DNA of 64,000 nucleotides from Hexactinellida sp. DTS-2022 (Eukaryota; Porifera; Hexactinellida). The translations under genes and the position numbers were made by a program. Under the pieces are notes generated by a model. It did not search any database. It had not been told where the DNA came from and saw nothing but the letters and a program-made list of their open reading frames with translations. Each line of letters opens with the position of its first letter. Position 1 is the stretch's first letter. The DNA is taken from positions 2,728,001 through 2,792,000 of the forward strand of contig JAPNXP010000002.1 of NCBI GenBank assembly GCA_028753945.1, read 5' to 3'. Shown in pieces: positions 1-64,000 of this stretch.

Positions 1-97
1 CTGAAGTTAGGAGGTGAACTTGAACGAACTGAACGTGCGTAATTTGAGATGAACTGAATACATCAATTTAGTCCGTTCGTTAACCTTTCATTCCCTG

Positions 98-210
98 CTA
101 ATTATGCATATTTCTCTAATATAGACCCACACTTTAACAACCGGCCAGGTTGAGGGAGAGACTGTCCACTTAGTGTGGTTTGTCATAGTCCACTGTCGTT
201 TAAGGGTGCT
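98..210. repeat. 110-bp dispersed unit, copy 1
   Basis: The unit opens with ctaattatgcatatttctct, continues with atagacccacacttyaaca, a short purine-rich block and gtccactt. It recurs three more times head to tail at 1450-1775. No coding potential or terminal repeats are visible. It is probably part of a larger uncharacterised element. Confidence 0.6.
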
Positions 211-512
211 TAGGGTGAAAAATGTATTAGCGGTATGGGTGGTTTTAGCGTCTTTGTAGATATTGAAGTGTAATTCTCCAATCTGCTCTGTAATTGCATA
301 ACTAAGCTTAAAATGTATACAGCATATCTAAGTCCAAACTATTTTTCGAGTAGCATTTAATTCTTTAGGGGTAATACTGTTTTATTAGATTTCACTGAAT
401 TAATTCTTATAAAGTATATTCGATATAGCTCCAAAAATTTGTATGATTGATCAGTACCATTAGCACGACATTTGCTTAGCTCACCAGACGCCTATCCCAA
501 GTTTAACCAATT

Positions 513-1440
513 CTTAACTTACGAATCCTAAAATTCGTCAAAAAAGGGGCCAGAAAGTGGTATTTTTGCTCCTTGCTTGGATCCGACTCAGACATTAATT
601 GTTAGTTTGCTTCAATGAGCTTGCAAAATGACCATTATACTATTTTGAACTATATCTGAATTTTTGAAAGCAGTCCCTTATGAACTTTATTAGATAAAAT
701 TCGGGATATGTCAAAAAACTACAATTGAGTTATTGAAGGCTGAAGATATTTGATTGTGAAATGCATATGTGCTATTAAATTTGTCAGTATAACAACCGGA
801 TTAGTTTCAATATACTAGATAAGTTTCATACTATATACTAAATATGTATTGAAACATCATAGTGAACAAACGACTTGATTAAATCGAATTCTATGCAAGT
901 TTCTGTCATATTAATGGAGTCCGATTTCTTTTGGGACATCATTATAAGTGATTAAATCATGTCTAACGTAGTGATTAATGCTCTAATATGTATAATATGT
1001 CCATACTAGTTGGGATACAGTATGAATATACTAATATATATGACAATTGAGTTGAATAATATAATATGGCCAAATAATCTGTTGATGATGCATACAAAAA
1101 TTAAAAAATATGCAGATCAGAATTTCTAGCCCATTATCAACTGGTTTTGGCAAAATATGCTAATCACTGAGATATTTGTGCATATTAATGTTAGTTTATA
1201 TACATAAAGTATATAAGTGCAAGATAAGGTACATATAAAACCAAGGAATGTCAATTGAGATAATAAAAAAGCTACATCATCAACAATGAAGTCACCAAAT
1301 TTACATTTTGAAGACTTTTTAGAATATTTTTTAACAAAAATTCACTTCTCACATAATTTAATGATATATTTGCTTCATTTCACAGAAAAAACTCGCATTT
1401 CAATTTTCTCATTAAAAGACCAAAAATCTCACCCGAAGCA
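513..1440. repeat. Left arm of a 50-kb-spaced inverted repeat
   Basis: This stretch is the reverse complement of 60305-63215 once two insertions in the right copy (60552-61115 and 61587-62986) are removed. Matching blocks include the phrases around 515-600 (against 63150-63215), 600-740 and 900-1430. It has no ORF, and I found no terminal repeat or target duplication, so the family is unknown. Confidence 0.75.
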
Positions 1441-1449
1441 TCCTTAACT

Positions 1450-1775
1450 CTAATTATGCATATTTCTCAAAATATCCCACACTTCAACAGGTCTTAACGG
1501 CCATGGGTAGAGGGAGACCCCCCCTAGGTATTTCTTTGTCAGGGTCCACTTTGGTTTTAAACTAATTATGCATATTTATATAAATATATACCTACACTTC
1601 AACATCCGGCATTGCGAGACTGTCGACTTAGTATCTTGTTTGTCGTTGTCCACTTTGGTTTTTCTCTAACTATGCTTATTTCTCTAATATAGACCCACAC
1701 TTCAACATGCCCTAACTGCCAGGGGGAGGCGGATGCCGTCCACTTAAGGGGTGAGTCTGGTAGGGTCACTTCTAC
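1450..1775. repeat. Three tandem 110-bp units
   Basis: Three imperfect head-to-tail copies start near 1450, 1562 and 1667. Each begins ctaa(t/c)tatgc(a/t)tatt and contains cacacttcaaca and tgtcrgggtccactttggt-like blocks. They are related to 98-210. An open frame on the minus strand here (1599-1820) only reflects the repeat. Confidence 0.65.
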
Positions 1776-2234
1776 CAAAACAACTGAACTTAAGACTTGA
1801 AATTTAGTGAGTGTTTTCAAACTGCAGAGAAACAGCCAAAAGCGCTATGAAATATAACTGAACTACTCAGTAAAATTCAACTTTTTAAAGCATAGTATAC
1901 TATGATAATGTTATTAAAAATAATATTTGGTCTTTAAAAAAAATTAAAAAGAAAAATTATACAAAAATATTTTCGAGCACAAATAATGCTGTTTTTGAAT
2001 ATTTAGAATTTTTGAGAAAACTAATCAAAAATTTGTAATAATATATTTTAAACTTTATCACTCTTTATGGTGCAAGAAAACTTGAAAATTTTAAGCGGAA
2101 ATAATTGGAAAAAAGTCGTATAAGTACCAAAAATGTTGTCTGTCCGGATATAATTTCAAATATTATTAAGTTTTATTCATCACTATTGCATTTCTTTAAT
2201 GTTGTTAACAGCTCAAATTAGCTGTTAACAGTTT
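1776..2234. other. AT-rich stretch, nothing recognised
   Basis: There are long A and T runs, with no ORF, inverted repeat or match elsewhere in the window that I could see. Confidence 0.4.
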
Positions 2235-3521
2235 AAACTTGCCAATATTCATTGAAAACATATATAGCGTTGCTATGTAATATATTAAGCCATAAATATA
2301 TCTAGTAGAAAAACATGATAACTTGAAACACTTTGTTTTTACTTCATAACTCGTCAAATAAATAGGCATTCAACTTGCGTATACGAGAAAATCACCAATA
2401 TTATCTAAATTTATATTATTTATCAGGAATTCAAAAATTAGGTCAATTTTTCATTGGAATTTCCCTATTTTTGAGAAATGTGGCTATACAACTTTGCCAA
2501 ATTTGAAAAAAGTATGGAAACGCTCTGAACGTTATTTATATATATATATTAATTTAATATTAACTACATCTCCCGAAATTTCAAGTTGATACGATAAATA
2601 ATCACGGAGTACTCTAGCTTTTTCCACAGCCGGTATTAGAAAATATTTATGTGGAGAAGAGGGTTTAGAAGGACACAATAGTGGCACAAACCTTCAATAC
2701 TTCTTACAGATAATGGTTTGATGATAATTGAAGCAGTTCATATTCCTCGAAAACGATTACTGATAGTGTTAGCAAGTTACAGCTAAGCTCTTGCACAACT
2801 CTGATTTTCATGTTCGATGGTTTGTGATGGTCACATGACACCTCCATATATGGGCATGGGCTTCTTAATATGGTGACTATTAGGAAAACACTCCAATTTG
2901 TTATTCCAATGATATATGCATGATATATTGATGTGAATAATTGATTAGAGCTAAGCTCTGCTTTCTCTAGTTTATTTGATACAAAATTGCTGAATCATCA
3001 AAATGTGGCACATATCCATGCCCATATATGGTCATTTGAAAAAACGGGGCGTCTAAGCGTCACAAAATGAATTAGGGACGCAAAGGAAGTCGTGTATTGC
3101 GAGCCTTTTTCACTAGTACATTTAATTCTAGGTGTACGGGAGTCTGAAAAATGTATTCTGAGGGGGTGTGTTAGATATTGGACCCCAAGGATAGATAATG
3201 TGCCCTAACGAATTTTCTCTTTATATATAATTTTTTTATCAATTTTGGTGTTTTTACCAAAGAATATCTAATGGGCCAGGTATATTCAAGGAAAATCACC
3301 AAAAATCATGTCAGTTACAGCAAACAATCCATCTGAAAGTGCTGAACCACTGAAAAAGTACACTCAGCACCCAAAATATCGTACTTATAGAGGTGAAATT
3401 AGTCGAGATATTGTACGTTTGACCTTTGCATATCTTTGGGGGCTTAATCAAGCGTCTATAGACGAAATTTAATTTTTTTGTCATTTTGTAGCCATTTGCA
3501 AAATAGTACTCGTAGGTAGCG
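2235..3521. mobile_element. TTAA-associated repeat, copy 1 (pair of 53369-54646)
   Basis: About 1.29 kb is repeated in direct orientation at 53369-54646 with a few per cent divergence. The right end reads gtagcg directly before TTAA (3522-3525), as in the other copy and in 61587-62986. I could not find a left terminus, so the 5' side may be truncated. It carries two copies of the CCATATATGG (2844-2853, 3022-3031) and AGAGCTAAGCTCT (2947-2959) module. The right third keeps a short frame matching the 63-codon ORF of the other copy. Confidence 0.7.
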
Positions 3522-3574
3522 TTAAATTGAAGTTAATTATCTCATATAATAATAAAAAATCGAAAAATAATCGA

Positions 3575-4694
3575 TAATCGATAAAAATTCGTCAATAATT
3601 ATCCAATCAATGAAGACATTGGGCAATCTAATCGATAATCCAATCGATACAAAATTCAGCAATCGATAACACTGTACAACACACAAAAAAATACGAGATA
3701 GCGACAATGTATTTTATGGCAAGTTTGATATGCTGATCACATATCAGAAGTCAGTTTGGGCCTATCACATTACATTTTTCAGAAGAAAAAAATATTCGAA
3801 TTTTCTTAATTATTTAAAAAAAATCGACATTTTGCCCGAAATTGAGAAATGTAAGTCGATCTAAAATTACCAAATGCGAAAAAGGAGGTGTTTGATTTGT
3901 TTACGGTAAATTTATACGTTCATATATTAATACTTGATTATAACAAAAAAATCTTTCTAGTAAGTAATATGCATATTTGGGGTGTTGAAAAGTACTGGGC
4001 TCATGCTCCTAATTAAATGGGCGTATGGATTACTAGACTTGGTTACAGGGATGTTGTTATGGAATTAGCTTATATTAACGACATTATTATTTGCCTGGTT
4101 TAATTACTAGGACATTGCAATGGAATTATTGGGTTGTTACGGAGACGAAAAAGTACAACTAACATTCGCCTAATGTAATTCACTAAGCAACATCGTTTAA
4201 GAAAATAATAGATTACATACATGCCAAGCTGAGCTACGGGCAAAGCGGGACGGGAAGTTGTATTTATCGGGATATTTCGATATTTAACGGGACATAGCAT
4301 ATTAGTATTATACCTCACTGTCAAAAAGCGCGACAGTTGGCAAGTATCAGATTAGTATTTTTTTGCTTTCTGTTAATTTCTTTTGAGATTTTATTGCATG
4401 TCTACACGTGATTGTACGAATTCTGCAGATTCCTTCCATTATTCGAAGTTATGACTTGATGCTCGCAAAAAAATATTAGTTTAAATGTCCATATTTTTGC
4501 AATATTTCAGGAATTTGTAATGTTAATTTTCAAAAAAATGTGATGTGATGGAACAAAAGGGCCATCAGATCTGTGATTAGCATAACAATGTTGCTATAAA
4601 ACGCTTAATTGATACAACGTATTTTCTAAAACAGAAAATTTGTTGTACAGTGTAATCGATAAGTTCTAGCGATTTGATTGGATTGGCAACCCTG
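3575..4694. mobile_element. ATCGAT-rich MITE remnant, split by a nested element
   Basis: The right end (4666-4694) reads as the inverse of CAGGGTTGCCAATCCAATCA, like the termini of the intact-looking relative at 55632-56037. The left flank (3575-3669) is dense in ATCGAT. The left terminus itself is not recognisable. The element at 3670-4652 sits between the two ATCGAT blocks. Confidence 0.5.
3670..4652. mobile_element. Nested element with CACTGTACAACA termini
   Basis: CACTGTACAACA at 3670-3681 is mirrored by TGTTGTACAGTG at 4641-4652, and both ends are flanked by ATCGATAA-type sequence. The 983-bp interior has no convincing coding sequence. TA-type target use is possible but not certain. Confidence 0.55.
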
Positions 4695-4899
4695 CTAATA
4701 TGAACTAATTTGTATAGGCTCAAATCGACTTCAAAGCGACGCATTTCAAAAAAAAAAAGCTACAATGTATACAAATCGCCGTATTTCAGTTAATATTTCC
4801 TCATAGAACCATTTGGTTCAAATTACACATAAATTGCTGAATTAAGAAATGTAGCATAGCAAGAGACAAGCACTTTGTTATATATGACAGCTAATATGT

Positions 4900-5232
4900 C
4901 AAAATAAATATATCATTATTAAATATATAATTAGATAACTAAATAATGAATTATAATCAATAAGTAGCAATGAGAATATATTAATTCTGATATCAAATTT
5001 AAATTCCACATGGTTAAATTTCACTAACGGCATAATTTCAAATCAATCGAAATTTTCTAGTTTAATACGGCGATATTTCCATTGTGCCACTTATGCTACA
5101 AGTGGCACGTGGCAGAAAAAATTGTCCCACTTCATGGATACTTGCTATATTGAATAGAAATCGCAATATTTTGTAATGTATATCTATATTCAGATATTTA
5201 TTGTCATTTCAGAGTCGTTTAGATAGCCGTTA
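4900..5232. mobile_element. Diverged relic of the CACTAACCGG MITE family
   Basis: Similar in order and wording to the middle and right parts of 49330-49906 and 60552-61115. Shared blocks include attccacatggttaa, tgtgccacttatgc, aagtggcacgtggcagaaa and gtttagatagccgtt. The outer ends are lost. Confidence 0.65.
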
Positions 5233-5236
5233 ATAA

Positions 5237-5441
5237 GTTAACTCTTTTGGGACCATCTAAGCTTTGTATTAACACTATCTCTTCCATTATTTACAATTCT
5301 TTCATTATCAAACTCTTTACTAATCCATCTATTGAAATATAGCCGTTCAATCCTAAACTATCAATTATATTTTGAACGCCAGCCACGCCTAAGTTGAAAC
5401 GAATGATACCTAAACTACAACCTAATTTCATCAAACTCAAT
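5237..5441 (-). pseudogene. Mutator/Kolobok-type transposase fragment
   Basis: Read on the minus strand, this matches about 200 bp of the transposase at 25440-25640. The shared peptide runs through SLGIIRFN, VAGVQNIIDSLGLNGYIS and IDGLVK, the region just after the catalytic Glu block, followed by the same accatctaagctttg-type stretch. It is cut at its 5' side next to the palindrome at 5445-5472. It is a relic of the same family, not a gene. Known from the family: this segment follows the NES..W motif. Inferred: a dead copy truncated by later rearrangement. Confidence 0.85.
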
Positions 5442-5444
5442 CAG

Positions 5445-5472
5445 TGGCGGCGCTAGCTAGCCGCCACTGGTG
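5445..5472. repeat. 28-bp near-perfect palindrome with hAT-like ends
   Basis: The sequence starts CAGTGGCGGC and ends GCCGCCACTG around a GCTAGC core. Both halves look like hAT termini (compare CAGTGGCGGATCC at 20788), as if two ends abut with no interior. It lies at the broken 5' side of the transposase fragment at 5237-5441. Confidence 0.5.
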
Positions 5473-6213
5473 GGGCACAGGTGGGGCACTTACATTAATG
5501 AGGTGGGCAAACTTAAATTCAGTTGGGGCCAGTGCTGCCAAGTCTCCGTAAATTTACTTAGACTACGTGAATATACCCCTATCTACGTGTCTACGTATGA
5601 AGACCTATTTCTACGTATTTCTAGCGAAATATATTTAAGACTTCTTGATTAACATATAATTGCGTTTTGTTTTACTAGTGAACCACAATATCATTATTTA
5701 TGTTTAATAATATGTTAAATAATATCATCGTGATGAATTATTCCAATCGCAGAATACTCTTAATTCAAAACAGTTGCACAATTAAAAATTATTTAAATTA
5801 AATCTTACTTTGATAGTTTGACACATACTATTAGTGAGTATATCTTATTGTCTACAAGCGAAAAAGCGTCCATATATCTACCTTTATAAATCATTATTCA
5901 TACAAAATAGTTAGTTTATATGATTTGAAAAAGCAAATTAATGGTGTCCTGGTAATCAATATTTTCATTACTATGGGTAACTTCTATTAAGTATACATTT
6001 AGCACTCCTACTCCAGTGGTCTAACATTTAAATTAGAATTTAGAAATATTGTAATTTCATTGTCAAAGTAATTCTTTGTCTGAAGATTGAATATTTTCAA
6101 TATAGAATATTAGCGTATATCCTATATAAAATAACACAATCCATATGTATTTAGAAAATATATTATACTTGTTCTAGAATGTTCAAATTCACAACATTCC
6201 TTCTACTATGTCT
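5473..6213. other. No feature recognised
   Basis: AT-rich, with a short gtggggcac repetition at the left. The small open frame 5470-5652 shows no family features. Confidence 0.35.
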
Positions 6214-6221
6214 ATCTATAC

Positions 6222-7012
6222 CAGGGGTGGGCAAACTACGGCCCGCGGGCTTGATCCGGCCCGCCTACAATATTTAACCGGCCCACTTCAGCTCAACAGA
6301 AGTCCATATCTTAGGTAGTCTAGGCCACATAAAGCATACCTGCCAACCTATTTGAATCATATCCCTGTACAGGGATGGAATTTCCCCTGTACATTGGCCA
6401 AAATCCCTGTACACCTTCTAAAAAATGTCTCGCTCGCTGAGCTCGATCGTCCAGGAAATTAGGATACACTTGAATATATATAGAAAAAACGTTGTGCCTT
6501 TATGTAGTCAATGCTGAATGCATGGCAGAATATACCATCACATCTGAGACATTTTTGGGCATTATTTACTCATAATTAGTAAATTAAAAATCCTTATATA
6601 AATGGAATAAATCCCTGTATATGCCTGTACAGAATGGCCAAAATTTTACTGTACAGGAATCTTGTTACGATTGGCAGGTATGATAAAGTTTATCGAAAAT
6701 ATGTCAAGATCAGCATTGACAGATGAATACCTTGCTCAGCTTATGTGTATTGCTAATTCAGCCAGAGAACCAAATTTGATAAACTATTAAAAACGCAGGA
6801 TCAACTGCACAACTCCCACTAGTTCTTTATACTTCCTAATATGTCATTAAATTAGTTTATACGTACTTCCTCAGTATCATAGTTTATTTCCCATTATTAC
6901 TACTGCAAATCAAATAAAAAATGTGTTAAAAAGGAAAAGTTCACTCTCAGGCCCGCAACACAATGACATTTATCCAATTTGGCCCGCGGCCTAAAACGTT
7001 TGCCCGCCCCTG
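6222..7012. mobile_element. Non-autonomous hAT element (791 bp) with perfect 8-bp TSD
   Basis: The termini are CAGGGGTGGGCAAACTACGG at the left and the inverse of CAGGGGCGGGCAAACG at the right, with GGCCCGCGGG-type blocks just inside both. The 8-bp duplication atctatac flanks it exactly (6214-6221 and 7013-7020). These are standard hAT features: CA(G) ends and an 8-bp TSD. It encodes no transposase and holds a nested element at 6335-6682. Confidence 0.93.
6335..6682. mobile_element. Nested MITE with CATACCTGCC termini
   Basis: CATACCTGCCAA at the left is mirrored by TTGGCAGGTATG at the right. The 6-bp ataaag lies immediately outside both ends (6329-6334 and 6683-6688), a likely target duplication. 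Internal ccctgtaca blocks repeat in both orientations. Superfamily not assigned. Confidence 0.75.
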
Positions 7013-7026
7013 ATCTATACTATTAA

Positions 7027-8597
7027 GGTTCAGGTATACTCTACAAAATCCCAAATTTCGAGAAAATCCCAAACTATTGCAAATGTCGTTTTTATTGAAT
7101 ATTTGGATTGTGTGGATACCCATGTGGACTCTCACGAATTTCTAAGAAAAATACCAATTATTCTCCAGTTTGACTCTCCACGAGTTTTGTTAAAAACATA
7201 GGGGTTCTGGTGTTGGTTGCCGGTTGCAGTATACCCTAGAAACTTGATAATTACGGGACATTGCCACATATAGGTTTGATCTTATATTTGGATAGAACAG
7301 CATATATCGCATCTTAATTTCAAATCTTATCGAAAAATATTGAAAACTTTCAATAATACAGACTTTTTAGTGTCCTCCACCTAAGCCACTGACATAGGGG
7401 ACACATTTTTTCAAACCCCGCTATCTCACAAAACAATTATTGCCATTGCGGAAGTCATATTATGACTCATATACCACCTAGAAACAAAATCTCAACGGTT
7501 TTGGACAGCTCTCAATTAGTTCTATCATGTGAGTGCAGCGATTTCATTTGTAACTTTTCTTTTTCTTTTTATTTAATTTATTGATGATGAAAAAAGTGAT
7601 GTCCACATTTATTGAAGAAAAATTGGACTCATAAGTGATTAAAAGAATTCTTGCACTCATATGAGAGTTTAGAAGTTTGTCCATGCAATGCAACAACAAT
7701 CTACTCTTAATCATTAAGGTTCAGGTATCCTCTAGAGTACTTCTACCATAAGTATTTACCCGAATGAATTAATTTTTTTACAGCGAATTTACTTCATCCT
7801 CAGGATGCCAAAAATACAATAATATAGGCAAATAAACTAATAGAGGAAAAAACTTTTTTAAATTTTACCATTTTTGCGGAATAGATCAATAGGAAAAGAT
7901 AAACAATACCAATAATATTATTGATAAAATGTGTTTAGCTGGATGTAATATAACTTTTGAGTACAGGAATTGTGAATATCTACATTTTTCTGGATTTCAA
8001 ATACTTTTATGTGATGTCTATTTTCAAAAGAAGATTTTCCTTATCCTAAATCCAAAAAACAGATGAACTATTCATATTAGAGTAAATCGTAGCACTGAAA
8101 AGTTGTATCTTTACGAGATCTCTCCGAAACCGTTGAGTTTTTGATTCTACGACCAAAATTGACAAAATGACTTCTTCCGCAATTCTGAAATGTTAGTTTT
8201 GAGATAGCGGCTTTTGAAAAAAAATTTACAGCAATTATTCCTAGATTGAGGTGACCAAAGTGTGTCAAACTGGAAAAATAATAGGAATCTTTCTTAGAAA
8301 TCTCTTGAGAGTACTCATTGGTATCAATACAATCCCAAATGCAATAAAAGAGAAATAGACAATGATTTGGATTTTATCTAAATATTCGAAATTTGTAGAG
8401 TATACCTGAACCTTAACAGGAAAAAACTTTTCAGTTCCGCAAAATAGGATTTTATAGAATAAAAATATTTCACTGAGTTACCTAGATCGAATATTATTGC
8501 ATTTTTGCCATCTAGAAGATGAAGTAAATTCGCTGTAAAAAATTAATTAATTCGGGTAAATATATTTGGTAGAAGTGCTCTAGAGTATACCTGAACC
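7027..8597. mobile_element. Cluster of TTAA elements with GGTTCAGGTAT(A/C)CTCTA ends
   Basis: Four termini of one TTAA-flanked family lie here: left ends at 7027 and 7718, right ends at 8412 and 8597, each next to TTAA. 7718-8597 (880 bp) pairs by extended terminal repeats (GGTTCAGGTATMCTCTAGAG and tttacc, then cagcgaatttacttcat). The end at 8412 belongs to a second member whose interior (8085-8412) is the reverse complement of 38550-38880. The end at 7027 starts a third, diverged member. No transposase is encoded; the 8077-8268 open frame is incidental. Confidence 0.75.
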
Positions 8598-8815
8598 TTA
8601 AAACACAAGCCGGAGTCCAGATCATGTCCCTAAATCTCGGATTTTGGGACATATGTCCCCAAAATACTCCATAAAAACACACTTTTATGGTGGATTTCCT
8701 TATAGGAAATTGAGTTTTTTTTTTCCTGAATTGTTTTGTAAAAAGCTTAGCTTTTAAATTGTGTCCCTAGATGTGAGATTGAGAGACACTTTCTAGCGTT
8801 GTATATATATATATA

Positions 8816-9073
8816 TCGTATTTACTTTAATAGTAGCCTAGGCGATTATTGTTCTTACTCCATTTTTCGACCAATAATTTTGAGCAATTTTCTAGAATAT
8901 CACATTTTATTACAATTTAATTATGATGATCGGTTGATAATCGTACTAGGAGTTATATTAGATGTAAATGTTTACCCCGGGTAGCAGTAATAAATTTTTA
9001 TTTGCTACTTTCGGGGGGCGATTATTGGAGGTAGGCGATTATTCGATAGATGCTACTATTCGAATAAATACGG
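8816..9073. mobile_element. 258-bp TA-flanked MITE, CCGTATTTATTCGAATA-type ends
   Basis: The right end reads cgaataaatacgg before TA (9074-9075). The left end (T)CGTATTTACTTTAATAGTAG follows TA. Inner blocks aggcgattatt occur inverted at both sides. Such ends with a TA duplication are typical of Tc1/mariner and pogo-like MITEs. The left terminus carries one substitution. Confidence 0.75.
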
Positions 9074-9075
9074 TA

Positions 9076-10110
9076 TATATCTGATTTATTGATAAATGTT
9101 ATGGGTTGAAATAAATAATCAACAATTTGTTACGTAACAACTTACACAATCGGTGTCTTGAATAAGCGCTGGTCAATAAAAATTGCATTTGATGATGAAA
9201 TTAAAGCACATTAGTTGATGACTAGAGTTTAATTCCATTGATTTGAGCAACTTCGGTATGCATACTGTCGCTGAGAAACATTAAGGTTAACAATATACAG
9301 TTCTATGAGGGAATGAAGAAACAAGGAGAAGCAAGGAGGCAAAAAACCCGGAGATTCAAAAAAACGCGTCGAAAAAAACACCCGATTTAGACTAAAGTGA
9401 CTTAATATTTAGGCGAAGGATTGGTTTTAATTGAAAATTATGAAGTATTTATATTGTAATAGTACTGTTTTCCTATATATATATATAAACTTCATTCAGT
9501 ATGAAACGTAAATTGTGGCTATATACCAATGATTTTTAAGTAATAACTTAGGCAATGTTTTAATCTTAAGTTATGTAGTATTAAGCATTACAAATATCGT
9601 TAATTTCGCTATAAATTGTGACAAAATGACCTCCAAATTTTGTATTACGTCAGTGGCACAAAGTAGCACAAGGTGGTATATTTCCTAAGTATTTGGAATT
9701 TCGGGAAGAAGATTTCTGTGAGTATACCCAGGGGCGGCCGCTGGATATGTTAAAAGGCGGGTTCTATTTTGTGGATTTGATAAAAGGGGAGGTCTAATTT
9801 ACAAAACTCCAGAGTTGATTTCTGAAGAGGCATTTCTGACAGGCATTATTTAATTAGTCCAGAAAAAAGGGGGCTACGGACACCCCTATAGAGCATGCGA
9901 AATATGCCACAATATACATTTGATCAATATTCTGGATATCCGTATTTAAGGTGTGTGTCGACCCTTAACATCTTATATTGCTTTCCGGAAGGTGTCGTAA
10001 CCTCCAGAAAACCTGAAATTACCCCCGATGGGATAATTTATCCCTAATTGCTGACCACTGCTATATGTAAATACCGAAACTAAATCATGAGACAATGACT
10101 TAATTTTCAA
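9076..10110. other. No gene recognised
   Basis: AT-rich with a short (TA)n run near 9475. A caggggcggccgctgg block at 9731-9746 resembles one hAT end, but I find no partner. Confidence 0.35.
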
Positions 10111-10123
10111 GAAAAGATAGCCC

Positions 10124-10378
10124 TCAGAAATTCTCTAACACCTTGCAGGCAAATTGAACAATGTTGTCCAGCATTTTGTATTTATGTAGCATAATCAAAG
10201 CAATTGGAGTGTCAACATGGGATGAATGCAGTATCAATAACTTGTGCACGCTCCATAGAAACTGGGCACAATGACTCCTGATAAACCTGAGCAGCAGCCT
10301 CTGTTTCTGAGTTGTCATCATTCTCTTCACTAAATACATCGTCAAAACACTCATCACTTTGTCTGGTCATGCTGTGAA
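10124..10378 (-). pseudogene. Coding-like relic, unknown protein (possible host exon)
   Basis: After a good 3' splice-like sequence on the minus strand (pyrimidine-rich, ending ttcacag near 10379), a frame begins with MTRQSDECFDDVFSEEND and runs about 50 codons of acidic, non-repetitive sequence before a TGA. A second frame then carries DTPIALIMLHKYKMLDNIV and closes with VLENF and a stop at 10124. The two fit together if one frameshift lies near 10210. Codon usage and composition look more protein-like than the surroundings. I do not recognise the family. It may be part of the same broken gene as 11862-12237. Confidence 0.35.
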
Positions 10379-10439
10379 TTAATTCAAGAGACAAAAGTCT
10401 TAGTAATTTCAAGTCTCATGAAGAGTCACTTGTCGGAAT

Positions 10440-11289
10440 ACAGTCTGTAGCCATTTCAAAAGGTGCATACATTACACAAAGTAACATAAAGATTTTGGAG
10501 TATAGAGGAATACGGTACTTATGTACTAACTGGTGAACTTTAATTAAATAATCGGATTACAGGAATAACAGTAAATTTAAGTACGATAACGATTGACTTA
10601 CAAGAATACTGTCTTTAGTTATACTAAAGAATCAAACAAGTCTCAAAGAAACATAATACATATGGGACAACAGCGAAATAAGTTGCTTGTAAACCAAAAT
10701 AGGGAACATACAATAATTATTCGGATTAGGAGAAGAGTTATAAGAATTAAGGTTAAATTACGGTGGATAAACAAATTCTAGAAATAATAATGATCAGACT
10801 GCCACGGCTGACAATGTAGAGCCTAACAGGCCGAGCCTGATGTTATGGAGCCAGCTAACCCAACACGACACTTTATCTCAGAGTAAAATATTGGACGAAG
10901 TATGTCTGAGTATCTCGAGAACTCTTTACATGACGACGTGCTAGGGAAGTCAAAAGTAAAGAAACTAAAGTTAACGGTGTCCACGCAAAGGAATGTTTAA
11001 ACTCTCACAAGCTTATCGAATTGCGTTTATATAACCTCAATTATACAATTGAAACAACCCCGGTAAGGCATAGGTTATATGTTATTAATAGGCTTCTAGA
11101 ACAAATTCTTGTGGCTAAGAATAGATACTTTAAATGCTAGAGTAAAGTGCGTCAATCCTGTATAACATACTCTATATGTTTCGGAAACTACATTGTACAA
11201 TGTTCTAGAATGTTTAAATCAATACCCTACATCAATTATGCCTACTCTTTCCGTTGCCTCAACTCTATTAGCGATTAAATAAAGAAGTA
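10440..11289. other. No gene recognised
   Basis: Contains ttaacggtgtccac at 10972, also present at 39548. A stretch at 11030-11215 shows weak inverse resemblance to 40750-40900. The 10593-10781 open frame has no recognisable features. Confidence 0.35.
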
Positions 11290-11787
11290 CAGTGGAACCT
11301 CTATAAGTGGGGAAGCTGGGACGGGGAAAATTTCAATTGCCCCCCATTCCCCGGTTATAAAATTCAATTGAAAAAACATTATATATGCTATATTATACAA
11401 AATATTCATATAACACATACATTAATGCACGTTCTAGTTCTTATTTGTATGTTATGACAATTTAGTTAACTGCTGATCTACACTAGGTGATTTATTCTAA
11501 AAACATCAGAGTAGATCAATCGAAAATATTTTTTCTGTAGAACTTTTGAGTCGATTTATTTGAAATATTGTATAATTTTATAAGAATCATGTTAGGATTT
11601 GTCCATTCCCCCCATTTATGGAGGTTGTTTTGTATGGAGATAAAAACTCCTTGAAATTTATGGTCCCCCATTCCCCACTTCCCCGCTTATAGAGGTTCAT
11701 TTGTATGGATATAAACGAATATGGTAAAAATTCCCCACTTATGGAGGTTCCCCATTTATAGAGACCCCACTTATAGAGGTTGCACTG
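11290..11787. mobile_element. 498-bp Tigger/pogo-like MITE
   Basis: The left end is CAGTGGAACCTCTATAAGTG, and the right end is the inverse of CAGTGCAACCTCTATAAGTG. TA lies at both flanks (11288-11289, 11788-11789). Several ccccacttatagaggtt-type blocks repeat inside the right end. No transposase. The minus-strand open frame 11587-11817 is only a translation of these repeats. Confidence 0.88.
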
Positions 11788-11861
11788 TACATGTATATAG
11801 TTGATTAAAGAAATCAAGTTTGAAAAAGAGTAGATAGTTGAATAACAAAGAAATAATGAAG

Positions 11862-12237
11862 TTAATACAGAACGTTCTGCTTGTCACAAACTAAAAAGAA
11901 TTGAAGTAGTCCTTGTCTCTTATTACAGAGATCTATGAGGTCAAAGGTGTGAGTTAATACGACAGCTTTTGGAGAAATGAACTTTCCAGCCTCGTTGCCA
12001 TATGAGCCAAAACATGGCAACATGCAAACATCTAAGGAAAATACAAATTCGGTGGTTATAGTATCAGTAATAATGTGGTCCTGGTTTTCCACACAGAAAA
12101 ACTATCCGTGAATAGAATAAATTACAGAATATGGATCGTTCTTCAGAGAAACATTAACTGAAATGTTATAGTCCAAAGTAAGAACATGCATGCATGGATT
12201 AGCTTTGTCAATTACAATGATATTATTAGAAGTACTC
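11862..12237 (-). pseudogene. Coding-like relic, unknown protein (possible host exon)
   Basis: One minus-strand frame runs from the TTAA boundary at 12238 to a stop at 11862, about 125 codons with a single internal TAG near 12110. In this AT-rich DNA random frames close much sooner, so a coding origin is likely. The peptide includes NPCMHVLTLDYNISVNVSL, TITTEFVFSLDVCMLPCFG, AVVLTHTFDLIDLCNKRQG and LLQFFLV. I recognise no domain. Its 5' side is cut by the foldback element at 12242-12820, so an exon was probably split by that insertion or is a pseudogene piece. Confidence 0.4.
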
Positions 12238-12241
12238 TTAA

Positions 12242-12820
12242 GGCCTCCGGGTACCTGCAATTTAGGACAATGTATTTATTGTTAGTTGAATCCCCGCTAG
12301 TCTATTGTATCAGCTATTATTCAAAACAAAGTTTGACTCTCTAACTCATATACTTACCGAGTTACAGCCAAATATGTGAATTTGGAACTAAATGACCACC
12401 TATTATTATATAACATTAATTGAAAATTGATCGATATTGACTATACAAAAGATTCTATCAGAGAATTGGGTAGATATGGATGCAATGTTAATGCATATTA
12501 AAGTTAGTACTAAGTATATTGAAAGTGGCAATGAATCACGTTAAGTGATATAGTGTTTACTTTTCACACTACTGGAGTGACGATTCGGAATTTTCTGGAA
12601 TGTTGAACATTCCAGAAAATTCAATATCGATCAATTTTCAATTAATGATATATAATAATAGGTGGTCATTTAGTTACATAATCACATATTTGGCTGTAAC
12701 TCGGTAAGTATATGAGTTAGAGAGTCAAACTTTGTTTTGAATAATAGCTGATACATTAGACTAGCGGGGATTCAACTAACAATAAATACATTGGTTCTAA
12801 ATTGCAGGTACCCGGAGGCC
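12242..12820. mobile_element. TTAA foldback element (579 bp)
   Basis: TTAA flanks both ends (12238-12241, 12821-12824). The left arm, starting GGCCTCCGGGTACCTGCAAT, is the inverse of the right arm over about 200 bp (12242-12445 against 12610-12820), leaving a loop of about 160 bp. No ORF. It interrupts the coding relic to its left and abuts the next TTAA element directly. Confidence 0.88.
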
Positions 12821-13235
12821 TTAATTAAGGTTAAAATACAGCAGATTCTTGCAAAACCACACATAAATTTCGTTTTGAAGTTAGGTGTTTGATTTTCAGA
12901 TATATGATTGAAGACATTATAGCTACAGTGGAACCCCACGTATCGGGACACTCGCGTATCGGGGCACCCCTCGTATTGGGGCAGTAGGTTGGGAATTTGT
13001 TTTTTTCCCATTAAAAATATTCCCGCGTATGGCGCACCATTCACTAATCGGGGCACTCCACCGAAGATTATTTTCTCTTGAGTAACATTTTTTTACTTTT
13101 GAGCAGCTTAGTATTCTTTGTCAGCGCCGCTAACCCTTCCCACTCACGCTAGAGACTCGTGCTGAGGTAATCGAGGGTGTTTTTTTTAAAAGAAATTGGT
13201 GAATATCATGGATTTGTAACTCCTAGTGTAGTTAA

Positions 13236-15545
13236 GGTTAAATTACCCCACGGGAATGAAATCTCTTGTATTAAGGCCCCTCTCGGGTTAATTTTGAATT
13301 ATTTAAATAATTGAGTTTATTTCGTTTTTATTAGTTATAATACCCGGGAGGATAATATAGGAAAATTTGGCTTAATTCTGAGGACAATTGAACTCAAAAG
13401 AGCAATTTGAAATTGGGGGATGTCTGTTATATGGCCAAATTGAGAGTAATATAAATTACGGCCACACAATGCTGGTCAGATAAATGGAGATTCGATTGTT
13501 TTTGGATAGTACACCAGAAAGTAAAGCCACATTGAAAATTTCAGGTGAATCTGACTAATAGTTTTGCTGTAGCGACCATTATAAGATCCAGGAATGTAAA
13601 GGACATCATGGAGGGTGACTTTTTCAAATGGAATGAAAGTTTAGTAGGCTGGCACTGCCACAATTTGTTTTCAATATAGTTGTTATTCATACAAAAGTAT
13701 ATTTGCATATCTACTTAGGTTGTAAACCTAAATTTTCAACATTCCAAAAATTAAGTCCCGAGTTATAGTCATTTGAAGTCAGATTTGGACTGTCAAGGTC
13801 CCTAGTCTGACATCAAAGGGCATTAACTTTGAAAGTTTGTATTGTAAAGTTTAGATCAAGGGTCATTCCCATATTAAATATATATTCAATCGTTTACACT
13901 TGGTTTCAAACAATTTGGATGAAAACTGTGAACGCTTTAGCATTTTAAACTTTCTGACCTTTCAACTCATTGGGTGGTCCTTTCACATCTCTACATTGAA
14001 TCTCAGAAACCCGTCGACCAATAATGAAATATTTGAGTGCAAAATGCTTGCAATACCCGGTTTCCTATTCGTCCATAATACATTTTATGACCCTAACTCG
14101 CAAAAATCTTCCAAATGACCATATATGGGCATAAAATGTGCCCATTTTTGATGATTTAGCATATTTATTTCTTCAAAACTATAAACTCTAGAGCTTAGCA
14201 CTAAATTTCCCATCACATCCATATAATATTGCAAACCCATTAGAATCACAATTGAAACCATTTCCCTAAAGATTGCTGTCCTATATATTGACCGGAATAC
14301 CCTCATAATAGTGTGAAAAGTAAATATAAAATTCCATTTATTTTTGGTTCAACTATTGCAAATTTGGTCCAAATTGTTTGAAACCAAGTCTAAACTAACG
14401 AGGACATATGTAATTCGGGGGGATTTTTCAAACTAACCTCTAGCATAAAAAAATTCAGAATTCTATATCTTTGAAGTTCGACTTGGACCGCATATTTACA
14501 TAAAACATCGAATAATGCAAAAATTGGCAGTCAAAATGTGACTTCAAAGGGCTATAACTCACAAAGTTTGTATGTTAGTGGTTAGTTTGAAAAATCCCCC
14601 CGAATTACATATGTCTTCATCAGTTTAGACTTGGTTTCAAACTATTTAGACCAAATTTGCAATAGTTGAACCAAATGTAAATATATTTTCAATTGAAAAT
14701 TGACATTTTCATGATGATACACACATTCCTGAGCACTAAACTGGTATTAACTGCAAAAGTAGAGCTCAGATTCACTTGAAATTTTCAATGTATCAATACT
14801 TTACTGTGTACTATACGAAAACAGTGTAATCTCAATTACCAAATTAACCAAAGAGGGGCCTTAATCTGTAATTGTTAGAAATAGATCAAGGTACGATACA
14901 AAGCAATAAACAAAAAAGAAAATGTCTCAATATATTATACTTTTTATTTTTTGTCGGTTTCAATATTTGGCTAATACAAATCTCCCATAGGGCGATTTCA
15001 AAAAGTGGTGGTCGATATTATAGTGTAATTTGGCAATGCGGCCATCAATGTTTGTTATCAGAATCAATATTGAAAGATTATAAGCGTACGGAGTTGGTAG
15101 TCGGTTTACATTTTTGAATTATGACTCTGAAATTATTTTTCAAACATTTTATCAAATATCTCATAAAAAACATGACCTTTTTACTGATTTCTTTAGTTCA
15201 AAAGGTCGCAACTTTTTTTATTTAGGTCAAATCAAAATTCTAAACCAGTCACCTACAGCATATAACGATGATCTATGTGATATATCGCACATAATATGTC
15301 TTTAGCTAATAATGATCTTGAGATCGACACACTTATCAGGTGGAGTCTGAAGAAATCCCCCTATGGGACTTTTGTATTACCATAAAACTGCACGCCCCAT
15401 AAAATCGAATTTATTCAAAATAATTCGATTTCGTTTTCAGTTTCGATATAGCTATAATGTCTTCTATTATATATGTGAAAATTAAACATTTTACTTCAAA
15501 ACGAAATTTATGTGTTTTTTTACATGAATCTGCCGTAATTTAACC
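13236..15545. mobile_element. TTAA MITE (720 bp net) nested in the Tigger
   Basis: The ends are GGTTAAATTACCCCACGGGA and the inverse of GGTTAAATTACGGCAGATTC, with TTAA at 13232-13235 and 15546-15549. Subtracting the inner element (13275-14864) gives 720 bp, the family length. The 14872-15305 open frames are fragments of this MITE and not genes. Confidence 0.92.
13275..14860. mobile_element. Innermost TTAA element (1,586 bp), GGCCCCTCT ends
   Basis: The ends are GGCCCCTCTCGGGTTAATTT and the inverse of GGCCCCTCTTTGGTTAATTT, flanked by TTAA (13271-13274, 14861-14864). It contains an inverted pair near 14340-14480 and 14560-14700 (tttgaaaccaagtctaaact and its inverse) and one CCATATATGG module (14119-14128) with agagcttagcact at about 14186. 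No transposase. The open frames at 13900-14118 and 14085-14306 look incidental. Confidence 0.9.
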
Positions 15546-16140
15546 TTAAAGTATAATGCGAAATTGTAATGTGTAGTAGTGCTTAAATATCGTCCTTAAC
15601 TCTGGGTTTTGACTATGTGTAGTATTTGTTGTGTAGATGCTAATTTAATTGTTTTAACCATACATATTGGAGTTCTCTCAGAACCCCGCGTGTTGGTGCA
15701 CTCCCACGTATCGGGGCGCTGAGCGCTTGGACGGAGGTGCCCCGCAACGCGGGGTTCCACTGTATCTCGAAGCTGAAAACGAAATCCAATTATCTTCTAT
15801 AAATTCGATTTTATGGGGCGTGCAGTTTTATCTAAATACAAAAGTCCCATAGGGGGATTTCTTCAGACTCAACCTGATAAGTGTGTGGTTTGCAAGATCA
15901 TTATTAGATAAAGACATATTCTGTGCGATGTATCACATAGATCATCGTTATGGGCGGTTGGTGGCCGGTTTAGAATGTTGATTTGACCTAATAAAAAAAT
16001 TGCGACCTTTTGAACTCAAAAAATAATTAAGAAGGTCATGTTTTTATGCGATATTTGATAAAATGTTTTTAAAAATAAATTTTGGGTCATAATTCAAAAA
16101 TGTAAACCGACTACCAACTCTGTACGCTTATAATCTTTAA

Positions 16141-16640
16141 CCGTAGACTGCCTAATCGCCACACAGTGTGGCAGTGTCAAAAAACGTTGTAAATATTCTC
16201 CAAATTTCAAAACATTTCCGATTCAAACATGTTTTTGTATTCTCTATCGATTTCAATCTTAAATTTTTTTTTTGAAAGTTCAATGTGATGACATAGCATA
16301 AATGTGTCATCTGCCACTTAAATGCCAGCTCAATTAGAAATTTTAAAATGTAAATTTTGGCTGTGTCAAACATGTTAAAAATGGAATTCAATGTAAATAC
16401 CCTTTTTAGAATGTTTACTCGTGTTTTTTTAGAGTTGTCGGACATTAATGGAATTTTCTTAATTTTTTCGTCATCCATGGTTCAAAATATAAACTTTAGT
16501 AGTTTTAATGTATTGATGTAGCTTCAGTAGTATGCGACCCAATCGTTTGAAATATGTTATCCAAAATGGAATATTATGGCTCCACATGATGTAGTCTTCA
16601 ATGTAAGACTAACTTCCTTTATTCTCAAGGCTAATTAATA
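16141..16640. mobile_element. TTAA element end, CCGTAGACTGCC family
   Basis: CCGTAGACTGCCTAATCGCC follows TTAA at 16137-16140, and the block is the inverse of 54820-55428 over roughly 500 bp. It sits exactly at a TTAA inside the 720-bp MITE, as expected for insertion there. The far end is not identifiable. The 108-codon minus-strand frame (16152-16478) is not preserved in the other copy, so I do not call a gene. Confidence 0.7.
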
Positions 16641-17880
16641 TCATCAAAAAATTATGGTCTCAGCTTATCCATTGTTTTACTGTAGAACACTTATACATAG
16701 TATATGATGAAACTCTGGGACCGTTGTAATCTGACCCACAGAAACAGGAATTGTCTGGATAGACTCAAGAATCTGAATCACATGATTCCATATATGAGGG
16801 GTAATTACTATAACAAAATAACTAACAAATTATATAGAGTAAATGCTTTGAAATGAAACTAAGATTTAAAAAACCCTCACAGACGGGATGGGAGTGTGCT
16901 CCTTCTGATTGCACTTCCCCAATGTTTAATTTAATAGGAATTTCATTATTAAAATTACATTTCATCTTAGTGTAATATAATTTAATTAATGTTTGACTTG
17001 TGAAGACTTCATATGTTTAAATTAATTTAAGATTAATTATTACAAATAGAATTAGGAATACGTTGTAGTATTTACGTTATTATTTGAATAATAGAATTCA
17101 TTATTGACATCATCATCAACTTGTAAATGTTCCAACTTCCAAGTGTTTTCACTGCACTTGTTATGAAACACATATTCACTTACAAACCTATAAATAACAG
17201 TCATTATCTAGCAGATAGTATAGGCTTATGTAATATGTTCTATAGTATTCAGTATACTATAGAGTAATTACATTATGGGGAAGATGGCTGATTTATGTAA
17301 ACAATCGTTAATAAAACCTAGAGTTGGTTAGCGACCTATTCATTTTAATTGATAAATTGAAAGAACATCCTTAGGAGAATACAACCTCTATAATTTCAAT
17401 TGATAATTCGAATTATTAAAGAGTCACTGGACCAGAATACAAATTTCGATATAACTGATGAACAAAAGCGAAATTGTGAATTCGGACTTCTAGGTGATCA
17501 TCTTCTGGAAATTCTATATCTCCTGTCCTAATGTGAATCTCTATCCCTAATGGTCAAGTCAGACCATCGCGTACGGCCGGCAGGCCGGAAGTCCGACAGA
17601 GATAAATTCAATAGTATGCACTTATAGTATAAAACTATAGTAGGATCCTACTATAACATTTACTAGAAGATGCACACTAAAAATTATACATGACGAAAGA
17701 AGTTATTTGATATAAATTATTACATATGTATATATTCTACCTACAACTACAGTTATTTATACATTCCTGAAATTGTGGGTTAATTAAAAATGTATACAAT
17801 TATTATGGGATTCTAAACCAACCATTTAGATTTATAATTTGGTGTTAGAATATGCAAATTCATATGATCTTTTAATCTTA
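16641..17880. other. No gene recognised
   Basis: AT-rich. Small palindromic patches such as ctatagtatt/agtatactatag near 17240 and ggccggcaggccgg near 17575 are visible. No element boundaries found. Confidence 0.35.
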
Positions 17881-17881
17881 C

Positions 17882-18013
17882 GGATTTTAGAAATCCGTAC
17901 GGGTCTGGAAATCGGTACGGATCTGGAAATCCGTACGGATCTGGAAATCGGTACAAATCTGGATATTCGTACGGATCTGGAACTCGGTGCAAATCTAGAA
18001 ATCCGTACGGATT
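17882..18013. repeat. 18-bp tandem repeat (about 7 copies)
   Basis: Imperfect copies of atccgtacggatctggaa alternate between ccgtacgg and cggtac(g/a)(g/a). The plus frame reads as repeats of L-E-I-(R/G)-T-(D/N/G). The open frame over it (17839-18069) has no other feature and probably reflects the repeat only. Confidence 0.8.
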
Positions 18014-18194
18014 TATACGGATTTGAAAATCAGCTATGGACTATGGACTGGATATGGAATTTAAATTAGGTATAGGATGGATTATGGACTGGATATGGAT
18101 AAGGATTCTGATCCATTCGGACCCACTGACCAAATCAATGAATTAACAATTGAGACTATTTTCGAAATGGTTACAGTCTTATAAATTCACTTGC

Positions 18195-18266
18195 CCATAT
18201 ATGGTGGTGTCATTTCAGTGATGTGACCTAAATTTTGAAAAGAAAATGTAGCTAGAGCTTAGCTCT
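18195..18266. promoter_or_regulatory. CCATATATGG / AGAGCTTAGCTCT module, solitary copy
   Basis: CCATATATGG at 18195-18204 and AGAGCTTAGCTCT at 18254-18266, 49 bp apart, with ggtgtcat and gatgtga between. It has the same layout as the modules inside the TTAA elements, but I see no element boundaries here. Role unknown; the feature type is a placeholder. Confidence 0.5.
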
Positions 18267-18640
18267 AACTTGCTAGTCATATCAATAATCCATTTTGACG
18301 CCTATCCGATAACTGATAAGGATAATATCACAACGCCTACGGAAATAACTAATTTGTTAATACTTTGAAACGTTCTTTCCCAGTATATTGTATTTACAAA
18401 AAGTGACGACACGGGGTTGATCGCAGAGACCCCAATATAGTAGTTAAAGTTCTTAAAACTTTTGCACAGATTTATATAGTTTATTTGAACACTGTTGTGA
18501 AGCAGAATTTTAAATTTCCAAATTGAACCCAGGTGGTGTAAGTTTATAGTTCGATTAGTACAAAAATCAGGGAAAAATTGGTTAAAATGAGTAAAATCTA
18601 TAAAATTAGCCAAATGAAAATCAGAATTTATTAGTCACCT

Positions 18641-18985
18641 CTGAAAAAATTCGAAAAATGTCAACCCTAATCAATTTTGATTTTGTTGCATTTCCGACAT
18701 CTATGGTTACTTCTGATCAATCTAACTAAATTTCTAGGCGAAATATAAATTAAATTTCAAGTTATGGACTCTTACGTCTCCATCACTTCATGTTGCAGTA
18801 CACGATCGAATACTGAAAAAATTCGAAAAATGTCAAACCTAATCAATTTTGCTTGTATTCATTTTTGGAATCTATGTTTACCTCTGTGCACTCTTACGAA
18901 ATTGCTAGGTAAATACAAATTATATTTCAAAATACAGACTCTTTTGTCACAACTCTTCATGCAGTGTACGATCGAACACTGTAGA
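18641..18985. repeat. Diverged tandem duplication of about 171 bp
   Basis: ctgaaaaaattcgaaaaatg starts at 18641 and again near 18811. The rest follows in parallel (taatcaatttt, tttccgacatctatg against tttttggaatctatg, gactcttacg, cagt(a/g)tacgatcgaa). The open frames on both strands here are not conserved between the units. Confidence 0.7.
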
Positions 18986-19025
18986 CAAAGTTCAAACAAA
19001 GTTATCGTAATTGACTAGCTACAAC

Positions 19026-19385
19026 CTAAGTTGTTTAATACGAGTATTGCGTATAATACGTATAATACGTATAATACATGATACGCTATCCACCAGTACG
19101 TATTATACGTTAAATCTATGATCAACCAGGGATATCTTTGAAGTAAATTCAATAGAATATTTCTAATTCTTGTTGTAAAAACAACATCTAACAAATAATC
19201 ATATTTGTACTATACAAACTATACTACGAGTCGATTAACAATAAAAGAAACACGATTAAACCAAAAGTTATTCAAATCAAATTCCATGAGCTCGATATTA
19301 TAAGTAAGGTATACGTATAATACATATTACATTATACGTATTATACGTAATACGTAGACAATAAAAGACGTATTAAACAACTTAG
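19026..19385. mobile_element. hAT MITE (360 bp) rich in tacgtataa
   Basis: CTAAGTTGTTTAATACG at the left end is mirrored by CGTATTAAACAACTTAG at the right. The 8-bp target duplication gctacaac lies at 19018-19025 and 19386-19393. Just inside both ends are runs of tacgtataa/ttatacgta, typical sub-terminal repeats. No ORF. Confidence 0.9.
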
Positions 19386-19692
19386 GCTACAACACATACG
19401 TAGTCAAACACAATCCTTAACGACAATTTCTTTTCAACTTGGAAACTCAGAAACTTATGACAACAAAAATATAATAGATTTTGCCTCAATTGGAAAACTC
19501 CTTTATTGTGACTATTCGTATAAATCATATAATTGTTCTTATTATTCATGTGCCACTATACTATAGTATAGTGGACTATTATTATTATTTCTCAAACATA
19601 TATTACTATTATTACTTATACTAGAATTAGAACTATAATTATTTACCTTACTGCTCTTAGATAGTAGTAGTGCTCCATGGCCGTATCCCTTG

Positions 19693-19965
19693 TCAGTTGG
19701 GCACTACCATGCCCATCCTATAGGCTTCATCAATCCTGAGGCCATCAAGAGTCACTCTCTTCATTTTTGGAACCTTGCGACGCCTAATTACTCTCAAGGC
19801 CCTCCTTGCCGCCTTGTTGGCCGCGCGCGTACTCACAATGCTCCTGCGCTTCTCTTTCTCCAGCTTGTCGATATTTTGCTGGAGGCAATTCATGGTCCTT
19901 GCCGAAGGTGCCCTCCTCAGGAGACTTCTCATCCAACATATGTCAAATCTTATGGAATTGGTCAT
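19693..19965 (-). CDS. Basic 90-codon ORF, unknown
   Basis: A GC-richer island (19670-19970) holds a minus-strand frame whose C-terminal two-thirds is strongly basic and helical in look (DKLEKEKRRSIV, RAANKAARRALRVIRRRK, VPKMKRVTLDGLR). Plus-strand frames over the same DNA are also open, so the coding strand is uncertain. The local composition change is the main argument for a coding origin. It might be the tail of a transposon-encoded DNA-binding protein. I recognise no family. Confidence 0.3.
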   Translation of the reverse strand: MTNSIRFDICWMRSLLRRAPSARTMNCLQQNIDKLEKEKRRSIVSTRAANKAARRALRVIRRRKVPKMKRVTLDGLRIDEAYRMGMVVPN

Positions 19966-20159
19966 TCTTCAAAATAATGCTTGATAAAATTATACGTATA
20001 TAAAATTCGAATAAACTGCTGTTATTCAATAATTGAATCTATTTATACGTAATAACAAGTAAACTAATTTTTATGCATATAGAATAATATACTTTCGTGG
20101 GTGTTCCTTCATCTGGTAAATTCACCCCTTCAATAGCTAATTTTCGATGTGAACTACTT

Positions 20160-20608
20160 ACAATAATAATGATTCCTTTCAAGCTGTGGCAACTTTGATG
20201 CACTGTTTATTATTTTGAAATCTGCGCATGCCCAGATTTCATTATGTCATAATGATTCTATTCTTATCACTCAGACGCAATAAGTGCATCTATATTTGTA
20301 ACGAATAAGACCACCCGCATATCCGTTATGACATTATAGCACTACTGTGTATCTATAATATATAAATACTTTCACTAAACTCAAATTGTTATTCAAAACT
20401 TCATAGTTCCTATTGCTTGATATTTTTTTCTTTTTTTCTCTGAATTGTTTCAATTCAACAAATTTTTCTATAATTTCTCTAGAAGCCTGGAGAGGCAGAA
20501 TTGGTAGCTGGGCAGGAAGAGTGAGGCAGTCTTCCAAGATTATTAGTGCCTCGAAGATGGATATTTCGCTCGGGCAGACATTGGATATTTTGTGGGGCAT
20601 ATCCACAC
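20160..20608 (+). pseudogene. 5' part of Mutator/Kolobok-type transposon 2, left of the hAT insertion
   Basis: The leader from about 20160, including the palindromic gaaatctgcgcatgc stretch (about 20215), resembles the leader at 28500-29160. A frame containing SLEAWRGRIGS, ISASKMDISLGQ and LDILWGIS runs up to the hAT target site at 20601-20608. Removing the hAT and one 8-bp duplication (2,773 bp) joins it in the same frame to the sequence starting at 23382, which leads into a hydrophobic stretch and a 2A-like motif. It is therefore the N-terminal part of the transposon protein, now separated from the rest. Confidence 0.65.
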
Positions 20609-20787
20609 CAGGGTTGGGTTCAATTATAATTTCCAATTATAATTACAATTACAAATACGCTATCTTTAGAATTTCAACTACAATTACAATAACAATTATA
20701 AGGATTTGTGTTTTCCTATTACAATTACAATTACAATTAATTAATTAATTACAGGTATTTTAATTTCCAATTACAATTGAACTCAAC

Positions 20788-20904
20788 CAGTGGCGGATCC
20801 AAAGGGTGTGGGGGCACGTGCCCCCTGAATTATAACCTGCCCCCCTAGTTCACTAGTAACACCCTATACTGCCCCCCTCGGATTTGTCTCTGGATCCGCG
20901 TCTG
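20788..20904. mobile_element. 117-bp hAT-like MITE nested in the hAT
   Basis: The left end CAGTGGCGGATCCAAAGGG and the inverse right end CAGACGCGGATCCAGAGAC match over cGGATCC. The interior is C-rich (cccccc blocks near both sides). I see no clean 8-bp duplication, so the exact boundaries are uncertain. Confidence 0.55.
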
Positions 20905-20991
20905 AAGGCAAATCCTGAAAAATCATGCGTACCAGTTTTATCATAAAGGAACAATGTCTACTCACTGGAATCTAAAATATATCTAGTAATT

Positions 20992-22901
20992 TCAATCTAA
21001 GTGTTTGTTTCCACTTATAAACATCAGCTCCTCGAATCGTTTGTCAGATAGCCTACATCTGTCCGGTCGAAATTTTTTCCCACCGATTGAAAACAAACGC
21101 TCAACTGGAGCAGATGATGCTGGGATGGCGCTGTAATGGATAGCCATAGTGGTGAGCTCAGGCATGCTGTATTGGTTCTGTTTCCAATACTGAAGTGGAT
21201 CTGAGTCCTCTGGGATGTCTGGTTGAGCAATGTAATTTTCAATTTGCTTTGAGGCTGGAGTTATATTCTTTTCATATTGTTTATCAGGGGCTTCACTCAT
21301 GATTCTAAAAAGCTTGCATCTTTTATTTGGAGGTGATACCGAATCAGGTTCTGTGGTAACTTGACTTTCATCAACTTGGAATTGCGCATTCAATTCAGAA
21401 ACTCTCTTAGATAGCAGCTCTTTTATATGGTTGGCCTCACTATTATAGCACCAGTCAAGTTTCCATCTCGGATCTAATGCAGCAGCCAGTTGAAAAAATT
21501 CTAGTTCATCATATTTAACCAATCGTCTCTCAATAGATGATATTAGTGTAGTAACCATCTTTGACTTATATGTTTTGGACAATTCTTTCAGCTCAGCTCT
21601 GAGTCCACGGATGCAAGGAATCACTAAACTGGATGTTACGAACTTCTGAGCTTGACATTGCATAGTAGCTAGCTCAAATGGCGTGAGAACCGCTGTTATC
21701 TCACTAATTACTTTCATTTCATATTTTGTTGACTTAGCTGAATAATTAAGTTGCTCAATTATGGCGGGATCTGCATCCAAAAGTGATTTGAGCATCTTAT
21801 TCGTACTGTTCCATCTTGTGTCATTTTTTGCATGAATTTATGACCACCTTCAAAGAGAGAAGTAGCTTGGCAGGAGTGACGAACATAGCTAACCATCTTA
21901 GATACTTTGTTGATTATTGACGATACAGCTCCAATTTGTTTGATTCCATCATGTACTACTAACTGTAGAGTGTGTATGAAAACATGAGATATGCTTAGGC
22001 AGATAGTCCAACACATCTTGTGAATCGACAGACATGTAGAAATCCTCATCTTCATCGTCATTTTCATCACTTTCACTGTCTCCGCTGTCCGCTTCCACTC
22101 CTGGAGACTTGACAAAAGCCTTGTGCATATTAGCAGCATTGTCTGTGATGATATATCCAACCTTACCATCTAAATTGAACTGTTCGATGATGTCCTGGTA
22201 ATTGGATAACACATTCTCTGCAGTATGTGATCCCTCAAAACGTCTACACGCTAGCATGACACTTTGCAGTTTAAAATCTTCTGTGAAGTGTCCAGTGATA
22301 CCAATGTAGGCACGCATAGTCCTATTTGTCCATATATCTACTGTGAGGCAGATTGTTTTGATTTTTGAAAGTCGTTTACAGATGTTGATGTGAAGATTTG
22401 AAGTTTTTGCGGGGAGGATCTTGGTACTCAAATATTTACGAGAAGGAATGTTGTAAGCAGGCTGAGCTTTCTTCAATAGCGCACAAAAATCAGGGTTTTC
22501 TACCTCGTAGGTGGCTTCAAAGAATTACAGATATATTTAACTAAGTAGTCTGTCATTTCAATTTGGTTGGGATTTGTTGCCTTCCATAAAACTGGAGTTC
22601 CACTAACAGCCATAAAGTTAGTTATAGGCCCTTGTCTAGATAAAGTTGAATTACTAGTTGAGCTATGTTCTATGTGTATTTCTGGGTGATGTCGCTAAGA
22701 GAAAGACAGATTGGGATAAATTGTATAACCAAAATTCTTAAAGTGTATTTTTCAAAATCTTACCTTCATGTGCGTGTGAAAGTTGGATGATGCTGCATAG
22801 GAACCTGAGACTGGTTTCTTACAGTGCTTGCAATTAATTTTGAACTGACCGGTAATATTACCAGCAGGTTCATCGAATTGATTGAATATCGGAGGAGTCA
22901 T
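20992..22901 (-). pseudogene. hAT transposase, ZBED type (frameshifted)
   Basis: A DDE transposase of the hAT superfamily that would excise and insert elements with 8-bp duplications. Proposed start at 22901. Exon 1 gives a BED zinc finger (CKHCKKP, then FHTHMKRHH across the intron). After the 69-bp intron (22695-22763) come the catalytic segment LTVDIWTNR, the second acidic block GYIITDNAANMHK, the HTLQLVVHDG block, and a C-terminal dimerisation domain (HYSAIPASSAPVERLFSIGG, ending SGNKHLD at 20992). The frame moves between two registers at about 22535, 21985 and 21800, so at least three frameshifts inactivate it. Motif order and total length fit a ZBED/hAT-Ac transposase. Strong identification; clearly non-functional as read. 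Confidence 0.93.
22695..22763 (-). other. 69-bp intron of the hAT transposase
   Basis: On the minus strand the donor is ATGAAG|GTAAGA and the acceptor is TTTCTCTTAG|CGACAT. Joining 22764 to 22694 keeps the frame and completes the zinc-binding histidines of the BED finger (HTHMK then RHH). This supports a real spliceosomal intron and a eukaryotic source. Confidence 0.85.
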
Positions 22902-23164
22902 TTCACAAGATTGAGTCGGCAGATAGCCTAGTACTGAATGCTCAATATATATACGTATACTCCATTATAACAAAGAGAAGCCATTTGTTATTGTAAAATC
23001 AACAGCTTACTAGAAGTTTGGGCAAAAATGTCAATCCAAAGCCATAACTGGTGTTCTAATAATATTATATTTATAACGAACACTAGAAACGTGTAATCGA
23101 AAAATATTTAGTCTATATTAAGGACAAATTATTTCATTTAAAATTGCCAATATGGATTAGTGCT

Positions 23165-23340
23165 TTTCAATTACAATTACAATTACAATTATAGGGATTT
23201 GTGTTTTCAATTACAATTACAATTACAATTATAGGGATTTGTGTTTTTCAATTACAATTACAATTACAATTATAGCGATTTGTGTTTTTCAATTACAATT
23301 ACAATTACAATTATGTCAAACACGTAATTAATTGTAATTG
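23165..23340. repeat. Sub-terminal array of the hAT: aattacaattacaatt blocks
   Basis: Four copies of a roughly 50-bp unit (ttcaattacaattacaatt, then ataggg/cgatttgtgttt) lie just inside the 23373 end. A related, less regular array lies inside the other end (20625-20785). Sub-terminal repeats are the usual hAT transposase binding sites; that role is inferred here. Confidence 0.75.
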
Positions 23341-23419
23341 AATTAATTACAATTATAATTGAACCCAACCCTGATCCACACATATAGTTGCTGTTGTTAT
23401 TATAATGTTATTGATTGTT

Positions 23420-23446
23420 GGTGGTGTAGAAGTAAACCCAGGACTT
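23420..23446 (+). other. Degenerate 2A-like motif (GGVEVNPG-L)
   Basis: The frame reads a hydrophobic run (VAVVIIMLLIV), then GGVEVNPG followed by Leu. Canonical 2A ribosome-skipping sequences are DxExNPG-P. Here the Asp is Gly and the final Pro is Leu; a single base would change CTT to CCT. A hydrophobic run before the motif is also typical of 2A sequences in invertebrate transposons. As read it should not skip efficiently. Confidence 0.5.
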
Positions 23447-25711
23447 CTTGGAAAGGATCTTAGTTCCAGTTCTGACGAGGATATTGTAGTGCCGAAAGGC
23501 TTTGATTTTGGAGAAACATCGGAAGGTAAATATGTTTTTTGCAGCACCCATAACTCCCACACTAAAAATGGAAAAAGGTAGAGTTCTTGTTAGCTCTAAA
23601 AAGCGTCCAAATAAATTCCGTGGACACATAAAGCGCGAAATGGTGGCCTTAGCTCCTGAGTACTCTCCCCTTCAAACGGCTAGCATCCAAACAAGTGTAA
23701 CGGAGTCACTTGATGTTCTTGAGCGATCCGCTAAGGTCCCCAGAGTTTCTGAGGAGACCCAAAACGAGATTATACCATTTTGGATAGCCAAGAACATCAA
23801 AAAACTACGTTACAGAAGGATCAGCCTAAGCTTGCAACTGCCCAAAGAAAAATCACTCGGGGCATCGTTGATAACCTTCCTGTCAGGGAAATGGAAATTT
23901 TTATGGTCTGTAAATCTAGGGGTGAAAAACAAAATTTATGTAGGGTCGTGGGCAATGGAATTATGGATGTAGGAATTTTAGAGAGTGCTTAAGCGGATAT
24001 TTATGTTTGTAAGTTTTGTGGTAAAGGTCGGCTATCTTTCTATCGAAAGTCGTATAATCATGGAATGGCCATGCATTATTATATTGTCTGTGATCAATGT
24101 TTTACAGCTGTCCCTCTCTATACTCTCCCTCAGAATAGTGCCCATTCCGACCCAGATAATACTACAAAGTTTGGCCATAACATTTTACAATTTTTAGGAG
24201 GTAGATTAGCTGGCATTGGAAAATCAGGACTCTTTTACATAAATACTTTCATTGGTTTACCATCAACGTTATCTAATAGGGAATTTTACAAATCTCAGGA
24301 TTATTTATCTAAGGTTTCCACGGATGTAGCACAATCAAGCTGAATGCGGGCAGCCTTAGAGCTGAGAAAAATACACAACACGGACGATTTAGAATTTTTA
24401 GAGGTTACAGTTTCATATGACTGTGCATATCAATGAAGAGTGGGCAAATTGGGGCGTGGATTTCTAGATACTGCGTTGCTTGTGCTATATCCGTGGAAAC
24501 TGGGAAAGTATGAAATTATGAAATTGCATGTATTAGTTGCAAAATGTGTATTGAGAAGCAGCAAGCACTTAGGGAGAAACAATTAGATTTAGCTGAATAT
24601 ATGATATGGAAAGAATTGCATGAATCTAGTTGCCAGGTTAAAGAATATGGCAAGTATCGTTCAGTTTCGCTAGCCCCAGTTATTTTTCGAAAGTCTATTG
24701 AACAGAAATTAATTTACTCCACTGTGATTGCGGATGGTGATGATAAAAGTGTAAATATATTAGCTGAAAATAATATTTATGGAGAATTTTATATAACGAT
24801 AAGGCGGGAGGAATGTCTGAGTCATGTTCAGGAGCGCAAACGAATACATCTAGTTGAAAAACAAAAAGAGTTTATTGCTTCACAAAAAACATTATTGCAA
24901 CACGAATTGGGACAATGTAAAACTGAAGATCATAAAAAAACTGTTACGGATTTATATCGGCCATCTACGCATAGGGATTTGAAAAAAGGAAGAGATAATT
25001 GGGATGATAGTGAAGAATTAGTAGATATATCTAATGAAATAAATCTTTTACCTGATAATATAATTGATACAATAACATCTCTAAATGGTTTTGTTATAAA
25101 AAGTAGTGGTGATCTAATGGAATTACGTGAAGCATTGTTGGGTTTTGTTTATCATATACTTGCTAATAATAATAATTGTCATGAAATGCATAAATATTGT
25201 GAGAAGGGTGCTGATTCATTTTGCATGTATCAGAAAGCAGTAGTTGCAGGAGATACAATTCCAAAACATCCCAAGTACATCAGTTTAGTCAGTAGGGATG
25301 GTGTTTTAGTGATTTTAGAACCTTACTTTGCAGTGTCATTTTTGGAAAAAGGTTTCAGGAGGTAATACCTCTAATCTAAATGAGAACCTTCATGGGATGA
25401 TTAGGAGTTGTATCAGCAAAACCAAGTCAATGGAATTGTGTTTGATGAAATTCTGTTGCAGTTTAGGTATCATTCGTTTCAACGGAGGGGTGGCTGGCGT
25501 TCAAAATATAATCGATAGTTTAGGATTGAACGGCTATATTTCAATAGATGGATTAGTAAAAGAGTTTGATAATTAAAGAATTGTAAATAGTGTAAGAGAT
25601 ATATATAATACAAAGCGTAGATGGTCCCTAAAACAGTTAAAGCGCTCCCGGAAACGTGGAGCTACTTATAAGAGCGGGGCCTATTCCCAAATAACATGAG
25701 TGCCACGGGAT

Positions 25712-25939
25712 ATGGACTTGAAATGTAAAATATGTGGAGGGAGCGAAGACAGTGGGATATTAGACAAGGCGGTTAGTAGTAATGGTAAAGATATTAGTGT
25801 AAGAGTAGCTTGGTTATGTTGTGATATATGTGATGGCTGGCATCATAATCATTATTTGAGAAATATGAATATTCTAACTGTTTGTGTCGGAGAAGATGAT
25901 TGTGGATATGCCGCCAAAGTAATTGTTGTCAGTAACTAA
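25712..25939 (+). pseudogene. PHD-like zinc cluster at the C-terminus of transposase 2
   Basis: DLKCKICGG, then WLCCDICDGWHHNHYL, then a late Cys pair (TVCVGEDDCGY) give a CxxC...CCxxCxxWxH spacing like a PHD finger. The basic linker before it (RWSLKQLKRSRKRGA) is separated by one stop near 25697. The same arrangement ends transposase 1 (45739-45900), so it is a domain of the family rather than a separate gene. It may bind chromatin or zinc; function inferred. Confidence 0.7.
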
Positions 25940-26228
25940 AACTTTTTATTTGTATGTTTAATATTTATTATTTGTTATACAATCTAAAATATCTCAACCT
26001 TTATTGTAATAATTTTAAACTTTTTTTAGTTTTTGTATGTATATTTTGAAGAAGCTGAACCTAATTCTACAACTTAGTTACATTACATTGCACCGGAATG
26101 TGTACGGAAACTATTAGTCATGTTATGTTATATTATAATAAACTTCTTATTAGTTGTCAGGTTATTTAACTTTATTAACATTATTTGAATATAGAGCATG
26201 CATCAGCATTTGAGTAGGGTCACCTGAA
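25940..26228. other. 3' flank of transposase 2, nothing recognised
   Basis: AT-rich sequence after the last transposase stop. I could not identify a terminal inverted repeat. Confidence 0.35.
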
Positions 26229-26261
26229 TTTGTATAGTTGATTACAACTTTCATTTATATG

Positions 26262-26335
26262 TTAGAGCAATGACCAAGGATAATTTTTGGGTAAATCAAC
26301 ACTTTCTCAAAAATTATGCTTGGTCATTGCTCTAA
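26262..26335. ncRNA. 74-nt hairpin with 28-bp arms (pre-miRNA-like or micro-MITE)
   Basis: TTAGAGCAATGACCAAGGAT plus AATTTTTG (26262-26289) pairs with 26308-26335 with a single mismatch, around an 18-nt loop. Looser pairing continues outside (tagttgat...tttcaacta, 26229-26366). The geometry fits a microRNA precursor but equally a very small foldback MITE. No expression evidence is available. Confidence 0.4.
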
Positions 26336-26454
26336 TCATGGAAATTAAAATAGATTTCAACTATCCACGTGTCTCTACCCACAACAATGCTGAAGCATTA
26401 TGTGAACTCAATATTACTTATTGTCAAACCATTATAGTATGAAGTTCAGTGTTC

Positions 26455-26610
26455 TTTTTAAGGCAAATTAGAGGCCCAAAATAGACTTCTTATTTTTCTC
26501 CATGGCCTCTAATTTTAGTACCCAATATCATGAAATGTAGAGTGAGGCCCTCTAGTTGTTGGGGCGAGGGCCTCTAATTGTTGGCAGGGCCCTCTGAGCA
26601 AATCCTTAAA
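26455..26610. repeat. Patch of gaggccc/gggcctc blocks
   Basis: Ttagaggccc, gcctctaattttag, gaggccctctagttgttgggg, gagggcctctaattgttgg and gggccctctgagc alternate orientation within 150 bp. Possibly a decayed small element. No target duplication seen. Confidence 0.35.
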
Positions 26611-26786
26611 AAAAACACTGATGAAGTTAGTTGCAAATTTCATATATACTGTATTTTGTATAGTAATTGAAATTATTGATTGTATATAGTATTTAGGTAA
26701 TATGTAAATAATTATGATGGTGTATATTAGATAATAAGATAAGATAATTATTATTATTACATATATTTAGGCCTCAGTAAACAATA

Positions 26787-27311
26787 CAGTGGAACCCCGC
26801 GTTTCGGGGCACCTCCATCCAAGCGCTCAGCGCCCAATACGAGGGAGTGCCCCGATACGCGGGGTTCTAAGAAAACTCCAATATGTTTGGTTAAAACAAT
26901 TAAGTTAGCACCTACACAACAAATCATACACATATAGTCAAGACCTCGAGTTAAGGCTGATATTTAAGCAGTACTACACATTACAATTTCACATTATAGT
27001 TTACCTACACTAGGAGTCACAAATCTATGATATTCACGGAATTTCTTTTTTGAAAAACTCCCCCGCTTACCTCAGCACGAGTCTCTAGCGTGAGTGGGTG
27101 ACGCTTAGCGGCCATTACAAAGAATACTAAGCTGCTCAAAAGTAAAAGCATGTTACTCAAGAGAAATAATCTTCGGTGGAGTGCCCCGATAAGTGAATTG
27201 CGCCCGATACGCGGGATTATTTTTAATGGGAAAAAAACAAATTCCCAACCGACTGCCCCGATACGAGGGGTGACCCGATACGCGAGTGCCCCGATACGCG
27301 GTGTTCCACTG
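26787..27311. mobile_element. Tigger/pogo MITE (525 bp)
   Basis: The ends are CAGTGGAACCCCGCGTTTCG and the inverse of CAGTGGAACACCGCGTATCG, with TA at 26785-26786 and 27312-27313. It is the reverse-orientation relative of 12926-15762 with its insertions removed. Repeated gtgccccgatacgcg blocks occur at both ends. No transposase. The 27223-27414 frame is incidental. Confidence 0.93.
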
Positions 27312-27672
27312 TAATAACAATCACTACAAATTTAGGTCTCAGTATATAATTATACTTTTTATATTTAGTTTGACAGTAAATAAATACCATTGTTCTATTT
27401 TGTAATATTGACATTCAACCAAATTCACTATTATTTTGAAAAAACTACTCTAAATAATTGATCCCCTTTGAACCTAGTTCTAAAAAATCTTTCATTCATA
27501 CATATCAAATTGAATAACTTCAAATTTGTGAATTCCTAATTGGATTGCATTGATTATTGCATGTTACTTTCAATTTGTGTGATTCATTGATTCATAGATT
27601 CCATACAATATAACGCGAAATATGAGGCCAACTCTATAAGGCCAATCCACTCTAATAGTTCAAATCTACATA

Positions 27673-27798
27673 ATAAGGCCAACTACTCTAAAGGCCAACT
27701 ACTCTAAAGGCCAACTACTCAAAAGGCCAACTACTCTAAAGGCCAACTACTCTAAAGGCCAACTACTCTAAAAGGCCAACTACTCTAAAAGGCCAACT
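27673..27798. repeat. 15/16-bp minisatellite (aggccaactactctaa)
   Basis: About eight copies of aaggccaactactcta, alternating 15 and 16 bp, preceded by looser ones (27620-27670). It ends directly downstream of the coiled-coil ORF at 27822-28352. Confidence 0.9.
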
Positions 27799-27821
27799 GC
27801 GCCACTACAAGAAGTAATTTC

Positions 27822-28352
27822 TTACTCCCGCCACGCTCTTTCCCTCGATCTCCAAAATCGCTCCCGCTCCTCAATCTCTGCTCTATATGCAGCCGCTCTT
27901 CTATTCACCTCAGCTACCCACTCCTGCTCTCGTAGCCGGCAAGCTTCGGCCTCCCATCAACTAAGGGAACGGACTTCCCATATTCTGGCGGCGTTCTCCG
28001 CCCTCTCCCCTCTTATCTGATAGCTGCGCTCCCAGCGCCAGCTTTGGTCTAGACGCCGCTCAGTCTCCTGAATGCGTCTATTCACTTCCACTTCCCTCAT
28101 TCTGGAAACACGCAGTTCTTCACTTGTCGCCAGCACCTCCTCTCGAGTTACTCGCACCTCCTCTTCTAAATGGAAGATGCGTCCTCGAAGCCTCGCGGTC
28201 ACCTCGTCTTGGGCGTCCCTCCCCCGCCTCATCTCCTCTTCCTGAGCGTCCATTCGCCGCCTCATCTCCTCCAACCCCAGAAAAATTTCTCTATTATCCA
28301 TTGCTAATAAGTAAATGTAGAAAGCAAAATTATTATCACTAATATCATCCAT
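27822..28352 (-). pseudogene. Arg/Glu-rich coiled-coil ORF with one internal stop
   Basis: A GC-rich island encodes, on the minus strand, a long charged helix. The likely start is MDNREIFLGLEEMRRRM (28301), followed by AQEEEMRRGRDAQDE, EEEVRVTREEV and QETERRLDQSWRWER. The frame meets TGA at 27957-27959 but stays open for another 44 codons of the same character (REQEWVAEVNRRAA, EIEERERFWRSRER) to TAA at 27822. So the original protein was about 160 residues and acquired one nonsense mutation, unless TGA is read through. There is no catalytic motif. Base composition is unlike the neighbours. It could be an accessory protein of a transposon. Not recognised. Confidence 0.55.
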
Positions 28353-28499
28353 AATCTAGTTTGTGTAATGTTGGAAATTTTATAATGTGCATATAATAAT
28401 TTATTTACAGTAGGTGCGGAAATAAGCACACATTTATAGGAACATATCGGATATAACAACACCATATTGGAAAACGGTTGGCATATACATATATAACTA

Positions 28500-29165
28500 C
28501 CTATCTATATATTTTGAAATTACTTACAATAACATGGGTTATATATGCTGTCTGTCAAGTTTGATGGTTTTATTGTTATGAAATCTGCGCATGCGCAAAT
28601 TTCAAATCTATATTTTTAAACAAATGTCCCCACACAACAGTGCTCGACAAAATGAAATTTTGATGGTGGCTAATTAAGTCACCACCTCACTTTTATCTGG
28701 TGGCTAAAGAATAAACAACGGCCGATTTAGCAAACCACTGAGAGACTTAACAAAGTTCTAATGCCGTAAAACAACACTCATATTAATAACAAATAAATCG
28801 ACGATAAATATAATCTACACCACGTCAAATAATCCACAATTTATGGTAGATTAGTTAAGCCACCAAAGGCACTATTTGGTCGCTTAAATAAGATTTTTGG
28901 TGGCTAACGCCACCAAACCACCTAATTTGTCGAGCAGTGCCACACAAGCAGATTATATTCATATCGAATCTAATGATCCTTCAACACAATGATTCTCAAA
29001 CTTTATTATTTTTCTACCATTTCAAACTAGATTTTCTATCTTCACATTTGATCTTTCCTTTATTTATTTATTGATCTTCCATTTGTTTTCTAACTGTTTT
29101 TATTGGTTATATTTTCTAATTTCTGGTAATGATATCCCTGGAAGCCTGGAGAGGTATTGTCTATT
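28500..29165 (+). mobile_element. Leader related to transposon 2, interrupted by a hAT MITE
   Basis: acttacaataa, then a similar tract, ttgatg, and tgaaatctgcgcatgcgcaa (about 28577) parallel 20150-20240. Farther on, atatccctggaagcctggag (about 29135) parallels the stretch encoding SLEAWRG at 20485. This suggests a second copy of the 5' part of the Mutator/Kolobok-type transposon, cut by the MITE at 28638-28939 and ending where the RAG1-like region begins. Confidence 0.5.
28638..28939. mobile_element. hAT MITE (302 bp)
   Basis: CAGTGCTCGACAAA at the left and the inverse of CACTGCTCGACAAA at the right. The perfect 8-bp duplication ccacacaa lies at 28630-28637 and 28940-28947. Sub-terminal ggtggctaa blocks face each other. 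No ORF. Confidence 0.93.
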
Positions 29166-30091
29166 GTCTCCATAAAGAGAATCAAATTAATAGGGTTAGC
29201 TTTGGGGCTAGCAATTTGGGGGGAATAGGTTACAATTTCATTCAAATTTCCATAATATTCCTGAATACTGCTCTAACATTTTAGTGGCTTTTAGCACTTG
29301 CTCAGTGTTAGGAAAATATCGCCGCCTCCCCCGATATGCCGTTACAGCCGCCTGTTTTTAACTCTCTTCAGTCCATTTCTTATGTCCCACACAATTATTT
29401 AGGTTCTTTATTATATTGTAAAATTAAGCAGGTTTCACCTGTTGATACATTGTGTTATATCTATCTATCTATTTTAAAAGCACTTGTTGTCTGTTTGTTT
29501 CTTTGTCCAGAATTAATTGGAAAGACCACGGCCCCATAATACTGAAAATTGGGGTCTAAAATTACAGGGGTAATTTTGTACTGCGACAATGATCTATTGG
29601 TTTTTGAAGAGAAATATTCACATTTAACTTTATAGCCGAACGAGAACTAATTGAACCAAAAAAACTAGTTGCACTAACTTTAGAATTGGTTTACAATGAG
29701 ACATATGATAGAGATACCTCAAGAGTATGTAAAGAAATAATTGAAAGGGCTCATTCAATAAAGTTGTCACTAAATTTCCATTCCGAAATCAGCCCATTTG
29801 TTAGACATCTTAGAAATAGGTTCAACTAAGTATTCAGAGCTAAAGCGGATCTTGAAAGGGGAAAATGTTAAATTACCACCATACAAAGTAGTCTCGCTAT
29901 TTCGTAGAGAAATCTCCTTAGCAGATGAGATGACGATAGTTCAAAACCCTGAAGGCTTCTCAGTTGGAATAGCTATATCTTATCATTCAATTCTTTCTCT
30001 CACCATTCAACTTACCCTTGAAAATTTAGATCCCATTTCAGACACACAATTTCCTCTTAATGTAACAATATCAGATGGACTGGATGGTTAA

Positions 30092-32135
30092 GGGTAATCT
30101 GTATTGATATTCGGGCGTTCACGGTGAATCTCAGAATTGCATAATTTACTACTAGGAATACTCTAGATGAGATAGAGATTGACTTCTATGATTTTTTTTT
30201 TCTTAATTTTCAATCAAGATGGTGTTTTTTAATAAAATAAGACGTCGACTTCCTTATATGGGCATGACATTATTTCAAAAATTGTTGAATCTTTTTGAAT
30301 TTTTGAACATATTATTATGAGACTATTTCCTCTGAGTAATAATTTTTATTTTATTTATTTTTGTAGAAGAAACGATGCTAAAGGGCATTTTTTCAAAATA
30401 ATCATAAAACGCAGTCGTGCACTAGACTATCGTTATAAAATGTTAGAAGAAAAAATTTTCAATTCTAGTTCAAGGGTCTGAGGATGTATCATGTATTACC
30501 CCAGAGAAATTTTTTGACTTTCTGATAATTATTTTTGGTTTTATAAGCATTCTAAGGCTGCGGCCCACGAATTTTTCCGAATTTCAACATCAAAAGAGGT
30601 GATAAAATTCTAGACTGCCATATATTGTTCCCAAAATTAAAAAATTCGGAATCTACATGTCAAAATATACAGGTTCACGTCAAAAAGTTCAGGAATATGT
30701 CAAAAATTAGGAAATTAGGGGCATAAAAGAATATGAAGGGTATGCAAGTGCCCGGTGATCATATATTACTGTGGGAAATTGGACAGCAGAATAATTCTGT
30801 TATTCTTCATAAAAATGCGCCAGCTTCTTATCTATGCGTAGCATTTGTTTTCAACACTTCTACAATAATATATCATGAGTTATGACCAATTTATGACTAT
30901 GGTTTTGTCTGTTTTGTCATATTTTCACACCTCAAGGCCCTCAAATATACAATAATGTATTATATAAAACACCAATTTGGTAATACAAATAGGGAAATAG
31001 CATTTGCGCACAAAATGAGACGTTACACAACACGATCCAATCATTATTCGATAAGTTATGGACTTTTGGGCCACAGAAGGGGGCAAAAAATCTGACATTT
31101 CACACCTGTTGATATTTCAGAAACGCTTTGAGATAAAATGATCATAGGCATTAGAAAATACTGTAAATACCTGACTTTCTATACGTTTATAATACATTTT
31201 AGGTCTCTAGGTGTCACACTTTTTAACTTGACCATATATGGTAATTTGATGTGCCCAATTTTGATGACGAAGCAAATTTTGTAACTCTTGATCTCTGGGC
31301 AGCAGAGACTAGCTCTAAAATTCTAGTCACATCATGATACTATTTCTTACTCATTGGATAAACTTTTGGGATTATATTATAATTCGAATGATGTGTTCTG
31401 ATTTCAAATGCCCAAATATGGTGGTGTCAAAGTGGCAATATGTTAAAAAGCTGACAAAAATCCAACTTCTGATCCAAATGAGATAGAGCTTAGCTCTAAA
31501 TTGCTAAAAATAGTCTAATTCAATTTCAAATGACATTATCTATTTTATGCAGTTTAGGAACTCCTTTTCTTCGCACTTTCATATTCTGGACTCAGCCACT
31601 TCGACACAAATTAATTAAATGCTAATTATGAAGGTGTAAAAAAAGACCATTTGGGCATATGGATGTAAAAAAGAGAATTTTTATTCTAGAAAGTCAAACT
31701 TTTTTTTAAAATGCTCAGTATATGTAGGCGCATGTTTTAAAAGCGGGCAGTTTTGGCAATATAATACAAAAAAATTGAATTAGTATACTTTTAATGAAAA
31801 ATAGTGGAGTTTTTTTGACCAATTTCACAAAAATGACAATAACATAGAGTAGATTAAAGAAAAAGCATATTTCGGTTCGATTTAAAACATTGAGTATTGA
31901 CTCAGGTATATTTTATAATTGACATGTTTCGCGCTAAAAACTAACATAAAAATTTTTTTTAAATATTTGGCTAGTATGGATTAGGCCTATATTGACATTG
32001 TCTAGTTCATAACTAAGGATATATACATAGTAGAACTCTAATATTTTCAGGGATATCTTAGATATATTAGTACTATCCAAAAACGCAATAAAAACATTAG
32101 GTCGTCGGGTGTCAAAATATCAATACAGAGCACCC
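30092..32135. mobile_element. TTAA element (2,044 bp) inside the RAG1-like gene
   Basis: The left end GGGTAATCTGTATTGATATT and the inverse right end GGGTGCTCTGTATTGATATT share all but two bases. TTAA lies at 30088-30091 and 32136-32139. Removing the element and one TTAA joins the coding halves in the same frame at the catalytic DG motif. It carries two CCATATATGG-type modules (31232-31320 and 31413-31497, inverted relative to each other). No transposase is visible. Confidence 0.92.
31232..31497. promoter_or_regulatory. Paired CCATATATGG/AGAGCTTAGCTCT modules
   Basis: First module: CCATATATGG 31232-31241, ttttgatgacgaagc near 31260, gagactagctct near 31308. Second module: cccaaatatggtggtgtc near 31411, then AGAGCTTAGCTCT 31485-31497. 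This is the same arrangement as at 2.8-3.0, 18.2, 39.9-40.15, 53.9-54.1 and 62.3-62.5 kb. Function unknown. Confidence 0.55.
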
Positions 32136-33428
32136 TTAAGGCACTCACTGCATCTACAATCAAATCAATTCAAATCCAGATTTATCGACTAAAAGTTTTA
32201 TCTTCTTTGGATTAAAGTCCTAACCATCACAGATACCATTCATAACCAAATATTCTTTAATAATTTTCCCGATTCGACTTTCTCTTTTAAACCAGTTGCT
32301 TTAATAGCTCTTAAAGAAGATTATGGCAATGTCAAATTTATAATGGAGACACTGATAAATCCTGAAACTGACCATATCATGGAGGATGGGTTTAATCTAG
32401 GTTGCGGACATATTAATGTTAAAATAATTCGTTCCCTTTTTGATACTAAGATGGCGGGTCTATTGGATGGTGCAGGAGGGGCTTCTTGTCATCTATGTAC
32501 TGCGACTGAGTCCCAAATTAAAAGCTTAGAATGGGTTGAATCTGGATTCCCCATTAACAGATTCGTCAGAGATGCTCATGAAATTTTCAGTGAGGTTAAT
32601 GAAGAAGAATATTTGAAATTACCTTCTCATCAACGTGTTGGTGTAACTCACCAACCAACATCCAACATCAACATCATAGCAGCTTCTCCCCTACATGCAT
32701 ATCTTTGTGTTTTCAAGTGGTTTATGCTCCTAATATACTATCTGGATGCAGGTCGCACACAATGGTCGCCATCAAACTCTAAGGTCCAATCATTGATGAG
32801 ACGCATTAGATCAATCATTGAAGAAAGATGTAATATCATCGTTGACATTCCTTCTAGCCATGTAGGTACTTCGACTACAGGGAATGTTGCTCGTGACTGT
32901 TTCATGAACAAAAGAGAGTTCCTAAAATGGGATACTTGTTCAATTGATCCAATTCATAAACCAACACTAGAAATAATTCAAAGCAATCTATCAGTAATCT
33001 TGAGATTGGTCAACAGCGGCAATCAGTTCAACAGTGTTAAATTAGAGGAATTGTGCAAAGGAACATATCAATTCATCATTAGTGAGTTTGCATGGGCAAG
33101 CATAACACCTTCCTTGCATAAATTGCTTTCCCATTCTTTCCAAATATTTCATTCTTACAATAGTGGCTACGTTTAAAAAATATTTCAGAAGAGTGTTTAG
33201 AAGCAGGAAAACCTAGCTCGTAAGACGTCATTTACCGACAATGTCCGAGATATATTGGTCCGTATATTGTGTAATAGCGACCCTATACTTGTAGAAAATC
33301 GTTTCAGACCAACAAAAGTATCTAAAGACCCTGCAAACTGCGAACAAGACACGTTATACAATAACACACTAATGGAAGTTATGAATAAATGTTTAGTCAA
33401 TTCGTACTATTTAGTTGCTGTGTATTAG

Positions 33429-33823
33429 CCTCCTAGGCATATAAATTTTGTTCATGTTTCCATAAAATATTATCCTATGGTAACGCAGCTATTACAATGT
33501 CATACACAAGGGCGTAGCCACGAGATAGAGAATGGTAGGGTCGGGTCTATCTTTATGAGTCATCAAAGTTAGGGCTTTTGGAAGGATTTTCATTATGTTT
33601 GATAAAAATATTAATTCTCTGTAAATTATTGGTACAGCCAGGGCTCCAGCAAACCTACCGAAGTATGCGCACATTATACATGATGTATTTTAATAATTAA
33701 CATAAAATATAGAGTGATAAATATTAAATTATTAATGACCCATATTACAAATTATAAAATTAATGATTGATGATGTCATTTTCACACATTTCTAGTTGAG
33801 TTAGAAAAATATATATATAATTT
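33429..33823. other. 3' flank of the RAG1-like relic, nothing firm
   Basis: A caagggcgtagccacgaga block at 33508 resembles the hAT end CAGGGGCGTAGCCAGTGG at 58174, but no partner end was seen. Confidence 0.35.
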
Positions 33824-34240
33824 TTGATTCTACTTGGTCGATTTACTACCTGTACTAATGCAACATTTAATTGTACCATTAACGAAGCATTATATGTTAA
33901 TGCTTTCTGTGACTATTATGAAAATTCAAGTATATTCTTGCCACCATCAATAAAACCATTGTTTAATTGTATCCAACTGGTCCCATGTAGTACTGCAGAA
34001 TGTGAACGTGGGTTCAGCCATATGAATATCATATTGGAGGATCGGCGTTCTCGGCTGCTTGTATCACACATATCTGCTCTTCTATTTATTAAACTTAATG
34101 GCCCTCCACTTTATATATGGGATCCAAGTGATTATGCTAGATGTTGGCTAATAAATCACCGGAGTGAAACAGATACTCATATATGGGGTAGAAATAGTCA
34201 GACAGTTAAGAAAACCCAGTTTGGAAGTGTATTCGAATAA
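33824..34240 (+). pseudogene. hAT transposase C-terminal fragment (KIAA1586/ZNF862-like group)
   Basis: The 139-codon frame contains LFNCIQLVPCSTAECERGFS, then HMNIILEDRRSRL, ISALLFIKLNGPPL and WDPSDYARCWL. This is the dimerisation domain of hAT transposases, in the form seen in KIAA1586-like and ZNF862-like domesticated proteins (P.S.AECERGFS.MN, then a GPP.. tail). The catalytic Asp region and zinc finger are missing, so it is a 3' fragment. It lies 400 bp downstream of the RAG1-like relic and is a different family. It is open to its stop, so either young or captured. No terminal repeats assigned. Confidence 0.8.
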
Positions 34241-35575
34241 TATACATGACATTTAGGCATTTAGGCATTTACAATGTATCGTTAATTATTGAAACCTTAA
34301 AAATAAACATGTTAATTAACACAACCATGCAGTTGTTTTTTATATGATACAAATATAAACACACCATTTTATATACGTGTATTAAAAATCAGTGGTATTA
34401 TGAAGGGAGCGCGCGAGTGGGGGAACGGCGACCCCCCACTAATATTATTGGGGCCGTTTTCATCCATGTTTTCTGGAAAATGCTAAATTTGAAAAGGCAG
34501 CGCCCCCCCCCCCCCACTTCTTTTTTTGGCAAAACACCAATGCTCATGTCCCAATTAACCGAAAATATTCTGTAAAGTAGTGATCTACCTATGATTTACA
34601 ACAATTTTAGTCTTAAACATGTTACAATGATTCCTCCAATGCCTGCGGACACTTGATTAAACTCAAACCCACAGTATGACCCTTAATATTCTGTGGACCG
34701 TTTTAAACTATGCCTGAACCAAAGTTCATATCCCTGGTAAATTTCCATTTACACAATTCAATAAAAAAATTGGCCCTATTTAGATATTTTGTCATGCCTT
34801 AACTTTGACACGAAACACTAAACATGTATGGAAACATGGTTTAATACAAATGAATGATTCAAACTGGTTAATCTGAGTATTATACAGCCATTTGTAAATA
34901 CGCTCCTAATCCTGCTGATCCAATTTTCACACGCCTAAATCGCAAATTAATGTCACGGTATAGGAGAAGTTTCTAAATTTTCGCGATCCTAATTCATATT
35001 TTCTAAAAAATCTTGCTTCGAAAGGAGCATTTCGCGCTCTTGGATAATTCCTTGCTTTTAGCACCATTGCTGTTTCCAACTCTGCTTATGATTCCTTTAA
35101 GCATTGGTGTTTCATTGCCAGGACTGAGTATAGAAGGCTATGAATCTCTCAATTATTTGGATTAAGGTGGTCGAGTTCAAAGGTTTAGGAGAGTTGGCCA
35201 GTTAATGTTTTGAGTTTCTATTCTTGTGTACTCCCTAATTCCATCTTTTTGAAAATACAACAAATGTCCACCGCGTACTGTATAGCCTATTACCAAATGA
35301 TGTTCATGCCAAATGAGGTTGCCCAAATTAGTGCATCAATAAATCATGCTAAATATATCCATAATTATAATCAGTACAAAGTACGGCCACAGGTTAGGTC
35401 AGCACAGTGCCAATACACTGTGTATCCTATATCATTTATGGCCCATTATTCCTGGAAACTTTTACACCTGTTCCTTAAACCCCTATCTTACATCCCTCAA
35501 TTAGATTAACCAATTTGATAAGATTTAGAGAATTATGTTTTATGAATTTTTGTGTTTGAATTAAAATATTTCTTT
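34241..35575. other. No gene recognised; includes a poly-C run
   Basis: A run of about 15 C at 34502-34516 lies within a C-rich patch (34400-34520). The 99-codon frame 35210-35509 has no family features. Confidence 0.35.
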
Positions 35576-35579
35576 TAGA

Positions 35580-35825
35580 TCGGAAACGCAAGGGAATTCA
35601 AACAATATCAACTCAATGTGTGAAGCGAGTATATACCGACAAAGACCCAAACATTCAATTGCTGAATTCATGAATGGCATCCCTCTAGAAAAACTTCAAA
35701 GAGCGAGATAAAAAGACTGAACAAAGAAAAAGATTCTCTAAAAACAAAGGGTATTATCATTGGAAAATCACATTCAAAAACTGGAGGAGAAATTACTGGA
35801 AATAAAAGGGATTGCCACCGAATAG
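35580..35825 (+). pseudogene. Coiled-coil exon relic, unknown
   Basis: After a good acceptor (atttcttttag, ending at 35579) the sequence reads RKRKGIQTISTQCVKRVYTD in one frame. A heptad-like segment KSEIKRLNKEKDSLKTK follows in another, and LENHIQKLEEKLLEIKGIAT and a stop (35823-35825) in a third. At least two frame changes are needed. The helix-rich end looks like a real protein C-terminus. The foldback element begins 19 bp downstream. Not recognised. Confidence 0.4.
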
Positions 35826-35843
35826 ATTTTTCTCACAAATCTT

Positions 35844-37570
35844 GGGTCTGACTGAATGGTGGAAAATGGTGGAAAATGGTGGAATTTCCGAATTTTCGTC
35901 GAAATGACTGAATGGTGGAAAGTGGTGGAATTTCTAAAAATCGACTGAAAGGTGGAAAATGGTGGAAAACGACTCAATGGTGGAAAATGGTGGAAAACGC
36001 CAGAATGGTGGAAAATGGTGGAAAAACGGGGGCTGACTGAATAGTGGAATCTAGTGGAATTTGACTGAATAGTGAAATCGAGTGGAATTTGATTAAATTG
36101 TTAAACACTACGTTATGCTATAAGCTACGTGTGTATCATACTACGTTAATTTTCGCCCATGTAAAATTGTTTGCAATGATTGAACTAGTGTTGTGCATGA
36201 AGTGACACAATAGGATTTATTAGTTAAGCTTTGTAACCATGTTATTTAGACACATCTTATTAACATTATTTATCAACAATTCCTTATCAAATCCAGTTGG
36301 TATTCATTGGGCAGTTTCCATAGAGATGATTAGTAAGAATACTAATATAGTATCATATTGTCCCACTTCATGCACAACACTAGTTCAATCATTGCAAACA
36401 ATTTTACATGGGCGAAAATTAAGGTTAAATTACGGCAGATTCACCCAAAAAAACACATGAATTTAGTTTTGAAGGTGGGAGTTTAAATTTCACATATATG
36501 ATGGAAGACATTATAGCTATATCGAAACTGAAAACGAAATCTAATTATCTTCTATAAATTCGAAATTATTGGGCTTGCAGTATTATGCTATTACAAAAGT
36601 ACCATAGGGGGATTTTTTCAGACTCCACCTGATAAGTGTGTGGTTTGCAAGATCATTATTTGCTAAAGACCTGTACTGTGTGATCTATCAGATAGATCAT
36701 CGTTATGGGCGGTTGGTTGGCGGTTTAGAATTTTGATAAGATCTAAATACAAAATATTGCGACCTTTTGAAACCAAAAAATGAAAAAAAAGGTCATCTTT
36801 TTATGCGAAATTTGATTAAATCATTGATAAAAAAAATTCCAAGTCATAATTCAAAAATGTAAACCGTCTACCTACTCCTTACGCTTATAATCTTTAAATA
36901 TTGATTCTGATAACAAACATTGATGGCCGCATTGCCAAATTACCGCATAATATCTTCCACCACTTTTGGAAATCGCCCTATGGGAGATTTGTATTAGCCA
37001 AATTTTGAAACCGACAAAAAATAAAAAGTATAATAGATAGGGACATTTTCTTTTTGGTTTATTGATTTGTAACGTATAGGTATATATTTCTCACAATTAC
37101 AGATTAATACAAGAACTTTCATTCACATGGGGTAATTTAACCTTAACGTATTATGATACACACGTAGCTTATAGCATATACGTAGTGTTTAACAATTTAA
37201 TCAAATTCCACTCGATTCCACTATTCAGTCAAATTCCACTAGATTCCACTAGATTCCACTATTCAGTCAGCCCCCGTTTTTCCACCATTTTCCACCATTC
37301 AGGCGTTTTCCACCATTCAGTAATTCTCCACCATTTTCCACCATTCAGTCGTTTTCCACCATTTTCCACCATTTTCCACCATTTTCCACCTTTCAGTCGA
37401 TTCTTAGAAATTCCACCACTTTCCACCATTCAGTCATTTCGACGAAAATTCAGAAATTCCACCATTTTCCACCATTTTCCACCATTCAGTCAAGTAGTTT
37501 TCCACCATTTTCCACCACTCTCGGATGTTTGCCACCATTTTCCACCATTTTCCACCATTCAGTCAGACCC
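35844..37570. mobile_element. Foldback element with 9-bp TSD, tandem-repeat arms
   Basis: GGGTCTGACTGAATGGTGGA at the left is mirrored at the right (37551-37570). The 9-bp acaaatctt lies at 35835-35843 and 37571-37579. The arms consist of tandem aatggtggaa units (35850-36030; inverse at 37270-37560), then tagtggaat(c/t)tag units. Next comes a unique arm (36100-36210) mirrored at 36350-36422 plus 37143-37200. A 9-bp duplication plus long repetitive arms fits Mutator-type foldback elements. A TTAA MITE sits in the right arm. The open frames at 35774-35977 and 37185-37589 are translations of the repeats. Confidence 0.88.
36423..37142. mobile_element. TTAA MITE, 720-bp family
   Basis: The ends are GGTTAAATTACGGCAGATTC and the inverse of GGTTAAATTACCCCATGTGA, with TTAA at 36419-36422 and 37143-37146. 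It interrupts one arm of the foldback element exactly at a TTAA, so it is the younger insertion. Confidence 0.93.
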
Positions 37571-37682
37571 ACAAATCTTCTCTTGGTGAGTTGATGAATA
37601 TTTCCATTTTTATTTGATTCCGTATGGATGTTTGTTTGTTTGTCAGCATTTTATCCAGTCAACTACAGTCGATTCTGCTTAA

Positions 37683-38401
37683 GGTTAAAATACCCCACGT
37701 GAATGAAAGTTCTTGTATTAATCTGTAATTGTGAGAAATATATACCTATACGATACAAATCAATAAACCAAAAAGAAAATGTCCCTATCTATTATACTTT
37801 TTATTTTTTGTCGGTTTCAAAATTTGGCTAATACAAATCTCCCATAGGGCGATTTCCAAAAGTGGTGGTAGATATTATGCGGTAAATTGGCAATGCGGCC
37901 ATCAATGTTTGTTATCAGAATCAATATTTAAAGATTATAAGCGTACGGAGTTGGTAGACGGTTTACATTTTTGAATTATGACTTGGAATTATTTTTTTCA
38001 AACATTTTCTCATATTTCTCATAAAAAGATGACCTTTTTATCCATTTTTTGGTACCAAAAGGTCGCAATATTTTTAATGTACATTTTATCAAAATTCTAA
38101 ACCGCTCAACAACCGCCCATAACGATGATCTCTCTGTTAGATCACACAAAATATGTCTTTAGATAATAATGATCTTGCAAACCACACACTTATCTGGTTG
38201 AGTCTGAAGAAATCCCCCTATGGGACTTTTGTATTACAATAAAACTGCATGCCCCATAAAATAAAATTTATAAAAGATAATCAGATTTCGTTTTCAGTTT
38301 CGATATAGCTATAGTGTCTTCTATCATATATGTGAAAATTAAACACCTAACTTCAAAACGAAATTTATGTGTTTTTTACATGAATCTGCCGTAATTTAAC
38401 C
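37683..38401. mobile_element. TTAA MITE, 720-bp family (opposite orientation)
   Basis: The ends are GGTTAAAATACCCCACGTGA and the inverse of GGTTAAATTACGGCAGATTC, with TTAA at 37679-37682 and 38402-38405. It is almost the reverse complement of 36423-37142. No ORF. Confidence 0.92.
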
Positions 38402-38549
38402 TTAAGGTTATATTTCAACTCCACTTGATAATTATACCTGCATAGCAGACATGGGATCAAATACTTTGATAAGTATTTAATTACAAATACAAATACATGT
38501 GAAATTCTTAAATACAAATACAAATACTCCTGAATGAAAATGTATTTAA

Positions 38550-38885
38550 GGTTCAGGTATACTCTACAAATTTCGAATATTTAGATAAAATCCAAATCAT
38601 TGTCGATTTCTCTTTTATTGCATTTTGGGATTGTATTGATACCAATGAGTACTCTCAAGAGATTTCTAAGAAAGATTCCTATTATTTTTCCAGTTTGACA
38701 CTCTTTGGTCACCTCAATCTAGGAATAATTGCTGTAAATTTTTTTTCAAAAGCCGCTATCTCAAAACTAACATTTTCAGAATTGCGGAAGAAGTCATTTT
38801 GTCAATTTTGGTCGTAGAATCAAAAACTCAACGGTTTCGGAGAGATTTCGTAAAGATACAACTTTTCAGTGTTATGATATTCGAC
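38550..38885. mobile_element. GGTTCAGGTATAC TTAA element, one end
   Basis: GGTTCAGGTATACTCTACAA follows TTAA (38546-38549). The next 330 bp are the reverse complement of 8085-8412. The other end is not visible. Confidence 0.75.
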
Positions 38886-39106
38886 TTAGTTTAAATATTT
38901 TTTGATTTTCCTAAATTTGTTCACAATTAAAGTAAAGATTTTTTAAATTATATATAACAATATTTAAATGTATAATATTCATATTCCGCTGCGTAGATGT
39001 TAGTTAAAGGCATTAAAATGCCTCTCGCTCTCTGATGATCTCTTATTACAAGTCTAATGATCTCTATTACATCTAGATAATTAATTAATCAAAGTATTGA
39101 TGGGTC

Positions 39107-39165
39107 ATCACCCATGGCGTGTGACTCATGACCCATTGACCCATGTGTCACTGACACATTTGCAG
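39107..39165. repeat. gacccatg-type patch
   Basis: Variants of gggtca/tgacccat repeat here. A similar patch lies at 44208-44288. Confidence 0.4.
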
Positions 39166-39171
39166 CTCTGA

Positions 39172-39283
39172 GATAGACACATTTTCTTTTTGGTTTAATG
39201 CTTTATAGCGTATAGGGATCTATTTCTCACAACAACAGATTAATACATGAACTTTGATTCAGCTGGAGTAATTTAACCTTATG
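39172..39283. mobile_element. Fragment of the 720-bp TTAA MITE (right end)
   Basis: Matches the last 110 bp of the family: acattttctttttggttta, then a ttctcacaa...cagattaatac block, ending gtaatttaacctta. The rest is absent. Confidence 0.7.
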
Positions 39284-39369
39284 GCTTCCTGTCCCTGAGA
39301 TTTAGGCCACAGGACCCCTAACAAAAGAATTCTGCTAAATATTGATTAATCTAATTTAAGTCAGTTATA

Positions 39370-39469
39370 CAGGTAAACCTCCCAAAGCGGTACCCATCGG
39401 GAGAATGATTTTGTGACGCTTCTCGGAGGTTGCCGCTACTCGGAGGTGCCGCTTTGGGAGGTTTACCTG
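39370..39469. mobile_element. 100-bp TA-flanked MITE
   Basis: CAGGTAAACCTCCCAAAGCG at the left, with its perfect inverse at the right. TA lies at 39368-39369 and 39470-39471. Short Tigger/pogo-like MITE with a small asymmetric middle. Confidence 0.9.
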
Positions 39470-40090
39470 TATATAGATAACTACTTAGAATGTGACAATA
39501 TATAGAATTCTCTCGAATCGCTAATACAAACTTCTACCGAAGCAACCTTAACGGTGTCCACTGAAAGGTATTTTTGATTAAGGAGTCATAAAGTTAAATA
39601 TGGCCAGTTTCTATAGAACGTCTCTACAAAGTTAATCAGAACACTCCAATTTTTATATCCTTATGACTGGAAGCACAGAAAAAGTCATCAAGAAAATTTC
39701 TAGAAGATTCTAATGGATATTCTTGTCAGGATAGATCAAAACTTCTTAAATCCAACACCTGCAGGGCCAGCAGGGGGCAGAAAATGGACCATCAGCTATA
39801 AGTCTGTCAAATTCAATCATATTGTTAAGCAAATTTGGATTTAGACCTATTAGAATTAGTTCAAACAGTTGAAATACTAAATTAATATTTCTGCAAATTA
39901 TAATTTCTTTTACCATATATGGTCATATGGATGCGCCACTTTTGATGATGAAACAATTAATTATCTCACGAAAGAGAAGTCGTTGCGACTAGCTCTAACC
40001 ATGTAACGATGTCAATTAATAAATACAAATTCACTGGGCAACAAATTGGGACTACATACCATGTATTCTACCATTCCATGATTTTGTATA

Positions 40091-40161
40091 CCATATATGG
40101 ATGTGTCATGTGGCACAATTTGATGACGTAAGCAAAAATAAAATCTTCGTTAGAGCTTAGT
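40091..40161. promoter_or_regulatory. CCATATATGG module inside the long-arm TTAA element
   Basis: CCATATATGG 40091-40100, atttgatgacgtaagc near 40126, agagcttagttct near 40149. Same order and spacing as the other modules. A related one in the left arm starts at 39913. Confidence 0.5.
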
Positions 40162-40961
40162 TCTACACCAAGTGGACAAAAGTATTTGAAATTTTGTATA
40201 TAATATTAATAATTTATGTAGCATCTTATGTAATGCAAGATACGTTCATTATCTTAAATACAGATTACACTAATTTAAAACTCGAAGCATAATTGAGTTA
40301 AATCTACTCATAATGTGAAATGACGAAACACATCATAATATATTAATATTCAGATACTTAAATTATACGCGGATCATAGTTTCCCAGGAACAAATAGATA
40401 TGTAGATAGGTATAGCAGTATGCTATGGTATAGCTTAATAACATTTCAATTTTGATGTATTTTTAATTAAGTATAATGATGTCCACCCTCTCAAGGGCGA
40501 ATCCAGGATTAAGTCTCTGCGCGGTCAAAGGTACAAGCAGCGAGCGTAGCGAGCGATCTAGAGGGGGTTTGGGGTGTATATCCCCATGGATTATTTTGCA
40601 AAATTAATGTTAATAGCGAGGTAATTTCAACTATTTCCCTCGTCGGAGGCTTCAAAAATAATTATTGGCTATCAAAAATAGAAAATAAAATATTTTGCTG
40701 AAGCTTTTCCCACCTTAGAACTAATAGTAGATCTGTTGTGAATTGGAAAATTCTAGAACAAGTATAAGCTAGTTTCCGAACACATATAAACTATGTAATA
40801 CAGGATAGACGCTCTATGCATCTATATTGAAAGTATCTATACTTAGCCAAAAATAATTTGTTCTAGGAGCCTATTTATAACTCCTAAGTAATGCTATTTA
40901 GGAGTTGAAGCAATACTACAATTTGTGATACACCAGCGCAATTCCCTAATCCTTTCATTAA

Positions 40962-41120
40962 GGAGTCAGGAAATTTAATATGGCCAGTTTCTATAGAACG
41001 TCTCTACAATGTTAATCAGAACAATACACTTTTTATATGCGCACGACTGGAAGCACATAATAAAGTCATCAAAAAAATTATAGAAGATTATAATGTATAT
41101 TCTGGTCAGGAAAGTACAAA
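40962..41120. repeat. Partial extra copy of the GGAGTCA arm
   Basis: GGAGTCAGGAAATTTAATAT follows TTAA at 40958-40961 and parallels 39582-39740 (tggccagtttctatagaacg, gactggaagcaca). It breaks off near 41120. The minus-strand open frame here is incidental. Confidence 0.7.
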
Positions 41121-41356
41121 ACGTCCCAAAATCCGTCTGAAATTCGGACAAAAGGACACAAACCACGTGGGACCGGAAATTTATAACGGGTCTAAATGCC
41201 TATATTATAGAATCATTATCCTGGTAAAGAATTCAAAAATCTGCCGCTGTTAGTGTCCGGAAATTACACCAAGTGGACAAAAGTATTTGAAATTTCATAT
41301 AATTAGCAAAATTTTACTACTTAATAATTATACAACCATATAACTTGAGAGACATG

Positions 41357-43397
41357 CAGAGACGGATTAAGGGTATATTAGGCCCCGGGCGGAAATCAAC
41401 CACGGGCCTTTAGGAGTTTCTTTGAGGACACCCCTGAATATAATCATACAGGGTCCTTACAATTGTTTCTACAATATTCACTACCTTTTGCTACCCAACG
41501 ATTTCGTAAGTCTTCTGATATATTGTCACACAACCCAATGTCATTCTCAAGTTGTATTTCTTTCTGAGTTAAAAGCGTGTTGCTCTTCTACAACCTCTGG
41601 AACTTGATACTCTGAGTCTCTGACTCGATAAAACTGGAGTCCCATACTGCAACTATTCGTTTGAATTATATCTTATATATTAAATCACAATGATTCTTTT
41701 TTGTTTGTTTGTTTGTTTGTTTGTTCAGAATTGATTGAGGAACTGGTAAGAGCTACATACTTGAAATTTGGCAGGGGGATAGGAAATACTGTATCTAGAA
41801 ACAAGTTCTAATATCTAAGAAAAATATTCACATCTTCCCTCCCTATAGGTGACAAAACCTTTAGCCTATTAAATTCGAGGGTTTTCCAGTATAGATTAGC
41901 AGTTAGCATTCAATTCGTATACAGTGGATGCCGGTTATAAGCACATCGTCGGGAACTGCGCTTATGGTGCTTATAACCGGCATGTGCTTATAACCGACAT
42001 AAATTATACAGGGTAGATGGCAAACGTTTTCCAACATAGTGTGCTTATATCCTATATGTTCTTATAACCGGTCTGCTTATATGCGACATCTACTGTAGAA
42101 GGATTTTAGTGTCTCTATCAATTGTTAAGTGTGCGTTATAGAATGCTTATCTGAGACTGTGATTAATTGGTCGAGAGGAAGTTCATTTATCCAATCAGTT
42201 ATTGTGTTCCGTCTGTCTCCCATAGATTTATAACTTTCCATTGTGTCTATTTGATTATTACCAATCAATACAATAACTTCTCCACAGTCCAAAGTTAGGT
42301 GTCTTCAGAGTTGTACAATTTGTTAGTGGTATTAATTTTCTATTTGGAGTTAGTTTATTAATATATACACGGACATGCGCTATTATCTAGAAAACTGTCA
42401 GTTCTAACTAGCATAAATATTCAACAGTACAGGCGCTGATTAGTATTTCCCGATTTATTTTTTCTGTCCTTATACGTATATACCTATGGCTGGGGCCCAC
42501 GGATATAGACAGCTCAGGGGGGCACAGCCCTACTCTGAAACAATAGCATTACTGTTTTGTGGGTCACTAACGGTCACCTAAATATTTCCCATATGATTCC
42601 CGTAATATAATCAATTTGTGATTTTGAATTTAAGTAATGCTCAAGGGGGTTCGTGTTACAATCCGTCCTTTTTATTACAAAATGACAAAAAGCGTGATGT
42701 AGGGAGGGGGCATATTAATTTTTCGTCATTTTCCGTCCATAATCGGAAGTTTTTATAGGAGCCTAGATTCAGTTTAACTCTATTGGAGTATATAATTAAA
42801 TACAACGGACATTTAATTTGAAAAGGCATGTGTTTTGAAATACAAGCGAGGGCCGCAGGCCCGAGTGCAAGTTGTAAGAACGCGCGTAGCGCGGACGAGC
42901 AGCTTGTACAAATAAATTTCCAAGAGGTGCAAAGGAAGATGTTGAAGTAGAAAGCTCATAGTCTTCGGCTGACAATTCTTGGGATTGTGATTGTAAGTTT
43001 TAGAATGTGTCTAGTTTAGGAAGTTTAGACGTTTCTTGTTTAGTTGTTCTTCGCGAAAGTGACTTTCTTTTCTTTTAGTTGCCCCCGACTTGTAAATAGG
43101 ATACATTAGTCATTACTTAGAAGTGGAGAATATATTTAGACTCGAAAAATTCAATGTAAAAGTTGATCAGGACTAAGCTTAAGTTACTTTTAAGGTGTGC
43201 TGTCTATTAATTGTATCATTGTTATTGCTTCACTATTCAAACTCAATTAGACTATCAATATCATGTTATTGCTTCACTACTCAAACATTATAATGCAACA
43301 CATTTCTCAATACAAATATTACAGCTTTGTATCGGGCCCCCTTTAGGCTCGGGCCCCGGGCGACCGCCCCATCTGCCCCCCCCTTAATACACCACTG
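41357..43397 (+). mobile_element. Non-autonomous hAT element (2,041 bp), copy A
   Basis: The ends are CAGAGACGGATTAAGG and the inverse of CAGTGGTGTATTAAGG. The 8-bp duplication gagacatg lies at 41349-41356 and 43398-43405. Copy B (50041-52082) is the reverse complement with, as far as I can read, one base change and one extra G in the terminal G-run. GGGCCGCAGGCCC- and CGCGCGTAGCGCG-type palindromes lie at 42850-42895. The 61-codon frame 41422-41607 is identical in both copies but resembles no family; I do not call it a gene. Confidence 0.95.
41922..42095. mobile_element. 174-bp Tigger-like MITE inside hAT copy A
   Basis: CAGTGGATGCCGGTTATAAG at the left and the inverse of CAGTAGATGTCGCATATAAG at the right, with TA flanking (41920-41921, 42096-42097). 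It is present at the equivalent place in copy B, so it was inserted before the hAT copies separated. Confidence 0.88.
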
Positions 43398-44207
43398 GAG
43401 ACATGTAGAAAGATGTTCATACCCACAATGTAATGATAATTATTAGTGCAACCAATTTCAGCATATTTATCCTCTTATTGATAAAGCAATACTTCCGATT
43501 GTTTACATTTCTCTTTTACATTTCATTTACATTTGTACATTTCTTTATCAATCTTGGCACTTCACGTTGTATTCATTTTATCATTTTTATCATTTTTATA
43601 GCTGTTTATGAATATAGTTCTGCTTGCCATTTAAACATTCTCCAGTATGGCTAAGACGAAGAGTCATCTTCGGCATTAACCACTCGTATCTATACTTTGA
43701 CATGCTATCTATCCAAATCCGAAAGAAAAATTTCATTCTGACATTTTTTTAACCTTTTTGACCTCACTAAAGGTATAAATCACCGTCATTTTGCACAAAA
43801 ACATTCCGTAAGGATTTTGGGGCGTAACCTTGTTTATGTTGAGGATATCTCAAAAAGAATAATTCTGAGAAAAGAAAACTATCCCTCAAAAATGATCCCC
43901 ATCAGTAGAGCTACTAGATCTGCCGTCTCGATTTTCAACTGTATTACAAAGTTATAGAGTTAATAATCAATCAGAGCCAAATATTGGTAAAATTTGAGCA
44001 ATTATTTGAAAATCTATAGAAAATAATAATTAATACTCATATGCTGTTATCTTTTGAACATTTATTCAATCTTCCTTGCAATGCTTTAAATTATTTGATT
44101 AAATTCATCCACCTTTTCGGCTAGCATATCTAATTCCTTTTCTAGGTTTTGAATTGAAGCATTTTATTTCAGGATTAAAATATTCAGATATTTCAGATCA
44201 TAGTGGA

Positions 44208-44288
44208 CCATGGGTCAACATTGTTGACCCATGACCCATAGACCCATAGGCCCATTGACCCATGATCCATCGAGTGACCCATTGACCT
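44208..44288. repeat. gacccat tandem patch
   Basis: About eight imperfect gaccca(t/c) units in the interior of the long-arm TTAA element, near its right arm. Confidence 0.6.
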
Positions 44289-44746
44289 ATTAAATGGTTA
44301 GAGATAGTCGCAACGACTTCTCATTTGTGAGATAAATAATTGCTCCGTCATCAAAAGTGGTGCATCCATATGACCATAAATGGTCAAAGAAATTAAAATT
44401 TGCAGAAATATGAATTTTTAATATCAACTGTTTAGACTCATTCTAATAGGTTTAAATCCAAATTTGCTAAGCAATACGATTGAATTTCACGGACTTATAG
44501 CGGATTGTCCATTTTCTGCCCCCTGCTGGCCCTGCAGAGATTGGATTTACGACGTTTTGATCCATCCTGACAAGAATATACTTCAGAATCTTTTAGAATT
44601 TTTTTTTAATGTCTTTACTATGTGCTTCCAGTCATGCTGATATAAAAATTGGAGTGTTCAGAATAACTTTGTGGAGACGTTCTATAGAAACTGGCCATAT
44701 TTAACTTTGTGACTCCTTAAGTAATCTCGAGATTTTAACAATATTA

Positions 44747-45289
44747 CCATATATGGAAGGGTGTGAAAATCGTATAACTTACATTCCACAAATATTTTCG
44801 ATAAACCAATATGACCGTTGGACTCCCAAATATGACTTCCTATACGACAATAATACATTTCCTGTGTCTAGCATTAGCGGTTACGGGATATCAATAAGTA
44901 ACAATAGTGTTTTAGGCCTACGCTAATTTTCCCGTAAACTAAGTTTACAGTCCCTATATTAAAGAAGTCCCTGAATCTTATTAACAATGCGTATAGAATC
45001 ACTACTTTTGCTGAATGTATTCCGTACAAAGAGAGTGGATGGATCTAAACTCAGAAATATCTTAGTAACATTGGTTCACATAACCAAGTTGGATAATTAT
45101 CGACTTCAGTAGTTTACAAATTACCCAAGTTAGACAAGCAAAAAATATCATAAAATAAGCTACGTTATTGCAATTCAATAATCATAGCTATGCAATGATG
45201 TTATTGTGGAAAACCGAGATAGGCTCGATAATACAATCATAATTGATATAATATATTCAATGCGGGTTTAAATACTACGGATAACTATC
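44747..45289. other. No gene recognised
   Basis: Begins with an exact CCATATATGG (44747-44756) that lacks the AGAGCT partner. AT-rich otherwise. Confidence 0.35.
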
Positions 45290-45451
45290 GTAGGATTTTG
45301 ACCCGCACCATGGATTCGCTATTATAATTTTGTATTGCGGGTCAGAATCCTATGCTCTTGACTAGAGTAGGATTTTGACCCGCACCATGAATTTGCTACT
45401 ACAATTTTTGTATTGCGGGTCAAAATCCTAGGCGGGTCAGAATCCTATGCA
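45290..45451. repeat. Tandem hairpins: TAGGATTTTGACCCGCA units
   Basis: Each 63-bp unit is itself an inverted repeat (TAGGATTTTGACCCGCA ... TGCGGGTCARAATCCTA). Two full units (45290-45352 and 45368-45430) are followed by an extra half unit (45433-45450). It could be two abutting tiny MITEs. Confidence 0.75.
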
Positions 45452-45738
45452 ACAGCACCCCATATGAAGTCATATGTTCTCATTATTTTCATAATATAAT
45501 TCTAGACCATAAGTCTGATATTTGTCTTGAACCATGGATATTTATGGATTTTGTCGCATAATTGAAACTTTTTCGTACTTCGTAAGAGTTAGAATTGAAT
45601 TAGAAAATTAAGAAAGTGTCACTAATATTGTTTTTGGTATGTGTGGACTATGAGGGACTATATTGACATTCTATTTTTCATTTAACTCAATAATACTGTA
45701 TCAAAACTAAACACATTTATACAATCTCTTAACTAAAC

Positions 45739-48043
45739 TCAAGAATCACAGTTGCAAAAATAATGTGCAGGCTTTTGCCGTTTAGTCTTTATCCCTTCGC
45801 AGATACAGTTGTACCACTGTTCACATTGATGACAGCAAATCCACAGTTCGTATTTCCGGAAAGTAGGAATTGGACTTTCCCTCAGATTACAAGTGCCGCA
45901 CAAGGTGTCACTTTCCTCGCCACTTGATGCAACCTCTAACCCAAACTTTCCCGACGAATTTACCGCCTTAACACGCCGCTTTCTTGAGGTCTCTGCTAAT
46001 CGTGTTTGGGTGAGAATTTGCCTCCTGCGTCGTTTATGTGTCTCTCTTATCCTGAGAATTCTCGCCTGGTTTCTCCGGCGATCACGTCTTGAAAAGTAAA
46101 GTAGTGTTTCGTGAATCGCCGTTAGTCCCAGTACCTTCATGAGAACAGAGTAGGATAATGATCCATCATTGAATGAAAGGACCGAGAGAGCCGTACACGC
46201 AATAAGTGACTTCTGTCCCAATCTCTTTGTTTTCGGTGCGTTATGCCACAACATATTATGAATGCTTTCGTTAGCATTTTGAGTCTTCCCTAGAGTGATG
46301 GTGCGACAAAAGGATAAAGAGGCGAAAATATCAAAGATTGCGGTGGTCCGATCAAACTCAGCAGACTTCAGAAATGGTGTTCTGGGTACTGGGAAGTTAT
46401 GGAGCTGTCCTGCGGATGTTTCGCTACCAATTTTCTGAAGTAGCACCAGGAAGTGGAACCGTCCCGGACAATTGTCGTGCTTCTCATCAATGTGGAGGAG
46501 AAGGATCTGCAGAGCTTCATGAATTTCCTGAGCACCTTCACCCCGGTGCTGCACTATTACTAGCGCATACAAGTGCGCGATTCGATCGGATTTGGCTTCA
46601 GGTAGTCCCTTCGTATGTTTTGTCTTTTTAAGAAAGGTGTTTCTTGACCCGCTTTTTGACATGCCCAATGCATTCTTCTTTTCGGTATCTAGCAATCCAT
46701 TATTGGGATTCGATTTCAACAAATTCTTGAATGAAGAAGAATCTCCATCACCTATATAAGTGTCCTAGACCAAACTACGAGTAGGAATGGACCTCTTCCA
46801 AAGGTCGACAGCGGCCGTGCTCTCCATTGATTGAGAGGAACCTGAAAAGTTAGCGATACAATGGAGTTTGTGACTATTGGTGTATTCCTAAAAATCTTCT
46901 GGGTGATTCTCCTTTCTTTCTTCAGGCCATTTCGAGCAAGGATAGCAGACTCTATCATAGAGCTGGTAATCGAGGACTTTGCCCTGTTCCGAATCAATGA
47001 CTGCCGCAAATCCTTGATTGGAAAAAATGTCCTCTACGATGCCAAGAAGCATCGAAACTAACAGTACAACTACGGAGGTCTTCTGGTGGAATATTATTTG
47101 ATTGGACCGAGGAATGGACGTTCTCCCCTGATATTTTCATAGACTTCGAAACGACGCGGGCTGTAGATTGGACGAAGTTTTTGAGGTAACGCCTCGATAT
47201 TGTTGAGGCCGGAACTTTCAGGTCCAGGAGACTGCACGTAAGTCGAAAGTCCTCCCAACTTTGAGACGTCGTGTGAACTGCTAACAAGGAACGTAATTCA
47301 GGTCGCTTTGCCCTCGTACACGAATTTATTTGTTGTTCATACAACTATCTGCAGGAATTCCAATAGGCAGAGAAGCTGGAAATTCCGCTACAACATTGTG
47401 ACAGTAGTCTCACTATATTAGTAGCAATTTCTGAAGTTCGTCTTCCAAAGGTTGCTCATAATGTCGTATCCTTCCTTTGCAGGAATTATTTACGCAGAAC
47501 AGAAGCGAAAATACCTAAGTTAGAATGGCCAGGTTGACTATTTGAGTTACCGCTTGCAGGTTTTAGATCTTGGGTGTATTCTATTCCTTCGATGCAAAGT
47601 TTGATATTGCAGACCTTTGTTTCCCTTGCAAAACGAATATCCCTGTATAGGGACGTAGTTGGGCATTTGACTTTCACAGAGTCTCTCCCAGTCTCAGGAC
47701 TTTTTGAGGTGACATTGAAAAAAGGAGTTACACCTTTCTTGAATTGGGCCGATCGACGTATCTTTACATATTTCTTCCTTTTGGTTGAGGTGTCGAAAAG
47801 AGTTGGTGTTCCGAGGTTTGTGAAGACAACCCGACGAAAGAGAAAGAAGCCCCCAATGACGTCGCTGGACTAGCAGGAGTTGTTGGAGTGGACGGACTTG
47901 TTTCAGATCCACTAGACGAGTCACTAGAATTGAAGGGACTTGGGTTGGAGAGGAATGGTAGGTCAGCTGACCTAAAGATCTCTATTGTGTCGGAATCTCT
48001 TCCTCCGATGAACTATCATATTCAGTTTCTTCTCTTGATGCCA
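45739..48043 (-). pseudogene. Mutator/Kolobok-type DDE transposase 1 (degenerate)
   Basis: Minus strand, proposed start at 48043 (MASREETEYDSSSEEE). A Ser/Pro-rich N-terminal region follows, then TVSFDASWHRRGHF (first catalytic Asp, about 47050), NQGFAAVID and GKVLDYQLYD. Next are IGDGDSSSFKNL (second Asp, about 46750), LGKTQNANESIHNMLWH (Glu, about 46250) and SVLSFNDGSL. It ends in a PHD-like cluster (CGTC, WICCHQCEQWYNC, YFCNC at 45739). The last 327 codons are uninterrupted. Upstream there are frameshifts (near 47025 and in the N-terminal part) and stops, including TAG at 46765-46767. No terminal repeats found. Flanked at a distance by the two inverted hAT copies. Confidence 0.9.
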
Positions 48044-48388
48044 TTAGAACAAACAAGGATCGTTTATTCACTTTATAGTTATTTATTTACGAGAATTTAT
48101 TTAGAAGTGTACTATATAATTACTATTTATACTTTCCAATTATCAAGTGTGGCTTCAATTACCATTATTGCATATTGCTTTTTTAGTAAATTACAAAGAG
48201 ATTTCAAATATCTTTATTGTATAGCGGTTGCTAAGTTCAATTGCAAAGTGGTTTCAAATATCATTATAGTATAGCAGTTGCTAAGTTCAATTACAAAGTG
48301 GTTTAAAATATCTTCATTGCATAGTGTTTGCTTTGTGGATGATCATAATTCTTATTATCCTTTCAACTATTAATTATTAGCTAATGAA
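48044..48388. repeat. Short tandem similarity near 48190-48330
   Basis: Three imperfect units of tagcrgttgctaagttcaat, then tacaaagtggtttcaaatat, with a period near 60 bp. No gene. Confidence 0.5.
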
Positions 48389-48498
48389 AATGTTCACAGA
48401 ACAGCAACGGAGGACAGAACAGCAACGGAGGTGCCAGGTTTGCTGCGAATTGCAGCGGGCAAACCAGGACCTCCGAACCAAAGTTCGAGGACTAGAGG
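48389..48498 (+). CDS. Exon-like Gln/Arg-rich segment with a splice donor
   Basis: An ATG at 48389 opens a short GC-richer frame (FTEQQRRTEQQRR, then CQVCCELQRANQDLRTKVRG) that runs straight into a consensus donor GAG|GTAAGT near 48499. It looks like a coiled-coil exon with a CxxCC motif. The next exon was not found. A 12-bp gaacagcaacgg repeat lies at its start. It could belong to a small transposon or host gene. Function unknown. Confidence 0.35.
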
Positions 48499-48629
48499 GT
48501 AAGTCAGATGAAGAGAGTATTTAGTTTTGTTTGACTGAAACGATTTGAACCTAAATTATATTTGCAAATCCTGTATGCGAAAACTGGTATATGAATACCA
48601 AATTGAAGGGGGTGTTCTACCTACACCTA

Positions 48630-48933
48630 GGCTTCTTATTCGGAGGAATTATCCTCCGAATAAGAGGTCGCCGTTAGGACTCCCCTTCAAGGGATAGGAG
48701 GACGGAGGTGGTTGTGGAGGGCCTAAAGGGGTATGGAGGAGGTGGAGGAGGTGGAGAAGGCAAGGATTAAGGGGATAATCAGAATTAGAATTAGAGTTGT
48801 ATTTTAAAGCAAGTTCCTGCAAAACAGATTCAATTTCTCGTATGTCACTAATTGCAGCAATGGGAACGGATGTACTTTGTCCATTAAAATAGGCTGAGGT
48901 GGATGATAAATAAGCATTGATTTCAAGGTACAA
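48630..48933. other. CTTATTCGGAGGA palindrome and ggaggt microsatellite
   Basis: CTTATTCGGAGGA/TCCTCCGAATAAG forms a hairpin around 48630-48665. A ggaggtgga run follows (48730-48760). The 94-codon minus frame (48649-48933) contains the repeat as a Leu-His-Leu-Leu run and is not convincing. Confidence 0.4.
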
Positions 48934-49329
48934 ATCTACTGAGATATTTTTTCAGCCATTTTAGCGAGAGCAAACTTTATGTTGCTCTCATTAATTAAGG
49001 AAACCACACGAACCAACTACTAGGTAAAGAAATCAAGGTTAACTTATCTTTCTAGTCCTGTAGAGACCACACACTTCTCTTTCTCTTGACTCTCGGATCT
49101 CAAGCTGAGTTGTAGTGTTTGGTTCATCAAGGCCTCCTCTTTTGCATCGTATGACAAGCGATTCCGTTTAATAGCTTAGGATGAGTAATACGCTGGGCAG
49201 CCGGGCAGCAAACTTGGTACAGCGCCTACCTTCAGCTTCGGCTTCGCATGCGGTGCTTCAGTAAAAGTACCATCTCCTTCTGGGACTTTGAAAGTATAGT
49301 CTATGTCTTCTTTCTGAAAATGGTTAATA

Positions 49330-49906
49330 CACTAACCGGCCAAAATTATTTGAACAGCAATAATTTGTATTCAGACATTTGAGGTTATACCAGCATAATA
49401 ACATTAGTAGATACTACACAATGGCAATTTGCATGAAACGAAATGTAAAGTATAATAAAACAGCAAAATTTTCGAATTTACATTTTTTATGGAGGCGTAA
49501 AACTCATTAAATATTTAATTTGCTAATTAAATAATTAATTTGTGATCATTAAGTTGCAATGTTAATATATTAATTCTCTTAGAAGATTTGAATTCCACAT
49601 GGTTAAACTACTCTAAGTGCATAATTTCAAAACAATCAGAATATTTTCTACTGTGATACAGCCACATTTCATTTGTGCCACTTATTCCACTAGTGGCACA
49701 TGGCAGAAACACTTATGCCACTTCGTCGATATTTTCTAAATTGAATTGAAATCACAATATTTAATAATGTATATCTATATCTATGATAATATATTTATAG
49801 TAATTTCAGAGTTGTTTAGATTGCCGTTAATAAGTTACCAGACGAGTAGGTATTATGTGTACATTATTAAAATCCCTATTGTTCAAATACTTTTGGCTGG
49901 TTAGTG
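49330..49906. mobile_element. TA-flanked MITE, CACTAACCGG family (577 bp)
   Basis: CACTAACCGGCCAAAATTAT at the left and the inverse of CACTAACCAGCCAAAAGTAT at the right, then ttgaacaa/rcaataa at both sides, with TA at 49328-49329 and 49907-49908. mariner/Tc1-like ends. Paired with 60552-61115. Confidence 0.92.
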
Positions 49907-50040
49907 TACATACAGACCACCTTCAAGTCATCGATATTCTCGCGACGAAGATCGCATGTCCAGGTATGATTCAGGGTTGGTGGATTTTGAGGCATCTTGA
50001 ACGCAGGAACATGGTCATCTGGGTTGTAATTGCTCTTGCA

Positions 50041-52082
50041 CAGTGGTGTATTAAGGGGGGGGGCGGATGGGGCGGTCGCCCGGGGCCCGAGCCTAAAGGG
50101 GGCCCGATACAAAGCTGTAATATTTGTATTGAGAAATGTGTTGCATTATGATGTTTGAGTAGTGAAGCAATAACATGATATTGATAGTCTAATTGAGTTT
50201 GAATAGTGAAGCAATAACAATGATACAATTAATAGACAGCACACCTTAAAAGTAACTTAAGCTTAGTCCTGATCAACTTTTACATTGAATTTTTCGAGTC
50301 TAAATATATTCTCCACTTCTAAGTAATGACTAATGTATCCTATTTACAAGTCGGGGGCAACTAAAAGAAAAGAAAGTCACTTTCGCGAAGAACAACTAAA
50401 CAAGAAACGTCTAAACTTCCTAAACTAGACACATTCTAAAACTTACAATCACAATCCCAAGAATTGTCAGCCGAAGACTATGAGCTTTCTACTTCAACAT
50501 CTTCCTTTGCACCTCTTGGAAATTTATTTGTACAAGCTGCTCGTCCGCGCTACGCGCGTTCTTACAACTTGCACTCGGGCCTGCGGCCCTCGCTTGTATT
50601 TCAAAACACATGCCTTTTCAAATTAAATGTCCGTTGTATTTAATTATATACTCCAATAGAGTTAAACTGAATCTAGGCTCCTATAAAAACTTCCGATTAT
50701 GGACGGAAAATGACGAAAAATTAATATGCCCCCTCCCTACATCACGCTTTTTGTCATTTTGTAATAAAAAGGACGGATTGTAACACGAACCCCCTTGAGC
50801 ATTACTTAAATTCAAAATCACAAATTGATTATATTACGGGAATCATATGGGAAATATTTAGGTGACCGTTAGTGACCCACAAAACAGTAATGCTATTGTT
50901 TCAGAGTAGGGCTGTGCCCCCCTGAGCTGTCTATATCCGTGGGCCCCAGCCATAGGTATATACGTATAAGGACAGAAAAAATAAATCGGGAAATACTAAT
51001 CAGCGCCTGTACTGTTGAATATTTATGCTAGTTAGAACTGACAGTTTTCTAGATAATAGCGCATGTCCGTGTATATATTAATAAACTAACTCCAAATAGA
51101 AAATTAATACCACTAACAAATTGTACAACTCTGAAGACACCTAACTTTGGACTGTGGAGAAGTTATTGTATTGATTGGTAATAATCAAATAGACACAATG
51201 GAAAGTTATAAATCTATGGGAGACAGACGGAACACAATAACTGATTGGATAAATGAACTTCCTCTCGACCAATTAATCACAGTCTCAGATAAGCATTCTA
51301 TAACGCACACTTAACAATTGATAGAGACACTAAAATCCTTCTACAGTAGATGTCGCATATAAGCAGACCGGTTATAAGAACATATAGGATATAAGCACAC
51401 TATGTTGGAAAACGTTTGCCATCTACCCTGTATAATTTATGTCGGTTATAAGCACATGCCGGTTATAAGCACCATAAGCGCAGTTCCCGACGATGTGCTT
51501 ATAACCGGCATCCACTGTATACGAATTGAATGCTAACTGCTAATCTATACTGGAAAACCCTCGAATTTAATAGGCTAAAGGTTTTGTCACCTATAGGGAG
51601 GGAAGATGTGAATATTTTTCTTAGATATTAGAACTTGTTTCTAGATACAGTATTTCCTATCCCCCTGCCAAATTTCAAGTATGTAGCTCTTACCAGTTCC
51701 TCAATCAATTCTGAACAAACAAACAAACAAACAAACAAAAAAGAATCATTGTGATTTAATATATAAGATATAATTCAAACGAATAGTTGCAGTATGGGAC
51801 TCCAGTTTTATCGAGTCAGAGACTCAGAGTATCAAGTTCCAGAGGTTGTAGAAGAGCAACACGCTTTTAACTCAGAAAGAAATACAACTTGAGAATGACA
51901 TTGGGTTGTGTGACAATATATCAGAAGACTTACGAAATCGTTGGGTAGCAAAAGGTAGTGAATATTGTAGAAACAATTGTAAGGACCCTGTATGATTATA
52001 TTCAGGGGTGTCCTCAAAGAAACTCCTAAAGGCCCGTGGTTGATTTCCGCCCGGGGCCTAATATACCCTTAATCCGTCTCTG
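50041..52082 (-). mobile_element. Non-autonomous hAT element (2,042 bp), copy B
   Basis: Reverse complement of copy A (41357-43397), essentially identical. It has its own perfect 8-bp duplication ctcttgca at 50033-50040 and 52083-52090. Because each copy has its own matching duplication, these are two independent recent insertions, not a duplicated segment. Confidence 0.95.
51344..51517. mobile_element. 174-bp Tigger-like MITE inside hAT copy B
   Basis: Same MITE as 41922-42095 in the inverse orientation, with TA at 51342-51343 and 51518-51519. Confidence 0.88.
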
Positions 52083-52090
52083 CTCTTGCA

Positions 52091-53368
52091 TCCGGGGACA
52101 GAACACGAGTTAGGCATGAATAGAAGCTAATATGAATAAAATACCGAAGCGAAATTAAAAGGATGAGATTTTACGTCAATAGAAGCGTTTGGAATAAAAT
52201 CTGATCAATAGTTGTATATATTTCAGGTATATTTCTAATTAATGTGGTTGATTATTATTATTACTTTTGAAATTAAATATTGTGGTTGGATAAATATTAC
52301 CATCTTCTCCTTCATCCTTGGTCCACATTTTCTAGGTTACTGTCAGGCCATATATAGAGTAGGCTATGGTGGATCTTACTTTAAATAAATATAATTGAAA
52401 TCAATTATTATACCGATCAGGAGTACACTCAATATCTTATTGCTCATCGTATACTTTCTTTAGACTTAAATGTTTACGACTACCAATTGCGGCGGAGTAC
52501 AGCCAACTGCAAACAGTAAGTCGACATGTATTTCATCATTTATTTTACTCTAGTCTTACTCTATTCGTGCTTGGAAGTATGTACATCTTGAGCATTTTAA
52601 TTATAATTGCATTTACATATCCCTTATTCCACGCCAAATCTTTCAATTGCTTCACTTGTTGGGAATCAAGTTTCATAGTATATTTAAGATGTGGCTCCAT
52701 TGTACAACTGAAATGTTGCTTACTTTAGTTACCGTTTTTCAAACTATCATTCTTGCGAAAGACTGCCCAGAATATTTACGAACCAGAATTTGGAGAGCGT
52801 TGTTAAGGGTATTCCCCGGACGATTTATGCCTTTTATATGGGTAGAATCCAGAGCTTATGCTTAAGTTTATCTAAACCCCAAAATAGGAAGAATTAATTG
52901 AGCAAATAGAACTATGAAATTGATTGAAGCCTTTGTTTTGATTGAAGTATTGAGATACTTTTAGAATCACGTTTTTGAGCTTCATAGGGGGTAACATAGT
53001 TTCAATCAGTATGGATTCATAATCAATTTATCTTACTAACTTCAGTAAAGCCTATACAACTAGTTTAGAGTCTAATGAAATTACTTAGATAGATCTCTAA
53101 TTAATTCAGATAACTGGCTAGGGTTTTTTCATTGATTTTACCAAATTTGCCAGAAATACCATGGATTTATCCTCTTATCCAAATTTAAACAAGCACAGCC
53201 GGGTGTAAAATTTGAAATTTAGGATTCGTAGTGGCCGATCAGTTCAAAAACACTATAATAATATGTGCGAAAATTTTCAGAACTCTAAGTTCACTTTTCT
53301 GGTCCCAGTGATGTCCCCCGTCAACGTCACTATGGTCAACAATAATATTCTGAGAAAGAAGCTTTTCT
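52091..53368. other. No gene recognised
   Basis: AT-rich. The 72-codon frame 52647-52865 is the longest and has no family features. Confidence 0.35.
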
Positions 53369-54646
53369 AAACTTGTCTATATTCAATGAAAACATGTATA
53401 GCGTTGCTATGTAATATAAGCCAAATATATATCTAGTAGAAAAACATGATAACTATAAACACTTTGTTTTACTTCATAACTCGTCAAATAAATATGCATT
53501 CAACTTGCATATACGAGAAAATCACCAATATTATCTAAATTTATATTATTAATTAGGAATTCAAAGATTTAGGTCAATTTTTCGATGGAATTTCCCTATT
53601 TTTGAGAAATGTGGCCATACAACTTTGCGAAATTAGAAAAAAGTAGTGAAACGCTCTGAACGTTATTTAGATATATATATAAACTACATCTCCCCGAAAT
53701 TTCAAGTTGATACGATAAATAATCACGGAGTTCTCTAGCTTTTTCCACAGCCGGTATTAGAAAATATTTATGTGGAGAAGAGGGTATAGAAGGACACAAT
53801 AGTGGCACAAACTTTCAATACTTCTTACAGATAATGGTTTGAAGATAATTGAAGCAGTTCATATTCCTCGAAAACGATTACTGATAGTGTTAGCAAGTTA
53901 GAGCTAAGCTCTTGCACAACTCTGATTTTCATGATCGATGGTTTGTGATGGTCACATGATACCTCCATATATGGGCATGGGCTTCTTAGCATGGTAACTA
54001 TTTGGAAAATAGTCCAATATGTTATTCCAATGATATATGCATGATATATTGATGTGAATAATCGATTAGAGCTAAGCTCTGCTTTCTCTAGTTTATGAGA
54101 TACAAAATTGCTGAATCATCAAAATGTTGCACATATCCATGCCCATATATGGTCATTTGAAAAAACGGGGCGTCTGAGGGTCACAAAATGTATTAGGGAC
54201 GCATAGGAAGTCGTATATTGCGATCCTTTTTCACTAGTACATTTTAATTCTAGGTGCACGGGTGTCTGAGAAATGTATTTAGAGAGGGTGTGTTAGAAAT
54301 AGGACCCCAAGGATAGTTAATGGCCCTAACTTTGCGAATTTTCTCTTTCTATATGATTTTTTTATTAATTTTGTTTTTTTCCCAACAGACTATCTAATGG
54401 CCTATGTATATTCAAGGAAAATCACAAAAAATCACGTCAGTTACAGCAAACAATCCATCTGAAAGTGCTGAACCACTGAAAAAGTACACTCAGCACCCCA
54501 AATATCGTACTTATAGAGGTCAAATTAATCGAGATATTATACGTTTGACCTTTGCATATCCTTGGGGGCTTAATCAAGCGTCCATAGACGAATAATAATT
54601 TTTTTGTGATTTTGTAGCCATTGGCAAATAGTACTCGTATGTAGCG
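53369..54646. mobile_element. TTAA-associated repeat, copy 2
   Basis: Direct repeat of 2235-3521, also ending gtagcg before TTAA (54647-54650). Two modules: AGAGCTAAGCTCT at 53900-53912 with CCATATATGG 53965-53974, and AGAGCTAAGCTCT 54068-54080 with CCATATATGG 54143-54152. Confidence 0.75.
54404..54595 (+). CDS. 63-codon ORF retained in both repeat copies
   Basis: A pyrimidine-rich acceptor-like ttttttcccaacag (54377-54390) precedes a frame reading SVTANNPSESAEPLKKYTQH and FAYPWGLNQASIDE. The copy at 3290-3470 keeps the same frame and length with a few replacements (Q/E, N/S, I/V, P/L), but there the acceptor AG region is altered. The coding part is no better conserved than the non-coding repeat around it, so selection is not shown. 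No family recognised. Confidence 0.3.
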   Translation: MYIQGKSQKITSVTANNPSESAEPLKKYTQHPKYRTYRGQINRDIIRLTFAYPWGLNQASIDE

Positions 54647-54819
54647 TTAAGGTGTCTTGAGATTATTATTGTATTGCGGTATATACGGATTACAATGCGA
54701 ATAACATTTTTTGGTGTTTATCATTTTAATGTATTCTTTACGGGCTTAACTGAATACTGCCGAAAGCTTTTTCATGAATTTCTAATTCACTCAATTCATT
54801 TGAATAAAAAGAATTAACT

Positions 54820-55428
54820 GTAATATTCAAAAGTCATCAAGACAGTCATATTTTGTCAACATTAAAATTTATGGAAAAATTTGTTCAGAATTTTGTCCCA
54901 AATGGTGGCAAACATTTTTTATTCAAAAAGAAATTTGCTAAGAATAAAGGAAGTTAGTCTTACATTCAAAAGTACATCATGTGGAGCCATAGTGTTCCTT
55001 TTTGGAAAACATATTTCAAACGATTTAGACGCAAACTACTGAAGCTACATTAATATATTAAAACTACTAAAATTTGTTTTTTTGAACCATGGATGACTAA
55101 AAAATGTTGGAAAATTGCTATTATGTCCCACAACTCTATAAAAACCCGAGTAAAACATTCTAAAAAGGGACAATACATTGAATTCCATGACTAACATCGT
55201 TTGCACAGCCAAAGTTTACATTTTGATATTTATAATTGACGCTGCATTCAAGTGACAAATGTCACTTTAATGCTATGTCATCATCTTTAAATTTCAAAAA
55301 AGTTTTTTTATGATTGAAATCGATGTAGAATATAAAAATATGTTTGATATGAAATCTTTTGAAATTTGGATAATATTTATTACAACTTTTCGCACTGCCA
55401 CACTGTGTGGCAATTAGGCAGTCTACGG
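54820..55428. mobile_element. CCGTAGACTGCC TTAA element end (inverse of 16141-16640)
   Basis: Ends ggcagtctacgg before TTAA (55429-55432). The neighbouring cactgccacactgtgtggca palindrome and about 500 bp match 16141-16640 in reverse. The other end was not found. Confidence 0.7.
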
Positions 55429-55631
55429 TTAACTAAGTAATATATTTAGAGAAATATAACTATTTTTATAGTATTTTGATATTACGAATGACTTCCGTGG
55501 CAGCACGGCTTCCATTCAACTAACATTAAACACATATTTTCCATGATTTTCTGCTGAACAAACTATATAGTATTAGGAGCTAAAACTCGCTATAGATTTT
55601 CAATCAGTGTACTAGTACTAGTAAAGTTAAC

Positions 55632-56037
55632 CAGGGTTGCCAATTCAATCCAATCGAGCCAAATTTGGACAATCGGCAATCCAAATTTCGACAATCGATT
55701 ATTCGGATGACAATCCAATCGCAATCGACAGTCCAAAATATCATCGATTTTTTGATGTTTTTCCTATTTTTTCGATCGTTTACTCCTCAGTATTATTTCA
55801 AAAAGAGTTATGTTTCATCTTATTTTCAAACTTAAAACATATATTATTGGGATTAATTGACGAGCAATTGAGCATTTTAAATTTTGGCATTATTTAGAAT
55901 TAAAACAATTAATCGAAAAAATCGATGAAAATTATTCGATTGCAATCCCATCGATAAAAATCGAAGCATTCCAATCGATGAAAAATGCAGCAATCGGCAA
56001 TCTAAAATCTTCTCGATTGGATTGGATGGCAACCTTG
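55632..56037. mobile_element. ATCGAT-rich MITE (406 bp)
   Basis: CAGGGTTGCCAATTCAATCC at the left and the inverse of CAAGGTTGCCATCCAATCCA at the right. Both sub-terminal regions are packed with atcgat/aatcga. CA ends suggest hAT, but I see no clean 8-bp duplication. Related to 3575-4694. The 86-codon frame 55637-55897 lies within it and is incidental. Confidence 0.7.
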
Positions 56038-56039
56038 TA

Positions 56040-56843
56040 GTCTACTGACTAGAATCAGCCAGGGATATTACCCCAAACAAAGGTTACTAACCTCTTTCCG
56101 AAGATTTAGAAAATGTGCCCCAAATTTCAAAATAGCAATGGCCTACGGCATTGGCATAAAAAGAACATAAGTTCGATCAATCCAATTCTAGTCATTTATT
56201 TAGATAACAGTTTAATAACCACCCTCCGAAACTTTCAAACCTTAGAAACGATAACTCTTGTCTGCAGAAAATCTGGAGCATACAAATATATATTTTTGAT
56301 ATAATTGATCAAATCGAAGGAATGCAAATTTTGTGTATTCTTTTCTATAAATTAGTGAACTACTACAATAGTCGCAGGGCTGATTTTTGACATGCAGGGG
56401 TATTTTGGGTCTGGCAAGGTCAAGTTCGAGTCTTGAACAAAAATTCGCACCTACCATGGAATTATGACGTAAATGTAACATTATTGAACGTGTGACAATA
56501 TACCTAATTGCTCATAACTCACACTCCATGAGAGATAGAAAATATGAATAGGGAAATGATCCTTCAAATTAAATTCATAATCCTATTTTTCGGTAGATCA
56601 CTATACAGTTTCGAATCTCTGCTTTGCAAATTCTCTGTCCAATCAGTTAAAGTTGCCCGGCCAAACTTAACCCTCCTATATAATATAGTTACAGTAAATG
56701 AAAACCAGGACGGCAATGACCGGCTATATTTAATGAAGTCGAATAGTTTAGGTAGAATATTGATGCTAATGGAGAACTGAATTATGTTCCCTTCCCCCTA
56801 GTTATATAATTGTAAAGTATCATAGGGGTTTATAATTTATTTG
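56040..56843. other. No gene recognised
   Basis: Several short open frames on both strands (56113-56304, 56242-56481, 56544-56780), none with family features. Confidence 0.3.
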
Positions 56844-57110
56844 TTAATAGAAATATGCATACAATGAAAAGCATATCGAATATATAATGCTATAGGTCAA
56901 TAAAGCAACTATGTTAAGATTTCTATGGGACATCTGGCGCGTTAGAAGCCCCACACTACTCTCTAGAACGGTCAGCCTTAGTTTCAATTGAAGGTTTTCC
57001 TCTTTGGATTCATCTATCTCTTGACGTATGATCGCAAATTGTTGAATAAACATTATTCTCTCATCTCGCTGCCTTTGATTTTCTTCCAAGATTCGTATTG
57101 AGAGAGCCAT
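56844..57110 (-). CDS. Short coiled-coil ORF, unknown
   Basis: Starts MALSIRILEENQRQRDERI, then a charged heptad-like helix (IIRQEIDESKEENLQLKLRL, TVLESSVGLL), before turning into AT-rich hydrophobic sequence that is probably non-coding. Its general look (short protein, near-continuous coiled coil starting at the N-terminus) resembles the ORF at 27822-28352, without clear sequence similarity. No other evidence. Confidence 0.35.
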   Translation of the reverse strand: MALSIRILEENQRQRDERIMFIQQFAIIRQEIDESKEENLQLKLRLTVLESSVGLLTRQMSHRNLNIVALLTYSIIYSICFSLYAYFY

Positions 57111-58165
57111 ATTGGCGTAAAAGATAAATAAATAAATGAAGTCTTCGAAATAATGAATTTGAAGGATAATTTGAATTTATATAACCTAGAAATGAACACC
57201 CAAGTAGAAAGCCATGAATTGCCTAATTGAACTAGAGTATTGATAGATCATGTCACGTGTCACTATAGTTCAAATAAAGTCAGGTTTGCTTATGTAAACA
57301 ATATTTCGTCGGCATAGATAGTATGAAATATTTTTATTATGACTAAGGTCCTAATTTAACAACTTACATAGAAATGGTATTAAATTAAATTAAATTAAAC
57401 AAAAACTAGATCTTCAATCACTCTTGATCACAGGTTTCCTGGGAAGTAATTACGGGATGGGCGATTTGTATATTTATTTTAGGGCCGTAGGAGCAGGTAG
57501 GCCATGGCGCACCAATAATTTGGTGACCACAAAGATATTCGGGGACACATTTAAGTCACCGATAACTATACCAACGGCATAATGGTATTGGTAAACACAA
57601 TTACCACATGAGTTGAATAGGTGCTGCTGCCACCGAAAAACTGTTCGGTACCATTAAAATAAATCGTATTTAGCAAGTAGCAACTCTTGCTACACTTCAA
57701 TAAAGACTATAAATATTTATTAGTATTATGTATTTTTGTATTTCCCTTTGTTGAGTAACTTAAACCATAGAGTAAAAGCGCGTATATAGTACAAAAGATT
57801 CATGTCTGTATATAATAAATATGGTGACGTCACTATTCCGCACCAATTAATGTTGGCGTGCTACGGGCCTGTATTTATTAGATTATTTGTTTGGCCAGAG
57901 ACTAAGAGCCGTGCTACACCCCGGCATAGATTTTTGTGGAAGTATTCCTGTCGAATGGCAATATATAATTATAGCGATCGCAACGTTTGTGTTGATCAGC
58001 TGTTTAGCAACTTACCAGCAGCCTCCCACATTCTAATTATAGCTATAATTGTTTATCACGTTATTTATTGCTATCGAGACCAAACTCAGAAGACCGGTTT
58101 TACCTGTATAAACCTTGTTTTTCTGATTTATAATTCTGATTTATAATTAAGAAAAGTAATATCCA
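57111..58165. other. No gene recognised; one 114-codon open frame
   Basis: The plus frame 57802-58146 has a hydrophobic segment (HILIIAIIVYHVIYC) but no recognisable domain. A gtgacgtcac palindrome (a CRE-like core) lies near 57824. Confidence 0.3.
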
Positions 58166-58173
58166 GAGGCAGG

Positions 58174-58620
58174 CAGGGGCGTAGCCAGTGGGCCTGCATG
58201 GCCTGCCGGCAGGCCCAAACTAAATTCCCGCAGGCCCAACTGGGCCTGCGCATTTTCAGAATGTATTCTTCTGAAAATGCGACAACACTTAATTATCTAG
58301 AGCTGGACTAATTACAAATGGTAAGTTGTATTATATTTGGTTTGAAATATTAGTAATATGGTGGTACGTGTCAGTTGTCTTTTTATTACTTCAAACCTTT
58401 AAACGATTTCATTATCTTAAGTTCTGCTTGTAGCTTGCATTCATTTATACTTGTGCATGTGCGGTATTTAGCTTTTCCTTTTAAATAAATCATGTTTTCA
58501 ACTACGTAATAAGAAATCAGCAAGTGATAAATAAACGAGATCGTAATAGAATTTGCAGGCCCTAAGGCAAAGCCGCAGGTCCTATGAAGGCCCAGTCCGT
58601 AAAAACTGGCTACGCCACTG
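58174..58620. mobile_element. hAT MITE (447 bp)
   Basis: CAGGGGCGTAGCCAGTGGGC at the left and the inverse of CAGTGGCGTAGCCAGT at the right. The perfect 8-bp duplication gaggcagg lies at 58166-58173 and 58621-58628. Ggcctgc/gcaggcc blocks lie inside both ends. No transposase; the 58553-58786 frame is incidental. Confidence 0.94.
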
Positions 58621-58910
58621 GAGGCAGGGTTCCTATGATATCCACAGGTTTAACTCATTCACAATGAACAGTTATTTGATGAAAGTAAGGTTGCGAAGTG
58701 ACCAAGAAGGGCTCGTTAACATTAATGCTTCCTTAATTACTAAAAGCAACTTTGTAATAACGCAATATTTATATAAAATAGTATAATAATATTCTTATCG
58801 TTATTAGGCAACACTATATAATTGAGTCATAGGGCAACCATAATGTTTAGAAATAATTTCAATATTGTAGGTATAATTCACTATAATAACTGACATTAGT
58901 GGTTACTTAA

Positions 58911-59629
58911 GGTTAAATTACTGCAGATTCACCCAAAAAACACATGAATTTAGTTTTGAAGGCGGGAGTTTGAATTTCACATATATGATGGAAGACATTA
59001 TAGCTATATCGAAACTGAAAACGAAATCTAATTATTTTCTAGAAATTCGAAATGATTGTGCTTGCAGTATTATGCTAATACAAAAGTCCCATAGGCGGAT
59101 TTTTTCAGACTCCACCTGATAAGTGTGTGGTTTGCAAGATCATTATTTGCTAAAGACCTATACTGTGTGATCTATCAGATAGATCATCGTTATGGGCGTT
59201 TGGTGGGCGGTTTAGAAATTTGATAAGATCTAAATAAAAAATATTGCGACCTTTTGGAAACAAAAAATGGATAAAAAGGTCATCTTTTTATGCGAAATTT
59301 GATTAAATGCTTGATAAAAAAAATTCCAAGTCATAATTCAAAAATGTAAACCGTCTACCAACTCCTTACGCTTATAATCTTTAAATATTGATTCTGATAA
59401 CAAACATTGATGGCCGCATTGCCAAATTACCGCATAATATCTTCCACCACTTTTGGAAATCGCCCTATGGGAGATTTGTATTAGCCAAATTTTGAAACCG
59501 TCAAAAAATAAAAAGTATAATAGATAGGGACATTTTCTTTTTGGTTTATTGATTTGTATCGTATAGGTATATATTTCTCACAATTACAGATTAATACAAG
59601 TACTTTCATTCACGTGGGGTAATTTAACC
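58911..59629. mobile_element. TTAA MITE, 720-bp family
   Basis: The ends are GGTTAAATTACTGCAGATTC and the inverse of GGTTAAATTACCCCACGTGA, with TTAA at 58907-58910 and 59630-59633. Very close to 36423-37142. Confidence 0.93.
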
Positions 59630-60058
59630 TTAACAAATGTTGGTCATTTCTGAACCATGTATCCAATGACAAACCAGTATTTTTGTGTGATCTTAAACGA
59701 ATTTCGTGATACTTTCAATACTTATGCACACTGGCAGTAAATACTTCAGATTGATTGCTCTCATGTCTAAAAATGGTAATTTAGAGAAAACAAACTTTAT
59801 CCGAAAACAATCCCAAGTAAACAGCTTGTAATAATTTAAACCATGTACTCCTTAAATTCATAGACCAGTTCGTAGATGAACACCATTTAACAATGAATCT
59901 CATAGTAGTGTATTAAGAGACAAACAGACATCCCACGGGACCAGACATCCCACGGGCTGAACCAAATATAGACTGGATGAGGGGCACATCGGGCCCCCCA
60001 AACAGTTTGGGCCCTGTGCGATCGAACAGACCGCACGTGTGGTAATCCGGCATTGGAA

Positions 60059-60262
60059 GTAGGCATTAGTTCGACTCTATTTTAGCAATGTAGGCATTAG
60101 TTCGACCCTATTTTATCAATGTAGGTATTAGTTAGACCCTATTTTAGCTATGTAGGCATTAGTTCGACTCTATTTTAGCTATGTAGGCATTAGTTCGACC
60201 CTAATTTAGCTATGAGGCATTAGTTCGACTCTATTTAAGCTATGTAGGCATTAATTCGACAC
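60059..60262. repeat. 31-bp minisatellite (about 7 copies)
   Basis: Head-to-tail copies of gtaggcattagttcgacyct plus attttagcwat, with few changes. Confidence 0.93.
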
Positions 60263-60551
60263 ATTTTATTGCCGTATCCTATAATGTTTCCATATTCTTT
60301 TTCCGAGGAGCCATTTAAGGATGCTTAGGTTGAAATTTTAGGTGTTTTAATCACAAAATTGAAATGCGAGTTTACACTGTGAAATTAATTTAATGTATCA
60401 TAAAATTATGTGAGAAGTGAAATTTTTTGAAAAAATATTCTGCAAAGTCTTCAAAACGTACATTTGGTGACGTCATTATTGATGATGTAGCTTTTTATTA
60501 TCTCAATTGACATTCCTTGGTTATATATGTACTATATTGTGCACCTATATA

Positions 60552-61115
60552 CACTAACCGGCCAAAGGTATTTGAACAGCAATAATTGGTATTCCGACAT
60601 TTGAGGTTATACCAGCATAATAACATTAGTAGATGTTACAAAATGGCTATTTACATGAAACGATGTGTAAAGTAAAATAAAACAGCAAAGTTTTCGAATT
60701 TACATTTTCATGGAGGCTTTAAACTCATTAAATATATAATTAGCTAATTAAATAATTAATTTGCCATCATTAAGATGCATTGTTAATATATTAATTCTGA
60801 TAGCAGATTTGAATTCCACATGGTTTAATTACTCTTAAGTGCTTAATTTCAAATCAATCTGAATATTTTCTCCTGTGATACAGCCACATTTTCATTTGTG
60901 CCACTTATGCCACAAGTGGCACGTGGCAGAAACACTTATGCCACTTTGTGAATTTTTCAAAATTGAATAGAAATCAGAATATTTTGCAATTTATATCTAT
61001 AACAATATATTTACAGTCATTTCAGAGTAGTTTAGATAGCCGTTTATAAGTTATCGGACGAGTAATGTGTTTGCATTGAAATCCTTATTGTTCAAATACT
61101 TTTGGCTGGTTAGTG
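60552..61115. mobile_element. TA-flanked MITE, CACTAACCGG family (564 bp)
   Basis: CACTAACCGGCCAAAGGTAT and the inverse of CACTAACCAGCCAAAAGTAT, with TA at 60550-60551 and 61116-61117. Inserted into the right arm. The 61067-61249 frame spans its edge and is incidental. Confidence 0.93.
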
Positions 61116-61586
61116 TACATTATGTATATAAACTAGCATTAATATGCATAAATATCTCAGTGATTAGCATATATTGCCAAAACCAGTTGATAATGGGCTG
61201 GAAATTCTGTTTTGCATATTTATTTATGAATCATCAACAGATTAATTGACTATATTATATTATTCAACTGAATGGTCATATATATTAGTATATTCATACT
61301 GTATCCCAACTAGTGTAGACATATTATGCATATTAGAGCCTTAATCACTACGTCAGCCATGATTTAATCGCTGATAATGATGTCCCAAAAGAAAGCGGAC
61401 TCCATTAATATGACAGAAACATGCATATAATTCGATTTAATCAAGTCGTTTGTTAACTATGATGTTTCAATTCATATTTAGTATATACTATGAAAATTAT
61501 CTAGTATATTGAAACTAAATCCAGTTGCAATACGGACAAATTTAACAACACATATGCATTTCACATTCAAAAAACTTCAGCCTTCA

Positions 61587-62986
61587 CGCGATTTCAGCCT
61601 AAATGAATGGAGTGAGTATATACAACACACTACACGCTGATCCTAGTAAGCTAATATTTTCAGTTCTATACCGGGTATATATGTAAGCTATTTTAAGACT
61701 GCTAGCGCTCTAATATAAGGCTTCTAAGTACTGATTTTTTTTGAAATTCTATATTTAAGCTCCCAAAGAGAATAATATAGTACCAAAAGCTTAGTTCTGA
61801 AGAATTGAAAAAGATTACAAGGATCTGAATCACTCTAATCCATTCTACTACATCCCCTTGAGATTAGCTAGGAAAGTCCTAATATTAAAAAGTCAAATTT
61901 TTCGTCGGGATTGCTCCATTTTAGAAAAAACGGACGGTTTTCCCACATTTGAGCCACATTCTTGCTCCCAAAGGTGTCTAGATTTTAATTAAGTACGAAA
62001 TCGGACAATCCGAACTGTAACAGGTCTAAGTATACTTATTATGGTGCTATATTCCAAATCTCAGCGATAAAACTTCAAAAAGTTCCCCAAAACTAAGCTT
62101 TGAAATAGTGGCATGCTATAATTAGTTACGGTGGTCTTCAAGTGGCAGAGAGGATTTTCGACACGTCTACAGCGAAGAATATTGATTCGGGAAGGAATTA
62201 AAATCGGCCATCTTGCTGGAATTCAATCACTAATAGTGTCTGAAAGTTAGAACTAAGCTCCAGTTAGCTTTTGAATTTGGATTTTCTCAATTATGATGAT
62301 TACATGACACTCCTTATATGGGCATTCGAGATTATTAGCAAGGTAACCATTTGGTTTTGAGTGATTTTTGACTTTGCAATGATTTAGAAATGATATATCA
62401 ATGTGATTAGGAATTTAGAGCTTAGCTCTAGAGTCTCCCGTTTAGGAGATACAAATTTGCATGTGTCATCAAAATTGGTCACATTCACACTACCATATAG
62501 GGCAATCTCGAAAACGGTGCGTCCTAGGCTCACAAAATGTATTATTCACATATGGGAAACCATGTGTTCTGATCATTTTTCACTAGTCTTACTTGAATTT
62601 ATCTCTTTTCCTCTCTGAGTTACAAATTAGTTAAGAATCCGTACCCTGAAGACCGCCGAAGGGCTATAACTTTTGCAATTTCCACTTTTATCTAAAAATT
62701 TTTGTTGAGTTGTGCAAAAATTTTGTCAGACTATCATATGTCTGAATATTGAATCGTTGTAAATACAATAAATAGTTATTTTAACGTGGGCAACACCTTT
62801 GGAGTTATAAAACCGCGTTATAATATTAAAAGCTGCTCTACTAAAACAGTTATAACTCTGGAAATAATGATCGGATCGATGAAAACCCAAGTCCCATCGA
62901 TAGATACCATCCTTCCGCAGTGTCTGTAAAAATATCGTAAAAATCGGTGAAATTTTAATTCCTTATTATTTTGGGCCGAAATAGCG
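61587..62986. mobile_element. TTAA element (1,400 bp) with CGC(G/T)ATTTC ends, carries modules
   Basis: CGCGATTTCAGCC at the left mirrors GGCCGAAATAGCG at the right. TTAA lies at 62987-62990 and TTCA, one base off, at 61583-61586. The uninterrupted left arm confirms the insertion point. 62220-62720 is diverged but collinear with 2750-3150, including AGAGCTTAGCTCT at 62417-62429 and degenerate CCATATATGG near 62306 and 62490. Confidence 0.75.
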
Positions 62987-63384
62987 TTAAATTACTCAAT
63001 TATAGTTTTTTTGACATATCCCGAATTTTATCTAATAAACTTCACAAGGGATTGCATTCAAAAATTCAGATATAGTTCTTAATAGTATAAAGATCATTTT
63101 GCAAGCTCATTGAAGCAAACTAACGATTAGTGGCTGAGTGGAGACCCAGCAAGGAGCAAAAATACCACTTTCTGGCCGCTTTTTTTACGAATTTTAGGAT
63201 TCGTATGTTAAGCACAAATCTGAGATTATCAAAAGTGGTTCCATTGGACTCGCAATGGTTGATTACCCCATACACAATACAAATTATGCCAATAGGAAGC
63301 ATAGTTTAGCTTTGAATAAATTTACAAAACTGGACTCTTATTTTATACTTTGATTCGGCTTCATGTAAGTATAGCAGTATTATA

Positions 63385-63694
63385 GTAGGCCATGGTTCCA
63401 TGCATCTTTGATAGTAATTGGTGGATTGGTAAGGTTGAAGAGGTATCTGAAGATCAATTAGATGCAGAAATTAAATTGATGCAATTCAATCCAGGAACTA
63501 AAACCTTCAGATGGCCCACTAAGGAAGACAAATGTTGGATTCCTTGCAACAATATCTTGACTAAGATAAAGACACCTTCGGGGAATTCCATGTCAAGTCA
63601 ACCAATCATTTCACCACTATCAATCGATTTGTCTGTAAATTGCTGTGTAACAAGCTACAAGCAAGTCTATACTTTCCTCAAAATTCTAGACTAA
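63385..63694 (+). pseudogene. Exon-like domain relic (WWIG...FRWP...CWIP type)
   Basis: An acceptor-like tatagtag precedes VPCIFDSNWWIGKVEEVSED, then LDAEIKLMQFNPGTKTFRWP and EDKCWIPCNNILTKI before a stop at 63694. From memory, this pattern (CxxDxxWWIGxVxE..., F.WP..xDxCWxP..xIL) is common at the C-terminus of uncharacterised, often repeat-derived, invertebrate proteins. I cannot name it and have not checked it against a database. Upstream exons are not visible. After the stop comes a tgacgtca core (63718). It may be a tail exon of a transposon protein or a host gene running off the left. Confidence 0.5.
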
Positions 63695-64000
63695 TCGGTT
63701 GAGTGGTTTTTGATTTATGACGTCACAGATTTTCATTTCTTTGTTGATTATCCACACATTTTTCAAAATGTTGAAGCACGATCTCACTTCAAACTCGTAC
63801 AACTTTTGATATAATTATCCAATTCTTTTAAAAATTGCTATACTCTTGTTTTTATATATGGAGAATTCAAATCAGAGGATATATTAACCGTACAAAGCCC
63901 AGATCCTCAAAACGTGACATTTGGAAAAGTGGACGATAAAATCATTCAAATTTCGTGTAAATACGGATTTAGAGATTATTTTGTATACTCTATCGATTTC
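63695..64000. other. No feature recognised
   Basis: AT-rich sequence to the window end. A possible further exon after 63840 cannot be judged because the window stops. Confidence 0.3.

Follow-up and report, generated by a model that had tools for sequence, protein, structure and literature searches.

Does the stretch of Hexactinellida sp. DTS-2022 DNA analysed here (64,000 nucleotides, the window) hold the relic of a RAG1-like transposase, and to which branch of the Transib superfamily would such a relic belong? The segment at 29620–33884 on the forward strand is very probably a dead copy, without its ends, of a multi-copy cut-and-paste DNA transposon of the Transib superfamily. Its extent, which includes a nested insert, was delimited by DNA alignment to the copies L009, L011, and L012 (pieces 89–95% identical, both ends missing), and compared with the fuller L011 it has lost ~875 bp at the 5′ side and 42 bp at the 3′ side. 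Profile matches and alignment of the triad bear out an earlier note that had described a Transib/RAG1-type DDE transposase relic here, and the sequence blocks it quoted lie where it had placed them, in RAG1/Transib order. The blocks are more than a chance likeness: a 327-residue open reading frame matches the Helicoverpa Transib (PDB 6pqn) with E 1.2e-10 among 177,635 distinct PDB sequences. The occurrence outside vertebrates, to which the note's heading had pointed, is not unusual: Transibs are reported from a wide range of invertebrates and also from fungi, plants, and bacteria (PMC9435367, PMC7204232).

The coding sequence survives as forward-strand remnants in several frames. The first (29626–29748) represents the last part of an NBD-like region (residues 133–173 of the L010 protein; tblastn, 63% identity). 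A second, in a different frame (29774–30088; tblastn and ORF), reaches the first catalytic aspartate in ISDGLDG (30068–30088; D1 codon 30083–30085, by alignment to RAG1). Coding sequence resumes right after the nested repeat with GTHCIYNQ (32140–32217; tblastn, 69% to L010), followed by the longest open stretch (32193–33173, 327 aa), which comprises the RNase-H-like core with the zinc-binding cysteines and histidines and holds the FKPVALIAL and TGNVARDCF blocks. This stretch contains the zinc cysteine pair CHLC (ZnC2; 32487–32498), aligned with CYLC of Transib and CTLC of RAG1, the LHAYLCVF block starting at 32691, and the zinc histidine pair LHKLLSH (ZnH2; 33114–33134), aligned with FHKTLAH of RAG1. 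The SEECLEA block (33185–33205), with the catalytic glutamate codon at 33200–33202, lies in a shifted frame beyond a stop at 33174, and a C-terminal remnant identified as an ORF (LARKTSF...SDP; 33201–33425) shows no zinc-knuckle motif by the pattern used. A Pfam search with four segments of this copy gave no match at E ≤ 1.

All three residues of the D-D-E triad can be read in the window copy, though not all in one frame, and the alignments place this Transib-superfamily triad in its RAG1/Transib context. The LHAYLCVF block does lack an aspartate, as had been pointed out, but the catalytic second aspartate is not absent: its codon lies at 32442–32444, in SLFDTKM, as located by alignments and RAG1 spacing. 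In mouse RAG1, D1 and D2 are 108 residues and D2 and E 254 residues apart, equal to the spacings of the triad D600/D708/E962. Because these spacings point there, the second aspartate was assigned to the RAG1 motif GYDEK, whose column aligns with MIDGK of Transib, MVDEK of lancelet RAG1L, and SLFDTKM of the window. A second aspartate inside LHAYLCVF was ruled out by the RAG1 spacing, the D2 of the superfamily being located elsewhere.

The window copy is inert: both ends and its frames are lost, one stop is present, and a 2.05-kb TTAA-flanked repeat adjoins D1. This high-copy, young repeat (30088–32139, unstranded) has a TTAA duplication, 20-bp inverted ends GGGTNNTCTGTATTGATATT, and arms of 24 nt that are 92% complementary, TTAA included. 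All 40 scored places in the genome (258 candidates) are 98–100% identical to it over 609 bp. Because of the TTAA, the inverted ends, and this genome-wide repetition, 30091–32140 is a nested repeat, and an intron at these positions is ruled out. At the other side, homology to the Transib copies stops at 33884, and a hAT transposase C-terminal remnant (33885–34240, forward strand; PF05699, E 5.9e-5 in ORF 33821–34240) begins there. The window gave no match in searches for patterned RNAs or tRNAs.

The family behind the relic is far better preserved. In the host genome, innexin and insect-cuticle families gave no match, the controls being equally silent, and 153 SRCR matches would weakly point to an invertebrate such as a sponge. 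A search of the host genome (112 Mb, 18 contigs; GC 34% in the parts seen) with the 327-residue frame gave at least 122 scored matches (658 candidates), 13 of which lie in stop-free open frames of at least 700 aa; the note had proposed a search for intact copies, and better-preserved relatives do occur in the same genome. These encode one transposase of ~710 aa with an NBD-like N-terminus, the D-D-E RNase-H core, a zinc stretch of RAG1 length, and, in some, a zinc-knuckle tail. The CACWRTG termini proposed earlier were found as CACAGTG at both ends of 27 of the 41 copies examined, and exact 5-bp duplications flank 23 of these 27 (the exceptions being L014, L019, L041, and L044), the ends having been chosen on the very features counted here, by a score of end similarity and duplication; no acceptable end pair was found in the other 14, among them the truncated copy in the window, which has lost its ends. 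L029–L031 have one common duplication and may represent a single insertion multiplied. Near-identical copies occupy separate loci with differing duplications (L023/L024, 99.1%; L013/L014, 99.4%; L017/L021, 99.0%). Between subfamilies, pN (0.21–0.33) is lower than a saturated pS (0.76–0.84) in all three pairs, and therefore the frame was under selection; near-identical pairs have dN/dS of 0.38–0.74, which confines this signal to the between-subfamily pairs. Scans with the family profile yielded 232 pattern stretches in a genome contig collection and 67 in a viral contig collection, none of them confirmed, with patterns that derive from the family and may miss distant Transibs.

Several traits of Subgroup I Transibs are present in the family. 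An N-terminal profile built from 11 copies had the isolated RAG1 NBD (3gna) as its top match (E 3.4e-4), and the first 16 of the 20 matches listed were RAG1, the next standing at E 0.13; lancelet RAG1L was not found at E ≤ 10. The family therefore has an NBD equivalent, a trait published as common to Subgroup II too (PMC9435367). By length, the alpha11–alpha12 stretch of the zinc domain is also present: the CxxC-to-LH distance is 67–68 in all 37 measurable copies (of 41), with 67 in RAG1 and 63 in RAG1L. The CCGHC pattern of the C-terminal tail (CTT1) occurs in 11 of the 41 copies; among the 10 with frames of more than 700 aa, six have it, L027 has a near match, and L013, L016, and L025 lack it. 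The zinc-knuckle tail is mixed across the family.

Asymmetric ends are published for all Subgroup I Transibs (PMC9435367), and 24 of the 27 delimited copies have asymmetric terminal repeats, their ends being offset by +8 to +10 bp according to one or both of two methods. The exceptions are L020 (+14), L026 (without an assigned value), and L045 (−9, inverted with respect to the gene), and the offset is kept across subfamilies whose proteins are ~43–69% identical. The heptamer is separated from a GAAATAGG box by 12 bp or 21–22 bp; genome-wide, 431 of 441 heptamer-box ends have spacers of 11–13 or 20–23 bp. Facing end pairs on five contigs combine one short and one long end in every case (29/29).

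How the family relates to Transib, RAG1L, and RAG1 depends on the measure. A profile of the transposase searched against PDB ranked the Helicoverpa Transib first (E 1.6e-42), followed by lancelet RAG1L (1.1e-16) and RAG1 (2.1e-14), and identity of 11 family proteins over 348 common columns follows the same order (24.9–29.4% to Helicoverpa Transib, 21.2–24.7% to lancelet RAG1L, and 19.2–24.1% to mouse RAG1). The Pfam family RAG1 (PF12940) scored above its cut-off in three of five better-preserved relatives (best 36.8 bits versus 25). A tree with three outside sequences placed RAG1 and RAG1L on one side and the family with the Helicoverpa Transib on the other (support 100/99), so that the transposase does not group with RAG1L/RAG1; being unrooted, with long branches, it is compatible with either Transib or the RAG clade as the nearer relative. 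In AU tests, two groupings were rejected, one that joins lancelet RAG1L alone to the family (p 9.6e-7) and one that joins it to Helicoverpa Transib (p 1.2e-6); both results fit Transib as well as the entire RAG clade as the closer kin. The suggestion that the KPxxLI and zinc blocks bring the lineage closer to RAG1-like proteins than to insect Transib is not borne out in that form: sequence identity and profile E-values put Transib first. In domain features, however, the family lies nearer to RAG1 than insect Transib does, having an NBD homologue, a CxxC-to-LH stretch of full length, and ends that are asymmetric, as the published Subgroup I Transibs have (PMC9435367).

These data also weigh on other readings. 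A standard, unremarkable Transib of the insect type (Subgroup II) would explain why the Helicoverpa Transib is the best sequence match and why the unrooted tree puts it among the family rows, on a long branch; the CxxC-to-LH distance, which in that protein is 32 (six unseen residues counted as X), makes this improbable, loss of the alpha11–alpha12 region being a mark of Subgroup II (PMC9435367). Less probable still is the relic of a RAGL (RAG1L–RAG2L) transposon minus its RAG2L gene, which the NBD homologue, the RAG1-length CxxC-to-LH stretch, and the zinc-knuckle tail of some family members would fit. Lancelet RAG1L and mouse RAG1 stand apart from the family and insect Transib in the tree; lancelet RAG1L finds RAG1 (2.8e-68 or weaker) and not Transib at E ≤ 0.001, whereas the family finds Transib first; and the genome gives weak PF12940 matches, at best 32.4 bits. 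As the note had remarked of the neighbourhood, no RAG2 was detected: a PF03089 search of the genome gave no match, the same search of 14 control genomes being equally silent. The delimited copies measure 2.9–4.2 kb, and at 20 loci viewed nothing longer than 250 aa accompanies the transposase except an unrelated-looking 300-aa frame in L021. A domesticated host gene, to which long open frames under past selection would be suited, has next to no probability given more than 100 dispersed copies, terminal repeats, target duplications, and near-identical recent copies, and is already refuted for the broken window copy. Asymmetric Transib ends being already published (PMC9435367), the family adds a further member to a known group.

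What the DNA of this Transib family shows directly is the letters of the triad, the ends with their 5-bp duplications, the asymmetry of the spacers, and the dispersal of many copies. By analogy with Transib and RAG1, a transposase dimer would pair one short-spacer with one long-spacer end and cut beside the CACAGTG heptamer via a nick and hairpin, the NBD presumably reading the GAAATAGG box; insertion into the target would then create the 5-bp duplication. It is possible, if rather doubtful, that in this RAG2-less lineage a true RAG1-type NBD reads GAAATAGG across either spacer and works only on short plus long ends; a transposon with recent activity would then obey a 12/23-like rule that arose before RAG2 and does not depend on it. 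The two sharp spacer modes, the uniformly mixed pairs, and the offset kept across subfamilies are compatible with such a rule; mixed pairs are also expected without any rule because copies inherit their end pair.

The Helicoverpa zea Transib, a member of Subgroup II, shares CAC ends, 5-bp duplications, and the DDE core with the family, and differs in that its solved chain begins after the NBD-like region and its zinc-domain stretch is shorter (32 residues versus 67–69). Its ends are described as symmetric in the available text of PMC8289069. Subgroup I Transibs of ctenophores, Hydra, and others (Tao et al, 2022; PMC9435367), likened here by published description, have in common with the family the NBD equivalent, the alpha11–alpha12 stretch, the CCGHC pattern of some copies, asymmetric ends with a heptamer and a second conserved element, and probably a single transposase gene; the family differs in a tail that is partly missing or altered and in its spacing to the GAAATAGG box. 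ProtoRAG/RAGL elements (lancelet RAG1L, PDB 6b40; Aureococcus AanRAGL) share the DDE core, the zinc-domain stretch, and asymmetric ends, with spacers of 27/31 in ProtoRAG (available text of PMC8289069) and elements of 13 and 10 bp separated by 4/13 bp in AanRAGL (PMC9435367); they differ in carrying RAG2L and in a RAG1L that clusters with RAG1 of vertebrates. Vertebrate RAG1 with its 12/23 signals shares with the family an identical CACAGTG heptamer, an NBD homologue, and the combination of a short spacer of 12 with a longer one; in contrast, the long spacer of the family is 21–22 rather than 23, its second box is GAAATAGG rather than ACAAAAACC, no RAG2 was detected (control silent), and it is a mobile element. 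In the available text of PMC8355894, the vertebrate 12/23 preference is argued to need RAG2, and 12/23-like ends are known from few Transibs.

There is nothing out of the ordinary about the relic as such; what makes a useful natural data set is the family from which it comes. This family is a living or recently active RAG1 relative with no RAG2 detected, an RSS-identical heptamer, and two fixed spacers. Its hundreds of ends allow one to ask whether short–long pairing stems from RAG1's own NBD, and whether 12/23-like pairing predates RAG2.

The window carries a dead, unremarkable member of a Transib family, with coding remnants spread over several reading frames (29626-29748, 29774-30088, 32140-32217, 32193-33173, 33185-33205 and 33201-33425). 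The blocks that the earlier note had likened to the RAG1/Transib core were recovered in place and in the order of that core. The longest open stretch (32193-33173, 327 aa) matched the Helicoverpa zea Transib in a PDB search (6pqn, E 1.2e-10). Four pieces of the window gave no Pfam match at E≤1, and five better-preserved relatives matched PF12940 (RAG1) at 36.8, 26.9, 25.2, 24.4 and 16.7 bits (cut-off 25). Over the whole genome this profile gave 33 matches, 15 of them above cut-off; the best scored 32.4 bits, and every match fell between profile positions 474 and 633.

The catalytic triad was located by comparison with mouse RAG1, in which the Asp of GYDEK lies 108 residues after that of CDGMGD and 254 before the Glu of GNESGNK, spacings equal to those of D600, D708 and E962. 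GYDEK aligns with MIDGK in Transib, MVDEK in lancelet RAG1L and [FIL]DxKM in the family. All three triad letters are kept in the window copy (D1, 30083-30085; D2, 32442-32444; E, 33200-33202), including the second Asp that had been reported absent from inspection of the wrong block.

The window copy is dead: it contains several frame shifts, its main frame ends in a stop at 33174, and relative to L011, another copy in the same genome, it has lost about 875 bp 5′ and 42 bp 3′. A nested repeat (30088-32139) has a TTAA duplication and 20-bp inverted ends, and 609 bp of it recur at 98-100% identity in all 40 scored places (258 candidates). By DNA, the nearest copies are L009, L011 and L012, with pieces 89-95% identical. 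The 3′ non-coding part of this subfamily contains GGGCGTAGCCA (window 33505-33660), presumably a hAT-like end sequence; it is common to the window copy, L011 and L012, so its insertion predates the spread of these three.

After 33884 the relic gives way to the C-terminal remnant of a hAT element (PF05699, E 5.9e-5), and a further hAT transposase remnant lies at 20995-22524 on the minus strand (PF05699, E 3e-16; DUF659 weak). Two Mutator-like transposase remnants occupy 24514-25362 (plus strand; PF20700, E 8.1e-6) and 45742-46764 (minus strand; E 1.5e-4), both just under cut-off. Tandem repeats of 41, 16, 93 and 31 bp are found at 23150-23314, 27675-27798, 37352-37559 and 60059-60268, respectively. 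Elsewhere, the genome has 153 SRCR domain matches, with large tandem clusters on contigs C5, C6, C13, C14 and C15.

A search of the same genome (112 Mb, 18 contigs) gave 122 scored matches out of 658 candidates. Better copies, which the earlier note had proposed to look for along with CACWRTG termini and 5-bp duplications, do exist: 13 matches have stop-free open frames of 700-757 aa. Among 41 copies examined (40 fetched loci and the window copy), 27 have both ends set, with CACAGTG at each, 2.9-4.2 kb apart, and 23 of these have an exact 5-bp duplication (all but L014, L019, L041 and L044), counts biased towards success because pairs were picked by end similarity and duplication. L029-L031 share one and the same duplication. 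The other 14 copies, including that of the window, yielded no acceptable end pair. Near-identical copies at different loci (L023/L024, 99.1%; L013/L014, 99.4%; L017/L021, 99.0%) bear differing duplications, which points to recent movement of the family. Near-identical pairs gave dN/dS of 0.38-0.74 in three cases and an undefined value in one; between subfamilies, pN was 0.21-0.33 and pS saturated in all three pairs. PMC4411706 describes autonomous Transibs as typically single- or few-copy elements, and by that account the copy number here is high. L017, L022, L025 and L028 share a repeat starting near AAAATCCAAAATTGCAGCC just downstream of the transposase frame; it follows the 3′ end in these 4 of 20 loci inspected and is tandem in L022.

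The transposon ends consist of the heptamer, a spacer and the box GAAATAGG[CT]A. When the box was learned iteratively, spacers measured 11-13 bp at the 5′ end in 22 of 27 copies and 21-22 bp at the 3′ end in 21, and the offset between ends was +8 to +10 in 20; direct comparison of both ends gave this offset in 19 of 27, and at least one of the two methods in 24. The exceptions are L020 (+14), L026 (no offset obtained) and L045, which is reversed relative to its gene. In L045 (1725-5502, gene orientation), opposite to other copies, the end with the long spacer sits upstream of the gene; either an inversion or a nested copy may account for this arrangement. A genome-wide count that took no account of transposase genes gave 441 instances of CACAGTG-N4-32-GAAATAGG versus 2 of the backward pattern; 160 of the 441 ends have spacers of 11-13, 271 of 20-23 and 10 others, with peaks at 12 (33), 21 (30) and 22 (27) among the first 100 ends listed. 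On contigs C1-C5, all 29 pairs of neighbouring ends that face inward within 5 kb of each other (18 + 11) combine one short and one long end, for which the chance figure of 2.5e-10 presumes an independence that is untrue for copies of one family. Many of these pairs span about 1.1-1.2 kb and, at this size, look like non-autonomous derivatives.

The earlier note placed the relic closer to RAG1-like proteins than to insect Transib, which the comparisons do not bear out. A profile of 12 family proteins ranked Helicoverpa Transib first (1.6e-42), followed by lancelet RAG1L (1.1e-16) and RAG1 (2.1e-14 or weaker), and over 348 columns 11 members were 24.9-29.4%, 21.2-24.7% and 19.2-24.1% identical to Helicoverpa Transib, lancelet RAG1L and mouse RAG1, respectively. 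A tree separates RAG1 and RAG1L from the family and Transib (support 100/99), but it is unrooted, the program flagged its long branches, and it ranks neither Transib nor the RAG clade nearer to the family by descent. RAG2 (PF03089) gave no match in this genome, and a control search was equally silent.

Several protein features lie on the RAG1 side. An N-terminal profile of 11 copies matched the isolated RAG1 nonamer-binding domain (NBD) best (3gna, 3.4e-4); RAG1 filled 16 of 20 rows, the next row stood at 0.13, and lancelet RAG1L was absent from these 20. The window copy retains just the final part of this NBD-like region. The zinc CxxC and the LH block lie 67-68 residues apart in all 37 measurable copies of the 41, compared with 67 in RAG1, 63 in RAG1L and 32 in Helicoverpa Transib, where six residues are unseen. 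Of the 41 copies, 11 have the CCGHC tail pattern; among the 10 with frames above 700 aa, 6 do.

Subgroup I Transibs are characterized by an NBD (common to Subgroup II), the alpha11-alpha12 region, CTT1 and asymmetric ends (PMC9435367), and the family most resembles this subgroup. End asymmetry is already published for Subgroup I; AanRAGL is also asymmetric, with 4/13 bp between end elements (PMC9435367). Drosophila Transib5 and Anopheles Transibs are reported to have asymmetric ends with 12/23-like spacers (PMC8355894), and ProtoRAG spacers of 27/31 (PMC8289069). Its ends make the present family well suited to testing how short-long pairing arose.
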